Shown here piece after piece: positions 1-64,000 of a stretch of DNA of 64,000 bases (position 1 is the stretch's first letter; each line of letters opens with the position of its first letter). The DNA is taken from assembly GCF_021654855.1 (NCBI RefSeq), contig NZ_AP024202.1, positions 1,984,001 through 2,048,000 of the forward strand, read 5' to 3'. A program made the position numbers and the translations under genes. The stretch is from Thiomicrorhabdus immobilis. GTDB taxonomy: Bacteria; Pseudomonadota; Gammaproteobacteria; Thiomicrospirales; Thiomicrospiraceae. The notes under the pieces were generated by a model. The model saw only the letters and a program-made list of their open reading frames with translations, made no database searches and was not told the origin of the DNA.

Positions 1-212
1 CACACTACGATTCAATGATTGGTAAGCTGATCTGTTTCGGTAGTTGTCGTGATACCGCGATTGCCCGTATGGACAGTGCTTTAAGTGAAATGGTGATTAA
101 AGGTATCGATACCAATATCCATCTACAGCGCGAAATCATGAATGATGGTGGCTTCCAAGACGGTGGTCGCAACATTCACTATTTAGAAGAGCGTTTAGAA
201 CACTTAGTTTAA
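1..212 (+). CDS. accC: Biotin carboxylase, 3' end only (acetyl-CoA carboxylase subunit)
   Basis: This is the last ~70 codons of a gene entering from the left edge; the frame is open from base 3 (HYDSMIGKL...) to a TAA at 210-212. The motifs [16 protein letters not shown] and GG.NIHYLE match the C-terminal lobe of AccC, the ATP-dependent biotin carboxylase that carboxylates biotinyl-AccB in the first step of fatty acid synthesis. The catalytic ATP-grasp part lies outside the window. accB is normally directly upstream, but that cannot be seen here. A hairpin with a T run follows at 237-270. The assignment is firm because this segment is highly conserved. Confidence 0.93.
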
Positions 213-236
213 GCAATACTGCTGTCTTAAGTGAAT

Positions 237-270
237 AACCACGAAGATACTTTGTGTCTTCGTGGTTTTT
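237..270 (+). terminator. Terminator-like hairpin built from a CACGAAG repeat
   Basis: The arms AACCACGAAGA (237-247) and TCTTCGTGGTT (257-267) pair around a 9-nt loop and run into a short T tract. The position just after accC suits a rho-independent terminator. The arm is also the outer part of the CACGAAG inverted repeat seen at 4217-4653, 20051-20180 and 51673-51802, so it may be a collapsed copy of that element used as a terminator. Confidence 0.7.
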
Positions 271-304
271 ACATTTTAATCATTCCCAAATTCTAGGAAC
301 TCTC

Positions 305-1204
305 ATGGCTTGGATTCAAATCAATACCATCGTTGAAGAAGCATTAGCTGAACCTCTATCTGACGCACTCATGGAAGCGGAAGCCGCTTCGGTCACTTTT
401 GAAGACGCAAAGGATCAACCTATTTTCGAACCCGAAATCGGCACGACGCCTATTTGGGGAGTGACCAAAGTGGTCGGGTTATTTGATGCCGAGGTAGACA
501 GTAAAGCGGTGATTGAGTTATTAACTCAAATCATTCCACAAGTTCCAGCCGAACAATATAAAGTCGAGCAATTAGAAGATAAAGACTGGATTCGCGCTTG
601 GATGGACCAATTCAAACCGATGCAGTTTGGTGACAACCTTTGGATTGTGCCAAGTTGGTGTGAACCTCCGCAACCCGAAGCGATCAACTTAATGCTTGAC
701 CCTGGTATGGCCTTTGGTACAGGAACCCACCCTACGACTTCACTCTGTTTGACTTGGTTGGATCAAAACGCGCCTCAAGGCTTAAACGTGATCGATTATG
801 GTTGTGGTTCTGGGGTTTTGGCTTTAGCGGCCAAAAAGCTAGGCGCTGAAAACGTGAAAGGCACAGACATTGATCCACAAGCGATTACCGCCAGCCAGCA
901 AAATGCGGAACGCAATAATGCACAGATTGAATTCGCTTTGGTCAAAGAGTTTCACTCTGAACCGGCTGACTTAATCGTCGCCAATATCTTAGCCGGGCCA
1001 CTTAAGGAACTTTCACCTGAATTTGATAGATTGTTGAAACCTGGCGGAACTTTGGTGCTTTCTGGATTACTGTCGAACCAGGCTCAAGACCTTGTTAAAC
1101 ACTATAAAACGGTCGGCATTGAACTGGATAGCATGCAAACACAAGAAGAATGGGGTCTTTTAGCCGGTAAAAAATTGGCTAAAAAAACCTACCAGGCCTG
1201 GTAG
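305..1204 (+). CDS. prmA: Ribosomal protein L11 methyltransferase
   Basis: PrmA trimethylates ribosomal protein L11 with S-adenosylmethionine. At 299 aa it is close to the usual ~293 aa. The N-terminus MAWIQI matches the family start, and AGGAA at 293-297 lies 7 nt upstream, so I reject the in-frame ATG at 254, which lies inside the preceding terminator hairpin. Visible motifs are the SAM loop DYGCGSGVLAL at about residues 163-173, the acidic motif GTDID after it, and the catalytic NILAGPL at about 227. The last codons (TYQAW-stop) are written by the window's recurrent ACCAGGCCTGGT palindrome at 1191-1202, within a perfect 24-bp palindrome (1185-1208) that runs over the stop codon. dusB follows 44 bp downstream. 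Confidence 0.95.
   Translation: MAWIQINTIVEEALAEPLSDALMEAEAASVTFEDAKDQPIFEPEIGTTPIWGVTKVVGLFDAEVDSKAVIELLTQIIPQVPAEQYKVEQLEDKDWIRAWMDQFKPMQFGDNLWIVPSWCEPPQPEAINLMLDPGMAFGTGTHPTTSLCLTWLDQNAPQGLNVIDYGCGSGVLALAAKKLGAENVKGTDIDPQAITASQQNAERNNAQIEFALVKEFHSEPADLIVANILAGPLKELSPEFDRLLKPGGTLVLSGLLSNQAQDLVKHYKTVGIELDSMQTQEEWGLLAGKKLAKKTYQAW
1191..1202. repeat. ACCAGGCCTGGT palindrome, copy 1 (end of prmA)
   Basis: Exact 12-bp copy, read as QAW at the PrmA C-terminus. It is extended by flanking bases to a perfect 24-bp palindrome at 1185-1208 that includes the stop codon. No T run follows, so it is not a classical terminator. Confidence 0.9.
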
Positions 1205-1248
1205 GTTTGGTTTCCAAGACAACAACAGACTAATATAAAATTTCGACT

Positions 1249-2238
1249 ATGCTGCAAATCGGTCCCTATCAATTTGAACACAATATTGTGCTTGCCCCAA
1301 TGGCAGGCATCACCGATGCGGTGTTTAGGGAAATTTGCCGACAAAACGGTGCGAGCTATACGCTGGCGGAAATGGTCGCCTCTAAAAAACAGCTTTGGGA
1401 ATCCAAAAAATCCTCTACCCGACATGTCGATTTAAATGACCCAGAACCTCGTGCGGTGCAATTGATTGGTACAGACCCTCAAGAGTTGGCCGATGCGGCC
1501 GCTTGGCAAGTTTCGCAAGGCGCGCAAATCATCGATTTGAATATGGGTTGTCCAGCCAAAAAAGTCTGTAGTGTCGCGGCGGGTTCCGCTCTGATGGCTG
1601 ATCCCGATAAGGTCAGGAAAATATTCAACGCGGTGGTGAATGCGGTGGATGTTCCGGTAACGGTCAAAACCCGAACAGGAACCGATTTTGACAACAAAAA
1701 CGCGATGCAAATCGCCCAAATTGCCGAATCCGAGGGCTTGAAAGCCATCACCATCCATGGGCGTACTCGAGAGGATAAATTCCAAGGGCACGCCGAATAC
1801 GATACGATCAAACAGGTCAAACAACAGGTAAATATTCCGGTGATTGCAAATGGTGATATTTGCACCCCCGAACAAGCCGATTTTGTATTAAAATACACCA
1901 CTGCTGACGGCATCATGATTGGACGCGCCTCCCAAGGCTACCCTTGGATATTTCGTGAGTTAAATCATTACCTTAATACCGGCCAAAAACTCGCAGCTCC
2001 TAGCTTGCTTGAGTTTGAAACCACGATGTTACAGCATACCCAAGGCTTGCATGCCCTCTATGGTGAAATCTTGGGAGTACGAATTGCCCGTAAACATATT
2101 GGCTGGTATGCACAAAGCTTGGACAATAAGCTAAACCAGCAAGGCAAAGGTGCGCTATTACGTAAAGAATTTAACTTATTGAATTCGCCTATTGAGCAGA
2201 TCGATCTGCTTGAACAGTTCTTTAAACAACTGTTATGA
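1249..2238 (+). CDS. dusB: tRNA-dihydrouridine synthase B
   Basis: An FMN-dependent enzyme that reduces specific uridines in the tRNA D-loop. The 329-aa TIM-barrel protein opens with the DusB-typical IGPYQF and LAPMAGITD (FMN site). It carries NMGCPAKKVC, with the proton-donor cysteine at about residue 101, then TVKTRTG, the FMN-phosphate motifs ITIHGRTR and IANGDI, and the TADGIMIGRAS region. The length fits the family (~321 aa). The gene is followed by fis after 78 bp, as in the dusB-fis operon of enterobacteria, and is probably co-transcribed with it. Confidence 0.95.
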   Translation: MLQIGPYQFEHNIVLAPMAGITDAVFREICRQNGASYTLAEMVASKKQLWESKKSSTRHVDLNDPEPRAVQLIGTDPQELADAAAWQVSQGAQIIDLNMGCPAKKVCSVAAGSALMADPDKVRKIFNAVVNAVDVPVTVKTRTGTDFDNKNAMQIAQIAESEGLKAITIHGRTREDKFQGHAEYDTIKQVKQQVNIPVIANGDICTPEQADFVLKYTTADGIMIGRASQGYPWIFRELNHYLNTGQKLAAPSLLEFETTMLQHTQGLHALYGEILGVRIARKHIGWYAQSLDNKLNQQGKGALLRKEFNLLNSPIEQIDLLEQFFKQLL

Positions 2239-2316
2239 ACCAAATAAAATTGCTGTAAAACAGAATAACCCTGTCTGGAATGGCTAGCTAAACAACCATC
2301 CAGTGAAAAAGACTTA

Positions 2317-2592
2317 ATGAGCATGACCCAAAAAAACATCCATCAAAATAGTCAGGCATTGCCAACCTCATCGCTCAGCCAACAGGTTACATCGATGCTT
2401 GAGACTTACTTCAATACCTTAGAAGAACAAAGCGCCAATGATGTATATGAAATGGTTTTGCAACAAGTTGAGAGACCATTGATTGAATTTGTACTACAAC
2501 AAACAGAAAACAACCAAACACATGCTGCCAATATTCTAGGAATTAACCGTAACACCCTTAAGAAAAAGATGCAGAAATACGACCTGGCCTAA
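2317..2592 (+). CDS. fis: Fis family DNA-binding protein
   Basis: A 91-aa nucleoid protein of the Fis type: small homodimers bend DNA and act in growth-phase gene control, recombination and rRNA promoter activation. The C-terminal half shows the helix-turn-helix (NQTHAANILGINRNTLKKKMQKYDL, split here as NQTHAANILGI and NRNTLKKKMQKYDL) and the dimerisation helices PLIEFVL and NDVYEMVL. The start is ATG-AGC-ATG, so 2317 or 2323 could be used. The Gln/Thr-rich N-terminus is poorly conserved, as usual. The dusB-fis arrangement supports the call; the length (E. coli 98 aa) is typical. Confidence 0.9.
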   Translation: MSMTQKNIHQNSQALPTSSLSQQVTSMLETYFNTLEEQSANDVYEMVLQQVERPLIEFVLQQTENNQTHAANILGINRNTLKKKMQKYDLA

Positions 2593-2647
2593 TCCGTCTC
2601 GTCAAACCTAATTTAAATTTTAGTTTATATTTTTGGAGAACCATCCC

Positions 2648-4210
2648 ATGAAACCAGTACGTCGCGCCCTAATTAGCGTTTCTGATAAGACCGGCATTTT
2701 AGAGTTTGCCGAATCTTTAACAGCAATGAATGTTGCAATTCTTTCAACCGGCGGAACTTATAAAGTGCTATCAGAAGCAGGCTTACCTGTAACTGAAGTT
2801 TCAGAATACACCGGTTTCCCAGAAATGATGGATGGTCGTGTAAAGACGTTACACCCTAAGATTCATGGTGGCCTTTTAGGTCGACGCGGTACCGATGATG
2901 CCATTATGGCCGAACATGGTATTGATGCCATCGATATGGTCGTGGTTAACCTATACCCATTCGAAGCCACGGTAGCCAACCCGAACTGTAAATTGGAAGA
3001 CGCCATTGAAAACATCGATATCGGCGGCCCTACCATGTTGCGTTCTGCGGCTAAAAACCATAAAGATGTGGCTGTCGTAACCGACCCTGATGACTACGCA
3101 CACATTCTATTGGAAATGCAAAACAACGATGGTCAGTTGAGCCACGCAACCCGTTTTGATTTAGCGATTAAGACTTTTGAACAAACTGCACGTTACGATG
3201 GTGCGATTTCCAACTACTTCGGCACTATGTTTTCTGAAGATGGCGAAGATAAGTTCCCACGTACTTACAACACCCAGTTTGTTAAAAAACAGTCTATGCG
3301 TTACGGTGAAAACCCTCATCAAAATGCCGCTTTCTATACAGAACGTAATCCATCAGAAGCGTCTATCTCGACGGCAACCCAAATTCAAGGTAAAGAGCTT
3401 TCTTTTAACAATATCGCGGATACCGATGCGGCCTTGGAATTAGTGAAAACTTTCACTGAAACCGCTTGTGTCATCGTTAAACACGCCAACCCATGTGGTG
3501 TAGCAATCGGCTCTAGTCAATTAGACGCTTATGACCGAGCTTATAAAACTGACCCAACGTCAGCATTCGGAGGCATTATCGCTTTCAATACCGAACTGGA
3601 TGCCGATACAGCACAAGCGATTGTCGAACGTCAGTTTGTTGAAGTGATTATTGCACCGACCGTATCTGAAGAAGCTAAAGAGATTGTTGAAGCTAAACAG
3701 AACGTCCGTCTACTTGAATGTGGTGAATTAGGTGCACAACAAGCCGCTTACGACTACAAGCGTGTAACCGGTGGCCTACTGGTTCAAGACCGTGATTTAG
3801 GTATGGTCGATGAAGCTGACCTAAAAGTGGTCACTAAAAAAGCGCCAACTGCAGAACAGATGAAAGACCTGATGTTTGCTTGGAAAGTCGCTAAATTCGT
3901 GAAATCTAACGCCATTGTTTATGTTAAAGACGGCATGACGATTGGTGTGGGTGCAGGTCAGATGAGCCGTGTTTACTCAGCGAAAATCGCCGGCATTAAA
4001 GCAGCAGATGAAGGTTTAGAAGTCCCTGGTTCAGTGATGGCATCAGATGCGTTCTTCCCTTTCCGTGATGGAATTGATGCAGCGGCAGAAGCCGGGATTA
4101 CCGCAGTGATTCATCCGGGCGGTTCTATGCGCGACCAAGAAGTGATTGACGCCGCTGACGAACACGGTATAGCGATGGTGTTTACAGGGATGAGACACTT
4201 TAAGCATTAA
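2648..4210 (+). CDS. purH: Bifunctional AICAR formyltransferase / IMP cyclohydrolase
   Basis: Catalyses the last two steps of de novo purine synthesis, from AICAR through FAICAR to IMP. At 520 aa it is close to E. coli PurH (529). The N-terminal cyclohydrolase domain begins [13 protein letters not shown] and includes [20 protein letters not shown] and the [15 protein letters not shown] segment. The C-terminal transformylase domain carries KHANPCG (catalytic Lys/His, about residues 277-283) and PGGSMRD near the end. The start at 2648 is chosen because GGAG at 2635-2638 is well placed and the protein then begins at the conserved MKPVRRAL; an upstream TTG at 2633 would overlap that site. purD follows, separated only by the GxxExxY element. 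Confidence 0.96.
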
Positions 4211-4216
4211 AATCAG

Positions 4217-4653
4217 TTGAACCACGAAGACACGAAGGCACGAAGTTTTTATGCAATTTGACAACCTTTCCAATCAAGTCATTGGTTTAGCAATTGAAGT
4301 ACATAAAAATTTAGGGCCTGGGCTGTTAGAGTCGGTTTATGAGCAATGCCTTAGTTACGAACTAAAAACTAATAATATCCATCATCAATGTCAAATTGAA
4401 GTCCCCGTCATCTACAAGGGACATCAACTCAATCAAAACTACCGTATTGATTTACTCATTGATAACCAACTTATTATTGAGTTAAAAGCAGTCGATAAAC
4501 TCCAAGGCATTCATCAAGCTCAATTACTAACTTACATGAAATTAACCCAAATAAAAACGGGACTATTGATTAACTTCAATGAATCCATTTTAAAAAATGG
4601 TATTAAAAGATTCGTTTTATAAAACTTCGTGACTTCGTGTCTTCGTGGTTCAA
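4217..4653. mobile_element. Small element: GxxExxY gene flanked by 33-bp inverted repeats
   Basis: The left arm 4217-4249 and the right arm 4621-4653 are inverted repeats of 33 nt with one mismatch, each made of three CACGAAG-type units next to AACCACG. The left arm ends one base before the ATG at 4251 and the right arm overlaps the stop codon by two bases, so the 437-bp unit is essentially arm-gene-arm. It lies between purH and purD, which are directly adjacent in many genomes, and so looks inserted. No transposase is present. Related arms without the gene occur at 20051-20180 and 51673-51802. That this is a mobile unit is inferred from structure. Confidence 0.7.
4251..4622 (+). CDS. GxxExxY family protein (PD-(D/E)XK nuclease-like)
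   Basis: A 123-aa protein with the family's hallmark GPGLLESVYEQCL (G..E..Y) at residues 22-34, followed by YELK and a nuclease-like core: the conserved DLLIDNQLIIELKAV (D...E.K, residues ~70-84) and a Gln-rich HQAQLLTYM segment. The D-(x)n-E-x-K pattern is the active-site signature of PD-(D/E)XK nucleases, so a DNA-cutting or DNA-binding role is plausible, but to my knowledge the family's function is not established. The coding region fills the whole space between two 33-bp inverted repeats and no good Shine-Dalgarno is seen. It may act on the repeats, by analogy with REP-associated transposases; this is inference. Confidence 0.85.
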   Translation: MQFDNLSNQVIGLAIEVHKNLGPGLLESVYEQCLSYELKTNNIHHQCQIEVPVIYKGHQLNQNYRIDLLIDNQLIIELKAVDKLQGIHQAQLLTYMKLTQIKTGLLINFNESILKNGIKRFVL

Positions 4654-4668
4654 AATTAGAAAGAGAAA

Positions 4669-5961
4669 ATGACTATGAGAATTTTAATAATTGGTGGCGG
4701 CGGCCGTGAACATGCCTTGGCTTGGAAAACAGCTCAAGCGAAAGAGGTAAAAGAAGTCTTTGTAGCTCCAGGCAATGCGGGTACGGCTTTAGAACCTAAT
4801 TTAACCAATGTAAACATTGCAGTTGAAGATATAACAGGCCTGGTCACTTTTGCTAAAGAAAACAAAATTGATTTAGCCATTGTTGGCCCTGAAGTACCTT
4901 TAGTTTTAGGTGTGGTCGATGCTTTTAACGAAGCTGGCTTAAAGTGTTTTGGCCCTACTGCGGCAGCGGCACAGTTAGAAGGTTCAAAAGCATTCTCCAA
5001 AGATTTCTTAGCCAAACACAATATCCCTACCGCTGAATATGAAGTGTTCACTGACATCGAACCAGCGCACGCTTATTTAGATAAAGTCGGTGTACCGATT
5101 GTCATCAAAGCTGACGGTCTAGCGGCAGGTAAAGGGGTGATACTTGCAGACACCTTGCAAGAAGCCAAAGATGCCGTTTCAGATATGCTTGCGGGTAATA
5201 AGTTTGGCGATGCCGGTTCACGTGTCGTCATCGAAGAGTTTTTGGTGGGTGAAGAAGCCAGCTTTATTGTCATGGCGGATGGTAAAAACGTATTGCCAAT
5301 GGCAACTTCTCAAGACCACAAAGCTCGTAACAATGGTGATACAGGCCCAAATACTGGTGGTATGGGGGCTTATACACCAGCTCCAGTGGTAACGCGTGAA
5401 ATTCACGATCGTATTATGGATACGGTTATCTACCCAACCATTGAAGGCATGGCTAAAGACGGTCTTCCTTATACAGGTTTCTTGTATGCAGGAGTGATGA
5501 TTGATCGTAATGGTATTCCAAAAGTACTGGAGTTTAACTGTCGTTTTGGAGACCCTGAAACCCAGCCGATCATGATGCGTCTAAAATCAGATTTAGCGGC
5601 GTTATGTTTAGCTGCAATTGATGGCAAACTGGATACCGTTACCGCCCAATGGGATTCTCGTGCGGCATTAGGTGTTGTGATGGCTGCGGGTGGTTACCCT
5701 GATGATTACCGTAAAGCCGATGTGATTTCCGGTCTTGATAAAGTCGATGCCGCTGACTTAAAAGTATTTCACGCTGGAACCAGTCTAAATGACAACAATG
5801 AAGTCATTACCTCTGGTGGACGTGTGCTTTGTGTAACCGCCTTAGGTGAAAACGTAACCGCTGCGCAAAAACGCGCTTATGAAGGTGTTGCGATGATTAA
5901 CTGGGATGAAGTGTATTATCGTGATGATATCGGCCATAGAGCGGTAGCCCGTGAAAAATAA
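4669..5961 (+). CDS. purD: Phosphoribosylamine-glycine ligase (GAR synthetase)
   Basis: Second enzyme of purine synthesis: ATP-dependent joining of phosphoribosylamine and glycine. At 430 aa it matches the family (E. coli 429). It opens with the nucleotide-like IGGGGREHALAW and has the ATP-grasp features IKADGLAAGKGV (~residues 145-156), EEFLVGEEASF, TGPNTGGMGAYTPAP and the metal-binding LEFNCRFGDPETQ. Two in-frame ATGs (4669 and 4675) follow the purine-rich AAGAGA at 4660-4665; the second gives the more usual spacing. It probably once formed an operon with purH. A strong terminator follows at 5995-6017. The AACAGGCCTGGT near-match at 4833-4844 encodes TGLV. Confidence 0.96.
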   Translation: MTMRILIIGGGGREHALAWKTAQAKEVKEVFVAPGNAGTALEPNLTNVNIAVEDITGLVTFAKENKIDLAIVGPEVPLVLGVVDAFNEAGLKCFGPTAAAAQLEGSKAFSKDFLAKHNIPTAEYEVFTDIEPAHAYLDKVGVPIVIKADGLAAGKGVILADTLQEAKDAVSDMLAGNKFGDAGSRVVIEEFLVGEEASFIVMADGKNVLPMATSQDHKARNNGDTGPNTGGMGAYTPAPVVTREIHDRIMDTVIYPTIEGMAKDGLPYTGFLYAGVMIDRNGIPKVLEFNCRFGDPETQPIMMRLKSDLAALCLAAIDGKLDTVTAQWDSRAALGVVMAAGGYPDDYRKADVISGLDKVDAADLKVFHAGTSLNDNNEVITSGGRVLCVTALGENVTAAQKRAYEGVAMINWDEVYYRDDIGHRAVAREK

Positions 5962-5994
5962 GCTTTAAAAAGTTGTCATTTTCCACTGTAAATT

Positions 5995-6017
5995 AAGCAC
6001 CTTCGGGTGCTTTTTTT
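5995..6017 (+). terminator. Rho-independent terminator of purD
   Basis: The stem AAGCACC (5995-6001) and GGTGCTT (6006-6012) is closed by a TTCG tetraloop and followed by a run of T to 6017. This is a textbook intrinsic terminator 34 bp after the purD stop. Confidence 0.92.
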
Positions 6018-6118
6018 ATAATGGAATATAGGGTATAGTTGAAAAACCTAATTTTTTCATGGATAAACAATAGGAAGCGCTCATGTATATCCCAGGAACA
6101 ATCCGTAAGGAGGCTGTT

Positions 6119-6400
6119 ATGCCAATGGATAGCGTACACAATTACTTTGAACGTCTGGTCTTCAATGAAATAAAAGAAAATTATGCAGATAAATTTGAAG
6201 ACAGCAACGCATTAGCGGATATGGCTTGCATCGCTTTGAATCGCATCCCTCCCCGTTACATTCGTTACGATATCGACATGTCTTTCTACATGTCGGTGGA
6301 AGAACATATTGATGTAGAGAAGAAAGTAAAAAAAGCGGTGAGGAAAGCATACAAAAAAGTTAAGCGTTTTGAAGACAAATTTGAAGACGAAATCGCTTAA
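6119..6400 (+). CDS. ComFB-like small protein (possible c-di-GMP receptor)
   Basis: A 93-aa protein matching the late-competence ComFB family: VHNYFERLVFNEI, an acidic middle, then ALADMACIALNRIPPRYIRYD, which is the family core (here read as ALADMACIALN plus RIPPRYIRYD). The C-terminus is a Lys-rich charged helix. I choose the ATG at 6119 because a perfect AAGGAGG lies at 6107-6113; an in-frame ATG at 6083 with its own AGGAAG could give a 105-aa form. ComFB proteins of cyanobacteria have been reported to bind c-di-GMP. That role is only an inference here, though three GGDEF proteins are encoded in the same window. It lies alone between purD and convergent clpB. Confidence 0.75.
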   Translation: MPMDSVHNYFERLVFNEIKENYADKFEDSNALADMACIALNRIPPRYIRYDIDMSFYMSVEEHIDVEKKVKKAVRKAYKKVKRFEDKFEDEIA

Positions 6401-6460
6401 ATCGATACATCCCTCCTCTCCATTTTAAAAAAGCTTGCCTCTTTTAAAATCATCCTTTAT

Positions 6461-6498
6461 AAAAAAGCCCTTATTTTCTATGCTGAGAATAAGGGCTT
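6461..6498 (-). terminator. Terminator of clpB
   Basis: The arms 6465-6475 (AAGCCCTTATT) and 6488-6498 (AATAAGGGCTT) pair, with weaker pairs further in. On the minus strand the hairpin is followed by a T run (the A run at 6461-6466). No T run follows on the plus strand, so it serves clpB. Confidence 0.85.
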
Positions 6499-6522
6499 AA
6501 TTCAATCGTGAATTTACCGAGA

Positions 6523-9093
6523 TTAATTGAAAACAATCTCTCCATTCGCTAACGATATATTCACGCTAGAACCTGCAAGGTAATCACCTTGCAAGATTTT
6601 TTGCGCTAACGGGTTTTCGATACGCTGCTGAATGACTCGTTTTAGAGGTCTAGCACCAAACACCGGATCAAAACCTGCTTCACCTAGGATATCAAGAGCT
6701 TCATCACTAATCTCCAATCCTAAATCCGCATCCGCCAAACGGCTGCGTAAGCTTTGCAATTGAATATTGGCAATCGCACGAATTTGCTCTTTTCCTAAAG
6801 GATGGAAGACAACAATGTCATCGATACGGTTGACAAACTCCGGTCTGAAATAACCACCGACCACTTCCATCACATCGGCCTTCATCTCGTCATAAGAGGC
6901 AACACCCGCTTTTTCCTGGATGACTTGTGAACCTAAGTTTGAAGTCATGACGATGACCGTGTTTTTAAAGTCGACAGTTCGACCTTGACCATCTGTCAAA
7001 CGTCCATCATCCAATACTTGCAACAGTATATTGAACACATCAGGATGCGCTTTTTCAACCTCATCCAATAAAATCACCGAATAAGGTTTACGGCGTACCG
7101 CTTCGGTTAAATAGCCACCTTGTTCATAGCCGACATACCCTGGAGGCGCCCCGACTAGACGGGATACGGAGTGCTTTTCCATAAACTCGGACATATCAAT
7201 ACGCACGATGGCATCTTGAGTATCGAATAAGAAATCCGCTAAGGCTTTGGTCAATTCGGTTTTACCGACACCCGTTGGCCCTAAGAACAGGAAAGAACCA
7301 TTTGGACGATTTGGATCTGATAGGCCAGCACGGGAACGACGAATCGCATCGGAAACCGATTTTACCGCTTCTGCCTGACCAATGACGTTTTTACCCAAGG
7401 CTTCTTCCATACGTAATAGCTTGTCACGTTCACCTTCCATCATTCTCGAAACAGGAATCCCCGTCCAACGAGCGACGACTTCAGCAATCTCTTCTTCGGT
7501 TACTTTATTTCGCAACAGATGCGAACCTTCCCCCTCTTCAGCTTCACTCTCAGCCATTTCAGCGGCTTGGATTTTCGCTTCCAACTCAGGGATTGTACCG
7601 TACTGAATTTCAGACATTTTGGCCAGATTACCCGCACGTCTTGCGGTTTCCAACTCTAAACGAGCGGATTCAAGCTGTTCTTTGAATTGTTGAGCACCTT
7701 GTAACGCGGCTTTATCCTTTTTCCAGATCTCCTCCAAATCCGAATACTCTTTTTCCAAAGATTGAATCTCATCTTGAAGGATGGTCAAACGTTTTTTGGA
7801 AGCTTCGTCTTTCTCTTTTTTAAGCGCAACCTGCTCAATCTTCAACTGAATCAAACGGCGGTCTAACTTATCCATGACTTCAGGCTTAGAGTCAATCTCC
7901 ATACGGATACGTGAAGCCGCTTCATCGATCAAGTCGATCGCCTTATCCGGTAACTGGCGATCGGTGATATAACGCTGTGAAAGCCTTGCCGCAGCAACAA
8001 TCGCAGGGTCGGTAATATCCACCCCATGATGCACTTCATAACGCTCTTTCAAACCACGTAAAATCGCAATGGTATCTTCTTCGGTCGGCTCATCGACCAA
8101 TACTTTTTGGAAACGGCGTTCTAAAGCCGCGTCTTTTTCGATGTTTTCACGGTACTCATCCAAGGTGGTGGCACCAATACAGTGAAGTGCACCACGTGCC
8201 AAAGCTGGCTTCAACATATTACCTGCGTCCATCGAACCTTCGGTCTTACCTGCACCGACCATGGTATGGATTTCATCGATAAATAAGATGACCTTGCCTT
8301 CTTGCTTTTCCAGGTCTTTCAATAAGGATTTCAGACGCTCTTCAAACTCACCACGATATTTCGCACCCGCCAACAGGCCGGCTAAATCAAGTGAAAGCAG
8401 ACGTTTGTTTTTCAAACCTTCCGGCACTTCACCGTTGATAATACGCTGAGCCAAACCTTCAACAATGGCGGTTTTACCAACCCCAGGTTCACCAATCAAT
8501 ACCGGGTTGTTTTTGGTACGACGTTGTAAAACCTGAACTGCGCGGCGAATTTCATCATCACGGCCAATAACCGGGTCTAATTTACCAGCTTCTGCTTGCG
8601 CGGTTAAATCAACGGTATATTTATCTAAAGCTTGACGGTTCTCTTCTGCATTCTGATCTTGCACGGTTTCGCCTCCTCTTACTTGCTGAATGGCTTTGTT
8701 AATCGCTTCGATGGTTGCGCCGGCTTTTTTCAACAGACTGGCTGCAATATCTGAGGTTTCCAATAGCGCGGGATAAAACAATTCGCTGGCAATATAACTA
8801 TCGCCATTTTTTTGCGCCTGTTTATCCATTAAATTTAATACATTTGCGGACTGCTGAGATAATTGGACATTACCTCCAGCCCCGGAAACCTTGGGTAAAC
8901 TCGCTATTTTTTCTGCTAAAGACTGTTTTAAAAGCGGCACATTCACATTCGATAATTGCAATAAATCCGCCGACTCGTCAATTAAAGCCGCAAGGACATG
9001 AACGGGTTCGATAAACTGGTTGTCTTTGCCGACTGCAAGTGACTGTGCCTGACCCAAGACACTTTGAAACTGGGTAGTAAATTTGTCCATCAT
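6523..9093 (-). CDS. clpB: ATP-dependent disaggregase ClpB
   Basis: A hexameric AAA+ chaperone that pulls polypeptides out of aggregates together with DnaK. At 856 aa it equals the family length (E. coli 857). In order: an N-terminal Clp repeat domain, AAA1 with Walker [10 protein letters not shown] and Walker [10 protein letters not shown], the coiled-coil M domain (about residues 400-520, rich in EKEYSDLEE and [10 protein letters not shown]), AAA2 with GPTGVGKTE, the pore motif GYVGY and [11 protein letters not shown], then the C-terminal ARPLKRVIQ sensor 2. The start is ATG 9093 because AAGGAG (complement of 9104-9109) sits 10 nt upstream; a TTG at 9102 would abut that site. A heat-shock-type promoter lies at 9133-9162. 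Confidence 0.97.
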
Positions 9094-9132
9094 TTTTGGC
9101 AAACTCCTTAATGAATACTGTATAACTACCTA

Positions 9133-9162
9133 AAATATAGGGATAATGTTTTTACATTCAAG
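9133..9162 (-). promoter_or_regulatory. Candidate sigma-32 (heat-shock) promoter of clpB
   Basis: On the minus strand CTTGAA (complement of 9157-9162) is followed after 14 nt by CCCTATATTT (complement of 9133-9142). This resembles the RpoH consensus CTTGAAA-N13-15-CCCCATNT, as expected for a clpB gene. It lies about 40 bp upstream of the start codon. Confidence 0.7.
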
Positions 9163-9272
9163 GGCGAATTGGTTATATTTTATTATCACTCCATTCAATA
9201 ATTGAAGTATTGATTACAAGTAACTTGCTTGATTTTTCTAATGACAAGCACCCAAAATAGGAATATCACACA

Positions 9273-10148
9273 GTGGATGAACTATTCTTTTTAGCTTCAA
9301 AAATAGGTTGGGCCTTTTTAAGCCCGGGAAATCTTCTGGTGTTTTTTCTATTTTTTGGTGTTGTTTTTTTAGTTTTCAATAAGATTTCCGCTGCTAAGAA
9401 GATTTTGATTCCAACAGGCCTGGTGGCTTTTGTTTTAATGGCTTACCCGATTAGTGATTATCTGATGAAGCCACTGGAAGAACGTTTTTCAACCCCTTCT
9501 GTAATGCCCGAAAAGATTGATGGAATCATCATATTAGGTGGTGGAGAGGATTTAAAACGCTCTTTGAGTTGGAAGGTGGCTGAACTCGGTCTAGGTGGTG
9601 ACCGCTATATCGGTACAGCCAGTTTGGCGTTAGCCTACCCCAATGTTCCAGTGATATTCACGGGTGGAAGCGGCTTGGTAAGCCTACAAAACTCGGAGGG
9701 TGAAGGCGCTCTGGCTAGACAAATTCTGACCACCATTGGCATTCAAGAATCACGTCTAATCATTGAATCTAAATCCAGAAACACTTATGAAAATTTTAAG
9801 TATACAAAAGTGCTGCTACCCAAACCGCAAGGTACCTATCTACTGGTAACATCCAGTTTTCACATGCCTCGGTCGGTCGGTGTTGCCAGAGCTCAAGGCA
9901 TCAACGTCATACCTTACCCTGTTGACTACCGCACCAATGCCGACGAGTTAAGGATTTTCGATTTTGACCTTTTTGACCACTTAAAAGCATTAGAACCTGC
10001 TTGGCGCGAATGGGTGGGGTTAACTGTATATTACTTTACCGACAAAACAGCCAATTGGTTTCCAAAACCGGGTGAGATAGTTGAGAAAAAGAGCCAAAAG
10101 GTCATTCCTGGGTTTTATTCCGATAAAGTGAACACCTTCGAACCTTAA
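9273..10148 (+). CDS. ElyC/YdcF-family (DUF218) inner-membrane protein
   Basis: A 291-aa protein with two N-terminal membrane segments (about residues 18-36 and 44-62), then a DUF218 domain: DGIIILGGGED near residue 83, VIFTGGSG, and the RNTYENF segment typical of the family. The architecture (two TM helices plus a DUF218 domain of this length) is closest to E. coli ElyC, which affects the undecaprenyl-phosphate lipid carrier and envelope integrity; SanA and YdcF are shorter relatives. It starts with GTG at 9273, with AGGA at 9258-9261. The gene lies divergently from clpB. An AACAGGCCTGGT near-palindrome at 9413-9424 encodes TGLV in the second TM helix. Confidence 0.8.
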   Translation: MDELFFLASKIGWAFLSPGNLLVFFLFFGVVFLVFNKISAAKKILIPTGLVAFVLMAYPISDYLMKPLEERFSTPSVMPEKIDGIIILGGGEDLKRSLSWKVAELGLGGDRYIGTASLALAYPNVPVIFTGGSGLVSLQNSEGEGALARQILTTIGIQESRLIIESKSRNTYENFKYTKVLLPKPQGTYLLVTSSFHMPRSVGVARAQGINVIPYPVDYRTNADELRIFDFDLFDHLKALEPAWREWVGLTVYYFTDKTANWFPKPGEIVEKKSQKVIPGFYSDKVNTFEP

Positions 10149-10162
10149 GCAAGAACAGAATG

Positions 10163-10174
10163 ACCAGGCCTGGT
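10163..10174. repeat. ACCAGGCCTGGT palindrome, copy 2
   Basis: Exact copy, intergenic, 14 bp after the stop codon of the ElyC-like gene and upstream of the terminator at 10205-10229. The flanks extend the symmetry by two bases (GACCAGG...CCTGGTC). Confidence 0.9.
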
Positions 10175-10204
10175 CGCTTTTCAAAGACTTTGAAAAAAAG
10201 ACAA

Positions 10205-10229
10205 AAAAGCCGAGATTGACTCGGCTTTT
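10205..10229. terminator. Bidirectional terminator between the elyC-like gene and hemN
   Basis: AAAAGCCGAG (10205-10214) and CTCGGCTTTT (10220-10229) flank a 5-nt loop, with A and T runs on both sides, so it can work for both converging genes. The right arm and its tail (CTCGGCTTTTAATAT) are repeated directly once more just downstream. Confidence 0.88.
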
Positions 10230-10268
10230 AATATTCTCGGCTTTTAATATATTGAATAGACCTATATT

Positions 10269-11651
10269 TCATATTACTTTCGAAAAACGGTTTGCCGTGC
10301 CCGCTTTTAGATAAGCATCAAACACCATGCAGATATTGCGGATCAATAAACGCCCTTTAGCGGTTATGTAAATATCCTCCTCCGTCATGGTGAGTAATCC
10401 ATCTTCTGCCATTGGCGCTAGATTTTTCAGTTCAGAAGCGAAGTACTCCTTAAAACGGATATTCCACTGTGCATCAATTTTGGCAAAGTTCAAATGGAAG
10501 TGGCTGATTAAACGGGTAATGACATCACGGCGTAATTCGTCGTCTTCCGTTAACTGTACACCACGATAAACCGCTAAATCACCCGCATCAATCGCTTCAT
10601 AATACTCGGCTAAACTTTTACGGTTTTGTGCATAGGTATTGTTAAGCAAAGAAATCGAGGTTGCCCCCATCCCCACCAGATCGCACTCGGCATGAGTCGA
10701 ATACCCCTGAAAATTACGGTACAAGGTTTCATTTCGCTGGGCAATCGCCAGCTCATCATCCGGCTTGGCGAAGTGATCCATCCCAATATACACATAACCC
10801 GCTTCCAACAAACGTTCGGTAGTGGAGTGCAAAATCGCCAACTTCTCATCGGCCGAAGGCATATCCGCTTCATTCATTTTCTTTTGAGTGGGGAACATGC
10901 TTGGCATATGGGCATAGTTGAAAATAGAGAAACGGTCTGGCTCGGCTTCCAACACTCGGTCTAAGGTATGTAAAAAACCTTTTTCGGTTTGTAGCGGCAA
11001 ACCGTAAATCAAATCGACATTCACCGACATAAAGCCCGCTTCACGCGCGCCTTCTAAAACCTCAAACGTCTCCGCCTGGGTTTGGATACGATTCACCGCT
11101 TTTTGCACCGCCGGATCAAAATCCTGCACCCCTAAACTCATGCGGTTGAAACCAAGCTCGCGAAGCAGTTTAACCGATTCACGGTTTGCTTCACGTGGAT
11201 CAATCTCTATGGAATATTCACCGGTATCGTCATCATATAAATTAAAGTGCTGACGGGTTTTCTCCATCAACTGACGCATTTCATCATTATTGATAAACGT
11301 GGGGGTTCCGCCGCCTAAATGCAACTGCTCTACCTTACGGGAGGAATCAAACAATTCAGATTGCATTTCAATCTCTTTGAAAAGACGCTCTAGATAAGGT
11401 GTGGTTTTTGAGCGGTCACGTGTCCAAACTTTATTACAGGCACAAAAGAAACAGACTGTATCGCAAAAAGGGATATGGAAATACAATGACAAACCACGAT
11501 CCGTCTGATTACTTCTTGCGGCCGCCGCTTTGTAATCATCAATACCAAAGGTTTCATCAAACTGCACTGCGGTTGGATAAGAGGTATAACGAGGTCCTGA
11601 TTGGTTATAGCGTTTAATCAACGCTTCGTCGAACTGTATTTTCTGTTCCAT
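10269..11651 (-). CDS. hemN: Oxygen-independent coproporphyrinogen III oxidase
   Basis: A radical-SAM enzyme that decarboxylates coproporphyrinogen III to protoporphyrinogen IX in haem synthesis without O2. At 460 aa it matches E. coli HemN (457). The N-terminus SGPRYTSYPTA is the family signature. The [4Fe-4S]-binding cysteines are in FCDTVCFFCACNK, with Cys at about residues 62, 66 and 69, the same numbers as in E. coli. LHLGGGTPTF, IDPREA and SLGVQDFD follow. The start is ATG 11651, preceded by AGGA; longer in-frame openings reach 11735 but lack homology. The gene is 70 bp downstream of the diguanylate cyclase and may be co-transcribed with it. Confidence 0.96.
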   Translation of the reverse strand: MEQKIQFDEALIKRYNQSGPRYTSYPTAVQFDETFGIDDYKAAAARSNQTDRGLSLYFHIPFCDTVCFFCACNKVWTRDRSKTTPYLERLFKEIEMQSELFDSSRKVEQLHLGGGTPTFINNDEMRQLMEKTRQHFNLYDDDTGEYSIEIDPREANRESVKLLRELGFNRMSLGVQDFDPAVQKAVNRIQTQAETFEVLEGAREAGFMSVNVDLIYGLPLQTEKGFLHTLDRVLEAEPDRFSIFNYAHMPSMFPTQKKMNEADMPSADEKLAILHSTTERLLEAGYVYIGMDHFAKPDDELAIAQRNETLYRNFQGYSTHAECDLVGMGATSISLLNNTYAQNRKSLAEYYEAIDAGDLAVYRGVQLTEDDELRRDVITRLISHFHLNFAKIDAQWNIRFKEYFASELKNLAPMAEDGLLTMTEEDIYITAKGRLLIRNICMVFDAYLKAGTANRFSKVI

Positions 11652-11721
11652 CAGTAGATTCCTAAGTCTTTTGGCTTTTCTATTAGGCTCGGCATAATAA
11701 TCGATATGGCTCAGTGAAGAG

Positions 11722-13071
11722 TTAATCTGCCTCAAGAGTTAATGAATTAACTCGGTTTCGGCCATTTTCTTTGGCGAGATACAATTGCTCATCAACCAAT
11801 GCAAAGATTTCATTAGGCGTTTTATCCAAACGGGGATGGAAAGCCCCACTTCCCAAACTAATCGTTAAATTAATCTCTGAACCGGTTGTTGAACAAAAAA
11901 TTTGCTCTGCAACACAAGCCCTAATACGCTCTGCTAAAACTTCAATTCCAGAAGAATCTTTATCAATGGTTAATACAGCAAACTCTTCTCCACCCCAGCG
12001 ATAAACGTAATCTTCGGTGCGTATCGCCTCAGCCAAAACCTGCGCGACCTCTTTCAGAGCTTGGTCACCATAGGCATGCCCCTTGCTGTCATTCAGGCTT
12101 TTAAAATAGTCGATATCGATAATAATTAACCCCAACCAAAAACCGTGTCTTTTGGAGAAGGCGATATTCTGTTTTAACTGAGATTCAAACGCGCAACGAT
12201 TTGCCAAACCGGTTAAGGTATCCATTGAAGCAGCTTTAATGAACTCCTCTTCAATGCGTTCCAACAAAACATGACACACCGTATCAGACGCATTTTCCAT
12301 CTCTACTAAAAAGTCGATAATTCTTTCTGGATGCTGCTCTTTGGCTTCTTTTAAGGCCATAAAGCCTAATTTATGGACTTTTTCATGCGCAAGGTTAAAA
12401 TTTTCTATCTCTTTTTCAGGAATGGCATTGATGCCTCCCGAATTCAACCACTTACCCAGCTGACATTCTGAAGTTGAAAATGAAAACTCACCCTCTTCAA
12501 TATCGCCTAATGCGGCTGAAAAGGTTCGGATTTTCCAATTTTGATGATCGATAAACGCTTGAACCAATTCTTTTGGTAGCTCTGCTGCAATCAGCTGGAA
12601 TGATCGCTTCATGCGCACCACTTCGAGCTCAGACTTCTTTTTCATGTTATCGAGCGTTTCGTGCAACTGAAAAACCGAATTAACCACAGATTGCACTAAA
12701 TCTACGGTATGACATAGACCTTTTGCCAAAACGGGATTGTCTTTTTTCTCGGCGAGCAAAATAAATACCTGTCGACAGTAACTCAAAATCAACATGCTAC
12801 GGTTATGTGTCAGGCCAGCGTGATACCAATCAAGCGCTTGATGATACATCGACGAATAGAAGTTTTCATCTAACTCAGCTTGGACAAATAGCGCGTAGAA
12901 ATCATCCCTAAAAACTTGTTCAACCGTCGCTTGTTCAAAGCCATATTTAAGCAACCAACTATTGAATTCACTGTCAAAAAAAGGTTTTTGCGCAATTAAA
13001 TATTCTCTATTTGATTGTATTTCAAGGTTTTCAATAATAGATAAACCTAACATATCCTTAATACTGTTCAT
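11722..13071 (-). CDS. Diguanylate cyclase with globin-like N-terminus and zinc-binding CZB domain
   Basis: A 449-aa cytoplasmic c-di-GMP synthase. C-terminal GGDEF domain: DTLTGLANR (~284-292), IIIDIDYFK (~317-324) and an active GGEEF at 360-364, with the product-inhibition I-site RTED at 351-354, exactly five residues before it. The middle domain is a CZB zinc sensor: His176, Cys203 in CQLGKW, and His229/His233 are the expected zinc ligands, as in E. coli DgcZ. Residues ~40-140 are all-helical; HAGLTHNRSML around His83 resembles the proximal-His helix of sensor globins, so a haem-oxygen sensor is possible but unproven. hemN lies 70 bp downstream, which would fit a haem or redox link. Confidence 0.85.
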   Translation of the reverse strand: MNSIKDMLGLSIIENLEIQSNREYLIAQKPFFDSEFNSWLLKYGFEQATVEQVFRDDFYALFVQAELDENFYSSMYHQALDWYHAGLTHNRSMLILSYCRQVFILLAEKKDNPVLAKGLCHTVDLVQSVVNSVFQLHETLDNMKKKSELEVVRMKRSFQLIAAELPKELVQAFIDHQNWKIRTFSAALGDIEEGEFSFSTSECQLGKWLNSGGINAIPEKEIENFNLAHEKVHKLGFMALKEAKEQHPERIIDFLVEMENASDTVCHVLLERIEEEFIKAASMDTLTGLANRCAFESQLKQNIAFSKRHGFWLGLIIIDIDYFKSLNDSKGHAYGDQALKEVAQVLAEAIRTEDYVYRWGGEEFAVLTIDKDSSGIEVLAERIRACVAEQIFCSTTGSEINLTISLGSGAFHPRLDKTPNEIFALVDEQLYLAKENGRNRVNSLTLEAD

Positions 13072-13167
13072 TTAAATTTTCTTACTCGTTTGCGCATGCC
13101 GTTGAAATGGCTAATCGGCTCTTATCAATTTTATTGATTCTGTTTTTATTGGTTATGTTTTTATTGA

Positions 13168-15384
13168 TTAAGCTTGTGTAAACAACCAGGCCTGGTGGAT
13201 TTTACTATTGCGTTGAAAATCTCTCGGCATGGTTTTTTGGGTGATGTTCTCAATATTGACGTTGCTAAACGCTTCATTATCCAATTTAAACTTACGCAAG
13301 TTATTAGAGAAAATTAACACACCATTCGGATTCAATAATGCCAACGCCTGGTTGACCAAGGTCACGTGGTCACGTTGAATATCCAAAGTGCCTTCCATAC
13401 GTTTAGAAGTAGAAAACGATGGCGGATCCAAGAAAATCACATCAAACTTTTCAGTCGGATTTTCACTTTCGGTTTTCAGCCAATCCAAAACATCCGCTTG
13501 TTTAAACTTGTGATGACTCGTATCCGCTTTATTATGCATTAGATTATGTTCAGCCCAATACAGATAGGTTTTAGACATATCCACACTCAAACTGCTTTTA
13601 GCGCCCATCACCGCTGCTTCTACCGTTGCGGTGGCGGTGTAACAAAATAGATTGAGTAAACTTTTGCCAACGGATTTCTGCGCAACTAAGGCACGTACGT
13701 CACGGTGATCCAAAAACAACCCTGTATCTAAATAATCGGTAAAGTTCACACGAATTTTTGCACCGTTTTCAATCACGGTATGAAAATCTCGGCTGTCATC
13801 CAATTTCTCATATTGAGACGTGCCCGATTGACGGCTACGCACCTTGAAAACAATCTGCTCTTTGGGCACTGTTGGGAAGACCTCAGGCAAAGCCGCCAAG
13901 GCTTCATGCAAACGCTTTTTGGCTTTGGCTTTGTCTACCGTTTTTGGGGCCGCATACTCGTTTACAATCAACCATTCACCGGCATCTTCGGTTTGGTAAA
14001 AATCAATTGAGATGGCGTATTCAGGCAGATCTGCATCGTACACTCGATAAGCGGATATTTCGTGACTCTTAGCCCATTTACGCAACTGCTTTAAATTCTT
14101 TTTAATGCGGTTGGCCACCATAATGGCGCCTTCAGACGAGGCCAACTCCGGCATCACATTACTGACTTCTTGAACCAGATTCGCACCACCTTTGACCGCA
14201 GGTTCACGATGGAATTCCGGTGTGATATCAAAACGGAACAACTTACATTCCATGGCGCCGTTAAAGAAATTGTGACTACGTTTGGCCTTTAACCCTAAGT
14301 ACATCCCAAGTTCAGGATTACAGGTTAATACCGCACCTTGCCAGCCTTCGAATTCATTTTTTAAGTAGGTTCCCAACGCTTTATAGATGGTTTTGACCTC
14401 TTCAATCTCACCTAGACGTTCGCCATAAGGCGGGTTGGTAATCACCAGGCCGGGTTGCCAATCGCCCCAACGACGACCTTGCTCGACCGTCATCTGCTTG
14501 ATTTCAATCGAATCCAAATAACCGGCGTTATGAATCGCCTCTTCAGCAATATCCAAAGACTTATGGGACGCATCCGAACCGTAAATATCCGGCAAGTTTC
14601 TTAAACCTTCCGCTTCACGCGCTTCGGCTTCCTCAATCAAGCTGCTCCACAATTTACTATCATGCTGTTTCCAGGTGTTGAGTAACATGTGATTGGCTTT
14701 TTCCAGGCCGGGTGCCAAATCGGATGCCATCATGGCCGCTTCCACCAAAAAGGTTCCCGAACCACACATAGGGTCATACAAGCTTCCCCCCTGTTTGGCG
14801 ATTTCTGGCCAACCGGCACGCATCAATAAAGCGGCTGCCACGTTCTCTTTCAAAGGCGCTTTAACTTGCTGGCCTTCACGGTAACCACGCTTATGCAAAC
14901 TATAGCCAACCAGATCAATGCTCAAAGTCAATTGATTACGGTTCAGATGTCCATGCACCCGCAATTCTGGGTTGTCAGTATCTACCTTGGGACGATTGTT
15001 GGTAATGCCCCTAAAAAAATCGACAATGCCATCTTTGATTTTCAATGCCCCGTAATGGCTATGGTCAATCCCCATGCCTTTACCTGAGAAAGAGACCGCA
15101 AACGTACCGAACTCATCCATATGTTTTTGCCAATCCACCTTTGCGACTTGCTCGGTGAGTTCTTCCTGGCTTTCCAGTTCGGTTTCTAACACAGTAATAA
15201 AAATTCGGTTTGCCAAACGCGACCACAAACAGCTTCTATAGCCTACTTCCAAACTGCCTTCAAAGGTAACCCCGCGAGGTTGGGCTTTGACTTCAGTTGC
15301 ACCAAAAGACATTAACTCTTCTCTTAGTAATTCACTTAAACCGCCTGGCGCTGTGGCAAAAAATTTCATTGTTTTGGTATCCAT
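13168..15384 (-). CDS. rlmL: Bifunctional 23S rRNA methyltransferase RlmKL
   Basis: Methylates 23S rRNA at G2445 (N2, RlmL part) and G2069 (N7, RlmK part). Domains in order: an N-terminal THUMP region opening with FFATAPGGLSELL, a first Rossmann methyltransferase with YDPMCGSGTFLVEA and the catalytic ITNPPYGERLG, then a second with NLFCYTATATVEA, SVDMSKTYL.WA and FLDPPSFSTSKR. The fused architecture is the gammaproteobacterial form; about 738 aa is a little longer than E. coli (702). The start is uncertain: ATG 15384 or ATG 15369, neither with a strong SD. The C-terminus (HQAWLFTQA) contains QAW encoded by an ACCAGGCCTGGT palindrome, as in PrmA. Confidence 0.94.
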   Translation of the reverse strand: MDTKTMKFFATAPGGLSELLREELMSFGATEVKAQPRGVTFEGSLEVGYRSCLWSRLANRIFITVLETELESQEELTEQVAKVDWQKHMDEFGTFAVSFSGKGMGIDHSHYGALKIKDGIVDFFRGITNNRPKVDTDNPELRVHGHLNRNQLTLSIDLVGYSLHKRGYREGQQVKAPLKENVAAALLMRAGWPEIAKQGGSLYDPMCGSGTFLVEAAMMASDLAPGLEKANHMLLNTWKQHDSKLWSSLIEEAEAREAEGLRNLPDIYGSDASHKSLDIAEEAIHNAGYLDSIEIKQMTVEQGRRWGDWQPGLVITNPPYGERLGEIEEVKTIYKALGTYLKNEFEGWQGAVLTCNPELGMYLGLKAKRSHNFFNGAMECKLFRFDITPEFHREPAVKGGANLVQEVSNVMPELASSEGAIMVANRIKKNLKQLRKWAKSHEISAYRVYDADLPEYAISIDFYQTEDAGEWLIVNEYAAPKTVDKAKAKKRLHEALAALPEVFPTVPKEQIVFKVRSRQSGTSQYEKLDDSRDFHTVIENGAKIRVNFTDYLDTGLFLDHRDVRALVAQKSVGKSLLNLFCYTATATVEAAVMGAKSSLSVDMSKTYLYWAEHNLMHNKADTSHHKFKQADVLDWLKTESENPTEKFDVIFLDPPSFSTSKRMEGTLDIQRDHVTLVNQALALLNPNGVLIFSNNLRKFKLDNEAFSNVNIENITQKTMPRDFQRNSKIHQAWLFTQA
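13185..13196. repeat. ACCAGGCCTGGT palindrome, copy 3 (3' end of rlmL)
   Basis: Exact copy within the last codons of rlmL, read as QAW on the minus strand. It repeats the arrangement at the end of prmA, another rRNA or ribosomal-protein methyltransferase gene. Confidence 0.9.
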
Positions 15385-15568
15385 CAATTTGATTAGCTTT
15401 AAAGTCTGTTCGTGAGTGATTGGCTCACCGATAGGCCTCAATAAATATCTGTTAATTTTAAACTGTTTTGCGCCCAACTTTTATTTAGTTTCGGTAGAAT
15501 AAGTCTTTGCTATACTTTTTAACGGTAGTTTTTACTTACTTTTTACTCGGTCAGAATCGAAATTAACC

Positions 15569-16816
15569 ATGCAAATAAAAAAACACCTTATCACCTATCT
15601 TGTAAGTATCTTTCTGCTCATGAGCTTAGGACTAAATGCGCAAGCTCAATCCGATACTTTTACGCCTTCAGAACAAGGTTTTAAGATATGGCTAAATGAC
15701 TTTAAAAAACAGGCTTTGCAAAAAGGCATTTCACAAAGCACTTTAGACCAAGCATTTAAAGATATTGAGCTTAACGATAGAGTGCTTGAATCGGATAAGA
15801 AACAACCTGAGTTCACCCAGACATTTTTTGAATATTTCAATCGTGCCGTCAGCGACAGCCGCATAGAAAAAGGCTTAAAAAAATACGCAGAACAAAAACC
15901 GTTACTCGATGAAGTCACAAAAAAATATGGGGTTCCCGGGCGCTTTTTAGTGGCCTTTTGGGGAATGGAAACCAACTATGGCAGTTATACCGGTAATATC
16001 CCGATTATTGAATCATTGGCAACACTGGCTTACGACCCACGACGGAGTGAGTTTTTTACCACCCAATTAATCAGTGCCCTGACAATTTTGGATAAAGGCC
16101 ATGTTTCTCTAAAACAGATGAAAGGTTCTTGGGCAGGAGCCATGGGGCAATGCCAATTCATGCCCTCCAACTATCTGCAATATGCGGTAGATGGTGACGG
16201 CGATGGCAAAATCAACCTATGGGACAGTCTGCCTGATGTTTTCTACTCAGCCGCTAACTTCCTACAGCAACTGGGTTGGCAAAAAGAAGAAAACTGGGGA
16301 CGTGAAGTGGCTTTACCCAAAAACTTTGATTACGCCCTAGCCGACAACAAAACCAGTCGATCATTGAGTGATTGGCAAAAGCTGGGTATCACCCTGGCGG
16401 ATGGACGTGTTTTACCGGATGAAGACATGCAAGCCCGTTTACTATTAGTCAGCGATTATCAAGGACCGGCTTTTTTAGTTTATGACAACTTCAGGGTCAT
16501 CAAACGATGGAATAATGCCGACAAATACGCGGTAGCGGTTGGTCATTTGGCAGACCGCATCGTTGAACGTCCTCCACTCACCAAGCAGCAACCTAAAAAT
16601 GATAAAGGGTTAAGCCTTGCCCAGATAAAAGAGATTCAGACCCTGCTAAACAACTTAGGTTACGATGTGGGCACTCCCGACGGGATTGTCGGCAACAAAA
16701 CGCGTAAAGCGTTGCGTGAATTTCAAGTCCAACAAAAATTGCCTGCGGATGGTTTTGCCAGCTTGAGAATGCTCGATGTATTAAAAGAGAAAACCAAACA
16801 GCTTAGTATGCGTTAA
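15569..16816 (+). CDS. Lytic murein transglycosylase, MltB family, with peptidoglycan-binding domain
   Basis: A 415-aa periplasmic enzyme that cleaves the MurNAc-GlcNAc bond of peptidoglycan with 1,6-anhydro product formation. It starts with a signal peptide (residues 1-26, ending AQAQ, no lipobox, so probably soluble rather than a lipoprotein). The MltB/SLT_2 catalytic domain contains FWGMETNYGSY with the catalytic Glu at about 134, SWAGAMGQCQFMPSNY and an Asp-rich DGDGDGK loop that could bind calcium. The C-terminal PG_binding_1 domain (about 350-405) has IQTLLNNLGY, PDGIVGNKTRKAL and FQ. It lies divergently from rlmL. Confidence 0.92.
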   Translation: MQIKKHLITYLVSIFLLMSLGLNAQAQSDTFTPSEQGFKIWLNDFKKQALQKGISQSTLDQAFKDIELNDRVLESDKKQPEFTQTFFEYFNRAVSDSRIEKGLKKYAEQKPLLDEVTKKYGVPGRFLVAFWGMETNYGSYTGNIPIIESLATLAYDPRRSEFFTTQLISALTILDKGHVSLKQMKGSWAGAMGQCQFMPSNYLQYAVDGDGDGKINLWDSLPDVFYSAANFLQQLGWQKEENWGREVALPKNFDYALADNKTSRSLSDWQKLGITLADGRVLPDEDMQARLLLVSDYQGPAFLVYDNFRVIKRWNNADKYAVAVGHLADRIVERPPLTKQQPKNDKGLSLAQIKEIQTLLNNLGYDVGTPDGIVGNKTRKALREFQVQQKLPADGFASLRMLDVLKEKTKQLSMR

Positions 16817-16863
16817 CACCTACTAGGGGTTTAAATACCGAGATAATCCATCAAGGTGTCATA

Positions 16864-17193
16864 ATGGAAAATTCAATTCACACAGAACTGGAAACGGTTG
16901 CTTGTAAGATAGTGGCTTCGAGTGACCCGAATTCAGCGAACGATTCAAGAAACTCTCCGGTTCAATCCCTTGAAGCATTCCAATCAAGCGACGGATTGCC
17001 CATCCAGGCACCTAACCACAATGGCATTTGTGATGAACCCGCTTACCTGTTTTGGAAAATTCAAAGCCGTCTAGCCAAACTCTCTCATCGACTCAGATTG
17101 GAAAAACGCATTATTATCGATGCCGACAACCACAGCAATCACGCCCTATTAAACCGAGAAAAACCCATCAAACCGCTCCAGGATAAAGGCTAA
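16864..17193 (+). CDS. Hypothetical protein (109 aa)
   Basis: Not recognised. The frame opens at an ATG nine bases after AAGGTG and ends 18 bp before the convergent PqiA-like gene. The first ~55 residues are polar and low in structure (SSDPNSANDSRNSP); the second half has a basic helix (FWKIQSRLAKLSHRLRLEKR). There is no signal peptide or membrane segment. It could be a lineage-specific protein or a spurious reading frame; its position 47 bp after the transglycosylase gene on the same strand is the only context. Confidence 0.45.
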   Translation: MENSIHTELETVACKIVASSDPNSANDSRNSPVQSLEAFQSSDGLPIQAPNHNGICDEPAYLFWKIQSRLAKLSHRLRLEKRIIIDADNHSNHALLNREKPIKPLQDKG

Positions 17194-17210
17194 CTAAACA
17201 AAAGCTTACG

Positions 17211-17867
17211 TTAAGACGCCTGAAAGCTTGCCTGCTGTTCCACAGACTGCATTGATTTCACCGCTAGCAACTGACTGGCGAATATCGACAACAGACAGTA
17301 ACCAAGAAAGTAGTAAAAACCACTCTGCAGGCCAATCTCGGTTTGTAATAAAGCAGACTCTCCAGAACTTGCCTTGATCGCCAAAAAAGAGATGATCAAT
17401 GCCATCACAAAGACATCCGCCATAGACCATTTGCTTAACAAGCCGCTCGAGTTTCTTAAAATCTGTGCCAATTTAGAGGTTTTAAAAAGATAAGAACTAC
17501 CAAGTAAAGCGAGCTTAACAACTGGCACAACCAAACTAAAAAACACAATTAAAAATGCGACCAATAAATTGCCGTCTTGCCATAAGCCTTGCGCAGTTCC
17601 CAAAATACTCTTAGCCGTATCTTGAATCACCACAGTACCTGTGACATTGATCTGGTTAAGCACTTCCATGGTCACCGGCATTAGGAAATTAGGAATCGAA
17701 CCACTCGTCAAAATCGCCTCTTTACCCAAAACCGTCAACTCGCCTTTATCCAACATGGTGGTGATATGCAAAACCGGCTCGGTAATGCCTGGGATTAATA
17801 AGGCATAAGCCGAAATCAACGCGATAAAACCGATGATATGAGTAAAAAATACCGTTTTTGAATTCAT
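17211..17867 (-). CDS. PqiA-like integral membrane protein (paraquat-inducible protein A family)
   Basis: About 218 aa with four predicted membrane segments (near FFTHIIGFIALISAYALLI, VAFLIVFFSLVVPVVKLALL, VFVMALIISFLAI, and FYYFLGYCLLSIFASQLLA). SKWSMADVFVMAL is the PqiA signature. E. coli PqiA has two such modules; this is a single-module form, without PqiB/PqiC (MCE) partners nearby. PqiA/YebS proteins are thought to work with MCE proteins in envelope lipid traffic. The start is ambiguous: ATG 17867 has AAAGAG upstream; a longer form from 17954 has no SD. Confidence 0.75.
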   Translation of the reverse strand: MNSKTVFFTHIIGFIALISAYALLIPGITEPVLHITTMLDKGELTVLGKEAILTSGSIPNFLMPVTMEVLNQINVTGTVVIQDTAKSILGTAQGLWQDGNLLVAFLIVFFSLVVPVVKLALLGSSYLFKTSKLAQILRNSSGLLSKWSMADVFVMALIISFLAIKASSGESALLQTEIGLQSGFYYFLGYCLLSIFASQLLAVKSMQSVEQQASFQAS

Positions 17868-17967
17868 AATCGCTCTTTTATAAATCAATGGAATCATGGG
17901 CATTTTACTGAGATACTCGGCAGATTGTGTGACTAGATAATGGATGGTTTTCATTATTGATAAAACA

Positions 17968-17979
17968 ACCAGGCCTGGT
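17968..17979. repeat. ACCAGGCCTGGT palindrome, copy 4
   Basis: Exact copy, intergenic, upstream of the PqiA-like gene. It is followed by ~90 bp (to about 18070) resembling the sequence that follows the copies at 18754 and 29031 (TTGAGAGGTCTTTTC, TTATACA, AGGCTTCTC), so it is a partial copy of the longer dispersed repeat. Confidence 0.88.
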
Positions 17980-18104
17980 CGTTTTAAATTTTGACTTAAG
18001 ATTTGCTTGGTCTTTTCTATTGAGAGGTCTTTTCAGATTGTTATACACCTTTAATTAGGCTTCTCAAGCAGAACGCAAAATAAACAAGGTAATGCCCCCA
18101 TTTC

Positions 18105-18557
18105 CTAAGACATACCAGGTTCAAACGTTACCTGAACTTGATGATGCAGAGTAAATACTTGATCAAAAAGTAGCGTAAAGATAAAGGTATAAACCAAGAA
18201 AAAAAGCAATAAAGCCGCTTCCATAGTCAATGCTGTCCATAGGCCAACATCATACCAAAGCATATACAGCGGCAGGCAAATCAACACCAATCCCCCTTCA
18301 AAACCTATCGCATGAATACTACGAATAGCCAAAGTACGCTTTTTAATTTGCTTACGAAGCTCCCAATATTCAAACGTTGCATTATAGATATAATTCCAAA
18401 CAACAGCCGCTGTCGACATAATAATCGCAACCGGTAATGATTCTTGGGCATCGCCATCACTCAACAGCATAAGAACCAAAGTTGAAAATAAAATAGCGGT
18501 AATTTCAAAAAGAATAACGTAAATAAGTCGACGTTTAATAGGACTCAAGGTTATCAA
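18105..18557 (-). CDS. PACE family efflux transporter (AceI-like)
   Basis: A 150-aa inner-membrane protein of four helices in two BTP modules, the architecture of the proteobacterial antimicrobial compound efflux family; AceI exports chlorhexidine and the family also moves short-chain diamines. Characteristic motifs: RRLIYVILFE with the membrane Glu at residue 18 (equivalent to the proton-coupling Glu15 of AceI), WNYIYN at the end of helix 2, RSIHAIGFEGGL at the start of helix 3, and FFLVYTFIF in helix 4. The start is TTG at 18557 with GGAG 8-9 nt upstream. No LysR-type regulator lies next to it, unlike aceI. Confidence 0.9.
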   Translation of the reverse strand: MITLSPIKRRLIYVILFEITAILFSTLVLMLLSDGDAQESLPVAIIMSTAAVVWNYIYNATFEYWELRKQIKKRTLAIRSIHAIGFEGGLVLICLPLYMLWYDVGLWTALTMEAALLLFFLVYTFIFTLLFDQVFTLHHQVQVTFEPGMS

Positions 18558-18753
18558 CGGAAAACTCCACAGAGCACTTAATAGCTCTTAAATAGAATAA
18601 AGAGCCGGTCCGTCCCGGTTGATAAATAGATGTAGAATCAGAATGTTCTACCGCAAAGCTACGGTTTCCGCTTGCATGGATAATATTACACGATGCTTAA
18701 AGCAATGCCAACCTAGGTTAGAGGAGCTCTCTTATCTTCACTTTAATTAAATT

Positions 18754-18765
18754 ACCAGGCCTGGT
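18754..18765. repeat. ACCAGGCCTGGT palindrome, copy 5 (left edge of long repeat)
   Basis: Exact copy followed by CGTTTTGATTTTAAG, parallel to the copies at 17968 and 29031. Confidence 0.9.
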
Positions 18766-19090
18766 CGTTTTGATTTTAAGGTTTATTTTTGCTTAGCTGT
18801 TGAGAAGCCTTTTTAATATTTATACATCATTAATTTTAGCGTTTGAGCTTCCCCTTCCTTTCTTTGCTTGCCCAAAGAAAGGAAGCAAAGAAAATGCACC
18901 CCGCTCCATAAATTGGCAAGTTCTAAACTTGTTCACTCAAATCCCAAAACTCGCTTCGCTCAAACGAAGAACTTGGCTGTAGCGAAGCGGAGAGACAAGA
19001 AACAGTTGGGATTTTTAACCGTTCACTGCATTAAGACCTTTGCACAATTTATTCCAAGGGGAATCTTGGCGTTTGAGGTTAGATTTACAG
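18754..19090. repeat. Long dispersed repeat, copy B
   Basis: Begins with ACCAGGCCTGGT, continues with TTGAGAAGCC and ATTTATACA, then a perfect 13-bp hairpin (CTTCCTTTCTTTG 18854-18866 with CAAAGAAAGGAAG 18873-18885, loop CTTGCC), then a conserved tail (GCACCCCGCTC, GGCAAGTTCTAA, CTCGCTTCGC, TTAACCGTTCA, AAG.CTTTGCAC). The same order recurs at 29031-29360 with a different stem sequence. The orientation is arbitrary. Confidence 0.75.
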
Positions 19091-19133
19091 ATTAAAAAAG
19101 TAAATTACCCTATGCTCACACAATGAATGGTCA

Positions 19134-19168
19134 GCCACAGGGCATACCAGGCCTGGCATGTCTGTGGC
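19134..19168. repeat. Large hairpin around a near-copy of the palindrome
   Basis: GCCACAG (19134-19140) pairs with CTGTGGC (19162-19168) and encloses ATACCAGGCCTGGCAT, which contains a one-mismatch copy (ACCAGGCCTGGC, 19146-19157) that can extend the stem with one bulge. No T run follows. It may be a remnant element rather than a terminator. Confidence 0.6.
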
Positions 19169-19289
19169 GTTCTATACTTTGTAAGCACAGGATAAAAATT
19201 ACAGCACAATAACATCTCAACAATAGAAATACGGAATTAACGTAGAAAAAGCATCCCTTCTGTAAACAATCGTGATTTCACTTAGCGTA

Positions 19290-19486
19290 GGATGCGTTTA
19301 AACATTTCCATTGTCCGAGCGTAGCGAGTTATGGGAGTGTCAGCAGACAAGCTTAATGAAATAGATTGTGTCAGCAGGGGGCCTTTTTTCTGGTTACTCT
19401 TTTTGGGCAAGCAAAAAGAGTAACGGGAAGCCCTTAGATAAAAACAAAGAATTATAAATATTGAAAAGGCTTCTCAAGCATAGGTA
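19290..19486. repeat. Long dispersed repeat, copy D (inverted, partial)
   Basis: Read on the minus strand it shows AAGGCTTCTC-type flank reversed, GGGCTTCCC, then the hairpin TTACTCTTTTTG / CAAAAAGAGTAA (19394-19405 with 19412-19423, loop CTTGCC on the minus strand) and a tail with CTCGCTACGCTC. It lacks the palindrome at its outer edge. Confidence 0.6.
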
Positions 19487-19499
19487 AAACAATTTAACT

Positions 19500-20009
19500 T
19501 TATTCAGAACCTTTTGATTTAGAGGCTTTCTGAGCTTTTGGCTTTAACCAAAATTCCGATAACAATAATAAACCCGCACCAATCGTGATTGCGATATCCG
19601 CTACATTAAAGGTGGCGTAATGCCATAAGCCGATATAAAAATCGATGAAATCAGTGACACGCCCTGCTAGAAAACGATCAATTACATTTCCGATTGCACC
19701 ACCTAACACCAAGTTAATGCCCCAGACTTCTGCAGTGATTTTGTTTGGTAGTTTTGATAGCCAAAACATCAAAATGGCACTGACCACCAAAGCCAGGCCA
19801 GCAAAGAACCAACGTTGCCAACCGCCCATTTCCGCTAAAAAGCTGAAGGCAGCACCATAGTTATAAGTCAGCATCCAATTTAACTGAGGCATAACCGCAA
19901 CAGGCTCGGCAAAAGTTAAATTACTCACCGCAATGTATTTGGTTAATTGATCAAATACAATCACTAAAATGGCTAACCAAATGGTTTTTATACCTGTTGT
20001 TTTTAACAT
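19500..20009 (-). CDS. lspA: Lipoprotein signal peptidase
   Basis: Signal peptidase II, an inner-membrane aspartic protease that removes the signal peptide of diacylated prolipoproteins. The 169-aa protein has four membrane helices, the NYGAAFSFL segment, GGAIGNVIDR with the first catalytic Asp, and FNVADIAI with the second. The start is ATG 20009 (MLKTTGIKTIW); a longer frame to 20063 runs into the CACGAAG repeat and has no homology. It follows ileS on the same strand as in E. coli, but a repeat element (20051-20180) lies between them. The C-terminus is Lys-rich, as often seen. Confidence 0.95.
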   Translation of the reverse strand: MLKTTGIKTIWLAILVIVFDQLTKYIAVSNLTFAEPVAVMPQLNWMLTYNYGAAFSFLAEMGGWQRWFFAGLALVVSAILMFWLSKLPNKITAEVWGINLVLGGAIGNVIDRFLAGRVTDFIDFYIGLWHYATFNVADIAITIGAGLLLLSEFWLKPKAQKASKSKGSE

Positions 20010-20050
20010 ATTTTGAACCACACACGTAGAACTCGGCGAAGAGCCGAGAA

Positions 20051-20180
20051 AGCACGAAGGCACGAAGAAACAAAAAGCTGATAAGTAAGTTATTTGTTAT
20101 TTAGCCAAATCAATATTAAATGATTAGCAAAATTAATTTAACCTAATGATAAACTTCGTATCTTCGTGCCTTCGTGGTTA
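20051..20180. repeat. CACGAAG inverted-repeat element without a gene (ileS-lspA)
   Basis: The left side reads AGCACGAAGGCACGAAGAAA (20051-20070). The right side, AAACTTCGTATCTTCGTGCC (20151-20170) continuing to TTCGTGGTTA, is its inverted relative. The ~80 bp between are AT-rich with no reading frame. It resembles the arms of the GxxExxY element at 4217-4653, so it may be a gene-less derivative. It could also form a hairpin within the ileS-lspA transcript. Confidence 0.65.
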
Positions 20181-20189
20181 ATTTAAAAA

Positions 20190-23024
20190 TTATGCAAAAT
20201 GGCGGACTTCGCCTTTACCATTTTCATCAATATTATCCACACAACGCTGACAAAGCTCTGGATGCTCGGCGATTTTGCCGACTTCTTCACGGTGATGCCA
20301 ACAACGTGCACACTTGGCGTGTTCAGTCGCGCCGGCATCAATCCATAGGCCAGCCATCTCTGATTCAATAGCAGAATCGGTTTTGTCTGCAAGTGGCTTA
20401 ATGCTGGCTTCAGAAGTAATCAGCACAAAACGTAACTCGTCTGCTAACTTGCTTAACTTAGCAAAAATGGCATCATCACAATACAAAGTAACTTCTGCTG
20501 TTAACGAACCTTTAATCACTTTATCTTTACGCAACTCTTCAAGCTGTTTAGCCACGGCTGAACGCACGGCAATCATCTCTTCCCAGTAGGCTGAGTTCAT
20601 TTCGGTGCTTTCATCCAATGCCGTCAACCCTTCGTACCAAGTCGCCACAAACACGGTTTCGCTCCGTTCGCCAGGCAGGTATTGCCAAATCTCTTCTGCG
20701 GTAAAGCTCAAGATTGGCGCCATCCACCGGGTCAAAGCCTCAACGATATGATATAGCGCGGTTTGCGCTGAACGTCTCGCTAAACCATCGGACTTGCAAG
20801 TGTATTGACGATCTTTAATCACATCCAGATAGAATGAACCTAACTCAACGGAACAGAAGTGGGTCATCGCTTGATAGATGGTATGGAAATTGTAGCTATC
20901 GTAAGCTTCTATAATTTCCGCCTGCAGTTTAGCGGCATGTCCAATCGCCCATTTATCTAACGGCAATAAATCTTCATAGGCCACCATATCGGTTTCTGGG
21001 TTAAAACCATTTATATTGGCCATTAAGAAACGTGCGGTGTTACGAATACGACGATATGAATCCGCCGTACGACTGATGATTTCATCCGATACCGTCATCT
21101 CATAACGGTAGTCGGCTGCTGAAATCCACAAACGTAAAATATCCGCACCTAACTTATTGGCGATTTGCTGCGGGGCAACCACGTTACCTTTAGATTTAGA
21201 CATTTTCTTACCGTCTTTATCAACGGTAAAGCCGTGTGTCAGCACTTGTTTGTAAGGCGCTTGACCATCGGTTGCCAATGCCGTCAACAATGAAGACTGG
21301 AACCAACCACGGTGCTGGTCAGAACCTTCTAAATATAAATCGGCAGGTGCATGTAGTTCTTCACGTTGACCTAAAACGGTAAAGTGTGAAATACCCGAAT
21401 CGAACCAGACATCCAAAATATCGGTGACTTGTTCATAATCATCTGCTTCATCACCCAACAAAGACGCCACATCCAAGTCATACCACGCATCAATCGATTT
21501 CTCTTCAACTAGCTTAGCCACTTGCTCCATCAATTCAGTTGTGCGAGGATGCATTTCACCGGTGACTTTATGGACAAAGATGGCGATTGGCACACCCCAG
21601 AAACGCTGACGAGAAATACACCAATCTGGACGACCATCAATCATGCCTTCAATACGATTTTGACCCCATTCCGGAATCCACTGTACTTTTGGAATCGCGT
21701 CCATCGCTTTATCACGAAGACCTGCTTCGGTCATGGAGATAAACCACTGCGGTGTGGCACGGAAAATCAGAGGCGTTTTGGTACGCCAGCAGTGTGGGTA
21801 GCTGTGCTCAATCACTTCAATATGCACTAAAGCGTTATGCTCTTTCAGCACTTCAATCACGTGGTCATCCACTTTAAGGACATTCTCACCTTCAAATAAC
21901 GGGGTGCCGGCAACATAGTTACCGTTACCGTCTACCGGGCAATCGACTTCCAAATCGTATTTTAGACCTACCTGGAAATCTTCCACCCCGTGACCTGGCG
22001 CGGTGTGAACACAACCGGTTCCGGCTTCGGTGGTAACGTGGTCACCTAAAATCAGCGGAACGATTCGGTCATAGAATGGGTGCTTTAGACGAATCAAATC
22101 AAACTGTTCACCACGACCATAGGCGATCACGTTGTACTTATCAAATCCCCATTTGTCCATGGCATCCTTGATCATCGCTTCGGCTAGGAATAGACGCTCT
22201 GGGCCATTTTCTCCATGCACCTGTACCACAGAATATTCCAATTCCGGGTTAATCGATACCGCTTGGTTAGCTGGCAATGTCCAAGGTGTGGTGGTCCAAA
22301 TCACTACCGATAAAGGGCCTTCACCAGTATGGTTTTCAACATGATGACAACGTTTGAAAAACGCTTCTTCATCCACCACGGCAAAACGTACATCAATGGA
22401 TTTTGAACGCTTGTTTTCATATTCCACTTCGGCTTCAGCCAAGGCTGAACGTCCACCTACCGACCAATAAACCGGCTTGGTGCCTTTAACCAAGTGACCG
22501 TTTTCGATAATTTTGGCAAGGGCGCGAATTTCATTGGCTTCAAATTTAAAGTCTTTGGTTAGGTATGGGTTTTCCCAATCCGCCATAATCCCTAAACGCT
22601 GGAAGTCCGCCATTTGGCCTTCAACTTGTTTTTGAGCATAGTTGCGGCACTCTTGGCGGAATTCGGTCGCGCCGATTTTCTGACCGACCTTGCCTTTTTT
22701 CTTTTCAACATTCAGCTCGATAGGTAAACCATGACAGTCCCAACCTGGCACAAATGGGGCATCGAAGCCGCTCAAGCCTTTTGATTTAACAATCATGTCT
22801 TTCAACACTTTGTTTACCGCGTGGCCGATATGGATATCACCGTTGGCGTAAGGAGGTCCATCATGCAAAATAAACTTAGGACGCCCTTCCATGTGCTTAC
22901 GCACGGTTTGATACAGTGAATCAGACAACCAAGCTTTTACTTGCTCTGGTTCACGAGTTGGCAGACCGCCTTTCATAGGGAAGTCTGTTTCAGGAAGGTT
23001 CAAAGTCGGTTTATAGTCTGTCAT
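20190..23024 (-). CDS. ileS: Isoleucyl-tRNA synthetase
   Basis: Charges tRNA-Ile; class I synthetase with an editing domain. The 944-aa length matches the bacterial form (E. coli 938). The HIGH motif is in [12 protein letters not shown] (His65, His68), the CP1 editing domain holds [12 protein letters not shown] and the [12 protein letters not shown] segment, and KKMSKSKGN is the KMSKS loop near 607. The C-terminal zinc finger has CARCWHH and CQRCVDN. It lies 109 bp downstream of ribF and upstream of lspA, the classic ribF-ileS-lspA order. Confidence 0.98.
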
Positions 23025-23133
23025 TATCTAACTTCACATATTGAGAGGGCCAAGCCCTAAATTAAAATTTTAAAATTCGTTTAAATTTGATTGTCTGTTT
23101 TGTTGTTTCTGTTTCGTTTTTTGAATTTTGATT

Positions 23134-24090
23134 TTATGCAATATCAAAAAAAGCTTTGGCCTTTTCGGCATCCAAAGCAATCTGTTCTTTTAAGGCATCC
23201 AGGCCTGAAAACTTCATCTCCGGGCGAATAAATTGCTCTAAATTCACCTGGACATGGCAACCGTAAAGGTCTTTTTCCCAATTGAAAAGATGTACTTCAA
23301 TCGACGGTCTAATGCCATCCACCGTTGGGCGCAAGCCCAAATTTGCCACGGCTGGCCACGGCTTGTCTGCAATACCTTCAACCGTCACCGCAAAGACACC
23401 TTGTACCGGCATCTGGGTTCTTTTAGGATTGATATTCAATGTTCTAAACCCAATGGTACGGCCTAGTTTTTGGCCGTGAATCACTCGACCATAAAAACTG
23501 AAGTTGCCACCCAACAACCCTTTTGCTTCCGCCAGGTTTGGTGTGCCTGATTCATTTCCGGTTAAGGCGGTTCTAATACGGGTACTACTGACTCGCTGTT
23601 GCTCAACATCATAGGTAGGCATATCACTCACGCTAAACTGATGGACTGCACCAGCCTGTTGTAAAAACGCAAAATCACCTTGGCGTTGTTTACCAAATTT
23701 AAAGTCATCACCCACCACTAAATGTTTCACATTTAGACCTTGGAGCAGCACCTGCTCTACAAACTGTGATGCCGTTAAATTGGCAAATTGTGTGTTGAAA
23801 CGCACACACAAAACGAAATCAATCTCAGTATTTTGGAACGCATACAACTTTTCACGCAGGTTCATCAATCTCACCGGCGCTTTTTCAGGTGCGAAAAACT
23901 CGATTGGCAGTGGTTCAAAAATCATCACCACACTTGGTAAACCGAGTTCTTTCGCTTTTGAATTCAGCGCTGTTAAGACTTGTTGATGCCCTAAATGCAC
24001 GCCATCGAAATTACCGATGGTTAACACACAACCTTGTGCAAGTTCTGTTTGAAAGCCTGGCAAATTGTGTAAGCCGCGAATTAGCTGCAT
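23134..24090 (-). CDS. ribF: Bifunctional riboflavin kinase / FAD synthetase
   Basis: Makes FMN from riboflavin and FAD from FMN. The N-terminal adenylyltransferase domain has TIGNFDGVHLGHQ (nucleotide-binding HxGH) and DDFKFGKQRQGD; then SSTRIRTAL, and the C-terminal flavokinase domain begins GRVIHGQKLGRTIGF and includes PAVANLG and NWEKDLYG. About 318 aa, typical. I choose ATG 24090 because MQLIRGLHNL aligns with the known N-terminus; ATG 24099 is also possible. The palindrome near-copy at 23199-23210 encodes SGL. It precedes ileS as in E. coli. Confidence 0.95.
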   Translation of the reverse strand: MQLIRGLHNLPGFQTELAQGCVLTIGNFDGVHLGHQQVLTALNSKAKELGLPSVVMIFEPLPIEFFAPEKAPVRLMNLREKLYAFQNTEIDFVLCVRFNTQFANLTASQFVEQVLLQGLNVKHLVVGDDFKFGKQRQGDFAFLQQAGAVHQFSVSDMPTYDVEQQRVSSTRIRTALTGNESGTPNLAEAKGLLGGNFSFYGRVIHGQKLGRTIGFRTLNINPKRTQMPVQGVFAVTVEGIADKPWPAVANLGLRPTVDGIRPSIEVHLFNWEKDLYGCHVQVNLEQFIRPEMKFSGLDALKEQIALDAEKAKAFFDIA

Positions 24091-24237
24091 ACGTTCCATA
24101 TTCTGTTTAAAATCAAACCGTAAATTATAGCCTATTGAACACGCTAACTTTTTGTAAATCTTTCAAAAAACACCTAATTTTAGCGATTTAATACCCTATC
24201 AAGAAAGTCATCCGTGATTTTGAAACCATTCAAAGCG

Positions 24238-24249
24238 ACCAGGCCTGGT
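24238..24249. repeat. ACCAGGCCTGGT palindrome, copy 6
   Basis: Exact copy between the murJ stop and the ribF start, 32 bp beyond the end of murJ. Confidence 0.9.
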
Positions 24250-24280
24250 TAGTTCTACTAAGTTTTAGATTAAAGATGGT

Positions 24281-25816
24281 TTATGACGTTTTATTGATTA
24301 ACTTTCTCGGGTTCAAACCCAATATTAAAAGCGCCAACCCATAAAGCACAATGGCGCCAATCACCAAACCAAATAACCAACTCATTCTCAACCACACATC
24401 AAACTCATGCCAACGCTCTACCGCTGGCGACACCACAAGTAAAAAAGCCACCACCACCACATTGGCCATGCCAATCTGAACACTCAATTTCCCCCACCCC
24501 GGCATCGGGGTAAACACTTGCTGTTTTTGTAAATACCAATACAGCAATCCCGCATTGACAAAAGCGGACACGGTGGTGGCTGCGGCTAAACCGACATGGG
24601 CAAAAGGACCTATCAAGATTAGATTTAAGACGGTATTGGTCACCAAAGCCACCACGGCGATTTTAACGGGGGTCTTCATATCCTTACGAGAGTAAAAGGC
24701 GGGCGCCAAAATCTTCACCAAAATAAAACCTAACAACCCAAAAGAGTAGGCCATTAAACTCATGCTCGACATACTCGCATCATGAGCGGTGAACGCGCCA
24801 TAGAAAAACAAGGTGGTAATCAAAGGTTCGGACAAAATCAACAAGCCCAAGGTTGCCGGTAAGCCAATAATCAAAACCAAACGTAATGCACTATCAATAT
24901 CTTCTTGAAAACCCTGCCAGTTTTCATTAGCGGCTTTTTTAGACAAACCGGGTAACACCACCGTCGCTAATGCCACACCAAACACACCAAGTGGAAACTC
25001 CATCAAACGGTCTGAATAATACAACCAAGAAACCGAACCGGTGACTAAAAATGAAGCCAAAACCGTATCTACCAGTAGATTGATTTGTGCCACCGACACC
25101 CCGAATAAAGCCGGTAACATCAAGCGTTTTACATCATCAACCCCAGGGTCTTTCTGGCGGGTTGGGTGAGGCAACAATCCCAGTTTATACAGAAAAGGCA
25201 GATGAAACAGCAATTGCACTACACCAGCAACCAGCACCCCCCAAGCCAACGCCATCACGGGAACATCCATTAACGGCGCAACCCAAATGGCAAAGCTGAT
25301 AAGCACTAAATTTAAAAACACCGGAGTAAAGGCAGGAACCGCAAACTGGTTATAGGTGTTCATAATGGCGGAAGAAAAGGCCACCAAAGAGATCAACAGC
25401 AGATACGGAAAGGTAATCGACAACATATCCGCAGCCAAGGCAAACTTCTCCGGCTGATCCATAAAACCGGGGGCAAACACCATCATCCATAAAGAGGAAC
25501 CAAACACCCCAAAAGCCGTCAGAAGCAACAGAATGCCACCTAAGCGAAAACTGATTGCATTGACTAAATGCTTAACCGCCTCTTGACCACGCTTCTCTTT
25601 TGCCTCAGCCAAAACCGGTACAAAAGCTTGTGAAAACGCGCCTTCCGCAAATAAACGGCGGAAAAAATTGGGGATTTTAAATGCCACAAAAAAGGCATCC
25701 GCCCCCATACTGGCACCAAAATAGCGGGCAATAATCACATCTCGCACAAATCCTAAAACGCGCGAAATCATGGTCATCCCACCTACTGTTGCGGTAGCTT
25801 TAATTATTCTCTTCAA
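24281..25816 (-). CDS. murJ: Lipid II flippase MurJ
   Basis: Moves lipid II across the inner membrane for peptidoglycan synthesis. The 511-aa polytopic protein has the family N-terminus TMISRVLGFVRDVIIA, then FFVAFKIPNFFRRLFAEGAFSQAFVPV (given in parts: FKIPNFFRRLFAEG, AFSQAFVPV), with the conserved charged residues of the central cavity, and MEFPLGVFGVALATVVLP. Fourteen helices are expected. The start is TTG at 25816, since the reading frame has no ATG before the conserved region except an internal one; GGAA lies upstream. It precedes ribF and is divergent from the acetolactate synthase gene. Confidence 0.95.
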   Translation of the reverse strand: MKRIIKATATVGGMTMISRVLGFVRDVIIARYFGASMGADAFFVAFKIPNFFRRLFAEGAFSQAFVPVLAEAKEKRGQEAVKHLVNAISFRLGGILLLLTAFGVFGSSLWMMVFAPGFMDQPEKFALAADMLSITFPYLLLISLVAFSSAIMNTYNQFAVPAFTPVFLNLVLISFAIWVAPLMDVPVMALAWGVLVAGVVQLLFHLPFLYKLGLLPHPTRQKDPGVDDVKRLMLPALFGVSVAQINLLVDTVLASFLVTGSVSWLYYSDRLMEFPLGVFGVALATVVLPGLSKKAANENWQGFQEDIDSALRLVLIIGLPATLGLLILSEPLITTLFFYGAFTAHDASMSSMSLMAYSFGLLGFILVKILAPAFYSRKDMKTPVKIAVVALVTNTVLNLILIGPFAHVGLAAATTVSAFVNAGLLYWYLQKQQVFTPMPGWGKLSVQIGMANVVVVAFLLVVSPAVERWHEFDVWLRMSWLFGLVIGAIVLYGLALLILGLNPRKLINKTS

Positions 25817-26000
25817 AAGGGGTTCCGTAATTTACTTAAACAGGGAAATAAGGTGGATAAATTGTACCAAACCCATAGTTTAACCACTATTTAATTAGGG
25901 CAGACAAAAAAGCTTTTATTTTCACTGCCTATGTAAATATGAAAAGATATTATGTACAGTTGATTAGACACACGTTAGCCCAAAATATAAAGGCCATAAG

Positions 26001-27632
26001 ATGAAAGCCGCAGAGTTATTTGTGAAATGTTTGGAAAACGAAGAGGTTGAATATATCTTCGGTATTCCAGGAGAAGAAAATCTGGATTTAATGGATGCGC
26101 TTTTGGAGAGCAATATACAGTTCATTTTGACTCGCCATGAACAAGGCGCGGCGTTTATGGCCGATGTTTATGGCCGTTTAACCGGACGCGCTGGCGTGTG
26201 TTTATCCACCTTGGGGCCTGGTGCGACCAACCTGGTGACGGGTGTGGCTGACGCCAATATGGACCGCGCGCCCGTGGTTGCCATTGCCGGTCAAGCCAGC
26301 ACCAACCGGCTACATAAAGAGAGTCATCAGGTATTAGACTTGGTCAACCTGTTTAAACCCATCACAAAATACAGCACCCAGATATTGACTCCAGAGGTCA
26401 TACCAGAAGTAGTACGTAAAGCCTTCAAAGTGGCGCAAGCAGAAAAACCTGGCTGCAGCTTTATCGACTTTCCTGAAAACATGGCCGACAAAACTTTAGA
26501 TAAAAAACCTTTAAAAAGACAAAGCCCACTGCCCTCCTATGCCAACCCGTTAAAAATCGATCAAGCGGCTGAAATCATTTCGCAGGCCGATTACCCTATT
26601 ATCATAGCGGGTAACGGTGTGCTACGTTCACACGCCAGCGAAGCATTATTTGAATTTGCCACAAAACTCAATATCCCAGTGGCCACCACCTTTATGGCAA
26701 AAGGGGCTTTGCCGTGCAGCAACGAACTCTCACTCGGCACAATCGGCTTACAGGCTCATGACTATATCTCTTGCGGAATAGATCGAGCCGATGTGGTGAT
26801 TTGCGTCGGTTACGACATCGTCGAATACCACCCTCACCTCTGGAACAGAAATCCGGATACCAAAATCATTCATATTGATACCCAGCCAGCCGAAGTGGAT
26901 GAGTTCTACATCGTTACCGCCGGTTTAATCGGAGACATTGGACAAGCATTATCGAGTATTGCCGCAATCAGCAAACGTCATACCGGCTCACCCTATCAAG
27001 GACTTAAACAGCGTATCGAAGAAACCTTTCATCAGTTCGACAGCAATCAGGACTTTCCGGTCAAACCACAAAGAATCCTCAGCGACTTGCGTAAAGCCCT
27101 TGATGCCAAAGACATTATTGTCTCGGATGTTGGTGCGCACAAAATGTGGATTGCACGCATGTATCAAGCACAACACCCTAACAGCTGCATTATCTCTAAC
27201 GGCTTTGCTTCAATGGGAATCGCGCTCCCTGGTGCGATTGCGGCCAAACTCGCCAAACCAAATCAAATCAGTGTTGCCGTGACCGGTGATGCAGGCTTTT
27301 TGATGAATGTTCAAGAAATCGAAACCGCCGTTCGCCTTAATATTCCGATTATCGTGTTAATTTGGAACGATCAACAATATGGCTTAATCAAATGGAAGCA
27401 GATGAATCAATTTGGCCGCGAGAGCAATGTATCATTCAACAATCCCGACTTTGTCAAACTGGCAGAAGCCTTCGGTGCTAAAGGCTACCGAATACAACAG
27501 ACTGATGATTTGCTGCCAACCCTGAAACAAGCCATCGAGGATAATTGCGTGGTGTTAATTGATTGTCCGGTAGATTACTCTGAAAACTTAAAACTGACTC
27601 ATGAGCTAGGTGCCATGATTTGCCCAACTTAA
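26001..27632 (+). CDS. Acetolactate synthase, catabolic AlsS/IlvB-type large subunit
   Basis: A thiamine-diphosphate enzyme condensing two pyruvates to 2-acetolactate. The 543-aa protein has the three TPP-enzyme domains: the N-terminal pyrimidine-binding domain with the activating Glu47 in TRHEQGAAFMADVYGRLTG, the central domain, and the C-terminal PP domain with GDAGFLMN ... WND (metal site, about residues 427-455) and YGLIKWKQM. No small regulatory subunit (ilvH/ilvN) follows, and the length is that of AlsS rather than IlvI, so a catabolic role (acetoin or pH and pyruvate overflow) is possible. Biosynthesis cannot be excluded. The SD is AAAGG at 25989-25993. A small exported protein gene follows after 22 bp. 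Confidence 0.88.
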   Translation: MKAAELFVKCLENEEVEYIFGIPGEENLDLMDALLESNIQFILTRHEQGAAFMADVYGRLTGRAGVCLSTLGPGATNLVTGVADANMDRAPVVAIAGQASTNRLHKESHQVLDLVNLFKPITKYSTQILTPEVIPEVVRKAFKVAQAEKPGCSFIDFPENMADKTLDKKPLKRQSPLPSYANPLKIDQAAEIISQADYPIIIAGNGVLRSHASEALFEFATKLNIPVATTFMAKGALPCSNELSLGTIGLQAHDYISCGIDRADVVICVGYDIVEYHPHLWNRNPDTKIIHIDTQPAEVDEFYIVTAGLIGDIGQALSSIAAISKRHTGSPYQGLKQRIEETFHQFDSNQDFPVKPQRILSDLRKALDAKDIIVSDVGAHKMWIARMYQAQHPNSCIISNGFASMGIALPGAIAAKLAKPNQISVAVTGDAGFLMNVQEIETAVRLNIPIIVLIWNDQQYGLIKWKQMNQFGRESNVSFNNPDFVKLAEAFGAKGYRIQQTDDLLPTLKQAIEDNCVVLIDCPVDYSENLKLTHELGAMICPT

Positions 27633-27654
27633 AAACAAGGAAACAGCAATAAAC

Positions 27655-28080
27655 ATGAAAAATTTTTGGATGATTAGCTTAATGGTTTTATGCGTACATT
27701 ACAGCCCAACCACTCTTGCAGAAGACTACAAGCCCTCGAGCAATATTGTTAGCCTAATGCCGATTGTCATGGACAACTTGGATACCTTACAACTGACAGA
27801 GGTACAACTCGATCAAGTTAGAGCCATTTCAAGAAAAAGTTTTGCTGGCGTTGAGCAAATCAATGCGGAATATCATGTGATTAAAACCGAACTTAAAGAA
27901 GAGTTACTGGACAGCAACAACCAAGACAGCCAACACAGCAAGCAGTTAGTTGAAGAGTTAGTGGCGTTAGATAAAAAACGCATGATGTTAACTTTGGAGT
28001 GCACTTTAGGGTTAAAGAAAGTACTGTCTAAAGCCCAGTTTAAAGAGGTTGTCGCCCAGCTAGAGTTTCAGGGAAAATAA
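27655..28080 (+). CDS. Small exported helical protein (Spy/CpxP-like pattern)
   Basis: 141 aa with a signal peptide (MKNFWMISLMVLCVHY..., cleavage after TTLA at residue 22). The mature part is helical and charged, with LQLTEVQLDQVRAISRKS and a later KVLSKAQFKEVV. The spacing of these LT/LSxxQ segments recalls the LTxxQ repeats of the periplasmic chaperones Spy and CpxP, but the match is weak. It lies 22 bp after the acetolactate synthase gene with AAGGAAAC upstream of its ATG, so the two are probably co-transcribed. Function unknown. Confidence 0.6.
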   Translation: MKNFWMISLMVLCVHYSPTTLAEDYKPSSNIVSLMPIVMDNLDTLQLTEVQLDQVRAISRKSFAGVEQINAEYHVIKTELKEELLDSNNQDSQHSKQLVEELVALDKKRMMLTLECTLGLKKVLSKAQFKEVVAQLEFQGK

Positions 28081-28115
28081 GCACTAAACCACTTGTGACC
28101 AATCTACCGGTTTTT

Positions 28116-28397
28116 TCAAGCAGAATGGGCTTTAAGCACCTTGGCTTTATAGACAAAAGTACCAAATGGTACTAAAGAAGCCAGCAATCCAAGAAACCCC
28201 TTAGTCTCAGATAAATGCCCCTTACCGACATGATAAAACAACACGACATTAAACGCGATAAACAAACCACCATGCGCTCGCCCCACCAAACTGACATATT
28301 CCGGCATGCCATATTGATATTTAAGCGGCATAGCTACAAACAGCAACAGCAATAAAGACGTACCTTCCAGCAGCGCCATAAACTTCAAGAATCTCAT
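28116..28397 (-). CDS. DUF3817 membrane protein
   Basis: 93 aa with three membrane segments; FLKFMALLEGTSLLLLLFVAMPLKY and GRAHGGLFIAF are the DUF3817 (YdzA-like) signature. The function is unknown. The start is ATG 28397 with AAGGTGAAG upstream; a longer frame to 28454 crosses the rpsT terminator. It ends 35 bp from the convergent exported-protein gene. Confidence 0.85.
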   Translation of the reverse strand: MRFLKFMALLEGTSLLLLLFVAMPLKYQYGMPEYVSLVGRAHGGLFIAFNVVLFYHVGKGHLSETKGFLGLLASLVPFGTFVYKAKVLKAHSA

Positions 28398-28420
28398 AAC
28401 TTCACCTTTTGACAGACAAT

Positions 28421-28447
28421 AAAAAACCGGGCTAAACCCGGCTTTTT
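28421..28447 (-). terminator. Terminator downstream of rpsT
   Basis: CCGGG (28427-28431) and CCCGG (28437-28441) pair around a 5-nt loop, with A and T runs on both outer sides; on the minus strand GCCGGGTTTAGCCCGG is followed by T6. It closes the rpsT transcript before the DUF3817 gene. Confidence 0.8.
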
Positions 28448-28472
28448 CAATCAACTTATTTTATAAGTCATT

Positions 28473-28567
28473 TCGCTTCTAAAGTGCGGTTGTCCAAGGC
28501 GAAAATAGTGAGCTTACAAATGTAAGTGATCAATTTTCAACGCACAACAGACGCGCTTTAGAAGTGA
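28473..28567. repeat. 95-bp imperfect inverted repeat in the rpsT 3' region
   Basis: The ends TCGCTTCTAAAG (28473-28484) and CTTTAGAAGTGA (28556-28567) are inverted repeats with one mismatch, inner parts (GCG, GCGAAAAT with ATTTTCAACGC) also pair, and the centre is CTTACA-AA-TGTAAG. It looks like a small palindromic element (MITE-like or transcript-folding), 14 bp after the rpsT stop codon and upstream of its terminator. Confidence 0.65.
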
Positions 28568-28580
28568 TAATGGCTATAAA

Positions 28581-28844
28581 TTAAGCCATCGCTTTGATGC
28601 GTGCGTTGATACGGCTCTTAGAACGTGCAGCTTTGTTCTTAGCGATAATACCTTTACGCGCCATACCATCTAATTTTGACTGAGCTGAACGGAAAGCAAC
28701 GTTTGCCGCTTCTTTATCACCCGCAGCGATTGCCGCTAAAACTTTTTTAACTGCAGTACGCATGTCAGAACGTTGTGCAACGTTTTTAATACGATTTCTT
28801 TCTGCTTGACGTGCGCGCTTAGCTGCCTGTGCTGAATTTGCCAT
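28581..28844 (-). CDS. rpsT: 30S ribosomal protein S20
   Basis: An 87-aa very basic protein ([18 protein letters not shown]...) that binds 16S rRNA early in assembly. The Ala/Lys/Arg-rich helical sequence, the N-terminal motif KRARQ and the length (E. coli 87 aa) are diagnostic. A GGGAGAAAT site precedes the ATG. A promoter with a ~115-nt leader is proposed at 28967-28995; S20 is known to control its own translation in E. coli. Confidence 0.97.
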
Positions 28845-28966
28845 TTTTATTTCTCCCGAAATATTATTTTTACGTGCTAACGATCCGTAGACCTATCATT
28901 AACATTTAACACAACATTGCCCTATGCGTACACAGAAACAATGACTACGATGTATAAGAAGGCGAG

Positions 28967-28995
28967 ATTATCCACATTTATCAACTTTTGGTCAA
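28967..28995 (-). promoter_or_regulatory. Candidate sigma-70 promoter of rpsT
   Basis: On the minus strand TTGACC (complement of 28990-28995), a 17-bp spacer and GATAAT (complement of 28967-28972). Both hexamers match 5/6. It implies a leader of about 115 nt before rpsT. Confidence 0.6.
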
Positions 28996-29030
28996 GTAAT
29001 TGAGCAAATTTATTTGAAAAATAATAACTT

Positions 29031-29042
29031 ACCAGGCCTGGT
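29031..29042. repeat. ACCAGGCCTGGT palindrome, copy 7 (left edge of long repeat)
   Basis: Exact copy followed by TGTTTTAGATTTTGC, parallel to the copies at 17968 and 18754. Confidence 0.9.
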
Positions 29043-29360
29043 TGTTTTAGATTTTGCTTTCAGATTTGATTAGTCTTATCTGTTGCGAAGCCTATGCGGA
29101 TAATTATAGAGCTCCAACATTGGCTTTTAGGCTTCCCGTTACTATTTTGCTTGTCCAAAATAGTAACCACAAAAAGACACCCCGCTCTCTCAAGAGGCAA
29201 GTTCTAAGCTCATTCACTGAAAACGCTGAACTCGCTTCGCAAGCTACGCTCAAACAGCAGCGTTTTTTAATCGTTCATTTCGCTAAGAACTTTGCACTCT
29301 TTCGTTCAATGGGGTTTTGGGCGTTAGTGGCCAGCTTTACAGAACACAATACGCAAAACG
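29031..29360. repeat. Long dispersed repeat, copy C
   Basis: Same order as copy B: palindrome, TGTTGCGAAGCC, GGCTTCCC, a 12-bp hairpin (GTTACTATTTTG 29138-29149 with CAAAATAGTAAC 29156-29167, loop CTTGTC), then ACACCCCGCTC, GGCAAGTTCTAAG, CTCGCTTCGC, TTAATCGTTCA, AAGAACTTTGCAC. The stem sequence differs from copies B and D while pairing is kept. Confidence 0.75.
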
Positions 29361-29496
29361 ATAACCCTTTTCTCAGGACTAGAATATCAACCAATAAAAA
29401 TAAGCGTTTCACTTAAGAAAAGACACGCCATTGAGACCCGAAAAATGGGTACACTAGCGCCAAACTTAATGCAGAGATTAAGTAAATATGCCGCTT

Positions 29497-29967
29497 TTAC
29501 TCTCTGTGATATGGATGGTTTTGGATAACCGAATAAGCTCTATAAATCTGCTCTGCAACTAAAATTCTGACCATCGGATGAGGCATGGTGAGTTTTGATA
29601 ACCCCCACTTCCAACTCGCCTGCTGGATTAAACTTTGCTCCAACCCGTCGGGGCCACCTACCACCAGGGCAACATCTTGACCACTTGCCAACCACTCTTC
29701 TAACTTATCCGCCAAGCCTTTAGTCGTCACCTGTTGACCGTGTTCATCCAAGACAATCAACTGTGCGCCTTTTGGAATCGCCGCTAGAATCTTTTTGGCC
29801 TCTTCCGCTTTATATTTATCGGCAGAACCTGTTTTGCCTCGAGTTGCCATAGGCAACTCGATTAATTTAATGGCGCAAGATTTCGGCAGGCGTTTTGCGT
29901 ATTCCGCATAACCGTCTTGCACCCATTTTGGCATCTTTTGTCCAACGGTAATAAAGTGAATGACCAT
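29497..29967 (-). CDS. rlmH: 23S rRNA pseudouridine-1915 N3-methyltransferase
   Basis: A SPOUT-class methyltransferase acting on 70S ribosomes. 156 aa (E. coli 155), with GQKMPKW.. and Y.KRLP at the N-terminus, LIVLDEHGQQ, the SAM-knot segment VVGGPDGL, and the C-terminal LTMPHPMVRILVAEQIYRA with HPY at the end. It is the last gene of the leuS operon and begins 8 bp after rsfS, the standard pairing. Confidence 0.97.
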   Translation of the reverse strand: MVIHFITVGQKMPKWVQDGYAEYAKRLPKSCAIKLIELPMATRGKTGSADKYKAEEAKKILAAIPKGAQLIVLDEHGQQVTTKGLADKLEEWLASGQDVALVVGGPDGLEQSLIQQASWKWGLSKLTMPHPMVRILVAEQIYRAYSVIQNHPYHRE

Positions 29968-29975
29968 GGTTTAAA

Positions 29976-30350
29976 TCAGTCTGCCACTTGCTCTTGAGTA
30001 GCTTGCTCAGCGGCGTTTTGGTTTTTAATATCCCAAAGCTTATCCAATGCGTAATGTGCACGCGCACCTTCTGTCATGACATGCACGATGGCGTTGCCCA
30101 AATCAACCAACACCCAATCAGGTTGTGGCCCGGCTTCCACACCTAGAGGTGGTTCGCCAGCATCTTTAAACGCCTGTTCTACGTGAGAACCCAATGCTTT
30201 AACGTGAGTGGTAGAAGTACCGGTAGCCACCACCATTAAATCTGCGAAAGAACTAATGCCTTTCACGTCCATCACTTGAATGTCACGTGCTTTTGAATCG
30301 TCTAATGTTTTTACAATTAGGTCTTCAATCTGTTTAATATCCATACTCAT
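29976..30350 (-). CDS. rsfS: Ribosomal silencing factor RsfS
   Basis: Binds L14 on the 50S subunit and blocks subunit joining under starvation. The 124-aa protein shows the family motifs DDSKARDIQVMDV, SFADLMVVATGTSTTHVKAL and DWVLVDLGNAIVHVM, with an acidic C-terminal tail that is longer than in E. coli (105 aa). It sits between nadD and rlmH. The ATG at 30350 or 30344 could be used. Confidence 0.95.
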   Translation of the reverse strand: MSMDIKQIEDLIVKTLDDSKARDIQVMDVKGISSFADLMVVATGTSTTHVKALGSHVEQAFKDAGEPPLGVEAGPQPDWVLVDLGNAIVHVMTEGARAHYALDKLWDIKNQNAAEQATQEQVAD

Positions 30351-30383
30351 TGAAAATTTTTGCTCCTTAATCGCCAGCGATTT

Positions 30384-31025
30384 TTATGCGTTTGTAGACT
30401 CAATCGGCTGATAAAGTCCATGTTTGTTAATATATTCCATCACACAAGGTGGCAGCAAATACTCGGCTGACAACCCTGCTTGCAGATACTTCCTGACCAA
30501 AGTAGAACTGATATCCAACTGGGTCACATCCATATCTCTAATTTGTCCCTGAGTTTGTGTATATTCAGACACACAATGCTGTTTGTATATTTCGCCCGAC
30601 TTACCCGTTTGAGGTACGGGTTCACCAGGACGGTGCATCACCAAAATATTGGCTAGCTCCAAAATTTTTGACCAATGATGCCAACTATCAAACTTGGCAA
30701 ATGCATCGGTTCCCATCATCAACACCAACCCCGTATCAGGGAATTGCTGCTTCAGTATCGACAAGGTGTCCACCATATAAGATGGCCCGCCTTTATCCAT
30801 TTCAATGGTATCCAAAACAAATTTAGGCTGGTTTTTGATGGCCAGGCGAATCATTTCGCTACGCTGTTGAGCGGACACATTTGGGGCATTTTTATGCACG
30901 GGTCGATAACAAGGAATAAAACGCACTTGTTGCAGACCCAAGCTTTGCATGACCTCTAAAGCGGGGCGGAGGTGACCATAATGAACCGGGTCAAAGGTAC
31001 CGCCATTTATGCCGATCAACTCCAC
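30384..31025 (-). CDS. nadD: Nicotinate-nucleotide adenylyltransferase
   Basis: Transfers AMP to nicotinate mononucleotide in NAD synthesis. 213 aa, with NGGTFDPVHYGHLRPA (HxGH nucleotidyltransferase motif), FIPCYRPVHK, MGTDAFAKFDSWHHW and the C-terminal ISSTLVRKYL. It starts with GTG at 31025. The order proA-nadD-rsfS-rlmH and the 30-bp spacing to proA point to one transcript. Confidence 0.95.
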   Translation of the reverse strand: MELIGINGGTFDPVHYGHLRPALEVMQSLGLQQVRFIPCYRPVHKNAPNVSAQQRSEMIRLAIKNQPKFVLDTIEMDKGGPSYMVDTLSILKQQFPDTGLVLMMGTDAFAKFDSWHHWSKILELANILVMHRPGEPVPQTGKSGEIYKQHCVSEYTQTQGQIRDMDVTQLDISSTLVRKYLQAGLSAEYLLPPCVMEYINKHGLYQPIESTNA

Positions 31026-31055
31026 TTCAAAAGGCCTTGCAAACCGCTGATTTCT

Positions 31056-32309
31056 TTATTCACGAATCGAACCATCACCCAATACAATGTATTTCTGTGA
31101 GGTCAAGCCTTCTAAACCAACCGGGCCACGCGCATGGAACTTATCGGTACTGATACCGATTTCCGCACCCAATCCATACTCAAAGCCATCGGCAAAACGG
31201 GTTGACGCATTCACCATGACCGAACTGGAATCCACCTCGGCTAAAAATCGACGGGTCGTACTGAGGTTTTCGGTAATAATCGATTCAGTATGTCCTGAGC
31301 TGAACTCGGCGATATGATCCATCGCCTCATTCACATCGGCGACCACTTTAATGGAGAGAATCGGTGCAAGGTACTCGGTTGCCCAATCCGTCTCAGTGGC
31401 AACATTCGCACTGATAATGGCACGGGTTTTTTCACAACCACGCAACTCAACATCTTTTTCAGCGTACATATCCGCCAAAATCGGTAACACAGCCTGCGCT
31501 TGAGATTCAGCGACCAATAACGTCTCCATCGCATTACACACACCATAACGGTGAGTTTTCGCATTAAAGGCCACTTTAATCGCTTTGTCTTGGTCGGCAT
31601 CATCATCGATATACACATGACAAATACCGTCTAAATGCTTGATCACTGGCACTCTTGCACCTTCACTGATGCGTTCAATCAACCCTTTACCGCCACGGGG
31701 AATAATGACATCGACATATTGTGGCATAGCAATTAATTCACCTACCGCTGCACGGTCAGTGGTTTCTACCACTTGTACCGAAGTCGCTGGCAAGCCTGCC
31801 GCTTTCAATCCTGTTTGAATGCATGCCGCCAAAGCTTGGTTAGAATATGCCGCCTCAGAACCACCGCGTAAAATCGCTGCATTACCCGACTTTAAACATA
31901 GAGCCGCCGCATCAATCGTCACGTTAGGACGAGATTCATAAATAATCCCGACCACACCCAAAGGCACACGCATTTTACCGATTTGAATGCCGGATGGACG
32001 GTAGCTCATATCACTGATTTCACCGATTGGGTCTTGTAACGAAGCGATTTGACGCAAGCCTTCTGCCATACTGGCAATACCCGAATCGGTAATCGCTAGA
32101 CGATCCAACATCGCAGCATCCAAACCATTGGCTTTACCGTTCGCCAAGTCTTTAGCATTTTCGGATTTTAACTGCTCGGCAGAATTTTCAATAGCCGTAG
32201 CCATCGCTAGCAAAGCGGCGTTTTTCTCTTGAGTTGTGGCACGCACTAAAGCACGAGAAGCTTTACGAGCTTGCTCACCTAATGTTGTCATATACGCTTT
32301 TACATTCAT
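31056..32309 (-). CDS. proA: Gamma-glutamyl phosphate reductase
   Basis: NADPH-dependent reduction of glutamyl-5-phosphate to the semialdehyde in proline synthesis. 417 aa (E. coli 417). It shows an aldehyde-dehydrogenase fold with [32 protein letters not shown] and the catalytic Cys in [10 protein letters not shown]; the C-terminus has [19 protein letters not shown] and [11 protein letters not shown]. It starts at ATG 32309. It stands between holA and nadD, unlike E. coli where proA is with proB; no proB is in the window. Confidence 0.97.
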
Positions 32310-32365
32310 CAACCAATTCTCTTATTCATCAATTTTAATCTTAAATACGGTGTTTTTATCAACTG

Positions 32366-32377
32366 ACCAGGCCTGGC
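32366..32377. repeat. One-mismatch copy of the palindrome (ACCAGGCCTGGC)
   Basis: Intergenic, 7 bp after the holA stop codon, between holA and proA. It differs from the exact 12-mer only at the last base. Confidence 0.7.
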
Positions 32378-32383
32378 AAGATT

Positions 32384-33412
32384 TTAACGCGCTATTTTTG
32401 CGACTAAATCCGCTAAACCAAACCACACCTCACGTTCATTCAACGTCGGCTTAATGCCTTTTATCATCATATCAATCTGCAAAGCTTGCTTAAGTAATGC
32501 TTGCCATTGTTGCAACCCTTGGCGTTGCATTGCACTGCTGTATTCACCCTGACGCGACTGCCAAATGCGGCATTTCTGAAACGCCTGATTCAACGAAATT
32601 TGCTGGGTAAGCTGCGAAAGCTCAATCAACTGTCTTAACTCTTTAGACAACAGCCAGAGTATCACGGGTGCTTCAATACCTTCTTGTTGTAAACGCGCCA
32701 ACATTTGCACACTGTAAGCGGTATTGCCATTCAACATCGCGGTAGCTAAAGCAAACAGTTGATAATGTGCTTGGTCAACCACATGCTCCAAAATATCCTG
32801 TGCGGTTATCACTGAACCGGCAGGTAAACTCAAAGAGAGTTTGGTGATTTCTTGGTCAGCGGCCAGTAAATTACCTTCCACTCGGTCAGCCAATAAATTC
32901 GCCGCTTCAGGCTCCAAACTCAACCCCTGTTTTTGTGCTTGAGTTTGGCACCACCCCGGCAATGCATTGGTAGGAACCGGTTTGGCTTGAACCACCAGGC
33001 CTGCCGACTCGATTGCGGTAACCCACTTGGCCTTAACCTGACGGCTATCCAAACGTTCACACAACACCACCAAGACAATTTCCGGTGGCAAAGCTTGCAC
33101 ATAAGCGCACCAATCTTGAAAAAACTTACCGCCATCTCGCCCAGGAGAGCCTTTGGGCATATTAATCAAAATCATCCGTGATTCGGAAAACAGAGAACCC
33201 GCTTGGGTATCCATCTGCAAGCTTTGCCAATCGAAATTGGCATCGACATCGTAGCTTTCACTGGTCATGTAACCTAATGAAAACAGCTGTTTCTTTAAGC
33301 CATCCAAACTATCACGTAAAAACAGCGGTTCTTCGCCATACAGTAAATAGATGGGCTTTACCGCCAAGCTACCGCTATTGACCTGGTTTAGGAACGCACT
33401 GGCTAAAATCAC
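32384..33412 (-). CDS. holA: DNA polymerase III delta subunit
   Basis: The clamp-loader subunit that opens the beta clamp. 342 aa (E. coli 343). Motifs: an N-terminal AAA-like part with IYLLYGEEPLFLRDSL, a middle region with LVVLCERLDSRQ, KAKWV, RVEGNLLAADQEI.KL, and a C-terminal helical collar. The start is GTG 33412. It is 3 bp downstream of lptE, as in enterobacteria. The ACCAGGCCTGCC near-copy at 32994-33005 encodes AGLV. Confidence 0.94.
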   Translation of the reverse strand: MILASAFLNQVNSGSLAVKPIYLLYGEEPLFLRDSLDGLKKQLFSLGYMTSESYDVDANFDWQSLQMDTQAGSLFSESRMILINMPKGSPGRDGGKFFQDWCAYVQALPPEIVLVVLCERLDSRQVKAKWVTAIESAGLVVQAKPVPTNALPGWCQTQAQKQGLSLEPEAANLLADRVEGNLLAADQEITKLSLSLPAGSVITAQDILEHVVDQAHYQLFALATAMLNGNTAYSVQMLARLQQEGIEAPVILWLLSKELRQLIELSQLTQQISLNQAFQKCRIWQSRQGEYSSAMQRQGLQQWQALLKQALQIDMMIKGIKPTLNEREVWFGLADLVAKIAR

Positions 33413-33415
33413 TGT

Positions 33416-33958
33416 TTACTCTTTTGCCTTACTTGTCACTTTATCCGCGTTTCGCAAAGCGCGCGCGACTCGATCTAAAATCTGACGCGCCAACTCTTCA
33501 CTCATCGATTTTTGGATTGTCCGTAATTCGTTATCCGATGCTAAAGCTACCGCGGTATTAATCTGTCTATCACGGTAAACCTCACTTGAACCTGAAATGA
33601 TTTTTTCACCACTTGTCAGATTGATGACTTGAAAAGATTGTGTCATTTTCAACAACTGCGAAGTTGCATCACCCAGTCTAGTCGATGTCCTGGAGGCTTG
33701 ATACTGTGTTGGCATCAGCAGAATTTGCACCTCGGCGGTTTGATTATCCAACACCTCAACCTGAACGGAGTTCAACTGACGTTTCAAAGCCAAGACCAGC
33801 TCTTCTCGCACATTGGAATCGGCTTGAATCTGTGCCGATTTAAATGGCAAAGCCCCTGTCGAACCCAAACCTCTTAAATGAAATCCGCAGCCTGACAGCT
33901 GTAGTAGCATTACCGCTAAAAGAGCATAAATACTGAAACGTTGAACAAATATCAACAT
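33416..33958 (-). CDS. lptE: LPS-assembly lipoprotein LptE
   Basis: An outer-membrane lipoprotein that plugs the LptD barrel for lipopolysaccharide export. About 180 aa with a lipoprotein signal peptide; the lipobox LSGC places the acylated Cys near residue 24, directly followed by GFHLRG, which is typical of LptE. The conserved RD..AL..N..E segment is near the end. ATG 33958 is the likely start (a TTG three bases earlier is also in frame). It is sandwiched between leuS (4 bp) and holA (3 bp), the order known in E. coli. Confidence 0.93.
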   Translation of the reverse strand: MLIFVQRFSIYALLAVMLLQLSGCGFHLRGLGSTGALPFKSAQIQADSNVREELVLALKRQLNSVQVEVLDNQTAEVQILLMPTQYQASRTSTRLGDATSQLLKMTQSFQVINLTSGEKIISGSSEVYRDRQINTAVALASDNELRTIQKSMSEELARQILDRVARALRNADKVTSKAKE

Positions 33959-33962
33959 CAAG

Positions 33963-36437
<2,475 letters not shown>

Positions 36438-36538
36438 CTACTTCTTAAACGGTTATGGCAAGTCAAAATTGGAACTTGCTTATTAAATTAAATAAGTTCA
36501 ATATTATAGTGTATACAACCTCTAAACAGGAGAAAATA

Positions 36539-36928
36539 ATGAGCGACAATAAAATGCTGAAAGCGTACCGTACCCTTTTGAATCATGCGAAAGAATTTGT
36601 GATTAAAGCGGAGAATAAAAGTTGGGAAGCTTTAGGTGAAAGCATTCAAAAAGCCGAACAAGCCGACCATGCTTTGGCGGAATTAAGTGCGCAAGAATTC
36701 AAACAGGTGCAAGATGATTTACATGCCGATTTACAACAGACCGCTGAGTATTTAGCCGAAGTCGAGCAAGGTGTTGAAGAGTTTATTGAGATGGACTTAC
36801 CCGTTTTAGAGCAATACCTAGCGGATAAAGCATTAAGTTTAGCCGACCCAACGAATATCACTTTACTACGTTACCGCTTGGCCGCCGCAATGGATGAAAA
36901 TCACCCGGTATTTTCAAAACCGCATTAG
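36539..36928 (+). CDS. YbeL-like protein lacking the zinc ribbon
   Basis: 129 aa, acidic, helical. AGGAGA at 36528-36533 fixes the start at ATG 36539 rather than upstream codons. The pattern (AYRTLLNHA near the N-terminus, LAELSAQEFKQVQDDLHADL in the middle, a final ALSLADPTNITLLRYRL helix) resembles the N-terminal part of the DUF1451 family (E. coli YbeL), and its position divergent from leuS is exactly that of ybeL. The C-terminal Cys-x2-Cys ribbon of YbeL is absent: there is no cysteine. Alternatively it is an unrelated helical protein in the same slot. Confidence 0.6.
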   Translation: MSDNKMLKAYRTLLNHAKEFVIKAENKSWEALGESIQKAEQADHALAELSAQEFKQVQDDLHADLQQTAEYLAEVEQGVEEFIEMDLPVLEQYLADKALSLADPTNITLLRYRLAAAMDENHPVFSKPH

Positions 36929-36986
36929 ACTCTTCCATACTAAGTTTTGAACTTTGAAGCCACAAAGACGCTGAGTTATTTAAGTC

Positions 36987-36998
36987 ACCAGGCCTGGT
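36987..36998. repeat. ACCAGGCCTGGT palindrome, copy 8
   Basis: Exact copy between the convergent ybeL-like gene and lnt. It sits inside a degenerate inverted repeat: GCCACAAAGACGC (from 36959) on the left and TCTTTGTGTCTTC (from 37049) on the right, which resemble a diverged CACGAAG-type element. Confidence 0.88.
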
Positions 36999-37095
36999 AA
37001 CTTTAGGCTTAGCCTCTTAAAAAATTTAAAAAGCCCTTTCACCTAAAATCTTTGTGTCTTCACAAGGTTGCGACTTACAGCGCTAAACAAAATAA

Positions 37096-38625
37096 TCAGT
37101 TAAATCTGCCACGCTGTAAATAGCGTTTTGCCAATAGAAAACCGAAATAGGTAAACAACAAAAACAGAACCGGCATGGTTTTCCATTCAGCGTAAAAAGT
37201 CAACCCATCATAAGGTTGGACTTTACCGCGTAACACCCCTGTTTCATAAGCGGGTATCTGCTGCCTGATATTGCCTTTGATATCGACAATCGCGGTATAG
37301 CCGGTATTGGTACTTCTGGCAATTTCACGACCTAATTCCAAGGCTCGCATCCGTACTTCTTGTAACTGCTGGGCGGGCTCAAACGTATTGGCAAACCAAG
37401 CATCATTACTTACGGTAATCAAATACTTAGCCTCAGGCAATTGATTGGCCAATTCATCACCAAATGCCATCTCATAACAGATGCTTAAGCCCGCTGGCTG
37501 GCCACCCAACATCAATGGCTTTTGGTCTTTTTCGCCATGTGTAAAGGTCGCGAATGGAATGTCAAACAGTCCGCTGACAAACTCAAACGCACTGGTAAAA
37601 GGAAAATACTCACTAAACGGCACTAAATGGTGCTTGTAATAACGCTCTTCCGGACGATGAACATTGATTAAGGCGTTGTAATAATTATCTGAATCTTTAC
37701 CCCCCGCAATCACACCCACCAAAATATCGGTTTTCAATAACTTCGCGTCTTTAATAAAACTTTTTAAAGCCCCCTGTTCCACCACGTCATAATACGCGGG
37801 CACCGCGGTTTCTGGCCAAACCACCACATCGGCGTCCATATTCAACTTGGTCAAACCTATATAAGTTTTTAAAGTAGGATAAAACTCATTCGGCAACCAC
37901 TTTTTCTCCTGGGCGATATTGCCCTGAATCAATGCAACCTCAAGCGGTTTGCCAAGAGGTTTAACCCATTGCACATTCTGCAATAGGCCACCAACCGACC
38001 AAATCAAACACAAGGAAACGCTTGCCGTTACCCAACTTTTTTGTTTAAACAACCATAACAGCAGGCCTGCTGAAATCGCTAACGCCCAAGAAACTCCCCA
38101 GACACCTAAAACAGGGGCATAACCATCCAACCAGGTTCCTAAGTGGGTAGTGCCACTCAATAAAAATGGAAAACCGCCAAAGATGGTTGAGCGAACCAGT
38201 TCAATTAAAACCCATACTGCTGGAAACAATAAGATCAAGACCAGGCCTGGTCGGTTTGGATTTTTAAAATACTGGGCAATCCAACCACCAAGAGCAACCG
38301 ATAAAGCCAGAAAAAGCACAAAACAGAAGGTCAGAACAACCGCTACCGGAAGCATGACTCCCGAATAGAAATACATGCTTGAAAAAAGCCAACTCACCCC
38401 TAAGCCAAATTGACCTAAACCGAACCATAAACCGATCTTAGCGGCTTCAAACCGTGTTTCTGCGTCAAGCCAAAGTAGAAACAAGCCCGCAACAGAAGCC
38501 AGCATAATAGGTGAAAGATCAAACGGAGCAAAAGCAAAGACACTGATCACACCTAGAAGCAAAGCGAATAGGTGTGATTTTTGAGGGACAAAAACGTTTT
38601 TCAAGAATAGGGCGACTGACTTCAA
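37096..38625 (-). CDS. lnt: Apolipoprotein N-acyltransferase
   Basis: Adds the third acyl chain to lipoproteins in the inner membrane. 509 aa (E. coli 512): six N-terminal membrane helices, then a periplasmic nitrilase-like domain with VVWPETAVPAY (catalytic Glu), a Lys-containing region before YYNALINV, and SICYEMAFGDELA with the nucleophilic Cys. A final membrane helix precedes the basic C-terminus. The start is TTG 38625 with AAGGAAA upstream. It is the last gene of the phoH-ybeY-corC-lnt set. The palindrome at 38240-38251 encodes PGLV. Confidence 0.96.
   Translation of the reverse strand: MKSVALFLKNVFVPQKSHLFALLLGVISVFAFAPFDLSPIMLASVAGLFLLWLDAETRFEAAKIGLWFGLGQFGLGVSWLFSSMYFYSGVMLPVAVVLTFCFVLFLALSVALGGWIAQYFKNPNRPGLVLILLFPAVWVLIELVRSTIFGGFPFLLSGTTHLGTWLDGYAPVLGVWGVSWALAISAGLLLWLFKQKSWVTASVSLCLIWSVGGLLQNVQWVKPLGKPLEVALIQGNIAQEKKWLPNEFYPTLKTYIGLTKLNMDADVVVWPETAVPAYYDVVEQGALKSFIKDAKLLKTDILVGVIAGGKDSDNYYNALINVHRPEERYYKHHLVPFSEYFPFTSAFEFVSGLFDIPFATFTHGEKDQKPLMLGGQPAGLSICYEMAFGDELANQLPEAKYLITVSNDAWFANTFEPAQQLQEVRMRALELGREIARSTNTGYTAIVDIKGNIRQQIPAYETGVLRGKVQPYDGLTFYAEWKTMPVLFLLFTYFGFLLAKRYLQRGRFN
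38240..38251. repeat. ACCAGGCCTGGT palindrome, copy 9 (in lnt)
   Basis: Exact copy inside lnt, read as RPGLV in a loop and start of a membrane helix. A related palindrome AGCAGGCCTGCT is at 38060-38071 in the same gene. Confidence 0.9.
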
Positions 38626-38711
38626 AACAGTTTCCTTTGATTCAAAATAGAGGATTTAGGTTTGCCATAATCTTTACAAGAGTCAGATTGTAAAAAATCA
38701 TTAAAAACCCG

Positions 38712-39602
38712 TTAACTGTTTTGAGTTTGTTGTTCAAGCATTTCCTGAGATTGCTCTTCAGTAATCTCAATCATCGATTCTTCAATCGGCTTAACTTCAA
38801 AAACTTCTGCACGACGTTCAGTTGCTTTCAAAACTCGAACACATAAACCATGAGTTTCTAAAACTTCACCTACAACAGGCACATGCCCCAGTTCAGAGCC
38901 AATGAACCCACCAATGGTTTCGGTATTTTCAGTCTCTATTTCTACATTAAAGAAACTATTGAACTCTTCCAAGGTGGTTAACGCTTGTACAGAAAAAGCA
39001 CCAGCCGCACGCTTTTGAATATTGGCATCTTCGTCAATATCATGTTCATCTTCAATGTCGCCAACAATCTGTTCCAAAACATCTTCGATGGTGACCAGGC
39101 CTGCTAATTCCGCATACTCATCCACTACCAACGCCAAATGGTTACGGCTTGCTTTAAATTCTCGTAGCAAAACATTTAAACGTTTACTTTCAGGGATAAA
39201 GATTGGATCACGGTAAATTTTTTGCAAATCTTCTTTGCTATTTAATTCACCCTTAACCACCGCACGTAACACGTCTTTGGCTAATAAAATACCCACGATC
39301 TCTTTATCTTGCATAACTGGGTAACGAGAGTGCGAGCTCTCCAACATGGTCTCTAAAATGGATTCTAAAGGTTCGGTAGCATCAATAATCTCAATCTGTA
39401 AACGCGGAATCATAATGTCGCGCACCCGGGATTCAGACACATCCAAAACCCCTTCAATCATCAATAATGCATCGGCATCAATCACACCTTGCGATTGCGC
39501 TTCTTTTAAAACGGTTACTAGTTCTTCTCGACTCTCCGGTTCATCTGAAAATAAACTTCCAAGACGCTCTAACCACGAAGAGCCGCTACTACTGTCACTC
39601 AT
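38712..39602 (-). CDS. corC: CorC/HlyC-family CBS-domain transporter-associated protein
   Basis: 296 aa: an N-terminal segment, two CBS domains (VRDIMIPRLQIEII ... and KDLQKIYRDPIFIPESK..., with the signature FKASRNHLALVVDEYAELAGLVTIEDV given here in parts FKASRNHLAL and VVDEYAELAGLVTIED), then a CorC_HlyC domain (residues ~200-285). E. coli YbeX/CorC has been linked to cobalt/magnesium efflux and more recently to ribosome maturation. The membrane DUF21 domain is absent, as in CorC. It lies between ybeY and lnt. The near-palindrome at 39094-39105 encodes AGLV. Confidence 0.93.
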   Translation of the reverse strand: MSDSSSGSSWLERLGSLFSDEPESREELVTVLKEAQSQGVIDADALLMIEGVLDVSESRVRDIMIPRLQIEIIDATEPLESILETMLESSHSRYPVMQDKEIVGILLAKDVLRAVVKGELNSKEDLQKIYRDPIFIPESKRLNVLLREFKASRNHLALVVDEYAELAGLVTIEDVLEQIVGDIEDEHDIDEDANIQKRAAGAFSVQALTTLEEFNSFFNVEIETENTETIGGFIGSELGHVPVVGEVLETHGLCVRVLKATERRAEVFEVKPIEESMIEITEEQSQEMLEQQTQNS

Positions 39603-39655
39603 TTGTTTCTCTTACCTTTTCACTATAAATTCTGTTGTTTGAATGTTTCAAACAT

Positions 39656-40132
39656 TCAATCTTGTTCTAAATAAGGATTTTCATACCCTAGATTTTTCAT
39701 AATCTCGATTTCAATGCCTTCCATCTCTTCGGCATCGTACTCATCTATATGGTCATAGCCTTGTAAATGCAAGGTACCATGGACAATCATGTGTGCCCAA
39801 TGTGCTTCTAATGGTTTATTTTGCGCCTCGGCTTCCTCAGCGACCACCTCTGCACAAATCACCAAATCACCCAAATAAGGCAACTCTTCACCGATATCTA
39901 CCAGGCCTGGTGGTTGTTCAAATTCAAACGACAAGACATTGGTGGGCTTATCCTTACCACGATAATCCGAGTTTAATTGCTGGCTTTCTTCCTTATCAAC
40001 AATACGGATCGTCATTTCAACCGGTTCAAAACTACGAGGTTCCAACACACTGGCATGCACCCATTTTTGGCACTGCTCCAAGGTAGGAATAGCTTGCTCA
40101 TCTATACCCCATTGCAAATCTATATCAATCAT
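39656..40132 (-). CDS. ybeY: Endoribonuclease YbeY
   Basis: A zinc-dependent RNase acting in 16S rRNA 3'-end maturation and 70S quality control. 158 aa (E. coli 155) with the metal site [11 protein letters not shown] and the upstream [16 protein letters not shown] and GDLVIC segments. The start is ATG 40132 with AAGGTG upstream; the frame extends to 40171 without homology. Between phoH and corC. The palindrome at 39900-39911 encodes PGLV in PPGLVDIG. Confidence 0.96.
39900..39911. repeat. ACCAGGCCTGGT palindrome, copy 10 (in ybeY)
   Basis: Exact copy inside ybeY, read PGLV on the minus strand, in the loop between the NVLSF strand and GDLVIC. Confidence 0.9.
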
Positions 40133-40175
40133 CTTACGGCACCTTATTGTTGAAAATCGGTTGTATACCAAAAAC

Positions 40176-41177
40176 TTATTGGGAGTTTTGTGCGTCTTTT
40201 AACTGTTCTTGCTTACGATCATATTTATCGTATGCTTTCACGATTTTTTTCACGAGGGAGTGGCGAACCACATCATGCGCTTGATAAAAAGTAAAACCAA
40301 TACCTTCGACACCTTCCAACACTTCAATAACATGCCTTAAGCCTGAACGCTGATGTTTGGGCAAGTCACATTGTGTAATGTCACCGGTAATCACCGCAGT
40401 CGAACCAAAACCGATACGCGTCAAAAACATTTTCATCTGCTCTACCGTGGTGTTTTGCGCTTCATCCAAAATGATAAAAGAGTCGTTTAACGTTCTGCCA
40501 CGCATAAACGCCAATGGAGCAACCTCAATGACGTTTTTCTCCATCAAGCGCTCAACCGTTTCAAAGCCCATCATCTCAAACAAAGCATCAAACAAAGGGC
40601 GTAAGTAAGGATCAACCTTTTGGCTTAAATCACCGGGTAAAAAACCTAATTTCTCTCCCGCTTCAACAGCAGGCCTGGTGAGAATGATACGACGAACTTT
40701 TTCATTTTCCAATGCCTCAACCGCACAAGCAACCGCCAAATACGTCTTGCCCGTTCCCGCTGGCCCTATACCGAAATTCACATCGTAAGACTGGATGGCC
40801 TCAATGTAACTGGCTTGATTGGGGTTACGCGTTTTAATGGTCTTTCGACGCGTTTTTATCAAGATTTGTTCAGCATCTAAAGTCCGCTCGCCATCCAGGC
40901 CAAACTCGTGTAACAACAAATGCACTTTAGCTGGCGTTAAGGTTTCACTTTCGGTTTCTGCATACAGATCCCGAATCACCTGCTCGGCTTGTACCGTGCG
41001 ATTAGCCAAGCCCGTGACCGAAACTTGAAAACCACGGGCATTAATTTCAACGCCCAAACGCAATTCAACCTGGTCAAAATGTTCATTACGCCAACCACAT
41101 AGGTTTTGCAAACGCTCATTATCTTCAGGATACAACGAAAATTGAATAGTATGTAAAGCTGGCAAGATACGCCTCAA
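40176..41177 (-). CDS. PhoH-like ATPase (YbeZ)
   Basis: 333 aa: an N-terminal KH-like region ([10 protein letters not shown]), then a P-loop ATPase of the PhoH family with [13 protein letters not shown] (Walker A), [11 protein letters not shown] (Walker B) and TGDITQ. YbeZ interacts with YbeY in E. coli, and the two are neighbours here. No ATG precedes the conserved region; TTG 41177 or TTG 41165 (with GAGG 6 nt upstream) are candidates. A terminator separates it from miaB, so it may have its own promoter. Confidence 0.93.
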
Positions 41178-41203
41178 GAGTAAAATTTAATAGTGAAATC
41201 ATA

Positions 41204-41229
41204 ATAAAAAAACCAACAACATGTTGGTT
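41204..41229 (-). terminator. Terminator of miaB
   Basis: AACCAACA (41211-41218) and TGTTGGTT (41222-41229) form an 8-bp stem with a 3-nt loop; on the minus strand it is followed by a T run (A run at 41205-41210). Confidence 0.85.
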
Positions 41230-41290
41230 TAATTACTATTTTCTTCAATCTGAAATTAATAGAATGCAAATTTATATCTATTTATGACAA

Positions 41291-42703
41291 TTATAAAGCG
41301 TGATACTGTGGCGCAACGTGTTTGTCAGCTTCGGGTGTTGCCACCAACACACCACGTAAGGAATTGGTTAACGCCTCGGTGATTTCTACATCCACAAATT
41401 GACCGATCAACTCTGGTGAACCTTCAAAGTTAACCACACGGTTATTTTCAGTACGGCCGGCCACCTCGGTAAAAGAATTACGTGACAAACGTTCTACCAA
41501 TACACTCTGTACCGTGCCGATCATGCCATCGCTAATCGCTTGGGTTTGCTTATTTAACTGCTCTTGTAACACAAACAAACGACGTTTCTTCTTTTCCATC
41601 GGCTCATCATCAGGGAAACCTGCCGCTGGAGTTCCTGGACGTTCGCTGTAGATAAAGCTAAATGAACGGTCGTAATTCAGTTCCTCAACCAACGCCAAGG
41701 TTTCTTTGAAATCATCACAAGTTTCACCCGGGAAACCAATGATAAAATCACCCGACAAACTCAAGTTAGGACGCAATGCACGCACTTTACGAATGGTTGA
41801 TTTGTACTCCAACACCATATGGTTGCGCTTCATCATCGCCAAGACTTTATCGGAACCCGACTGGATAGGTAAATGCAGATGCGAAACCAACTCAGGGATT
41901 TCCGCATAACAATCGATAATGCTCTGTGTCATCTCATTAGGGTGCGAGGTAGTGAAACGAATACGGTCAATGCCGTCAATCGTTCTTACCGCATGCATCA
42001 AAATGGCTAAATCGGCAATTTCACCATCCGCCATTTCGCCACGGTAGGCATTGACGTTCTGCCCCAAAAGATTGACTTCACGAACACCCTGTGAGGCCAA
42101 AGTGCGAATTTCATGCATTACATCTTCAAACGGACGACTGACCTCTTCACCGCGGGTATAAGGCACCACACAGAAAGTACAGTATTTTGAACAGCCTTCC
42201 ATAATCGACACCATCGCCGACACACCATTCACTTCGGGTTCAGGCAGGTTATCAAACTTCTCGATTTCAGGGAACGAGATGTCAATGACTGCTTTTTTCT
42301 TTTTAATCGAATCATCGCCACGCATTCTCAAGGCTTCATCAATCATCGCTGGCAAGCGGTGTAACGTCTGCGGGCCAAAAATCACATCAACACTCGGAGC
42401 ACGCTGACGAATCACCTTACCTTCTTGAGAAGCGACACACCCCCCCACACCAATCACACGATTCGGTTTTTTGGCTTTCCACTTAGACCAACGACCCAGC
42501 TCAGAAAACACCTTCTCTTGAGCCTTTTCACGCACTGAACAGGTGTTCATCAAAACCACATCGGCGTCTTCTGGTTCGGTGACCAACTTTAAGCCATAGG
42601 TTTTTTCCAGCAAGCTGGCCATCTTGTCAGAATCATACTCATTCATCTGACAACCATAAGTAATCACATAAAGTCCGCCGGTAAATGGTGTGGTTTGAGA
42701 CAT
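41291..42703 (-). CDS. miaB: tRNA-2-methylthio-N6-dimethylallyladenosine synthase
   Basis: A radical-SAM methylthiotransferase modifying A37 of tRNAs. 470 aa (E. coli 474). The N-terminal UPF0004 domain supplies three cluster cysteines ([23 protein letters not shown]); the radical-SAM motif is [17 protein letters not shown] (CxxxCxxC); the C-terminal TRAM domain includes the R.NRVV region. Upstream of phoH, as in E. coli. Confidence 0.97.
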
Positions 42704-42840
42704 ATAAATTCCGTAACAATAAAAGGGTAATTCAATAATAAAACGGTTTCTATCTAACTGAATATACTACAGATTTTAATAGAATAGAAATAAGGGCGGG
42801 TATTCTAACATAGAACATTATAAAAACCCTAAAAACAAAA

Positions 42841-42860
42841 AACCCGCCAATTGGCGGGTT
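42841..42860 (-). terminator. Terminator after the prepilin gene 42883-43524
   Basis: AACCCGCCAATTGGCGGGTT is a perfect 20-bp palindrome; on the minus strand it is followed by a T-rich tract (A run at 42834-42840 on the plus strand). Confidence 0.85.
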
Positions 42861-42882
42861 AAAAACTAAATTAAAATATACT

Positions 42883-43524
42883 TTAAAACTCTAGGCAACC
42901 AGAAGCTGCAGCACCAGCACCAGTACCAGCATCATATCTAAACTTACCTTCAACAGGATTTCCATCATCCAATTTGATATCCATACCACGAAGAAGCTCT
43001 TCAGCATTATCTACCCCAGCAGTATAATTCATGCAAACATAATTTTTATTTGCCTCTACTGTTACAGTTCCAGTAGCACCTGGGTTTGCAATACCAACAG
43101 AAATGGTTGCAGCATCATCAACTTCTGGAGTGATATTTGGATCTTTTAAGAATCCTTGCAAACCTAAATCAACAAAGAAATCTCCTGGTAAATCAGTACC
43201 TTGAATTGCACTTAGTCCCGCTGTACCACTCGTTACCCAAGGAGTAGCAGTACCTGCACCATTTTCAATTGTTAGCTTATTTGCTGTTAATGTATTTGGA
43301 GCCGCAGATCTTGCAGTTCCAGGATAATACCCCATACGATCACGATATGCATATGTACTAGCCTGAATTGCTACTAGCGTGTCAGTATCAGATTTAATCT
43401 TTGCTGCATTAATCATCTCCTGCCCCTTAAGCACACCACCTAAAAGCAAACCGATAATAACCAATACAATTGCGATTTCAACTAATGTGAAACCTTTTTG
43501 ATTTTGTAAGTTTTTAACTTCCAT
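42883..43524 (-). CDS. Type IV prepilin-like protein
   Basis: 213 aa with a 10-11-residue leader ending KG and the class III signal G|FTLVEIAIVLVIIGLLLGG (Glu at mature position 5), so it should be cleaved by PilD-type peptidase and assembled in a pilus or pseudopilus. The C-terminal globular part has a Cys pair (YVCMNY near 165 and the final GCLEF) that could form the pilin D-loop, with Gly/Ala/Thr-rich loops (GAGTATPW). It lies at the end of the pseudopilin/two-component cluster but is cut off from it by a terminator at 43600-43618, so it has its own promoter. Confidence 0.85.
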   Translation of the reverse strand: MEVKNLQNQKGFTLVEIAIVLVIIGLLLGGVLKGQEMINAAKIKSDTDTLVAIQASTYAYRDRMGYYPGTARSAAPNTLTANKLTIENGAGTATPWVTSGTAGLSAIQGTDLPGDFFVDLGLQGFLKDPNITPEVDDAATISVGIANPGATGTVTVEANKNYVCMNYTAGVDNAEELLRGMDIKLDDGNPVEGKFRYDAGTGAGAAASGCLEF

Positions 43525-43550
43525 AAGTATCTTCCTTTTTTATATTTCAT

Positions 43551-43565
43551 TACACGTTTCGTGTA
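43551..43565. promoter_or_regulatory. Inverted repeat upstream of the prepilin gene (possible operator)
   Basis: TACACG-TTT-CGTGTA, arms of six bases, lies 27 bp upstream of the ATG at 43524. It could be a regulator site for this separately transcribed pilin gene or a small leader hairpin. Confidence 0.4.
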
Positions 43566-43599
43566 GTCTGAATATTACAGCTTTAAAAAGATAAAAAAA

Positions 43600-43618
43600 G
43601 AGTAAATTTTTTTTACTC
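43600..43618 (-). terminator. Terminator of the histidine kinase gene
   Basis: On the minus strand GAGTAAA, a 5-nt loop and TTTACTC are followed by T7 (A run at 43593-43599). It separates the two-component/pseudopilin transcript from the prepilin gene. Confidence 0.75.
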
Positions 43619-43654
43619 CTCCAAAAAGGTGTTTAAAAAGTGTTTTTGAGCTTT

Positions 43655-44770
43655 TTAGATTTTGTCGTTTAGAGTAACCAGGCCTGGTAATTCGATAAGA
43701 AAACCAAACTCTGTACCATCATTTTGATAAAAATGTATTTTTCCGTCCACTTGTTTTAATAACTCTCTGGATAAAAACAACCCTAATCCCATACCGCTTT
43801 CACTGGTTGTCCAAAAGGGTTCAAACATTCTTTCTGGCATTAATACATCATCAGTGACCTTTTCACTCAAAATGTTTATTTTGATGGATTCTGTCAACGT
43901 CTCTTGTGATATAGATATTTGAATTGGTTTATTTGATGATGGATGGTCTCTGAAATTACCGAGAATGTTTTTAAATACTTCTACCAAAACCTGCTTTGGC
44001 AAATTGGTTGACACATTGCCTTTTATCTCAACCTCTAAACCATACATTTGTGCGACATCAACCAGCAGGTCTTTTATGGTTTCTACATGACCTTCATAGA
44101 ACTCTGACAGAGGCTGCTGCATATGCTCAACCGTTTTACGCGCTCTTTTTGCCATAATAGGCAATGTGCCATATAAACGGTTAACTAATTTCACCTTGTT
44201 TTCATCGCTGTCAACCGTCTTGACTTGCTCAGATAGTAGCTGAATGAATTGGGCGATATTCTTGATTTCATGCTGAACAAACAGTTGATAACGTTCCAAC
44301 CTCTTTTGAGAGGTCAAAATCTCAGCTTGTTTGAGCACCAAATCTTGGTCAAGAACATTTAGAAACGTCTTGATCACCAAGCTTGATACACTTTCGTGCT
44401 GACTTGCTCCTCTCTTCATATAAACAATCATTTCAAATCGCATATCTTCTCGTGACACAAGATAACTTTTGCTAACAAGCCTGGCTTTAACCGCCGCTCC
44501 TTGAACCACACTCTTTCGTTCACCAAACCATTCGATATTTGCTTGAAGCCGTTCACAACCGACCGATTGCAAAACCTTCCAGGCCTGGTCAAAAAAGTCT
44601 AGGGCATCTTGATTACAATTTTGATTTAATTCATATAGTCTGGATAAAGCGCTATTCAATCGCTTGGATTGGCGACGAAAGTAATATGCGGTAAAAAACA
44701 GTGAAATACCAATCAGGATAAAACCAAGCCAAACGGCATTTACCAGGTTATTAGAGGTTAGTTCATTCAC
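43655..44770 (-). CDS. Membrane-anchored histidine kinase, atypical ATPase motifs
   Basis: 371 aa. A single N-terminal membrane segment (AVWLGFILIGISLFFTAYYF, residues ~13-32) leaves no periplasmic sensor domain; a ~150-residue cytoplasmic region precedes VQHEIKNIAQFIQLL, the H-box with the phosphorylated His near 188. The HATPase domain has an N-box (VFKNILGNFRDH) and SGMGLGLFLSRELL as G2, but the DxGxG G1 box is not seen (the expected place reads ILSEKVTDD). It starts with GTG. It lies 46 bp downstream of the response regulator gene and is presumably its partner. The kinase H-box resembles that of PrsK from exosortase clusters; no exosortase is here. Palindrome copies are in codons for QAW (44578) and PGLV (43677). 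Confidence 0.85.
   Translation of the reverse strand: MNELTSNNLVNAVWLGFILIGISLFFTAYYFRRQSKRLNSALSRLYELNQNCNQDALDFFDQAWKVLQSVGCERLQANIEWFGERKSVVQGAAVKARLVSKSYLVSREDMRFEMIVYMKRGASQHESVSSLVIKTFLNVLDQDLVLKQAEILTSQKRLERYQLFVQHEIKNIAQFIQLLSEQVKTVDSDENKVKLVNRLYGTLPIMAKRARKTVEHMQQPLSEFYEGHVETIKDLLVDVAQMYGLEVEIKGNVSTNLPKQVLVEVFKNILGNFRDHPSSNKPIQISISQETLTESIKINILSEKVTDDVLMPERMFEPFWTTSESGMGLGLFLSRELLKQVDGKIHFYQNDGTEFGFLIELPGLVTLNDKI
43677..43688. repeat. ACCAGGCCTGGT palindrome, copy 11 (3' end of kinase gene)
   Basis: Exact copy in the last codons of the kinase, read PGLV (LPGLVTLND). A one-mismatch copy (TCCAGGCCTGGT, 44578-44589) in the same gene is read QAW. Confidence 0.9.
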
Positions 44771-44816
44771 AAAGGCGGTTTCTCGACTCTAAACACAACA
44801 GATTGAAAATGAGCAA

Positions 44817-45422
44817 TCATTCATCTCGCTGTAAATTATATTTTTTAATCAGATAATAGACATTCTCGCGCTTAAGACCTAATCGACGAGCCGATTCATG
44901 CACATTGAAGTCGGTTTCCAGCAACACTTGTCTAACCAATTTTTCTTCAGCCTGATTACGGATTTGTTTGACTCCACCACCTAAAGGGGCATCGATTTGC
45001 ATCTTTTGCAAACCTTCTTGCTGTTTAAGCTTTTCTTCCTGAAGGTAAAACATCATGGCTCTTTTAACCGATTGAATTAAAGAGTCGTTGGCAACGGGTT
45101 TTTCTAAAAAATCAAATGCACCGTACTTTAGCGCCAAATACGCGGTAGATTCTGGATTTTGCCCGGTAAGCACAATCACTTTAATTTGTGGCTGATGAAG
45201 CTGAATCCACTCAAGTACGGCAATACCTTCAGCTGGAGTATGCTCATGCGGTGGCATGCCCATATCGAGTATAGCGACCGGCAAGGTTTGTTTACCCAAC
45301 AATTCAATCGCCTCTATACGTGAACCCGCTTCCAAGACGTCATAACCAGCTGCTTCTAAAGAAAAACCCAGCATGCCACGCAATGCTGGGTCGTCATCGA
45401 TTAATAAGATTTCTTCCATCAT
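44817..45422 (-). CDS. Response regulator with Fis-type DNA-binding domain
   Basis: 201 aa. A receiver domain with LIDDDPALRG (acidic pocket), AILDMGMPP (phosphorylated Asp near residue 51), VLTGQ and the Lys in DFLEKPV, then a linker, then a Fis/NtrC-type helix-turn-helix (LLETDFNVHESARRLGLKRENVYYLIKKY, in parts). The sigma-54 AAA+ domain of NtrC-type regulators is missing, so it probably works as a simple DNA-binding regulator. The PP-x-E-G-x-x-x-L spacing after the Asp resembles PrsR. The start is ATG 45422, directly behind the stop of the pilin-RTX gene (45424), so translation may be coupled. Confidence 0.88.
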   Translation of the reverse strand: MMEEILLIDDDPALRGMLGFSLEAAGYDVLEAGSRIEAIELLGKQTLPVAILDMGMPPHEHTPAEGIAVLEWIQLHQPQIKVIVLTGQNPESTAYLALKYGAFDFLEKPVANDSLIQSVKRAMMFYLQEEKLKQQEGLQKMQIDAPLGGGVKQIRNQAEEKLVRQVLLETDFNVHESARRLGLKRENVYYLIKKYNLQRDE

Positions 45423-45423
45423 T

Positions 45424-46983
45424 TTATGGGGCAACAAAACCACCTGATGAGCTATCATAAACTCTCAAGTCGCTCTCCCCCTCCAAACTTAAATACTCAA
45501 AGTTAGAGATAGAACTACTTAAACCACTCCAAGCCGCATCCCATTCAGCACCCGTCATTTCGACATACAGTACATCCGCACCATTGCCGCCATCAATATC
45601 GGCTGTTGAACCGATAACCACGGTATTGGTAGCCGCTGTTTTGTTGATTATCAATAAGTCGTTATCCTTACCCATATCGACCAATCCGTTAATCGCGCCA
45701 TTTAGAGTGATAACATCATTACCATCATTACCATAGATTTTAGCCCCATCATCGACATTACCATCTACGACAAGGGTATCTTTACCATCGGTGGTATCAG
45801 TGGTCTCAATAACCACTTCAACACCGGCAATAATAACAATGGAGCTGTCACCCAAATTAACGACCGCCCCATCTTGAATATCTTGTCCAACATAGACCGT
45901 ATCATCACCAGCACCCATTTTCACATTACCACCGGCTTCAATATCACCTTCGATATGGAAAGTATCATTACCATCCTTAAAAACAACATTGGCATTCAAA
46001 TCACCCTCTTCCAGATAATTTCCATCGGCATCGGTTGCATCACCATGGTCGATATAAAAGGCATTATCAACCCCATCCGCCACGTTCAAGTCATTGGAAC
46101 TGTCCATATCCCCTCGAATGATTACGTCATAACCGGCATATTCACTGTCATCAGGATTCTCTGTTGAAGCTGATGGAGGATCTTTAAAATCTCCCAAAGC
46201 CTGCTCTTTGATTTCATAGGCAGAAATAGTGACGATTTGGTCGTCATAAACACCTTCATTGAAAACCCCTCGTACCAGCGTCATATCGGCATTACAGTTC
46301 TGAGTCTCTCTTGTTTCTGTCGTACCCGCTCCACATGCAGACAAACTAGTTCCATCACCATTCTCGTTAAAGGCTACGATGACCGCAGGAATAAATTCAA
46401 CCTCAACATCATTTGCACCACTACAATCGTTAGCTGCATAACGTTTACAGACTTGGTAACTATTCACTAAAGAACCGGGGATTGCTACGGTTGGAGGTGT
46501 ATCTAAATCGAAAGCAGGTGCACCTTTACTATAAAAGTAGCTTCCCGCCTTACCCAACAAGACTGCCGCATCCGCGGCAACATCCACATCCAATCCCATT
46601 ACCGCACTGGTAGCGGCTTCTTTATGAATACCATAACCAAATAAGTTGCTATAATCATCCGATGCTATCGCTCTGCCAATACCGATATCATCATAGGGAA
46701 TGGTACCGACATCACTACTACACTCTGTCCCCAAAGCGCCAACCCTGTCTTCATGACCGTCACCATCCGTATCTGGACACGGCATATGCTTATTCACTTT
46801 TACATAATTAAGTAAAGCTTGCTTAGTTACCTTTAAACTTCCCATGGTATGCGCCTGCTTTGCGTTATCCAGGTAGGCTCCTAATGTGGTAAAACCGGCG
46901 CCAATCAAAAGCCCGACTATCACCAAAACAACGGCCATCTCAACCAAAGTAAAGCCTCTATATTTTGTATTTAGAACATTCAT
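45424..46983 (-). CDS. Prepilin-type protein with CPDTDGDG motif and RTX-like repeats
   Basis: 519 aa, much longer than ordinary pseudopilins. A prepilin leader cleaved at G10|F11 (FTLVEMAVVLVIVGLL, Glu at +5) is followed by CPDTDGDGHED at 69-79, an EF-hand-like calcium-loop pattern, and a middle domain with paired cysteines. Residues ~330-475 hold five to seven ~20-residue units, each with a Gly/Asp-rich turn then alternating hydrophobics: KDGNDTFHI, GAGDDTVYV, GKDTLVV, GNDGNDVITL, GKDNDLLII, GGNGADVLYV. This resembles the RTX calcium beta-roll of haemolysins and LapA-type adhesins. The C-terminus ISNFEYLSLEG also recalls RTX adhesins. It overlaps the upstream pseudopilin gene by 4 bp. A calcium-stiffened tip adhesin is an inference. 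Confidence 0.85.
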   Translation of the reverse strand: MNVLNTKYRGFTLVEMAVVLVIVGLLIGAGFTTLGAYLDNAKQAHTMGSLKVTKQALLNYVKVNKHMPCPDTDGDGHEDRVGALGTECSSDVGTIPYDDIGIGRAIASDDYSNLFGYGIHKEAATSAVMGLDVDVAADAAVLLGKAGSYFYSKGAPAFDLDTPPTVAIPGSLVNSYQVCKRYAANDCSGANDVEVEFIPAVIVAFNENGDGTSLSACGAGTTETRETQNCNADMTLVRGVFNEGVYDDQIVTISAYEIKEQALGDFKDPPSASTENPDDSEYAGYDVIIRGDMDSSNDLNVADGVDNAFYIDHGDATDADGNYLEEGDLNANVVFKDGNDTFHIEGDIEAGGNVKMGAGDDTVYVGQDIQDGAVVNLGDSSIVIIAGVEVVIETTDTTDGKDTLVVDGNVDDGAKIYGNDGNDVITLNGAINGLVDMGKDNDLLIINKTAATNTVVIGSTADIDGGNGADVLYVEMTGAEWDAAWSGLSSSISNFEYLSLEGESDLRVYDSSSGGFVAP

Positions 46984-47915
46984 CGAAACTCTCCATTATA
47001 AATAAGTGCCATTTTGGCTTGGTTGACCGTAACCCAGGTTATAAAATCACGACCCTCACCGGTTTTGATATCTACAAACACCCGGTCATCATCACAGTTT
47101 TCAAGCTCGGCGGCCGTACCGACAACACAACTATTAACCGCATCGTTATAACGATAAGTTTGATCACCGTTAGCCCCCCAAGAAAGGGCCACCGCCACCG
47201 TACCATTACCTAAAGGACCGCCAAATGGATCACCATCAGAACCATCATAGGCTGTATCCGACTGCGGATAAATCTGCAAATTATAAGACCCTGCCAAAGA
47301 GCCATATGGTGGCGTCGCCAAATGAAAATAAGGCGGAAGCTGATCATTTGTTCTAGGATCAAGTTCGATACAACTAGCTGGAGAACAAACAGAATTACAA
47401 GAACCTGTGCCGCCACAATAATAAATATTGGAGTCTGGACATAATCTTAAATCACCTGCACCATCTGCACCCGACTTGACACCACCATTCCCCATAACAC
47501 TGGCTGAAGAACAGACATCAGTTATATAAGTTACATTTTCAGCCTGCTGGTTCACCCTGTAATAGTAAGGATTCCCCCAAGCATCGACACCATTAATTCC
47601 CAAATCCTTATAGGGTAAATACCCCTCCCTGTCGGTGCAGCTGGCATCTGCATCCCGGTTTTCACTACCATCATTATCCGTGTCAGGACAAGGTAAAAAC
47701 ATATTCACAGCCAAAAAAGTATTGAGTGCTTTCTGGACTTTATAAATTCCAACACGTTCAAATTTTTCTTTTTCAGTTTCAGATAATAACTGGAATATAC
47801 CCGTGAACAGAGTCAATAATAAACCCAATATCACCAGGCCTATAGTCACCTCCAACAGAGAAAACCCTTGATGATTACGATTAAAATTAAACTGTTGGTT
47901 TGATTTAATATTCAT
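46980..47915 (-). CDS. Pseudopilin-like protein with CPDTDNDG motif
   Basis: 311 aa. An N-terminal prepilin signal after a 17-residue leader (QG|FSLLEVTIGLVILGLLLTL, Glu at +5). The motif LPCPDTDNDG at 74-83 has its partner Cys in DASCTDREGYLPY about 17 residues on, suggesting a disulfide-closed calcium loop. The body is Cys-rich (VCSSAS, YYCGGTGSCNSVCSPASC), with Gly/Asp-rich loops and no second membrane segment. It overlaps the upstream gene by 11 bp and the downstream one by 4 bp, so this is one translationally coupled operon. A minor-pilin role is likely; the target is unknown. Confidence 0.85.
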   Translation of the reverse strand: MNIKSNQQFNFNRNHQGFSLLEVTIGLVILGLLLTLFTGIFQLLSETEKEKFERVGIYKVQKALNTFLAVNMFLPCPDTDNDGSENRDADASCTDREGYLPYKDLGINGVDAWGNPYYYRVNQQAENVTYITDVCSSASVMGNGGVKSGADGAGDLRLCPDSNIYYCGGTGSCNSVCSPASCIELDPRTNDQLPPYFHLATPPYGSLAGSYNLQIYPQSDTAYDGSDGDPFGGPLGNGTVAVALSWGANGDQTYRYNDAVNSCVVGTAAELENCDDDRVFVDIKTGEGRDFITWVTVNQAKMALIYNGEFR

Positions 47916-48942
47916 ACTTGCACTTCAAATCCGTACTACGCCAGTTTGCTCCACCCGCGTTGTTGTTGGGGTCATTTAACGTGGTATAAACATAATCGTT
48001 GTACCAATGCTTTAAATCTACAGCGATTTCACTAAATGGATTAATCTCATCAGGAGAACCATCTCCGTCTTCGTCTGCATACTCCAATCCTTCATAACGA
48101 AAACGCTCCACGCACAACCTACGGTTAATGGCGTTATCTAAGTCTTGCATGGTAATCCCAACAATCTTATCCGCATTAGGATCATCCGACAGATCAGAGG
48201 CACGCGAGATAAAATGTCTGTCAACCAAGCCATCGGAAGCATCAACATTATTAGCAGCATCCAATCCATCATCTCCCGCATCGATAATCAATGCAATATA
48301 ACCGGTCTTACCATTCAGTGTCAGAACGGGTTCAAAAGCATCCAAATTATCGGTTGCGGCGCTGACATCTCCAACGAATTGGGTAGGATTCATCGGCGCA
48401 TATTTTTGTAAAGCATCATTAATATAATCAGCGGCTGGATTTTGAGTACTGAAACGCTCATCCAAAAAATAATAATATCGACCCGCTTCTGCGAAATGAA
48501 CCCGATGGGTACTGATGGATTCCGGTACAAAACCTAACACACCACCACTTGGCACAAACCCAGTATTATCTTCATCCGGAATCGTACCTCCAGGAGTAAA
48601 AGGATTGGAACAACTACTTTCAGCTCCCTCCACATCGCCATCACCATCTAAATCAGGGCAAGGGAAATACCCCGGGGCAGGAATCTGTGCTGAATTTTGA
48701 TAAGAACCGCTGTCATCCGTTGTATAAATCTCAGGATGCAACACCGCATACTCCAACAATCTTTTCTTAACCAGCTCCAATTCATAAGAATCGGCTTGAA
48801 TATCATTGGTTTTAAAAACAGAGATAAGCGAATAATGTTTAGTAGAAAGCCACAAAGCCGCAATAATTGAAATCACAACTATCACCAACAGAATAACAAA
48901 ACCCTGCTGAAGACTATGTTCATGATTAAGCTGTTTTTTCAT
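47905..48942 (-). CDS. PilX/GspK-like minor pseudopilin with CPDLDGDGD motif
   Basis: About 345 aa. The leader ends QQG| and is followed by FVILLVIVVISIIAALWL; the usual Glu at +5 is missing, as in PilX and GspK-type minor pilins that sit at the pilus tip. Residues 93-103 read YFPCPDLDGDGD, with a Cys about 16 further on, and other Asp-rich loops follow (DAGDDGLDA, DEDGDGSPDE at about 290-300), all suited to calcium. The start is ATG 48942 with AGGTG upstream; a further in-frame ATG at 48972 lacks a ribosome site. First gene of the operon. A TATAAT-like box at 49031-49036 on the minus strand may be its promoter. Confidence 0.82.
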   Translation of the reverse strand: MKKQLNHEHSLQQGFVILLVIVVISIIAALWLSTKHYSLISVFKTNDIQADSYELELVKKRLLEYAVLHPEIYTTDDSGSYQNSAQIPAPGYFPCPDLDGDGDVEGAESSCSNPFTPGGTIPDEDNTGFVPSGGVLGFVPESISTHRVHFAEAGRYYYFLDERFSTQNPAADYINDALQKYAPMNPTQFVGDVSAATDNLDAFEPVLTLNGKTGYIALIIDAGDDGLDAANNVDASDGLVDRHFISRASDLSDDPNADKIVGITMQDLDNAINRRLCVERFRYEGLEYADEDGDGSPDEINPFSEIAVDLKHWYNDYVYTTLNDPNNNAGGANWRSTDLKCKYEY

Positions 48943-49333
48943 AAAACCGCACCTACGTAACTTACAACACAAAACTTAGCAAACAGTTAGCAATATCTAA
49001 CACCGTAATACTTAAGTTCTTTAATAGTTCATTATAGAACAAAACCCTAGCAATAAAATACTACCCAAAAGTATTAGGCGGTATTACTTAGTAATTCTAA
49101 CTTTTAATTTCTACTCTCATTAACATATATTCAAAATACGACCAAACATAAGCTATACAAAATAGATGCCGTCTTAGTAAATTTAAATTAAATTGAAATA
49201 CTTTACCCTTCATACAACTGAAGAAAACCTATTAAAAAATATATATTCTCAAATTACAGGCAAAAAAAAACCCCGCCATAATGACGGGGTTTTACTACAA
49301 AGCTTAATCAAACTGCCTTACGACAGCAATTGA
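48943..49333. other. Non-coding interval upstream of the pseudopilin operon
   Basis: About 390 bases, AT-rich, no gene. On the minus strand TATAAT (complement of 49031-49036) about 90 bp before the operon start is the best promoter candidate, without a good -35. The right end holds the porin terminator (49267-49293). Nothing else is recognised. Confidence 0.5.
49267..49293 (-). terminator. Terminator of porin gene 2
   Basis: AAAACCCCG (49267-49275) and CGGGGTTTT (49285-49293) form a 9-bp stem with a 9-nt loop; on the minus strand the A run at 49262-49270 gives the T tail. The same hairpin and ~40 flanking bases recur after porin gene 1. Confidence 0.9.
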
Positions 49334-50320
49334 TTAGAACTTATGCATAAGACCAACAGCTGTTGACTCTACACTTTCACCTTTAGTGAAGTCTTTATCA
49401 AACATTGTATATTCAATATATGCAGTAGTCTTTTTACCTAAAGAATAGTCAAGACCTAAAGCAGTTACAGAACCATCTTTACCAGAGTTTTTAGACTCAG
49501 AAGTATCAGCCCACTTGATTTTAGGCATCATATTACCCATTTTATAGCCAGCAGAAGCTACTACAGCAGCACCTTTATTTTCTTGGGTTTCGTACATTAC
49601 GTTAGCAACTAAACCGCCAGTAGCATACTGCGCAGAAAGACGCATTTCTTCTGCATCTTTGAACCCATCACCACCATTATAAGCAGCCGCTAGATAAAGA
49701 CCTTTTTTTGTAGAACCATACATTGCCGCAATTGAGTACGCATCAGCTAGTTCCGAATCTTCAGCCCCACCTTTTCCATCAGCAGTTCCAGAAACGCCAG
49801 CAGCAACCAATTTAATTCCAGCAAAAGATGGAGAAACATAAGCAATTACGTTATCAGCACGAACTTCACCACCAGATGCTAATACTTTAACAACATTACC
49901 GTTATCAGTAATACCATCGTTGAAAAGATCTTTAGGTTGTGACATTTTTAATGGAGTATCATTTAATGGAGTATCATGAGTACCCATTAAAACTGTACCG
50001 AAACCACCAGCTAAACCAACAAAAGAGTTACGAGCATTCATTTGTTTAGAATCATTACCAGAAAGATCAATATTGAATTCCATCTGGTAGATAGCTTTAA
50101 GCCCGTTACCTAAATCTTCGGTACCTTTAATACCAACTCGTGAAGCGACCGAATTTACCGCTAAACCAGGAGATTGCGGACCAGAGCCAAGATTTTTAGT
50201 TGCAAAAGCATTTGCTTGAACTGCCATATTAGCAATACCATAAACAACTGGCGCATCAGCCATTACTACTGGCGCAGCAACAGCAGAAGCGATAGCAAAA
50301 GCGATAATATTCTTTTTCAT
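49334..50320 (-). CDS. Gram-negative porin (tandem copy 2)
   Basis: 328 aa outer-membrane beta-barrel of the general porin (Porin_4 / OmpC-like) type. Signal peptide with cleavage near VVMA|DAPVVYG; conserved blocks RVGIKGTEDLGNGLKAIYQMEF, split as RVGIKGTEDLGNGL and KAIYQMEF, NARNSFVGLAGGFGTVLMG, and a C-terminal Phe (LMHKF) needed for barrel insertion. It is about two-thirds identical by eye to the next gene, with insertions in the loops (a NDTPLNDTPLK duplication, QANAFATKNLGSG). Promoter at 50372-50400 and terminator at 49267-49293 are both shared in pattern with its neighbour, so it is a duplication including control regions. Confidence 0.93.
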   Translation of the reverse strand: MKKNIIAFAIASAVAAPVVMADAPVVYGIANMAVQANAFATKNLGSGPQSPGLAVNSVASRVGIKGTEDLGNGLKAIYQMEFNIDLSGNDSKQMNARNSFVGLAGGFGTVLMGTHDTPLNDTPLKMSQPKDLFNDGITDNGNVVKVLASGGEVRADNVIAYVSPSFAGIKLVAAGVSGTADGKGGAEDSELADAYSIAAMYGSTKKGLYLAAAYNGGDGFKDAEEMRLSAQYATGGLVANVMYETQENKGAAVVASAGYKMGNMMPKIKWADTSESKNSGKDGSVTALGLDYSLGKKTTAYIEYTMFDKDFTKGESVESTAVGLMHKF

Positions 50321-50371
50321 TTGAAAATCCTTAATTTAATCATACATTAACAGCGAATAAGCCTAGCTAAA

Positions 50372-50400
50372 ACTATAGTGGATAAAAATACTTATCACAA
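50372..50400 (-). promoter_or_regulatory. Candidate promoter of porin gene 2
   Basis: On the minus strand TTGTGA (complement of 50395-50400), 17 bp, TATAGT (complement of 50372-50377). The same -10 hexamer and spacing are found upstream of porin gene 1. Confidence 0.6.
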
Positions 50401-50506
50401 ACTTTGCTTAAAAAAATCAATACATTAATTTATTTTGTTGTACAAATACGACAAATTTAAACCAATCATATAATCCATTCTCTAAACATGCTTTCAACTG
50501 TAAAAA

Positions 50507-50533
50507 AAAACCCCGCCAAAATGACGGGGTTTT
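50507..50533 (-). terminator. Terminator of porin gene 1
   Basis: AAAACCCCG (50507-50515) and CGGGGTTTT (50525-50533), nearly identical to the hairpin after porin gene 2, with the A run giving a T tail on the minus strand. Confidence 0.9.
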
Positions 50534-50573
50534 ACTACAAAGTTTTATCAAACTGCCTTACGACAGAAATTGA

Positions 50574-51512
50574 TTAGAACTTGTGCTGTAGACCAATGCT
50601 AGATTTAGTCGTTGTAGTATCACCAGCACCTGCATCAGTATCGAATGAACCGTATTCAATATATGCAGTAGTCTTCTTACCTAAAGAATAGTTAAGACCT
50701 ACAGCAATAGTTGAAGGGTTAGTATCGTTGTCTAAGTCAGAAGTAGAGTACTTGATTTTAGGCATCATTTTACCCATTTTGTAACCAGCACTTGCAGTGA
50801 TGTTTGAACCATTAGCTTCAGAATCCTGGAACATTGCGTTAGCAACTAAACCACCAGTAGCATACTGTGCAGAAATACGCATTTCTTCAGCATCTTTAAA
50901 CTGATCACCACCGTTATAAGCCGCAGCTAAATAAAGACCAGACTTAGTAGAACCATACATAGCAGCAATTGAATATGCATCAGCTAGTTCAGAATCTTCA
51001 GTTCCGCCTTTACCATCAGTAGTACCAGCAACTGAAGCAGCTACAATTTTAATACCTGCAAAAGAAGGAGAAACATATGCGATTACGTTATCTGCACGAA
51101 CTTCACCACCTTTATGCAACGCACCACCATCAGTGTTTGCGTTATCGAAAAGACCGTCGTTGAAAAGGTCTTTAGCCTGAGACATTTTTAATGGAGTATC
51201 ATGAGTACCCATTAATACTGTACCGAAACCACCAGCTAAACCAACAAAAGAGTTACGAGCATTCATTTGCTTAACATCATTACCAGCTAAATCGATATTG
51301 AATTCCATCTGGTAAATCGCTTTAAGACCGTTACCTAAATCTTCAGAACCTTTAACACCTAAACGTGAAGCTACTGATTCAACATTAGAACCTGAATCTT
51401 CAACAGTGTTGATTGCCATGTTAGCAATACCATAAACAACTGGAGCATCAGCCATAGCAACTGGAGCAGCGATAGCAGAAGCAACTGCTAGAGCGATAAT
51501 ATTCTTTTTCAT
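50574..51512 (-). CDS. Gram-negative porin (tandem copy 1)
   Basis: 312 aa, same family as the next gene downstream: signal peptide ending VAMA|DAPVVYG, SRLGVKGSEDLGNG, NARNSFVGLAGGFGTVLMG and C-terminal LQHKF. It lacks the longer loop insertions of copy 2. It is a trimeric general diffusion porin by family; substrate preference cannot be read. The SD AAGGA precedes the ATG, and a promoter with TATAGT lies at 51565-51593. The upstream ATG context (AAGGATTTTCAAATG) is identical in both copies. Confidence 0.93.
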   Translation of the reverse strand: MKKNIIALAVASAIAAPVAMADAPVVYGIANMAINTVEDSGSNVESVASRLGVKGSEDLGNGLKAIYQMEFNIDLAGNDVKQMNARNSFVGLAGGFGTVLMGTHDTPLKMSQAKDLFNDGLFDNANTDGGALHKGGEVRADNVIAYVSPSFAGIKIVAASVAGTTDGKGGTEDSELADAYSIAAMYGSTKSGLYLAAAYNGGDQFKDAEEMRISAQYATGGLVANAMFQDSEANGSNITASAGYKMGKMMPKIKYSTSDLDNDTNPSTIAVGLNYSLGKKTTAYIEYGSFDTDAGAGDTTTTKSSIGLQHKF

Positions 51513-51564
51513 TTGAAAATCCTTAAATTAGTTAAAACTGCCTACGCTTGCAGGCTTGTGATGC

Positions 51565-51593
51565 ACTATATTGAATAAGACCATCTGGCGCAA
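51565..51593 (-). promoter_or_regulatory. Candidate promoter of porin gene 1
   Basis: On the minus strand TTGCGC (complement of 51588-51593), 17 bp, TATAGT (complement of 51565-51570). The leader would be about 45 nt to the ATG at 51512. Confidence 0.6.
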
Positions 51594-51672
51594 CTAAGTT
51601 TTATAAAAAAAACCACAAAAATTTTCTGTGTTGTTTTTTTACAACATCACTATTTTACCCGCATCCTCGACA

Positions 51673-51802
51673 AACCACGAAGGCACGAAGACACGAAGGA
51701 TTTAAAAGTAAAGAGAGGTAAGTTTTGATTTTTTGATATAGTTTGATAAAAGAAAGTTTACCAGGCCTGGTAATCTTTTAAAAACTTCGTGTCTTCGTGG
51801 TT
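51673..51802. repeat. CACGAAG inverted-repeat element without a gene (porin-rpsI)
   Basis: Left arm AACCACGAAGGCACGAAGAC (51673-51692) continuing ACGAAG; right arm AAAACTTCGTGTCTTCGTGG (51781-51800) then TT. Inside the 130-bp unit lies an exact ACCAGGCCTGGT (51760-51771) and AT-rich DNA; no reading frame. It is a gene-less relative of the GxxExxY element at 4217-4653. Confidence 0.7.
51760..51771. repeat. ACCAGGCCTGGT palindrome, copy 12
   Basis: Exact copy inside the gene-less CACGAAG element, so the two repeat types are nested here. Confidence 0.9.
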
Positions 51803-51864
51803 AATATTTATTGTCATGTCTTTGAGGTTAATTTTTTATACAAACCAATATATCAGGCATAAAA

Positions 51865-51893
51865 AAACCCGCTCTGGCGAACCAGGCGGGTTT
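51865..51893 (-). terminator. Terminator of rplM-rpsI
   Basis: AAACCCGC (51865-51872) pairs with GCGGGTTT (51886-51893), continued by CTGG and CCAG around a CGAA tetraloop with one bulge. On the minus strand the A run at 51861-51867 gives a T tail. Confidence 0.88.
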
Positions 51894-51922
51894 CTTTTGT
51901 TTCAAATTATAATATCGAAATA

Positions 51923-52315
51923 TTAACGTTTTGAGAACTGAGGACGACGACGTGCTTTGCGTAGACCAACTTTTTTACGTTCAACTTGACGTGCATCACG
52001 AGTTAATAAACCACGTGAGCGTAAAGCTGGACGATTACCTTCTTCGTATGCAACTAAAGCACGAGAAAGTCCGTGACGAATTGCACCCGCTTGACCAGTA
52101 GTACCACCACCTGCAACAGTGATGTTTGCATCAAACTGTTCTAGGCTAGCCGTTGCTTCTAGAGGCTGGTTAATTACCATTAAGTCTGTTTCACGAGCGA
52201 AATACTCAGTGATGTCACGACCGTTTACTGTCATCTTACCTGAACCCGCTTTCAAGAATACGCGAGCTACTGAGCTTTTACGACGACCTGTTCCGTAGTA
52301 TTGTTCTGTTGCCAT
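51923..52315 (-). CDS. rpsI: 30S ribosomal protein S9
   Basis: 130 aa (E. coli 130), beginning [17 protein letters not shown] and ending with the basic tail [14 protein letters not shown], whose final Arg-rich residues contact the P-site tRNA. The [19 protein letters not shown] block is conserved. It is 15 bp downstream of rplM, the universal pair. Confidence 0.98.
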
Positions 52316-52330
52316 TTTTATATTCCTTTA

Positions 52331-52759
52331 TTACAAGTCTAGAGTAGTTGGCTGCTGAGCAGTATGCGGGTGATCTGTACCAGCATATACTTTTAGCTTT
52401 TTAAACATTGCGCGACCCAAAGGTCCTTTTGGCAACATTCCTTTAACAGCAAATTCTAGCGGACGATTAGGCGCTTTATCAATTAACTTTTCAAAGTTAG
52501 TCGATTTTAAGTGACCAATGAATCCAGTATGGTGATGATACATTTTGTCTTTACGCTTATTACCTGTTACAGCAATTTTTTCTGCGTTAACAACAACAAT
52601 ATAGTCACCACAGTCTGCATGTGGAGTATATTCTGGCTTATGCTTACCACGTAAACGTAAAGCGATTTCAGCAGCTAAACGACCTAAAGTCTTATCTTCT
52701 GCATCTACAACATACCAGTCGCGTTTGATTTCAGCTGGTTTTGCAACAAATGTTTTCAT
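52331..52759 (-). CDS. rplM: 50S ribosomal protein L13
   Basis: 142 aa (E. coli 142), an early-assembly 23S rRNA binder. The motifs [45 protein letters not shown] and the C-terminal [15 protein letters not shown] are diagnostic. A promoter (52881-52909) and a ~110-nt leader precede it; in E. coli the L13 leader mediates autoregulation, and the same is possible here. Confidence 0.98.
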
Positions 52760-52880
52760 AATTTGTTCCTAAATATTTAAATAATCCAAATCCAAGATTT
52801 GATTCAACAAAGTTATTTGTCAAACCAAATCCTCTTACTGTTTAACGGGCAATAAGGGGGAAGGATTAACAAGACGCGTG

Positions 52881-52909
52881 ATTATAAAGCAACCTAAATT
52901 AATTAGCAA
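52881..52909 (-). promoter_or_regulatory. Candidate sigma-70 promoter of rplM-rpsI
   Basis: On the minus strand TTGCTA (complement of 52904-52909), 17 bp, then a perfect TATAAT (complement of 52881-52886). A second -35-like TTGACA occurs nearer the gene without a good -10. Confidence 0.7.
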
Positions 52910-52949
52910 GCTTACAATCAGGTTTATTTCTTTAAATTCAAGAATTCCC

Positions 52950-52961
52950 ACCAGGCCTGGT
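52950..52961. repeat. ACCAGGCCTGGT palindrome, copy 13
   Basis: Exact copy between the rplM promoter and the terminator of the TorF-like gene. Confidence 0.9.
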
Positions 52962-52992
52962 TACTTTATTTTCAGTGAAAAATAAAACACAA

Positions 52993-53025
52993 AAAAGCCT
53001 GCTAAATATGATTTAACAGGCTTTT
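52993..53025 (-). terminator. Terminator of the TorF-like gene
   Basis: AAAAGCCTG (52993-53001) and CAGGCTTTT (53017-53025) with an inner TAAAT/ATTTA; the A run at 52991-52996 gives a T tail on the minus strand. Confidence 0.88.
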
Positions 53026-53070
53026 AAGGCTTTAACTAATTTTTATAGTTTTTTGAATAAAACTACTCGA

Positions 53071-53769
53071 CTACATTAAATCAAAAGACTTAGACATACC
53101 AATCACTAGGTAAGAAGTATCGTCCGCGCCAGCATCACTCATAATGAAGTTAGCTGTTAAATCAACACCCATATCTAAGGTTGTTGCATAACCCACATCT
53201 AAATAACCTGCATCTTTAGTTTTAACACCGCCATCCTTATCTGTTTTAGTCACACCATAAGTTAGAGAAACCCCTTCAGCCACAGCTGAAGCATCATAAC
53301 TTACTGCATAATGGATATAGTTTGTAACATCTGGATCCACATCAAAATCAACAGCCAAAGTAACTGGACCATAACCGATAGAAGTATTAATCTCTTCAAA
53401 TGAACTCGCACCCGGAGCATATGCAACCTTGTCAGTATAGCTATAGTTAGTATAAGCAATACCTAAATCAATATCACTAACCGTTCCAGCCCAACCAGCA
53501 TATAAATCATATTCATATTCCTTATCCATTGTTGATGCCCAGACACCTGCATACAAACCCATATCCGTTTCAAAATCCAAACCACCTTGCAACGCAGGCT
53601 GACCAGTACCGTCTGCACTTTGGTTAAAACCACGGAAAATATAATCCGTCACCACACCAACGTTAGCAGACACACCTGCTTGCGCAGCAGCCGGAACCAT
53701 TGCAACTGAAGCCGCACCAGCAACCGCCAAAGATAGAGCTAGAGTTTTTAACTTGAATGTTTTTTTCAT
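53071..53769 (-). CDS. TorF-like putative outer-membrane protein (gcw_chp family)
   Basis: 232 aa. Signal peptide (MKKTFKLKTLALSLAVAGAA, cleavage near AQAG), then the family's opening VSANVGVVTDYIFRGFNQS, with alternating beta strands (LYAGVWAS, YDLYAGWAG, YLDVGYATTL) and a C-terminal membrane strand YLVIGMSKSFDLM. The family is predicted to form a small outer-membrane barrel; a porin-like role in proteobacteria is suggested but unclear. The start is ATG 53769 with GGAGAG upstream; the TTG at 53781 would lie over that site. Confidence 0.85.
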   Translation of the reverse strand: MKKTFKLKTLALSLAVAGAASVAMVPAAAQAGVSANVGVVTDYIFRGFNQSADGTGQPALQGGLDFETDMGLYAGVWASTMDKEYEYDLYAGWAGTVSDIDLGIAYTNYSYTDKVAYAPGASSFEEINTSIGYGPVTLAVDFDVDPDVTNYIHYAVSYDASAVAEGVSLTYGVTKTDKDGGVKTKDAGYLDVGYATTLDMGVDLTANFIMSDAGADDTSYLVIGMSKSFDLM

Positions 53770-53942
53770 TTTTCTCTCCAAAGAAATGATTTAAGTAAAA
53801 TTAATTTCACAAACCCTATAACCAATTAAGTGCCAAAACATAAATTAACCCATAAAAACAATTGGTTAACTAAATAAATTCACTTCTAAAATTCTCTTAT
53901 GAAATTTATACGCACCAAAAATAACCTGCTAAAGCACCAATA

Positions 53943-54311
53943 TCAATCAAACAGTTTACTCATTTGTTGTAAAACTAACACTAACTGTTGCTCAACTACC
54001 CTAAATTCTTTTATCAGTGCTTTGCCTTTAGGTGTCAAAACACTACCGCCACCTGATTTACCACCTTGGGCTTTTACAATAAGAGGCTCCTCATACATAG
54101 AATTCAACTCTTCCACCAGCTTCCAAGCTTTTTTATATGACATTCCCATACTTTTAGCCGCCTGACTCATTGAACCGTAAGTCTCGATCTTTTCCAATAG
54201 CTCGATTCTTCCAATGCCAATATGCCCGGCGTTTTTTCCAGTAATCCAAAAACGTGCACGAATATTATCTGAATACGGCTCACCTGGAAGCTTTTCCTTG
54301 TCTACAGACAT
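53943..54311 (-). CDS. ModE N-terminal-type winged-helix regulator
   Basis: 122 aa. It matches the DNA-binding half of ModE (LysR-like winged helix): GRIELLEKIETYGSMSQAAKSMGMSYKKAWKLVEELN (given in parts: RIELLEKIETYGSMSQAAK, MGMSYKKAWKLVEEL), then GGKSGGGSVLTPKGKALI. The molybdate-binding MOP domains are absent, as in the short MopB/ModE-like proteins, so it may be controlled otherwise or work with a separate sensor. No molybdate transporter genes are in view. It is divergent from the small DUF2892 gene. Confidence 0.85.
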   Translation of the reverse strand: MSVDKEKLPGEPYSDNIRARFWITGKNAGHIGIGRIELLEKIETYGSMSQAAKSMGMSYKKAWKLVEELNSMYEEPLIVKAQGGKSGGGSVLTPKGKALIKEFRVVEQQLVLVLQQMSKLFD

Positions 54312-54544
54312 CTACCTTACCTTAATTTATATACATAAAGAAACACGCACCTCACCCCAGCAACACATTAGCAATGACTGCTATTCATTGACAAGCAAAA
54401 GACTAATTGCCAATATAATATTCGACAAATACGCTCAACCTGGTTTTAAAGGCAACTTATTCTAGCCAATAAAACCGCTGAAAACCAAATCACATTACCA
54501 AACAACGATAAAAAACCGTAACACCATATAATAAGGAGTACATT

Positions 54545-54745
54545 ATGAACGTAGGCACTTTAGATCGTATTATCCGTATTGTTTTAGGATTAGCCTTGAT
54601 CGCGCTAACCTATACAGGCATCATCGGAGCATGGGGTTATATTGGCATCATACCATTAGCAACAGGCATCCTCAGATGGTGCCCACTTTATACAATCATA
54701 GACATACAAACCTGCCCTTTACACGAAACCGTTAAAAGAGATTAG
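54545..54745 (+). CDS. DUF2892 small membrane protein
   Basis: 66 aa with two membrane helices (IIRIVLGLALIALTYTGI and GYIGIIPLATGILRWCPLY). The family begins N-V-G-x-x-D-R-x-x-R, seen here, and has the Cys pair RWCPLYTI...TCP. A YgaP-like C-terminal region is the closest known relative; function unknown. AAGGAG lies 7 nt before the ATG. It is followed by a strong terminator, so it is a single-gene unit. Confidence 0.88.
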   Translation: MNVGTLDRIIRIVLGLALIALTYTGIIGAWGYIGIIPLATGILRWCPLYTIIDIQTCPLHETVKRD

Positions 54746-54788
54746 TGTAAACCTACCTGTTTACTATCTAATTTAGATACGCAAACAT

Positions 54789-54822
54789 AAAGCCGAGTAA
54801 ACCATCTTTACTCGGCTTTTTT
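54789..54822 (+). terminator. Terminator of the DUF2892 gene
   Basis: AAAGCCGAGTAAA (54789-54801) and TTTACTCGGCTTT (54807-54819), a perfect 13-bp stem with a 5-nt loop, and T to 54822. Confidence 0.93.
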
Positions 54823-54961
54823 ATTAAAATAATAAATTTGATACCGCATACTATATTGCATAACAATGATTTCACTCCCTCTGTGAGTAGCAAATTTTCT
54901 TGCATTCTCAGGGAAAAGATTCAAAAATAGCAGCACAACACATACAAACATTGAAATTACC

Positions 54962-56014
54962 ATGTCTAAAGATGCCATCCAGAATCTCATTAAGAGATAC
55001 CATGCCACAGCAGATGACCATAAAGCTGCCAACAAGGTTGCCGAGCAAACGCACAAGCAAATCAAGGACTTGCAAATCTGTGCGACACCCGTCCATTACA
55101 CACTGATGTATGAAGCCATCAGTGAAATTGACCCTTACTTAGCCAACGAAATACAAAAAGCCATCGCAAATAAATCTTATGACAACAGTACGGCAGAGTC
55201 CCTGTTTATCGATTTAATCTCTCAATATGTGCATCCAGGCCTACCTCCAGAAGAAGTGGAAGGTTTGCTTAACGCTCTTTTAGAAGAAATCACCTCTTGG
55301 GTAAGCCAAACAAAATCAAAAGAAGAGTTGCTTACTTCAGAAATAGAACAGGTTAGCCGAGAAAACCTCCCTTTGCATATCGCTGAACGACTAGATAAAA
55401 AGATACTACCGACTTTACAAAGTTTTTTTTCCGATACCGACAGCTTAAGAAAACAAGTACAAAATTCAGCGATAGAAATCACCCAGCTTAAAAACGAGTT
55501 GAAACAAGCTAGAGCGGTTGCAAAGACAGATGAATTAACCAACATCCCTAATCGACGCGGCTTCAATGAAATCATTTTAAGAACGGTGGCCAATGCCGAT
55601 GCTGAAATGTCGTCATTTGCAATGATAATGATTGATATCGATTACTTTAAGGCAATCAATGACAAATTTGGGCATTTGATTGGTGACAGTGTTCTGCGCT
55701 ATCTTGCCAAACAATTGCATGAAGAAACCAAAGGTAAAGACTCTGTTGCTCGTATTGGCGGTGAGGAGTTTGTGGTTTTACTACCCAATACCGGTTATGA
55801 CAACGCCATGAATGTTGCTAATAACTTACGTAAAAAAATTGAAAACAACAAACTCAAAGTCAAAAATCATGAGACAACATTAAAGCTTACTGTTTCGGCT
55901 GGCGTATCGACCTATCAATTAGGAGAATCCATTGAAAGCCTTATCAACCGCACCGACCAAGCCTTGTATCAAGCAAAAAACAGCGGGCGAAATAAAGTTT
56001 GTGGCGTCTGTTAA
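54962..56014 (+). CDS. Diguanylate cyclase with helical N-terminal domain
   Basis: 350 aa. The first ~190 residues are helical, ending in a coiled coil (LRKQVQNSAIEITQLKNELKQAR), without membrane segments. The GGDEF domain has DELTNIPNRRGFNE, MIDIDYFKAINDKFGH and an intact active site RIGGEEF, so c-di-GMP synthesis is likely. The I-site position (five residues before GGEEF) reads KGKD instead of RxxD, so product inhibition may be absent. It is the first of four genes on this strand (cytochrome c peroxidase, GGDEF-EAL, CobW follow). The start ATG has only a weak upstream purine site. Confidence 0.92.
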   Translation: MSKDAIQNLIKRYHATADDHKAANKVAEQTHKQIKDLQICATPVHYTLMYEAISEIDPYLANEIQKAIANKSYDNSTAESLFIDLISQYVHPGLPPEEVEGLLNALLEEITSWVSQTKSKEELLTSEIEQVSRENLPLHIAERLDKKILPTLQSFFSDTDSLRKQVQNSAIEITQLKNELKQARAVAKTDELTNIPNRRGFNEIILRTVANADAEMSSFAMIMIDIDYFKAINDKFGHLIGDSVLRYLAKQLHEETKGKDSVARIGGEEFVVLLPNTGYDNAMNVANNLRKKIENNKLKVKNHETTLKLTVSAGVSTYQLGESIESLINRTDQALYQAKNSGRNKVCGVC

Positions 56015-56130
56015 CCGCCCTCCTCAGGTTTAAAAAAGACAAGATTACACTAGCAAAATTAAGTTGGTAGAAATTAAGCTCGTAAAAAACGTCTAGTTAA
56101 ATCAAAATGTAAGAGCCAACTCAAAACTTT

Positions 56131-57156
56131 ATGAAAAGACAACCCCACTTATTTTTCATTTTATTTTTTGTAATAGCCCTTACGGGTTATTTTGCATTTA
56201 ATGAAAACTCGAAAGCGGACGGCAAACAGCCAACCTACATTTCACAAGAGTTTGAGATTTTAGAAAAGCAACAAACAGAAAACCTGATCCAACCCATTCC
56301 AGAAAGTTTGCCTCTCAATTCACAGAAGGTGATTTTAGGTGAAAAATTATTTGCTGATAAAAACCTATCGGCAACCAAAACCATATCTTGCTCAAGCTGC
56401 CACAACCTTGCTTTAGGAGGCACCGATCAAAAAGCTGTTTCAACAGGAATCCACAATAGACTTGGCACCATAAACGCACCTACCGTATTTAACAGCGGTT
56501 TTAATTTTGTTCAATTTTGGGACGGTAGAGCTCCAGATTTAGCGACACAAGCCGTGTCACCTCTTTTCAATGAAAATGAAATGGGAAATACCAACTGGGA
56601 ATCGATTATTAGTTATCTGAACAAAGACAATGAATACCGGACTCTTTTCCAAAATGCTTATGCCTCTCCAGCCACACCTAAAGCCCTCTTGGATTCTCTC
56701 TCCGAATATCAAAAATCATTGATCACACCCAATTCAAAGCTTGACCAGTATCTTAAAGGTGACCACTCTGCTTTAAATACTCTGGAACTGGAAGGTTATC
56801 AGCTATTTATCAACCGTGGTTGCATCTCCTGTCATCAAGGCATCAATATGGGAGGGAACCTATATCAAAAAGCAGGCGTCTTTAAAGAGCTCTCCACCAC
56901 CAAAACAGGGGATTGGGACGGTCGTTACAAGATAACCAAAAACATTCAGGACAAGGGGGTATTCAAAGTTCCCTCATTGAGAAATATCGAGCTTACTGCG
57001 CCATACTTTCACGACGGCTCCGCTAAAACCCTTAAGGCGGCCGTTGAATCAATGGCCAAATCCCAGCTGGGCACGGAGCTTACAGAACAAGAGTCTTATA
57101 AAATCGTGACATTTTTAAAAGCCTTAACCGGTGAGTATAAAAAACACCCCTTATGA
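56131..57156 (+). CDS. Di-haem cytochrome c peroxidase (MauG/CcpA family)
   Basis: 341 aa, periplasmic, reduces H2O2 with electrons from cytochromes. An N-terminal membrane anchor or uncleaved signal (FFILFFVIALTGYFAF, residues 8-23), then two haem c sites: CSSCH (N-terminal, peroxidatic domain) and CISCH (C-terminal, electron-transfer domain). The conserved NAPTVFNSGFN, QFWDGRA, FKVPSLRNIELTAPYFHDG blocks are typical; the Met-type ligand region precedes the end. Length is normal (CcpA ~320-350). Located between two c-di-GMP genes, perhaps by chance. Confidence 0.93.
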   Translation: MKRQPHLFFILFFVIALTGYFAFNENSKADGKQPTYISQEFEILEKQQTENLIQPIPESLPLNSQKVILGEKLFADKNLSATKTISCSSCHNLALGGTDQKAVSTGIHNRLGTINAPTVFNSGFNFVQFWDGRAPDLATQAVSPLFNENEMGNTNWESIISYLNKDNEYRTLFQNAYASPATPKALLDSLSEYQKSLITPNSKLDQYLKGDHSALNTLELEGYQLFINRGCISCHQGINMGGNLYQKAGVFKELSTTKTGDWDGRYKITKNIQDKGVFKVPSLRNIELTAPYFHDGSAKTLKAAVESMAKSQLGTELTEQESYKIVTFLKALTGEYKKHPL

Positions 57157-57248
57157 CATCATCGACATCATACAAAGCTGAATTTAAACATTAACAAAAC
57201 GATATAAATTCAAAACCCAACCTATTTAATACAGGCCTTATACCGACA

Positions 57249-60200
57249 ATGACTCAAGCGACTCACCATAAAAGCCAACTTAAAGAACGTTTACTTGCAA
57301 ACGCTCAATCGGCTTTTGATGTGAAAAAATGGGGCTTTATCATTATTAGCCTGAGCATTATCGGCTTTTTTTACCACAAGACCTTCAACCCTCTCATTGA
57401 GAATCGTACCGAAATCTTGCAAGAAGCCTACTTTATCAATGAAATTCAAAACAGAATCATAGAAACCCTCACCCTGAGTCAAATCCTAAAAAATCCAAAC
57501 TTTGATGCGATTAACTTGCAAGCTAGCTCATTGGAAAAAGTGCTCTTAAAACTGGGGCAAAATCCAGGCATCTTGGTTAACCCTTTTTTACTAGCACACG
57601 TAAAGAAATTACTTGATGATGCACATAAACAACACCAGCATATCGAATCATTCAAAAGCTATCTTGCCGTTTTGCAAAACTCTCAAAACTTTTTACCTAC
57701 CGCCTTCAATGACTGTTTTACAGCGGTAAATACGCCAAACTCAAAACACTACTCCGCCAACGACATCAAATTGATTCAAGACACCTTATTACTGGGATTA
57801 TCGTCTAATCAAAAAAACAACCGTTTTTCCACATTTGACTTAAAACGCCACTTGTTAATGCTAAGTGAGATTGGGCTAGACGACACCTGCCACAACTTTA
57901 TTCAGCACAGTCAAATATTGTTGGATTATTCCTCTTTCACCCACAATACATTTGAACAAATCAAAGCACTGAATTTGAACAATTCAATCCATCAATTTTA
58001 TTTAGATATCGAAAACAAAACCACCAGTGCCGTTGAACAGAACCGCACCTACTATCTGATACTCGCTTTCTTTGCGTTACTGCTTATTTTATATATCGGT
58101 AAGACATTGAGCTCGTTATACAAATCCAACCAACAACTATCTAAAACCCTTACCGAACTTTCGGAAGAAAAAGGGCTTTTCTCAACATTGATTAAAGTGA
58201 ACAGTGCCATAACCAGGGAACATGACCAACAAGCCCTTTTTCAAAAAATCTGTGATATCGCAACCCAAGAAGCCAATTTTGACAATTGCTGGATTGGGTT
58301 GTTGCAAGAGAACCAAACTGTCAAACCGATTACCGCATCTGGCGAGGGCCGAGAACTTGTCTTGAAACTCGCCCCGAGTATCGACAATCAAAAGCCGGAA
58401 GGCAAAGGGACAATTGCTGAATCCTATAAATCAAGGCGTCCGGTAATAACCAATGACTATCAAACCAGAATGTTCAACACCCCTTGGTTCAAAGATGCTC
58501 TTGCCTGGGGTATACAAGGTAGCGCCACCTTGCCGATTTTCATGGATAACGAAATCATTGGGTTTTTAGTGGCCTACACACGTAAACACAACTTTTTCAA
58601 CACCCAAATCAATCTCTTGTTAGAACAACTTGCCAACGAGATTGGCATTGCATTACAAAACATCCACCTAGAAAAAGAGAAAAAACGCCAGCAACAAAAC
58701 TTGGCTATCTCTGCTATTGCTTTTGAAAGCCATGAAGCCATCCTGATTACCGACAGCAACCAAAAGATTATTCGTGCCAATAAAGCCTTCACTCAACTTA
58801 CTGGATTTAGCCTTGAGGATGCCATTGGACAAACCCCTAGAATAATCAAATCAGGATTGCATGATGAAAACTTCTATACAAACTTATGGGAAACCATCAA
58901 GAAAACAGGCAAGTGGCAAGGTGAGATTTGGAACCGCAAAAAAGACGGTACACTCTACCCATCTTGGCAAAGTATCAGCACCCTATACAACGACGATAAC
59001 AGCATTAGCCACTATGTATCGCACGCTCTCGATTTAACAAGGGACAAAGCTTCTCAAAAAGAAATACACTACCTAAACAATCACGACAGCCTGACGCAAC
59101 TGCCGAACCGTAATCTACTGATTGACCGTCTAGAACAGCAACTCGGACAACACCACCCTCATTACAGTTTTTTATTTTTGATTAATATCAACCGATTCAA
59201 AATACTTAATGAATCATTAGGCCATACCGCAGGTGATGAACTGCTTATTAAAGTCGCGCAACGTCTCAAAGAGTTCCATTTCGACGATATCTATAGCCTA
59301 ACTGTAGCAAGAGTAGGTAGTGATGAATTCAGTCTGTTATGCTTAACCGAATATGCAACGTTAGATGAAGCCACTCTTGAAGCGGGGCATATAGCTGGAA
59401 AACTTCAAAACGCACTCGCCAGTGAGTTCAATATACAAAACAACAGTGTTGTAATCGATCTTTCCATAGGTGTGACACTTTTCCAACCCAACGATTCGGA
59501 ACACGCTAAACAAACACCGGAAAGACTTTTACAAGAGGCTAATACAGCATTACATCGTGCCAAACAGGCGGCTGTTCCTTCTATTCAGTTTTTTGAAGCA
59601 AGTATGCAAGAACAGGCTCAGCACAGACTTGCCCTTGAAAACCATTTGCGTAAGGCATTATCCAATAAAGAATTCATTCTTCACTATCAACCTCAGCAAT
59701 CGCTTAAAACCGGAGAAGTTATCGGCTTAGAGGCTTTGATTCGCTGGCAAAAAAGCCCTGAAAATCTCATTTATCCAGGTGAATTCATTAATGTATTGGA
59801 GGAAACCGGCTTAATCAATGCGGTGGGTAGCTGGATAATCGAGGAAGCAATCTCTCAAGCCAAGGTATTCCACAAACACAATTCAGAACTGACCGTTTCA
59901 GTGAACCTTTCTGCCATTCAGTTTAATGACAGCCAGCTTGTCGACAAACTCAAAACACTACTTGAAGACAATCACTTTCCTGCGGCACAATTGGAAATCG
60001 AGATAACAGAAAGCTTATTAATGACCGATATAGAACAAACGCTGATTAAACTGAATGAACTTGCGTCACTGGGTATTAAAATTGCCATCGATGATTTTGG
60101 AACCGGCTACTCTTCACTTGCTTATCTTAAGCGTTTTCCTGTTAACCGCCTTAAAATCGATAAATCTTTTATTGACGACATCACTAATAAAGATGATGCC

Positions 60201-60398
60201 GACCAAGCCATTGTTAAAGCAACCATACAGATGGCGCACGCTTTACATATTGCTACGATTGCCGAAGGTGTAGAAGAAATAGCACAACTGGAAACCTTGA
60301 AAATACTAGGTTGCGATGAAATCCAAGGCTATCATTTAAGCAAGCCTTTGTCATTTCACAATACCCTCCAGTTCTTAAAACAGAATCATCACCTTTAA
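57249..60398 (+). CDS. Membrane GAF-PAS-GGDEF-EAL protein (c-di-GMP turnover)
   Basis: 1049 aa. TM1 near 28-43 and TM2 near 268-287 enclose a ~220-residue periplasmic sensor region; then a GAF domain (~315-475), PAS (~488-600, with TGFSLEDAIGQTPRI), GGDEF (~610-775) and EAL (~790-1042). The GGDEF motif is degenerate (VGSDEF), so cyclase activity is doubtful. The EAL domain keeps GLEALIRW, NLSAIQF, EITESLLM, DDFGTGYSSLAYLKRFPV and EGVEE, so phosphodiesterase activity is expected. The periplasmic region resembles DAHL-type helical sensor domains only loosely. It may have the opposite effect to the cyclase encoded 2 kb upstream. Confidence 0.93.
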   Translation: MTQATHHKSQLKERLLANAQSAFDVKKWGFIIISLSIIGFFYHKTFNPLIENRTEILQEAYFINEIQNRIIETLTLSQILKNPNFDAINLQASSLEKVLLKLGQNPGILVNPFLLAHVKKLLDDAHKQHQHIESFKSYLAVLQNSQNFLPTAFNDCFTAVNTPNSKHYSANDIKLIQDTLLLGLSSNQKNNRFSTFDLKRHLLMLSEIGLDDTCHNFIQHSQILLDYSSFTHNTFEQIKALNLNNSIHQFYLDIENKTTSAVEQNRTYYLILAFFALLLILYIGKTLSSLYKSNQQLSKTLTELSEEKGLFSTLIKVNSAITREHDQQALFQKICDIATQEANFDNCWIGLLQENQTVKPITASGEGRELVLKLAPSIDNQKPEGKGTIAESYKSRRPVITNDYQTRMFNTPWFKDALAWGIQGSATLPIFMDNEIIGFLVAYTRKHNFFNTQINLLLEQLANEIGIALQNIHLEKEKKRQQQNLAISAIAFESHEAILITDSNQKIIRANKAFTQLTGFSLEDAIGQTPRIIKSGLHDENFYTNLWETIKKTGKWQGEIWNRKKDGTLYPSWQSISTLYNDDNSISHYVSHALDLTRDKASQKEIHYLNNHDSLTQLPNRNLLIDRLEQQLGQHHPHYSFLFLININRFKILNESLGHTAGDELLIKVAQRLKEFHFDDIYSLTVARVGSDEFSLLCLTEYATLDEATLEAGHIAGKLQNALASEFNIQNNSVVIDLSIGVTLFQPNDSEHAKQTPERLLQEANTALHRAKQAAVPSIQFFEASMQEQAQHRLALENHLRKALSNKEFILHYQPQQSLKTGEVIGLEALIRWQKSPENLIYPGEFINVLEETGLINAVGSWIIEEAISQAKVFHKHNSELTVSVNLSAIQFNDSQLVDKLKTLLEDNHFPAAQLEIEITESLLMTDIEQTLIKLNELASLGIKIAIDDFGTGYSSLAYLKRFPVNRLKIDKSFIDDITNKDDADQAIVKATIQMAHALHIATIAEGVEEIAQLETLKILGCDEIQGYHLSKPLSFHNTLQFLKQNHHL

Positions 60399-60434
60399 CC
60401 CTCTCCGCAACCCAATCAATATAAGACTCAAATT

Positions 60435-61532
60435 ATGTTTCAATCAATTCAAAAACAGACTGCTGTCAACCTCATCACTGGATCATTAGGTGCGGGGAAA
60501 ACCACCCTGTTGAAAAACCTGATCAAACAAAAACCAGATAATGAAAGCTGGGCAATTTTAGTCAATGAATTTGGTGCGATAGGTATCGATGGTGCCATTT
60601 TAGAACAGAACAAAGAAATCACCGTGGCGCAAATCCCAGGAGGCTGTATCTGTTGTACGGCACAAAATGAACTGAAAGATGCCATAGAACAACTATTAAA
60701 GGTAGATAGCTTTGACAGATTGTTTATAGAGCCGACAGGCCTAGGTGAGCCGGATATTTTAGTCGACTTGTTACAAAGCCCGTTTTTTCAAAAACGCTTC
60801 GATGTACAAACGGTTTTTGCGGTTTTAGATGCTTCGAATACCAGCGTTAAGGAGATAGAACTGTACACCATCATTCAAAACCTCCTTAATATGGCCGATG
60901 TGGTTGTACTCAACAAGAGCGACTTGGCATCAGAGGAACAGCTGCTGGCTTTACAAGACTACTGCAAACAACTCTATCCACCCAAAACCGCGGTTTTGTC
61001 TACCAATCACTCCCAAATAGACGCTCGCCATATCAATCTGACTGAACTCCACTCCCTAAAAGCGAATCAAGCGCAAAACTTTGCCCTATCGATTACCCAA
61101 CAAACCATCAGCCAGCAAAACCAACCTAATTCAGCAAGCCCATCAGCGCATCTAAAAAGCGCTGATAAAACAGCATTCGACATTCAATCGAAGGTCGAGT
61201 TACCAGGCCTGGTCAATCGACAAAGCCAAAATCAACTCGGCACCATTTCGGTAGGTTGGATATTCAACGACAGTGTCGAATTTGATTGGAAAGTTATCTT
61301 AAAGCAGTTTGAAAAACTAAACGATTTAGGCTGCGCGAACAAACCATTACGAGCAAAAGGGGTTTTCAAAGTGGGTAAACCTTGGATGTTATTTCAATGG
61401 GTCAATGAGCAAACATCTCGAGAACTCATCGCCCATCGTCGTGATTCAAGAATCGAGATTCTACTACCTGAAAATACCGAGTTCGATTTTGAATCATTTG
61501 AAAAAGGATTAAAAAAATCCCAAAAAACGTAA
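60435..61532 (+). CDS. CobW/Zur-type GTPase (P47K family metallochaperone)
   Basis: 365 aa. G3E-family GTPase: Walker A ITGSLGAGKTTLL at about residues 14-26, the metal-binding GGCICCTAQNEL (CxCC) at about 69-80, EPTGLGEP, and the NKSDL guanine motif. The C-terminal CobW_C domain includes GVFKVGKPWMLFQWVNEQTSRELI in parts (GVFKVGKPW, LFQWV). Members deliver zinc or cobalt to client enzymes; which metal is not clear, and no Zur box was seen. A histidine-rich loop is lacking. An exact ACCAGGCCTGGT at 61202-61213 encodes PGLV in the linker. Confidence 0.92.
   Translation: MFQSIQKQTAVNLITGSLGAGKTTLLKNLIKQKPDNESWAILVNEFGAIGIDGAILEQNKEITVAQIPGGCICCTAQNELKDAIEQLLKVDSFDRLFIEPTGLGEPDILVDLLQSPFFQKRFDVQTVFAVLDASNTSVKEIELYTIIQNLLNMADVVVLNKSDLASEEQLLALQDYCKQLYPPKTAVLSTNHSQIDARHINLTELHSLKANQAQNFALSITQQTISQQNQPNSASPSAHLKSADKTAFDIQSKVELPGLVNRQSQNQLGTISVGWIFNDSVEFDWKVILKQFEKLNDLGCANKPLRAKGVFKVGKPWMLFQWVNEQTSRELIAHRRDSRIEILLPENTEFDFESFEKGLKKSQKT
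61202..61213. repeat. ACCAGGCCTGGT palindrome, copy 14 (in cobW-type gene)
   Basis: Exact copy in the variable linker between the GTPase and CobW_C domains, read LPGLV. Confidence 0.9.
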
Positions 61533-61728
61533 AATCTACACTCAAAACGTCCATGATTATCTTAGTGCAATTCACACCCCTTTTTGATGCAAAACCATTC
61601 GTAAAACAACGCATTTTTTAAATTGCGTTATTTTCGAAAATGCAAGTCTTTTTTTTATTTCTATCAATAGATTTTTTTCTAGCCGAATAGAATTTTTTTT
61701 CAAAAAAAAATCAGAGATTATCACAGAC

Positions 61729-61737
61729 TTATCCACA
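61729..61737 (+). promoter_or_regulatory. DnaA box upstream of nrdA
   Basis: TTATCCACA matches the E. coli DnaA box TTATNCACA exactly. Another exact one (TTATACACA) is at 62016-62024 next to the start codon. DnaA is known to control nrdAB transcription in E. coli. Confidence 0.65.
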
Positions 61738-61826
61738 GGCTACAAAGTAAGTTTTCTAGGGGATTTGACCGTTTTTTCCACAGTTTTTCGCTCGGTAAAA
61801 AGCCAAAATCCAATATTTTTTTAGAC

Positions 61827-61855
61827 TTGCGCGCATTTACAAAATCTACTATATT
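61827..61855 (+). promoter_or_regulatory. Candidate promoter of nrdA
   Basis: TTGCGC (61827-61832), 17 bp, TATATT (61850-61855). The -10 lies inside the first NrdR-like box. Confidence 0.65.
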
Positions 61856-61893
61856 TTGCGTTACAGTTTTTGCAGTAAAACTAGATGTTGTGT
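61846..61893 (+). promoter_or_regulatory. Paired NrdR boxes
   Basis: Compared with the NrdR consensus acaCwAtATaTwGtgt, 61846-61861 matches at 12/16 (core CTATATTTTG 9/10) and 61878-61893 at 13/16 (core CTAGATGTTG, TGTGT end). Their starts are 32 bp apart, i.e. three helical turns, the spacing typical of NrdR box pairs. NrdR should repress nrdA when bound to dATP. Confidence 0.7.
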
Positions 61894-62015
61894 AAAAAGC
61901 ACAAAGACACACAACACAATTAATATCTTTAATTACAATTGATTTTCTAATATTACGCTAAGCTGATGAATTTATTAAAGATTCGTTTTTCTACTTCTTT
62001 TTTAGTTCGTCTTTT

Positions 62016-62024
62016 TTATACACA
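62016..62024 (+). promoter_or_regulatory. Second DnaA box, next to the nrdA start
   Basis: TTATACACA, exact match to TTATNCACA, 17 bp before the nrdA ATG and well downstream of the promoter. Confidence 0.5.
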
Positions 62025-62041
62025 GGTTGAAAAAAACGCCC

Positions 62042-64000
62042 ATGACTAATCAAAATATTCAAGTAACCAAACGCAATGGAACCCAAGAACCAATCGATTT
62101 GGAAAAAATTCATAGAGTCATTTCATGGGCAGCCGAAGGATTAGAGAACGTTTCTGTTTCTGAAGTGGAATTACGCTCTCACATTCAATTCTACGATGGG
62201 ATCACCACCTCTGACATTCACGAAACGATTGTTAAATCTGCCGCAGACTTAATCTCAGAAAACGCACCTGACTATCAACACTTATCTGCCCGTTTAGCCA
62301 TTTTCCATTTACGTAAAAAAGCCTTTGACCGTTTTACCCCTCCAGCTTTATTTGAACACATCAATAAAATGGTACGTAGCGGTCATTATGATAGCCAGAT
62401 TTTGGAAGACTTCACCAAAGCGGATATTGACGAACTCGATGCATACATCGACCACGCACGTGACCTGACATTCAGTTACGCCGCAGTGAAGCAGTTAGAA
62501 GGTAAATACCTTGTTCAGAACCGTGTAACCGGCAAAATCTACGAGAGCCCACAGTTCATCTATATGCTGATTCCAATGTGCCTATTCGCACATTACCCTG
62601 CTGAGACACGTCTACAGTATATTAAAGACTTCTACGATGCCTCATCACTGTTTAAACTATCTTTACCAACACCAATCATGTCAGGGGTTCGTACCCCAAC
62701 ACGCCAATTCAGCTCTTGTGTGTTAATCGAGTGTGGTGATTCCTTAGACTCAATCAATGCAACCTCTTCGTCCATTGTTAAGTATGTGTCACAACGTGCC
62801 GGGATTGGCGTCAATGTAGGTCGTATTCGTGCTTTAGGTAGTGAAATCCGTGGTGGTGAAGCCTATCACACCGGTATGATTCCATTTATCAAACACTTCC
62901 AAACAGCGGTTAAGTCTTGCTCGCAAGGTGGGGTTCGTGGTGGCGCGGCAACCCTGTTCTACCCAATCTGGCACTTAGAAGTCGAATCGCTTATAGTGTT
63001 GAAAAACAACCGTGGGGTTGAAGAGAACCGTGCCCGTCACCTTGATTATGGTGTACAGATCAACAAGATGATGTATCAACGCATGATTGAAGGTGGTGAA
63101 ATCAGTCTGTTCAGCCCTTCTGATGTACCAGGCCTGTACGATGCGTTCTTTGAAGACCAGGTTGAGTTTGAACGTCTGTATAAAATTTACGAAGCCGATG
63201 AAAGCATCCGTAAGAAGAAAGTTAAAGCGATTGACCTATTCACCCAAGTCGCTCAAGAACGTGCGCAAACCGGCCGAATTTATATCCAGAACGTCGACCA
63301 CTGCAACACCCACAGCCCGTTCGACCCAAGTAAAGCACCTGTTCACCAATCCAACTTATGTTTAGAGATTGCTTTGCCGACCAAGCCATTAAACTCGGTT
63401 GAAGATCCAAATGGTGAAATTGCACTCTGTACCTTATCAGCCTTTAACCTGGGTGCCTTAGAGAACCTGGAAGAGTTGGAAATCCTATCTGAACTGATTG
63501 TACGTGCTTTAGACAGCTTGCTTGACTACCAAGACTACCCGGTTGAAGCGGCACGCCACTCAAGCATGGGACGCCGCACTTTAGGTGTAGGTGTGACCAA
63601 CATGGCATACTACTTGGCTAAAAACAAAACCAAATATTCTGATGGTTCAGCCAATAATTTGATGCACCGTACTTTTGAAGCTATCCAGTTCAACCTGCTT
63701 AAAGCCTCTAACAAATTGGCTCAAGAGCAAGGTGCATGTAGTTATTTTGCAGACACGACCTATTCACAAGGTATTCTGCCAATTGATACCTACAAAAAAG
63801 AGTTGGATGAAGTATGCAGTGAACCATTACATCTGGATTGGGAAGGTTTACGTGCTGATATCAAGGCTCATGGCTTACGTAACTCAACCTTAACCGCATT
63901 AATGCCATGTGAGACTTCATCGCAAATCACCAACTCAACCAACGGTATCGAGCCTCCACGAGGCTATGTTTCAGTTAAAGCATCTAAGGACGGGATTCTA
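62042..64000 (+). CDS. nrdA: Ribonucleoside-diphosphate reductase alpha subunit, class Ia (3' end cut off)
   Basis: 653 codons are present from ATG 62042; the frame is still open at the window end (full length ~760 aa). NrdA reduces ribonucleoside diphosphates to deoxy forms with radical-generating NrdB. The N-terminal ATP-cone begins VTKRNGTQEPIDLEKIHRV (allosteric site), the catalytic body has TPIMSGVRTPTRQFSSC (first redox Cys), QSNLCLEIALP (radical Cys with Glu) and EIALCTLSAFNLG (second redox Cys), and GIEPPRGYVSIKAS near the break. Very close to E. coli NrdA. The near-palindrome at 63127-63138 encodes PGLY. nrdB is expected just beyond. Confidence 0.97.
   Translation, partial: MTNQNIQVTKRNGTQEPIDLEKIHRVISWAAEGLENVSVSEVELRSHIQFYDGITTSDIHETIVKSAADLISENAPDYQHLSARLAIFHLRKKAFDRFTPPALFEHINKMVRSGHYDSQILEDFTKADIDELDAYIDHARDLTFSYAAVKQLEGKYLVQNRVTGKIYESPQFIYMLIPMCLFAHYPAETRLQYIKDFYDASSLFKLSLPTPIMSGVRTPTRQFSSCVLIECGDSLDSINATSSSIVKYVSQRAGIGVNVGRIRALGSEIRGGEAYHTGMIPFIKHFQTAVKSCSQGGVRGGAATLFYPIWHLEVESLIVLKNNRGVEENRARHLDYGVQINKMMYQRMIEGGEISLFSPSDVPGLYDAFFEDQVEFERLYKIYEADESIRKKKVKAIDLFTQVAQERAQTGRIYIQNVDHCNTHSPFDPSKAPVHQSNLCLEIALPTKPLNSVEDPNGEIALCTLSAFNLGALENLEELEILSELIVRALDSLLDYQDYPVEAARHSSMGRRTLGVGVTNMAYYLAKNKTKYSDGSANNLMHRTFEAIQFNLLKASNKLAQEQGACSYFADTTYSQGILPIDTYKKELDEVCSEPLHLDWEGLRADIKAHGLRNSTLTALMPCETSSQITNSTNGIEPPRGYVSVKASKDGIL

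Follow-up and report, generated by a model that had tools for sequence, protein, structure and literature searches.

The window, i.e. the whole stretch of 64,000 nucleotides of Thiomicrorhabdus immobilis DNA analysed here, contains at 11722-13071 one intact open reading frame on the minus strand, coding for a protein of 449 amino acids in which a predicted globin-fold domain is followed by a CZB zinc-binding domain and a GGDEF domain (Table 1). An earlier reading of the letters alone (the sequence-only reading) had recognised a cyclase gene at this place, leaving its strand unstated, and had noted that it sits just before hemN; hemN is indeed the next gene downstream on the same strand, the gap being 70 bp if hemN begins at its inferred start, 11651. 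The upstream neighbour rlmKL also lies on the minus strand, and its coordinates are those of the longest open reading frame, the true start being probably further in. In a scan for promoters and terminators around the cyclase gene and its neighbours, sites were no more numerous than in shuffled sequences. The genome to which the window belongs (G000) showed 51 GGDEF-domain matches in 2.54 Mb, together with five CZB domains, which is a big c-di-GMP network given the small genome.

Table 1. Features of the cyclase gene and its neighbours, in positions of the window; residue numbers refer to the cyclase
Feature	Position	Strand	Remarks
hemN, oxygen-independent coproporphyrinogen III oxidase, downstream neighbour	10269..11651	-	TIGR00538, 638 bits; start inferred
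Globin-like/CZB/GGDEF diguanylate cyclase gene, 449 aa	11722..13071	-	stop codon included
GGDEF domain, residues 281-440	11752..12231	-	Pfam, 144.6 bits
Active-site motif GGEEF, residues 360-364	11980..11994	-	read in the sequence
R-T-E-D, residues 351-354, presumed I-site-like RxxD	12010..12021	-	Arg351 in 20/20, Asp354 in 16/20
CZB zinc-binding domain, residues 176-236	12364..12546	-	predicted ligands His176, Cys203, His229, His233; Trp179
Predicted globin-fold domain, about residues 1-140	12652..13071	-	predicted model, VIA-align, hhalign; without Pfam match
His84, histidine named in the sequence-only reading	12820..12822	-	His in 2/23 relatives
Trp82, at the position of the proximal haem His (DosC His98)	12826..12828	-	hhalign and globin-only MAFFT alignments
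rlmKL, 23S rRNA methyltransferase, upstream neighbour	13168..15477	-	NF008748, 930 bits

Relatives of the N-terminal domain were found in 10 of the 32 genomes of the genus and, at 23 places, in 20 of the 62 genomes of the order, and the domain is therefore more than a chance occurrence. A class-wide sample of 369 genomes gave four genomes with matches at E 0.01 or better, namely the window's own, one of the same taxonomic family, G206 of another family (L107, E 3e-31) and G236 with a weak partial match (E 0.003). L107:598-1947 is the sole clear member outside the order in this sample, and its CZB and GGDEF domains are intact. No relative of the domain was found on the plasmids and viral contigs searched, and a single-sequence scan of genome contigs for it gave nothing. 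Alignments of the N-terminal domain comprise all 23 members of this protein family, whereas the full-length alignment is without L010 (in G001) and L011 (in G013), both with a broken reading frame, and without L038, which has no GGDEF domain.

The C-terminal part carries the GGDEF domain with an intact GGEEF motif, in agreement with the diguanylate cyclase proposed from the letters. The motif is intact in 18 of the 20 full-length members, and the RxxD element ahead of it is one that we take to be I-site-like. The full-length model resembles many solved cyclases, including DgcZ (4h54) over residues 167-447.

The middle domain, as the sequence-only reading held, is a CZB domain, and its predicted 3His/1Cys zinc site is complete. 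The window protein reached 29.3 bits against a Pfam cut-off of 29.4, and 33 bits, above the cut-off, in the genome-wide search; with matches allowed up to E 1, CZB was recognised in every one of the 20 full-length members. When solved structures were searched by sequence with residues 158-280 alone, no CZB entry appeared within an E limit of 1; the full-length protein retrieved DgcZ (4h54) over residues 169-441. The three histidines are kept in 21/21 family rows and the cysteine in 20/21, as are all four ligands in 7/7 rows of DgcZ type. The DosC-type rows have 0/4 at each ligand position in both MAFFT modes; they keep the Trp208 position (4/4) and that of Trp179 (4/4 and 3/4 in the two modes). 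A tryptophan three residues past the first zinc histidine has been reported as conserved in the CZB domains of cyclases (PMC8262984), and Trp179 corresponds to this residue.

The CZB match is preceded by 175 residues, helical almost throughout as far as the model (1-165) extends, in place of the approximately 140 helical residues counted in the sequence-only reading, which had suggested a possible globin here and had named structure prediction as the check. Pfam matched no family to residues 1-160 of the cyclase; its Protoglobin profile did not match this protein within an E limit of 10 and was matched weakly by 3 of the 20 full-length members (best E 0.11). AlphaFold2, supplied with a five-sequence alignment, gave for residues 1-165 an all-helical model with pLDDT 85.9 and pTM 0.75. 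When this model was compared with solved structures by Foldseek, globin-coupled sensors ranked first (E 0.013 and above, probability 1.00), the E-values by themselves not being significant, and a few unrelated helical proteins followed at lower ranks with low probability. In VIA-align the best entry was the globin-coupled sensor of Geobacter (2w31; Z 14.9, 133 residues, 2.3 A), a Z that is weak on its own since a best Z of 14 is typical for largely helical models that match nothing clearly. It was followed by AfGcHK (Z 14.2), HemAT (13.6), DosC (4zvb, 12.9) and BpeGReg (12.5), and by smURFP (12.2), pXO2-61 (11.6) and other globins. The best 50 entries, judged by title, were all globins or globin-fold relatives, if the NOS entry at rank 45 is counted among the latter together with smURFP and the pXO proteins.

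An independent comparison of profiles by hhalign, in which the 23 domains of the family were set against those of 24 sensor globins, gave a score of 37.3 (E 1.6e-5, probability 79%), the maximum among 200 column-shuffled versions being 20.4. No globin came up when solved structures were searched by sequence, whether the query was the N-terminal stretch or the profile of the family. The assignment of these residues to a globin fold, closest to that of globin-coupled sensors, is well supported by the model and the alignments, because the VIA-align entries are of globin type throughout and the hhalign test agrees with them. The globin suggestion was thus borne out at the level of predicted fold, Foldseek pointing the same way, and a novel fold was ruled out by the VIA-align matches. 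Within the family Tyr76 and Leu115 are invariant (23/23 each), and Gln78 and Arg100 are each kept in 21/23; the long last helix of the globin-like domain, at about residues 113-161, heads toward the CZB domain in the model.

The proximal haem ligand of DosC has been named as His98 (PMC5549716), and a histidine is present at this position in all 24 sensor globins compared. In hhalign and in four globin-only MAFFT modes the proximal column falls on Trp82; the family has there Trp in 19 members, Leu in two, Ser and Cys in one each, and His in none (0/23). The full-length alignment of 32 proteins places the DosC-type histidine on Trp82 in one of two MAFFT modes, localpair, and fails to do so in genafpair. 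Gly86, kept in 20/23 members, aligns in hhalign with the glycine of the sensors (22/24). The histidine that the sequence-only reading had likened to that of sensor globins does exist, as His84; the alignments to the 24 globin-coupled sensors put the proximal position two residues before it, and it is not conserved, its column holding His in 2/23 members and Arg or Lys in 10/23. Binding of haem through His84 was for these reasons rejected as the main reading. Since the proximal histidine of 24/24 sensors is replaced in 23/23 family members, the globin-like domain is probably haem-free, and the sequence alignments thus speak against the haem-gas sensing proposed earlier.

The position beside hemN had also been offered as a hint of haem, with a comparison of this neighbourhood among relatives as the check. 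The gene directly precedes hemN in 9 of the 10 carriers of the genus, the exception being G006. In the genus, hemN flanks were read in 12 of the 18 genomes that have hemN and no cyclase, and rlmKL directly adjoins hemN in 10 of these 12. Beyond the genus, two relatives, one of them from Hydrogenovibrio sp. SC-1, had no hemN beside the gene among the listed open reading frames of at least 250 aa. The pairing of rlmKL with hemN, within which the cyclase gene sits, also occurs in its absence, and the adjacency of the gene to hemN is positional. Because the pair occurs without the cyclase, the neighbour is no argument for haem, and hemN was dropped as a functional clue.

The same domain order and a similar length are found in DosC (DosC/YddV/DgcO; 460 aa) and BpeGReg. 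In Pfam, E. coli DosC consists of Protoglobin, a 'CZB-like middle domain' and GGDEF; the window protein is matched by CZB and GGDEF only, and not by DosC_2nd. DosC and three further DosC-type proteins keep the haem histidine (localpair mode) and have lost the zinc ligands, whereas the family of the window protein shows the reverse. Judged by their aligned residues, these two groups of globin-middle-GGDEF cyclases have retained opposite cofactor sites. One of the three, L080 in G022, comes from the same genus as the window and has the haem histidine, its middle domain scoring below the DosC_2nd cut-off, and the window's genome itself contains a separate haem-type globin-GGDEF cyclase, L083:1058-2224 (G000:C1, about 198-199 kb), with Protoglobin at 119 bits and the proximal histidine.

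DgcZ (YdeH) likewise has a CZB domain with three histidines, one cysteine and the tryptophan three residues after the first histidine, followed by GGDEF; it comprises 296 aa and no N-terminal domain, as the sequence-only reading had said of its type, whereas the window protein has 175 residues before CZB. Signalling globins without a haem histidine are known in RsbR of Bacillus, pXO1-118 and the N-terminal domain of MabR (PMC11617747), RsbR having alanine at the histidine position (PMC4476040). These have other outputs; the domain described here differs in that its nearest folds are haem-type sensors, its residue at the position is mostly tryptophan, and a zinc domain follows. The combination of globin and CZB had been called unusual, which is weakened by the DosC architecture and by a survey of CZB proteins (Perkins et al. 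2021), where a figure legend lists globin among their domains (PMC8262984). The mere combination is thus already in print; the parts of that survey available give no details of the globin-CZB proteins and none on this lineage or on haem ligands that were lost. In the literature covered, with most subscription papers lying outside it, no title or abstract was found that describes this lineage or a reciprocal loss. When the places of Protoglobin and CZB, each taken from a class sample of 274 genomes with listed CZB matches reaching about E 4e-10, were compared by eye, no frame contained both the haem-type globin and the CZB domain of Pfam.

We consider it likely that the protein is a soluble, DosC-like cyclase with reversed cofactors, in which the globin fold, having Trp82 in place of the ligand, is probably haem-free and the predicted zinc site of the CZB domain is full and would act as the switch. 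No weight is placed on the combination as new; the protein is rather a variant of the globin-middle-GGDEF cyclases, since it keeps the opposite cofactor site. Zinc in the CZB domain has been reported to inhibit DgcZ, and oxidation of the zinc cysteine by HOCl to relieve the inhibition (PMC8262984); the same ligands in the window protein suggest, by analogy, that c-di-GMP synthesis is switched by zinc or by an oxidant. The protein would be a dimer, in which zinc bound to CZB would hold the GGDEF domains from meeting productively, and loss of zinc or oxidation of Cys203 would set synthesis free, by the mechanism reported for DgcZ. The globin, if haem-free, may serve as a second input, for a small ligand or a protein partner, or as a dimerisation module, and its signal would pass along the long last helix toward CZB. 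Product feedback at the RxxD site appears likely. If this is true, the protein would be a natural mirror image of DosC, with the same domain order and the opposite cofactor, and an exchange of parts between the two would show how, in globin-coupled cyclases, the middle domain relays a signal, a matter on which published models differ (PMC7033309).

That the domain is a sensor globin holding haem through His84 or another nearby histidine, so that gas and zinc inputs would be combined in one cyclase, is very improbable. The fold of the model is that of sensor globins, His84 ends the predicted helix 69-84, taken as helix F, and one other member has a histidine there; moreover His77, His84 and His89 are all close to Trp82, so that haem may sit in another register, and unusual haem sites are known among globins, swapped sites having been reported in a globin-coupled sensor (PMC4476040). 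Against this stand the tryptophan at the proximal position in hhalign and in the globin-only alignments, the poor conservation of His84, and the distal Tyr43 of DosC, which falls in hhalign on residue 37, a column unstable across alignments, with Tyr in 1/23 members.

If the domain is haem-free, the question is raised of what such a sensor globin senses. That it binds another ligand, such as a fatty acid or a bilin, and is a real second sensor is quite possible, though short of probable: the domain has been kept with its conserved Tyr76, Gln78, Arg100 and Leu115, the non-haem globins cited above provide precedents (PMC11617747), and smURFP and pXO2-61 are among the related folds, yet the nearest folds are haem-type sensors and not non-haem globins. 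That it is only a dimerisation or partner module, all sensing being done by zinc in CZB, is a more tentative possibility. The long last helix leading to CZB and the loss of the cofactor site fit such a module, and zinc regulates DgcZ, which has no domains besides CZB and GGDEF (PMC8262984). Against it, specific residues of the domain are conserved, and in one genome a globin-CZB protein lacking GGDEF is encoded directly behind a full-length member, which points to a role beyond that of a cyclase scaffold.

With regard to origin, a tree of GGDEF domains (60 rows, of which the background is 29 of the genome's 51 domains, besides L083) was calculated without two members that lack the GGDEF motif, L033 and L034. 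The bootstrap had not settled, and with this reservation the family formed one group of 19 rows (96/93), and the DosC type, including L083, another of four rows (96/98), separate from it. E. coli DgcZ and six short CZB cyclases did not join the family; possible short CZB cyclases were taken from 16 loci, ten being dropped for having no open reading frame of at least 200 aa with both motifs. Forcing the family and the DosC type together cost 6.2 log units, and the joint clade was not rejected (AU p 0.226). It is tempting to speculate about an ancestor with both cofactors, sensing gas by haem as well as zinc, from which DosC kept haem while the Thiomicrorhabdus/Hydrogenovibrio line kept zinc and an empty globin free for a new ligand; we regard such a reciprocal loss as unlikely.

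A few members of the family depart from the common plan. At an E limit of 1, 18 of the 20 full-length members match GGDEF. L033 and L034, from another genus of the same taxonomic family, have a degenerate GGDEF domain, from which both the GGDEF motif and the ND..GH stretch have gone, and L034 has serine for the zinc cysteine; both are probably non-catalytic. L038:1501-2355 (G061), which follows the full-length L028 in tandem, is a protein of 285 aa consisting of the globin-like and CZB parts without GGDEF; Pfam gave no match to it at E 0.01, and on visual inspection all four of its CZB ligands seem intact.
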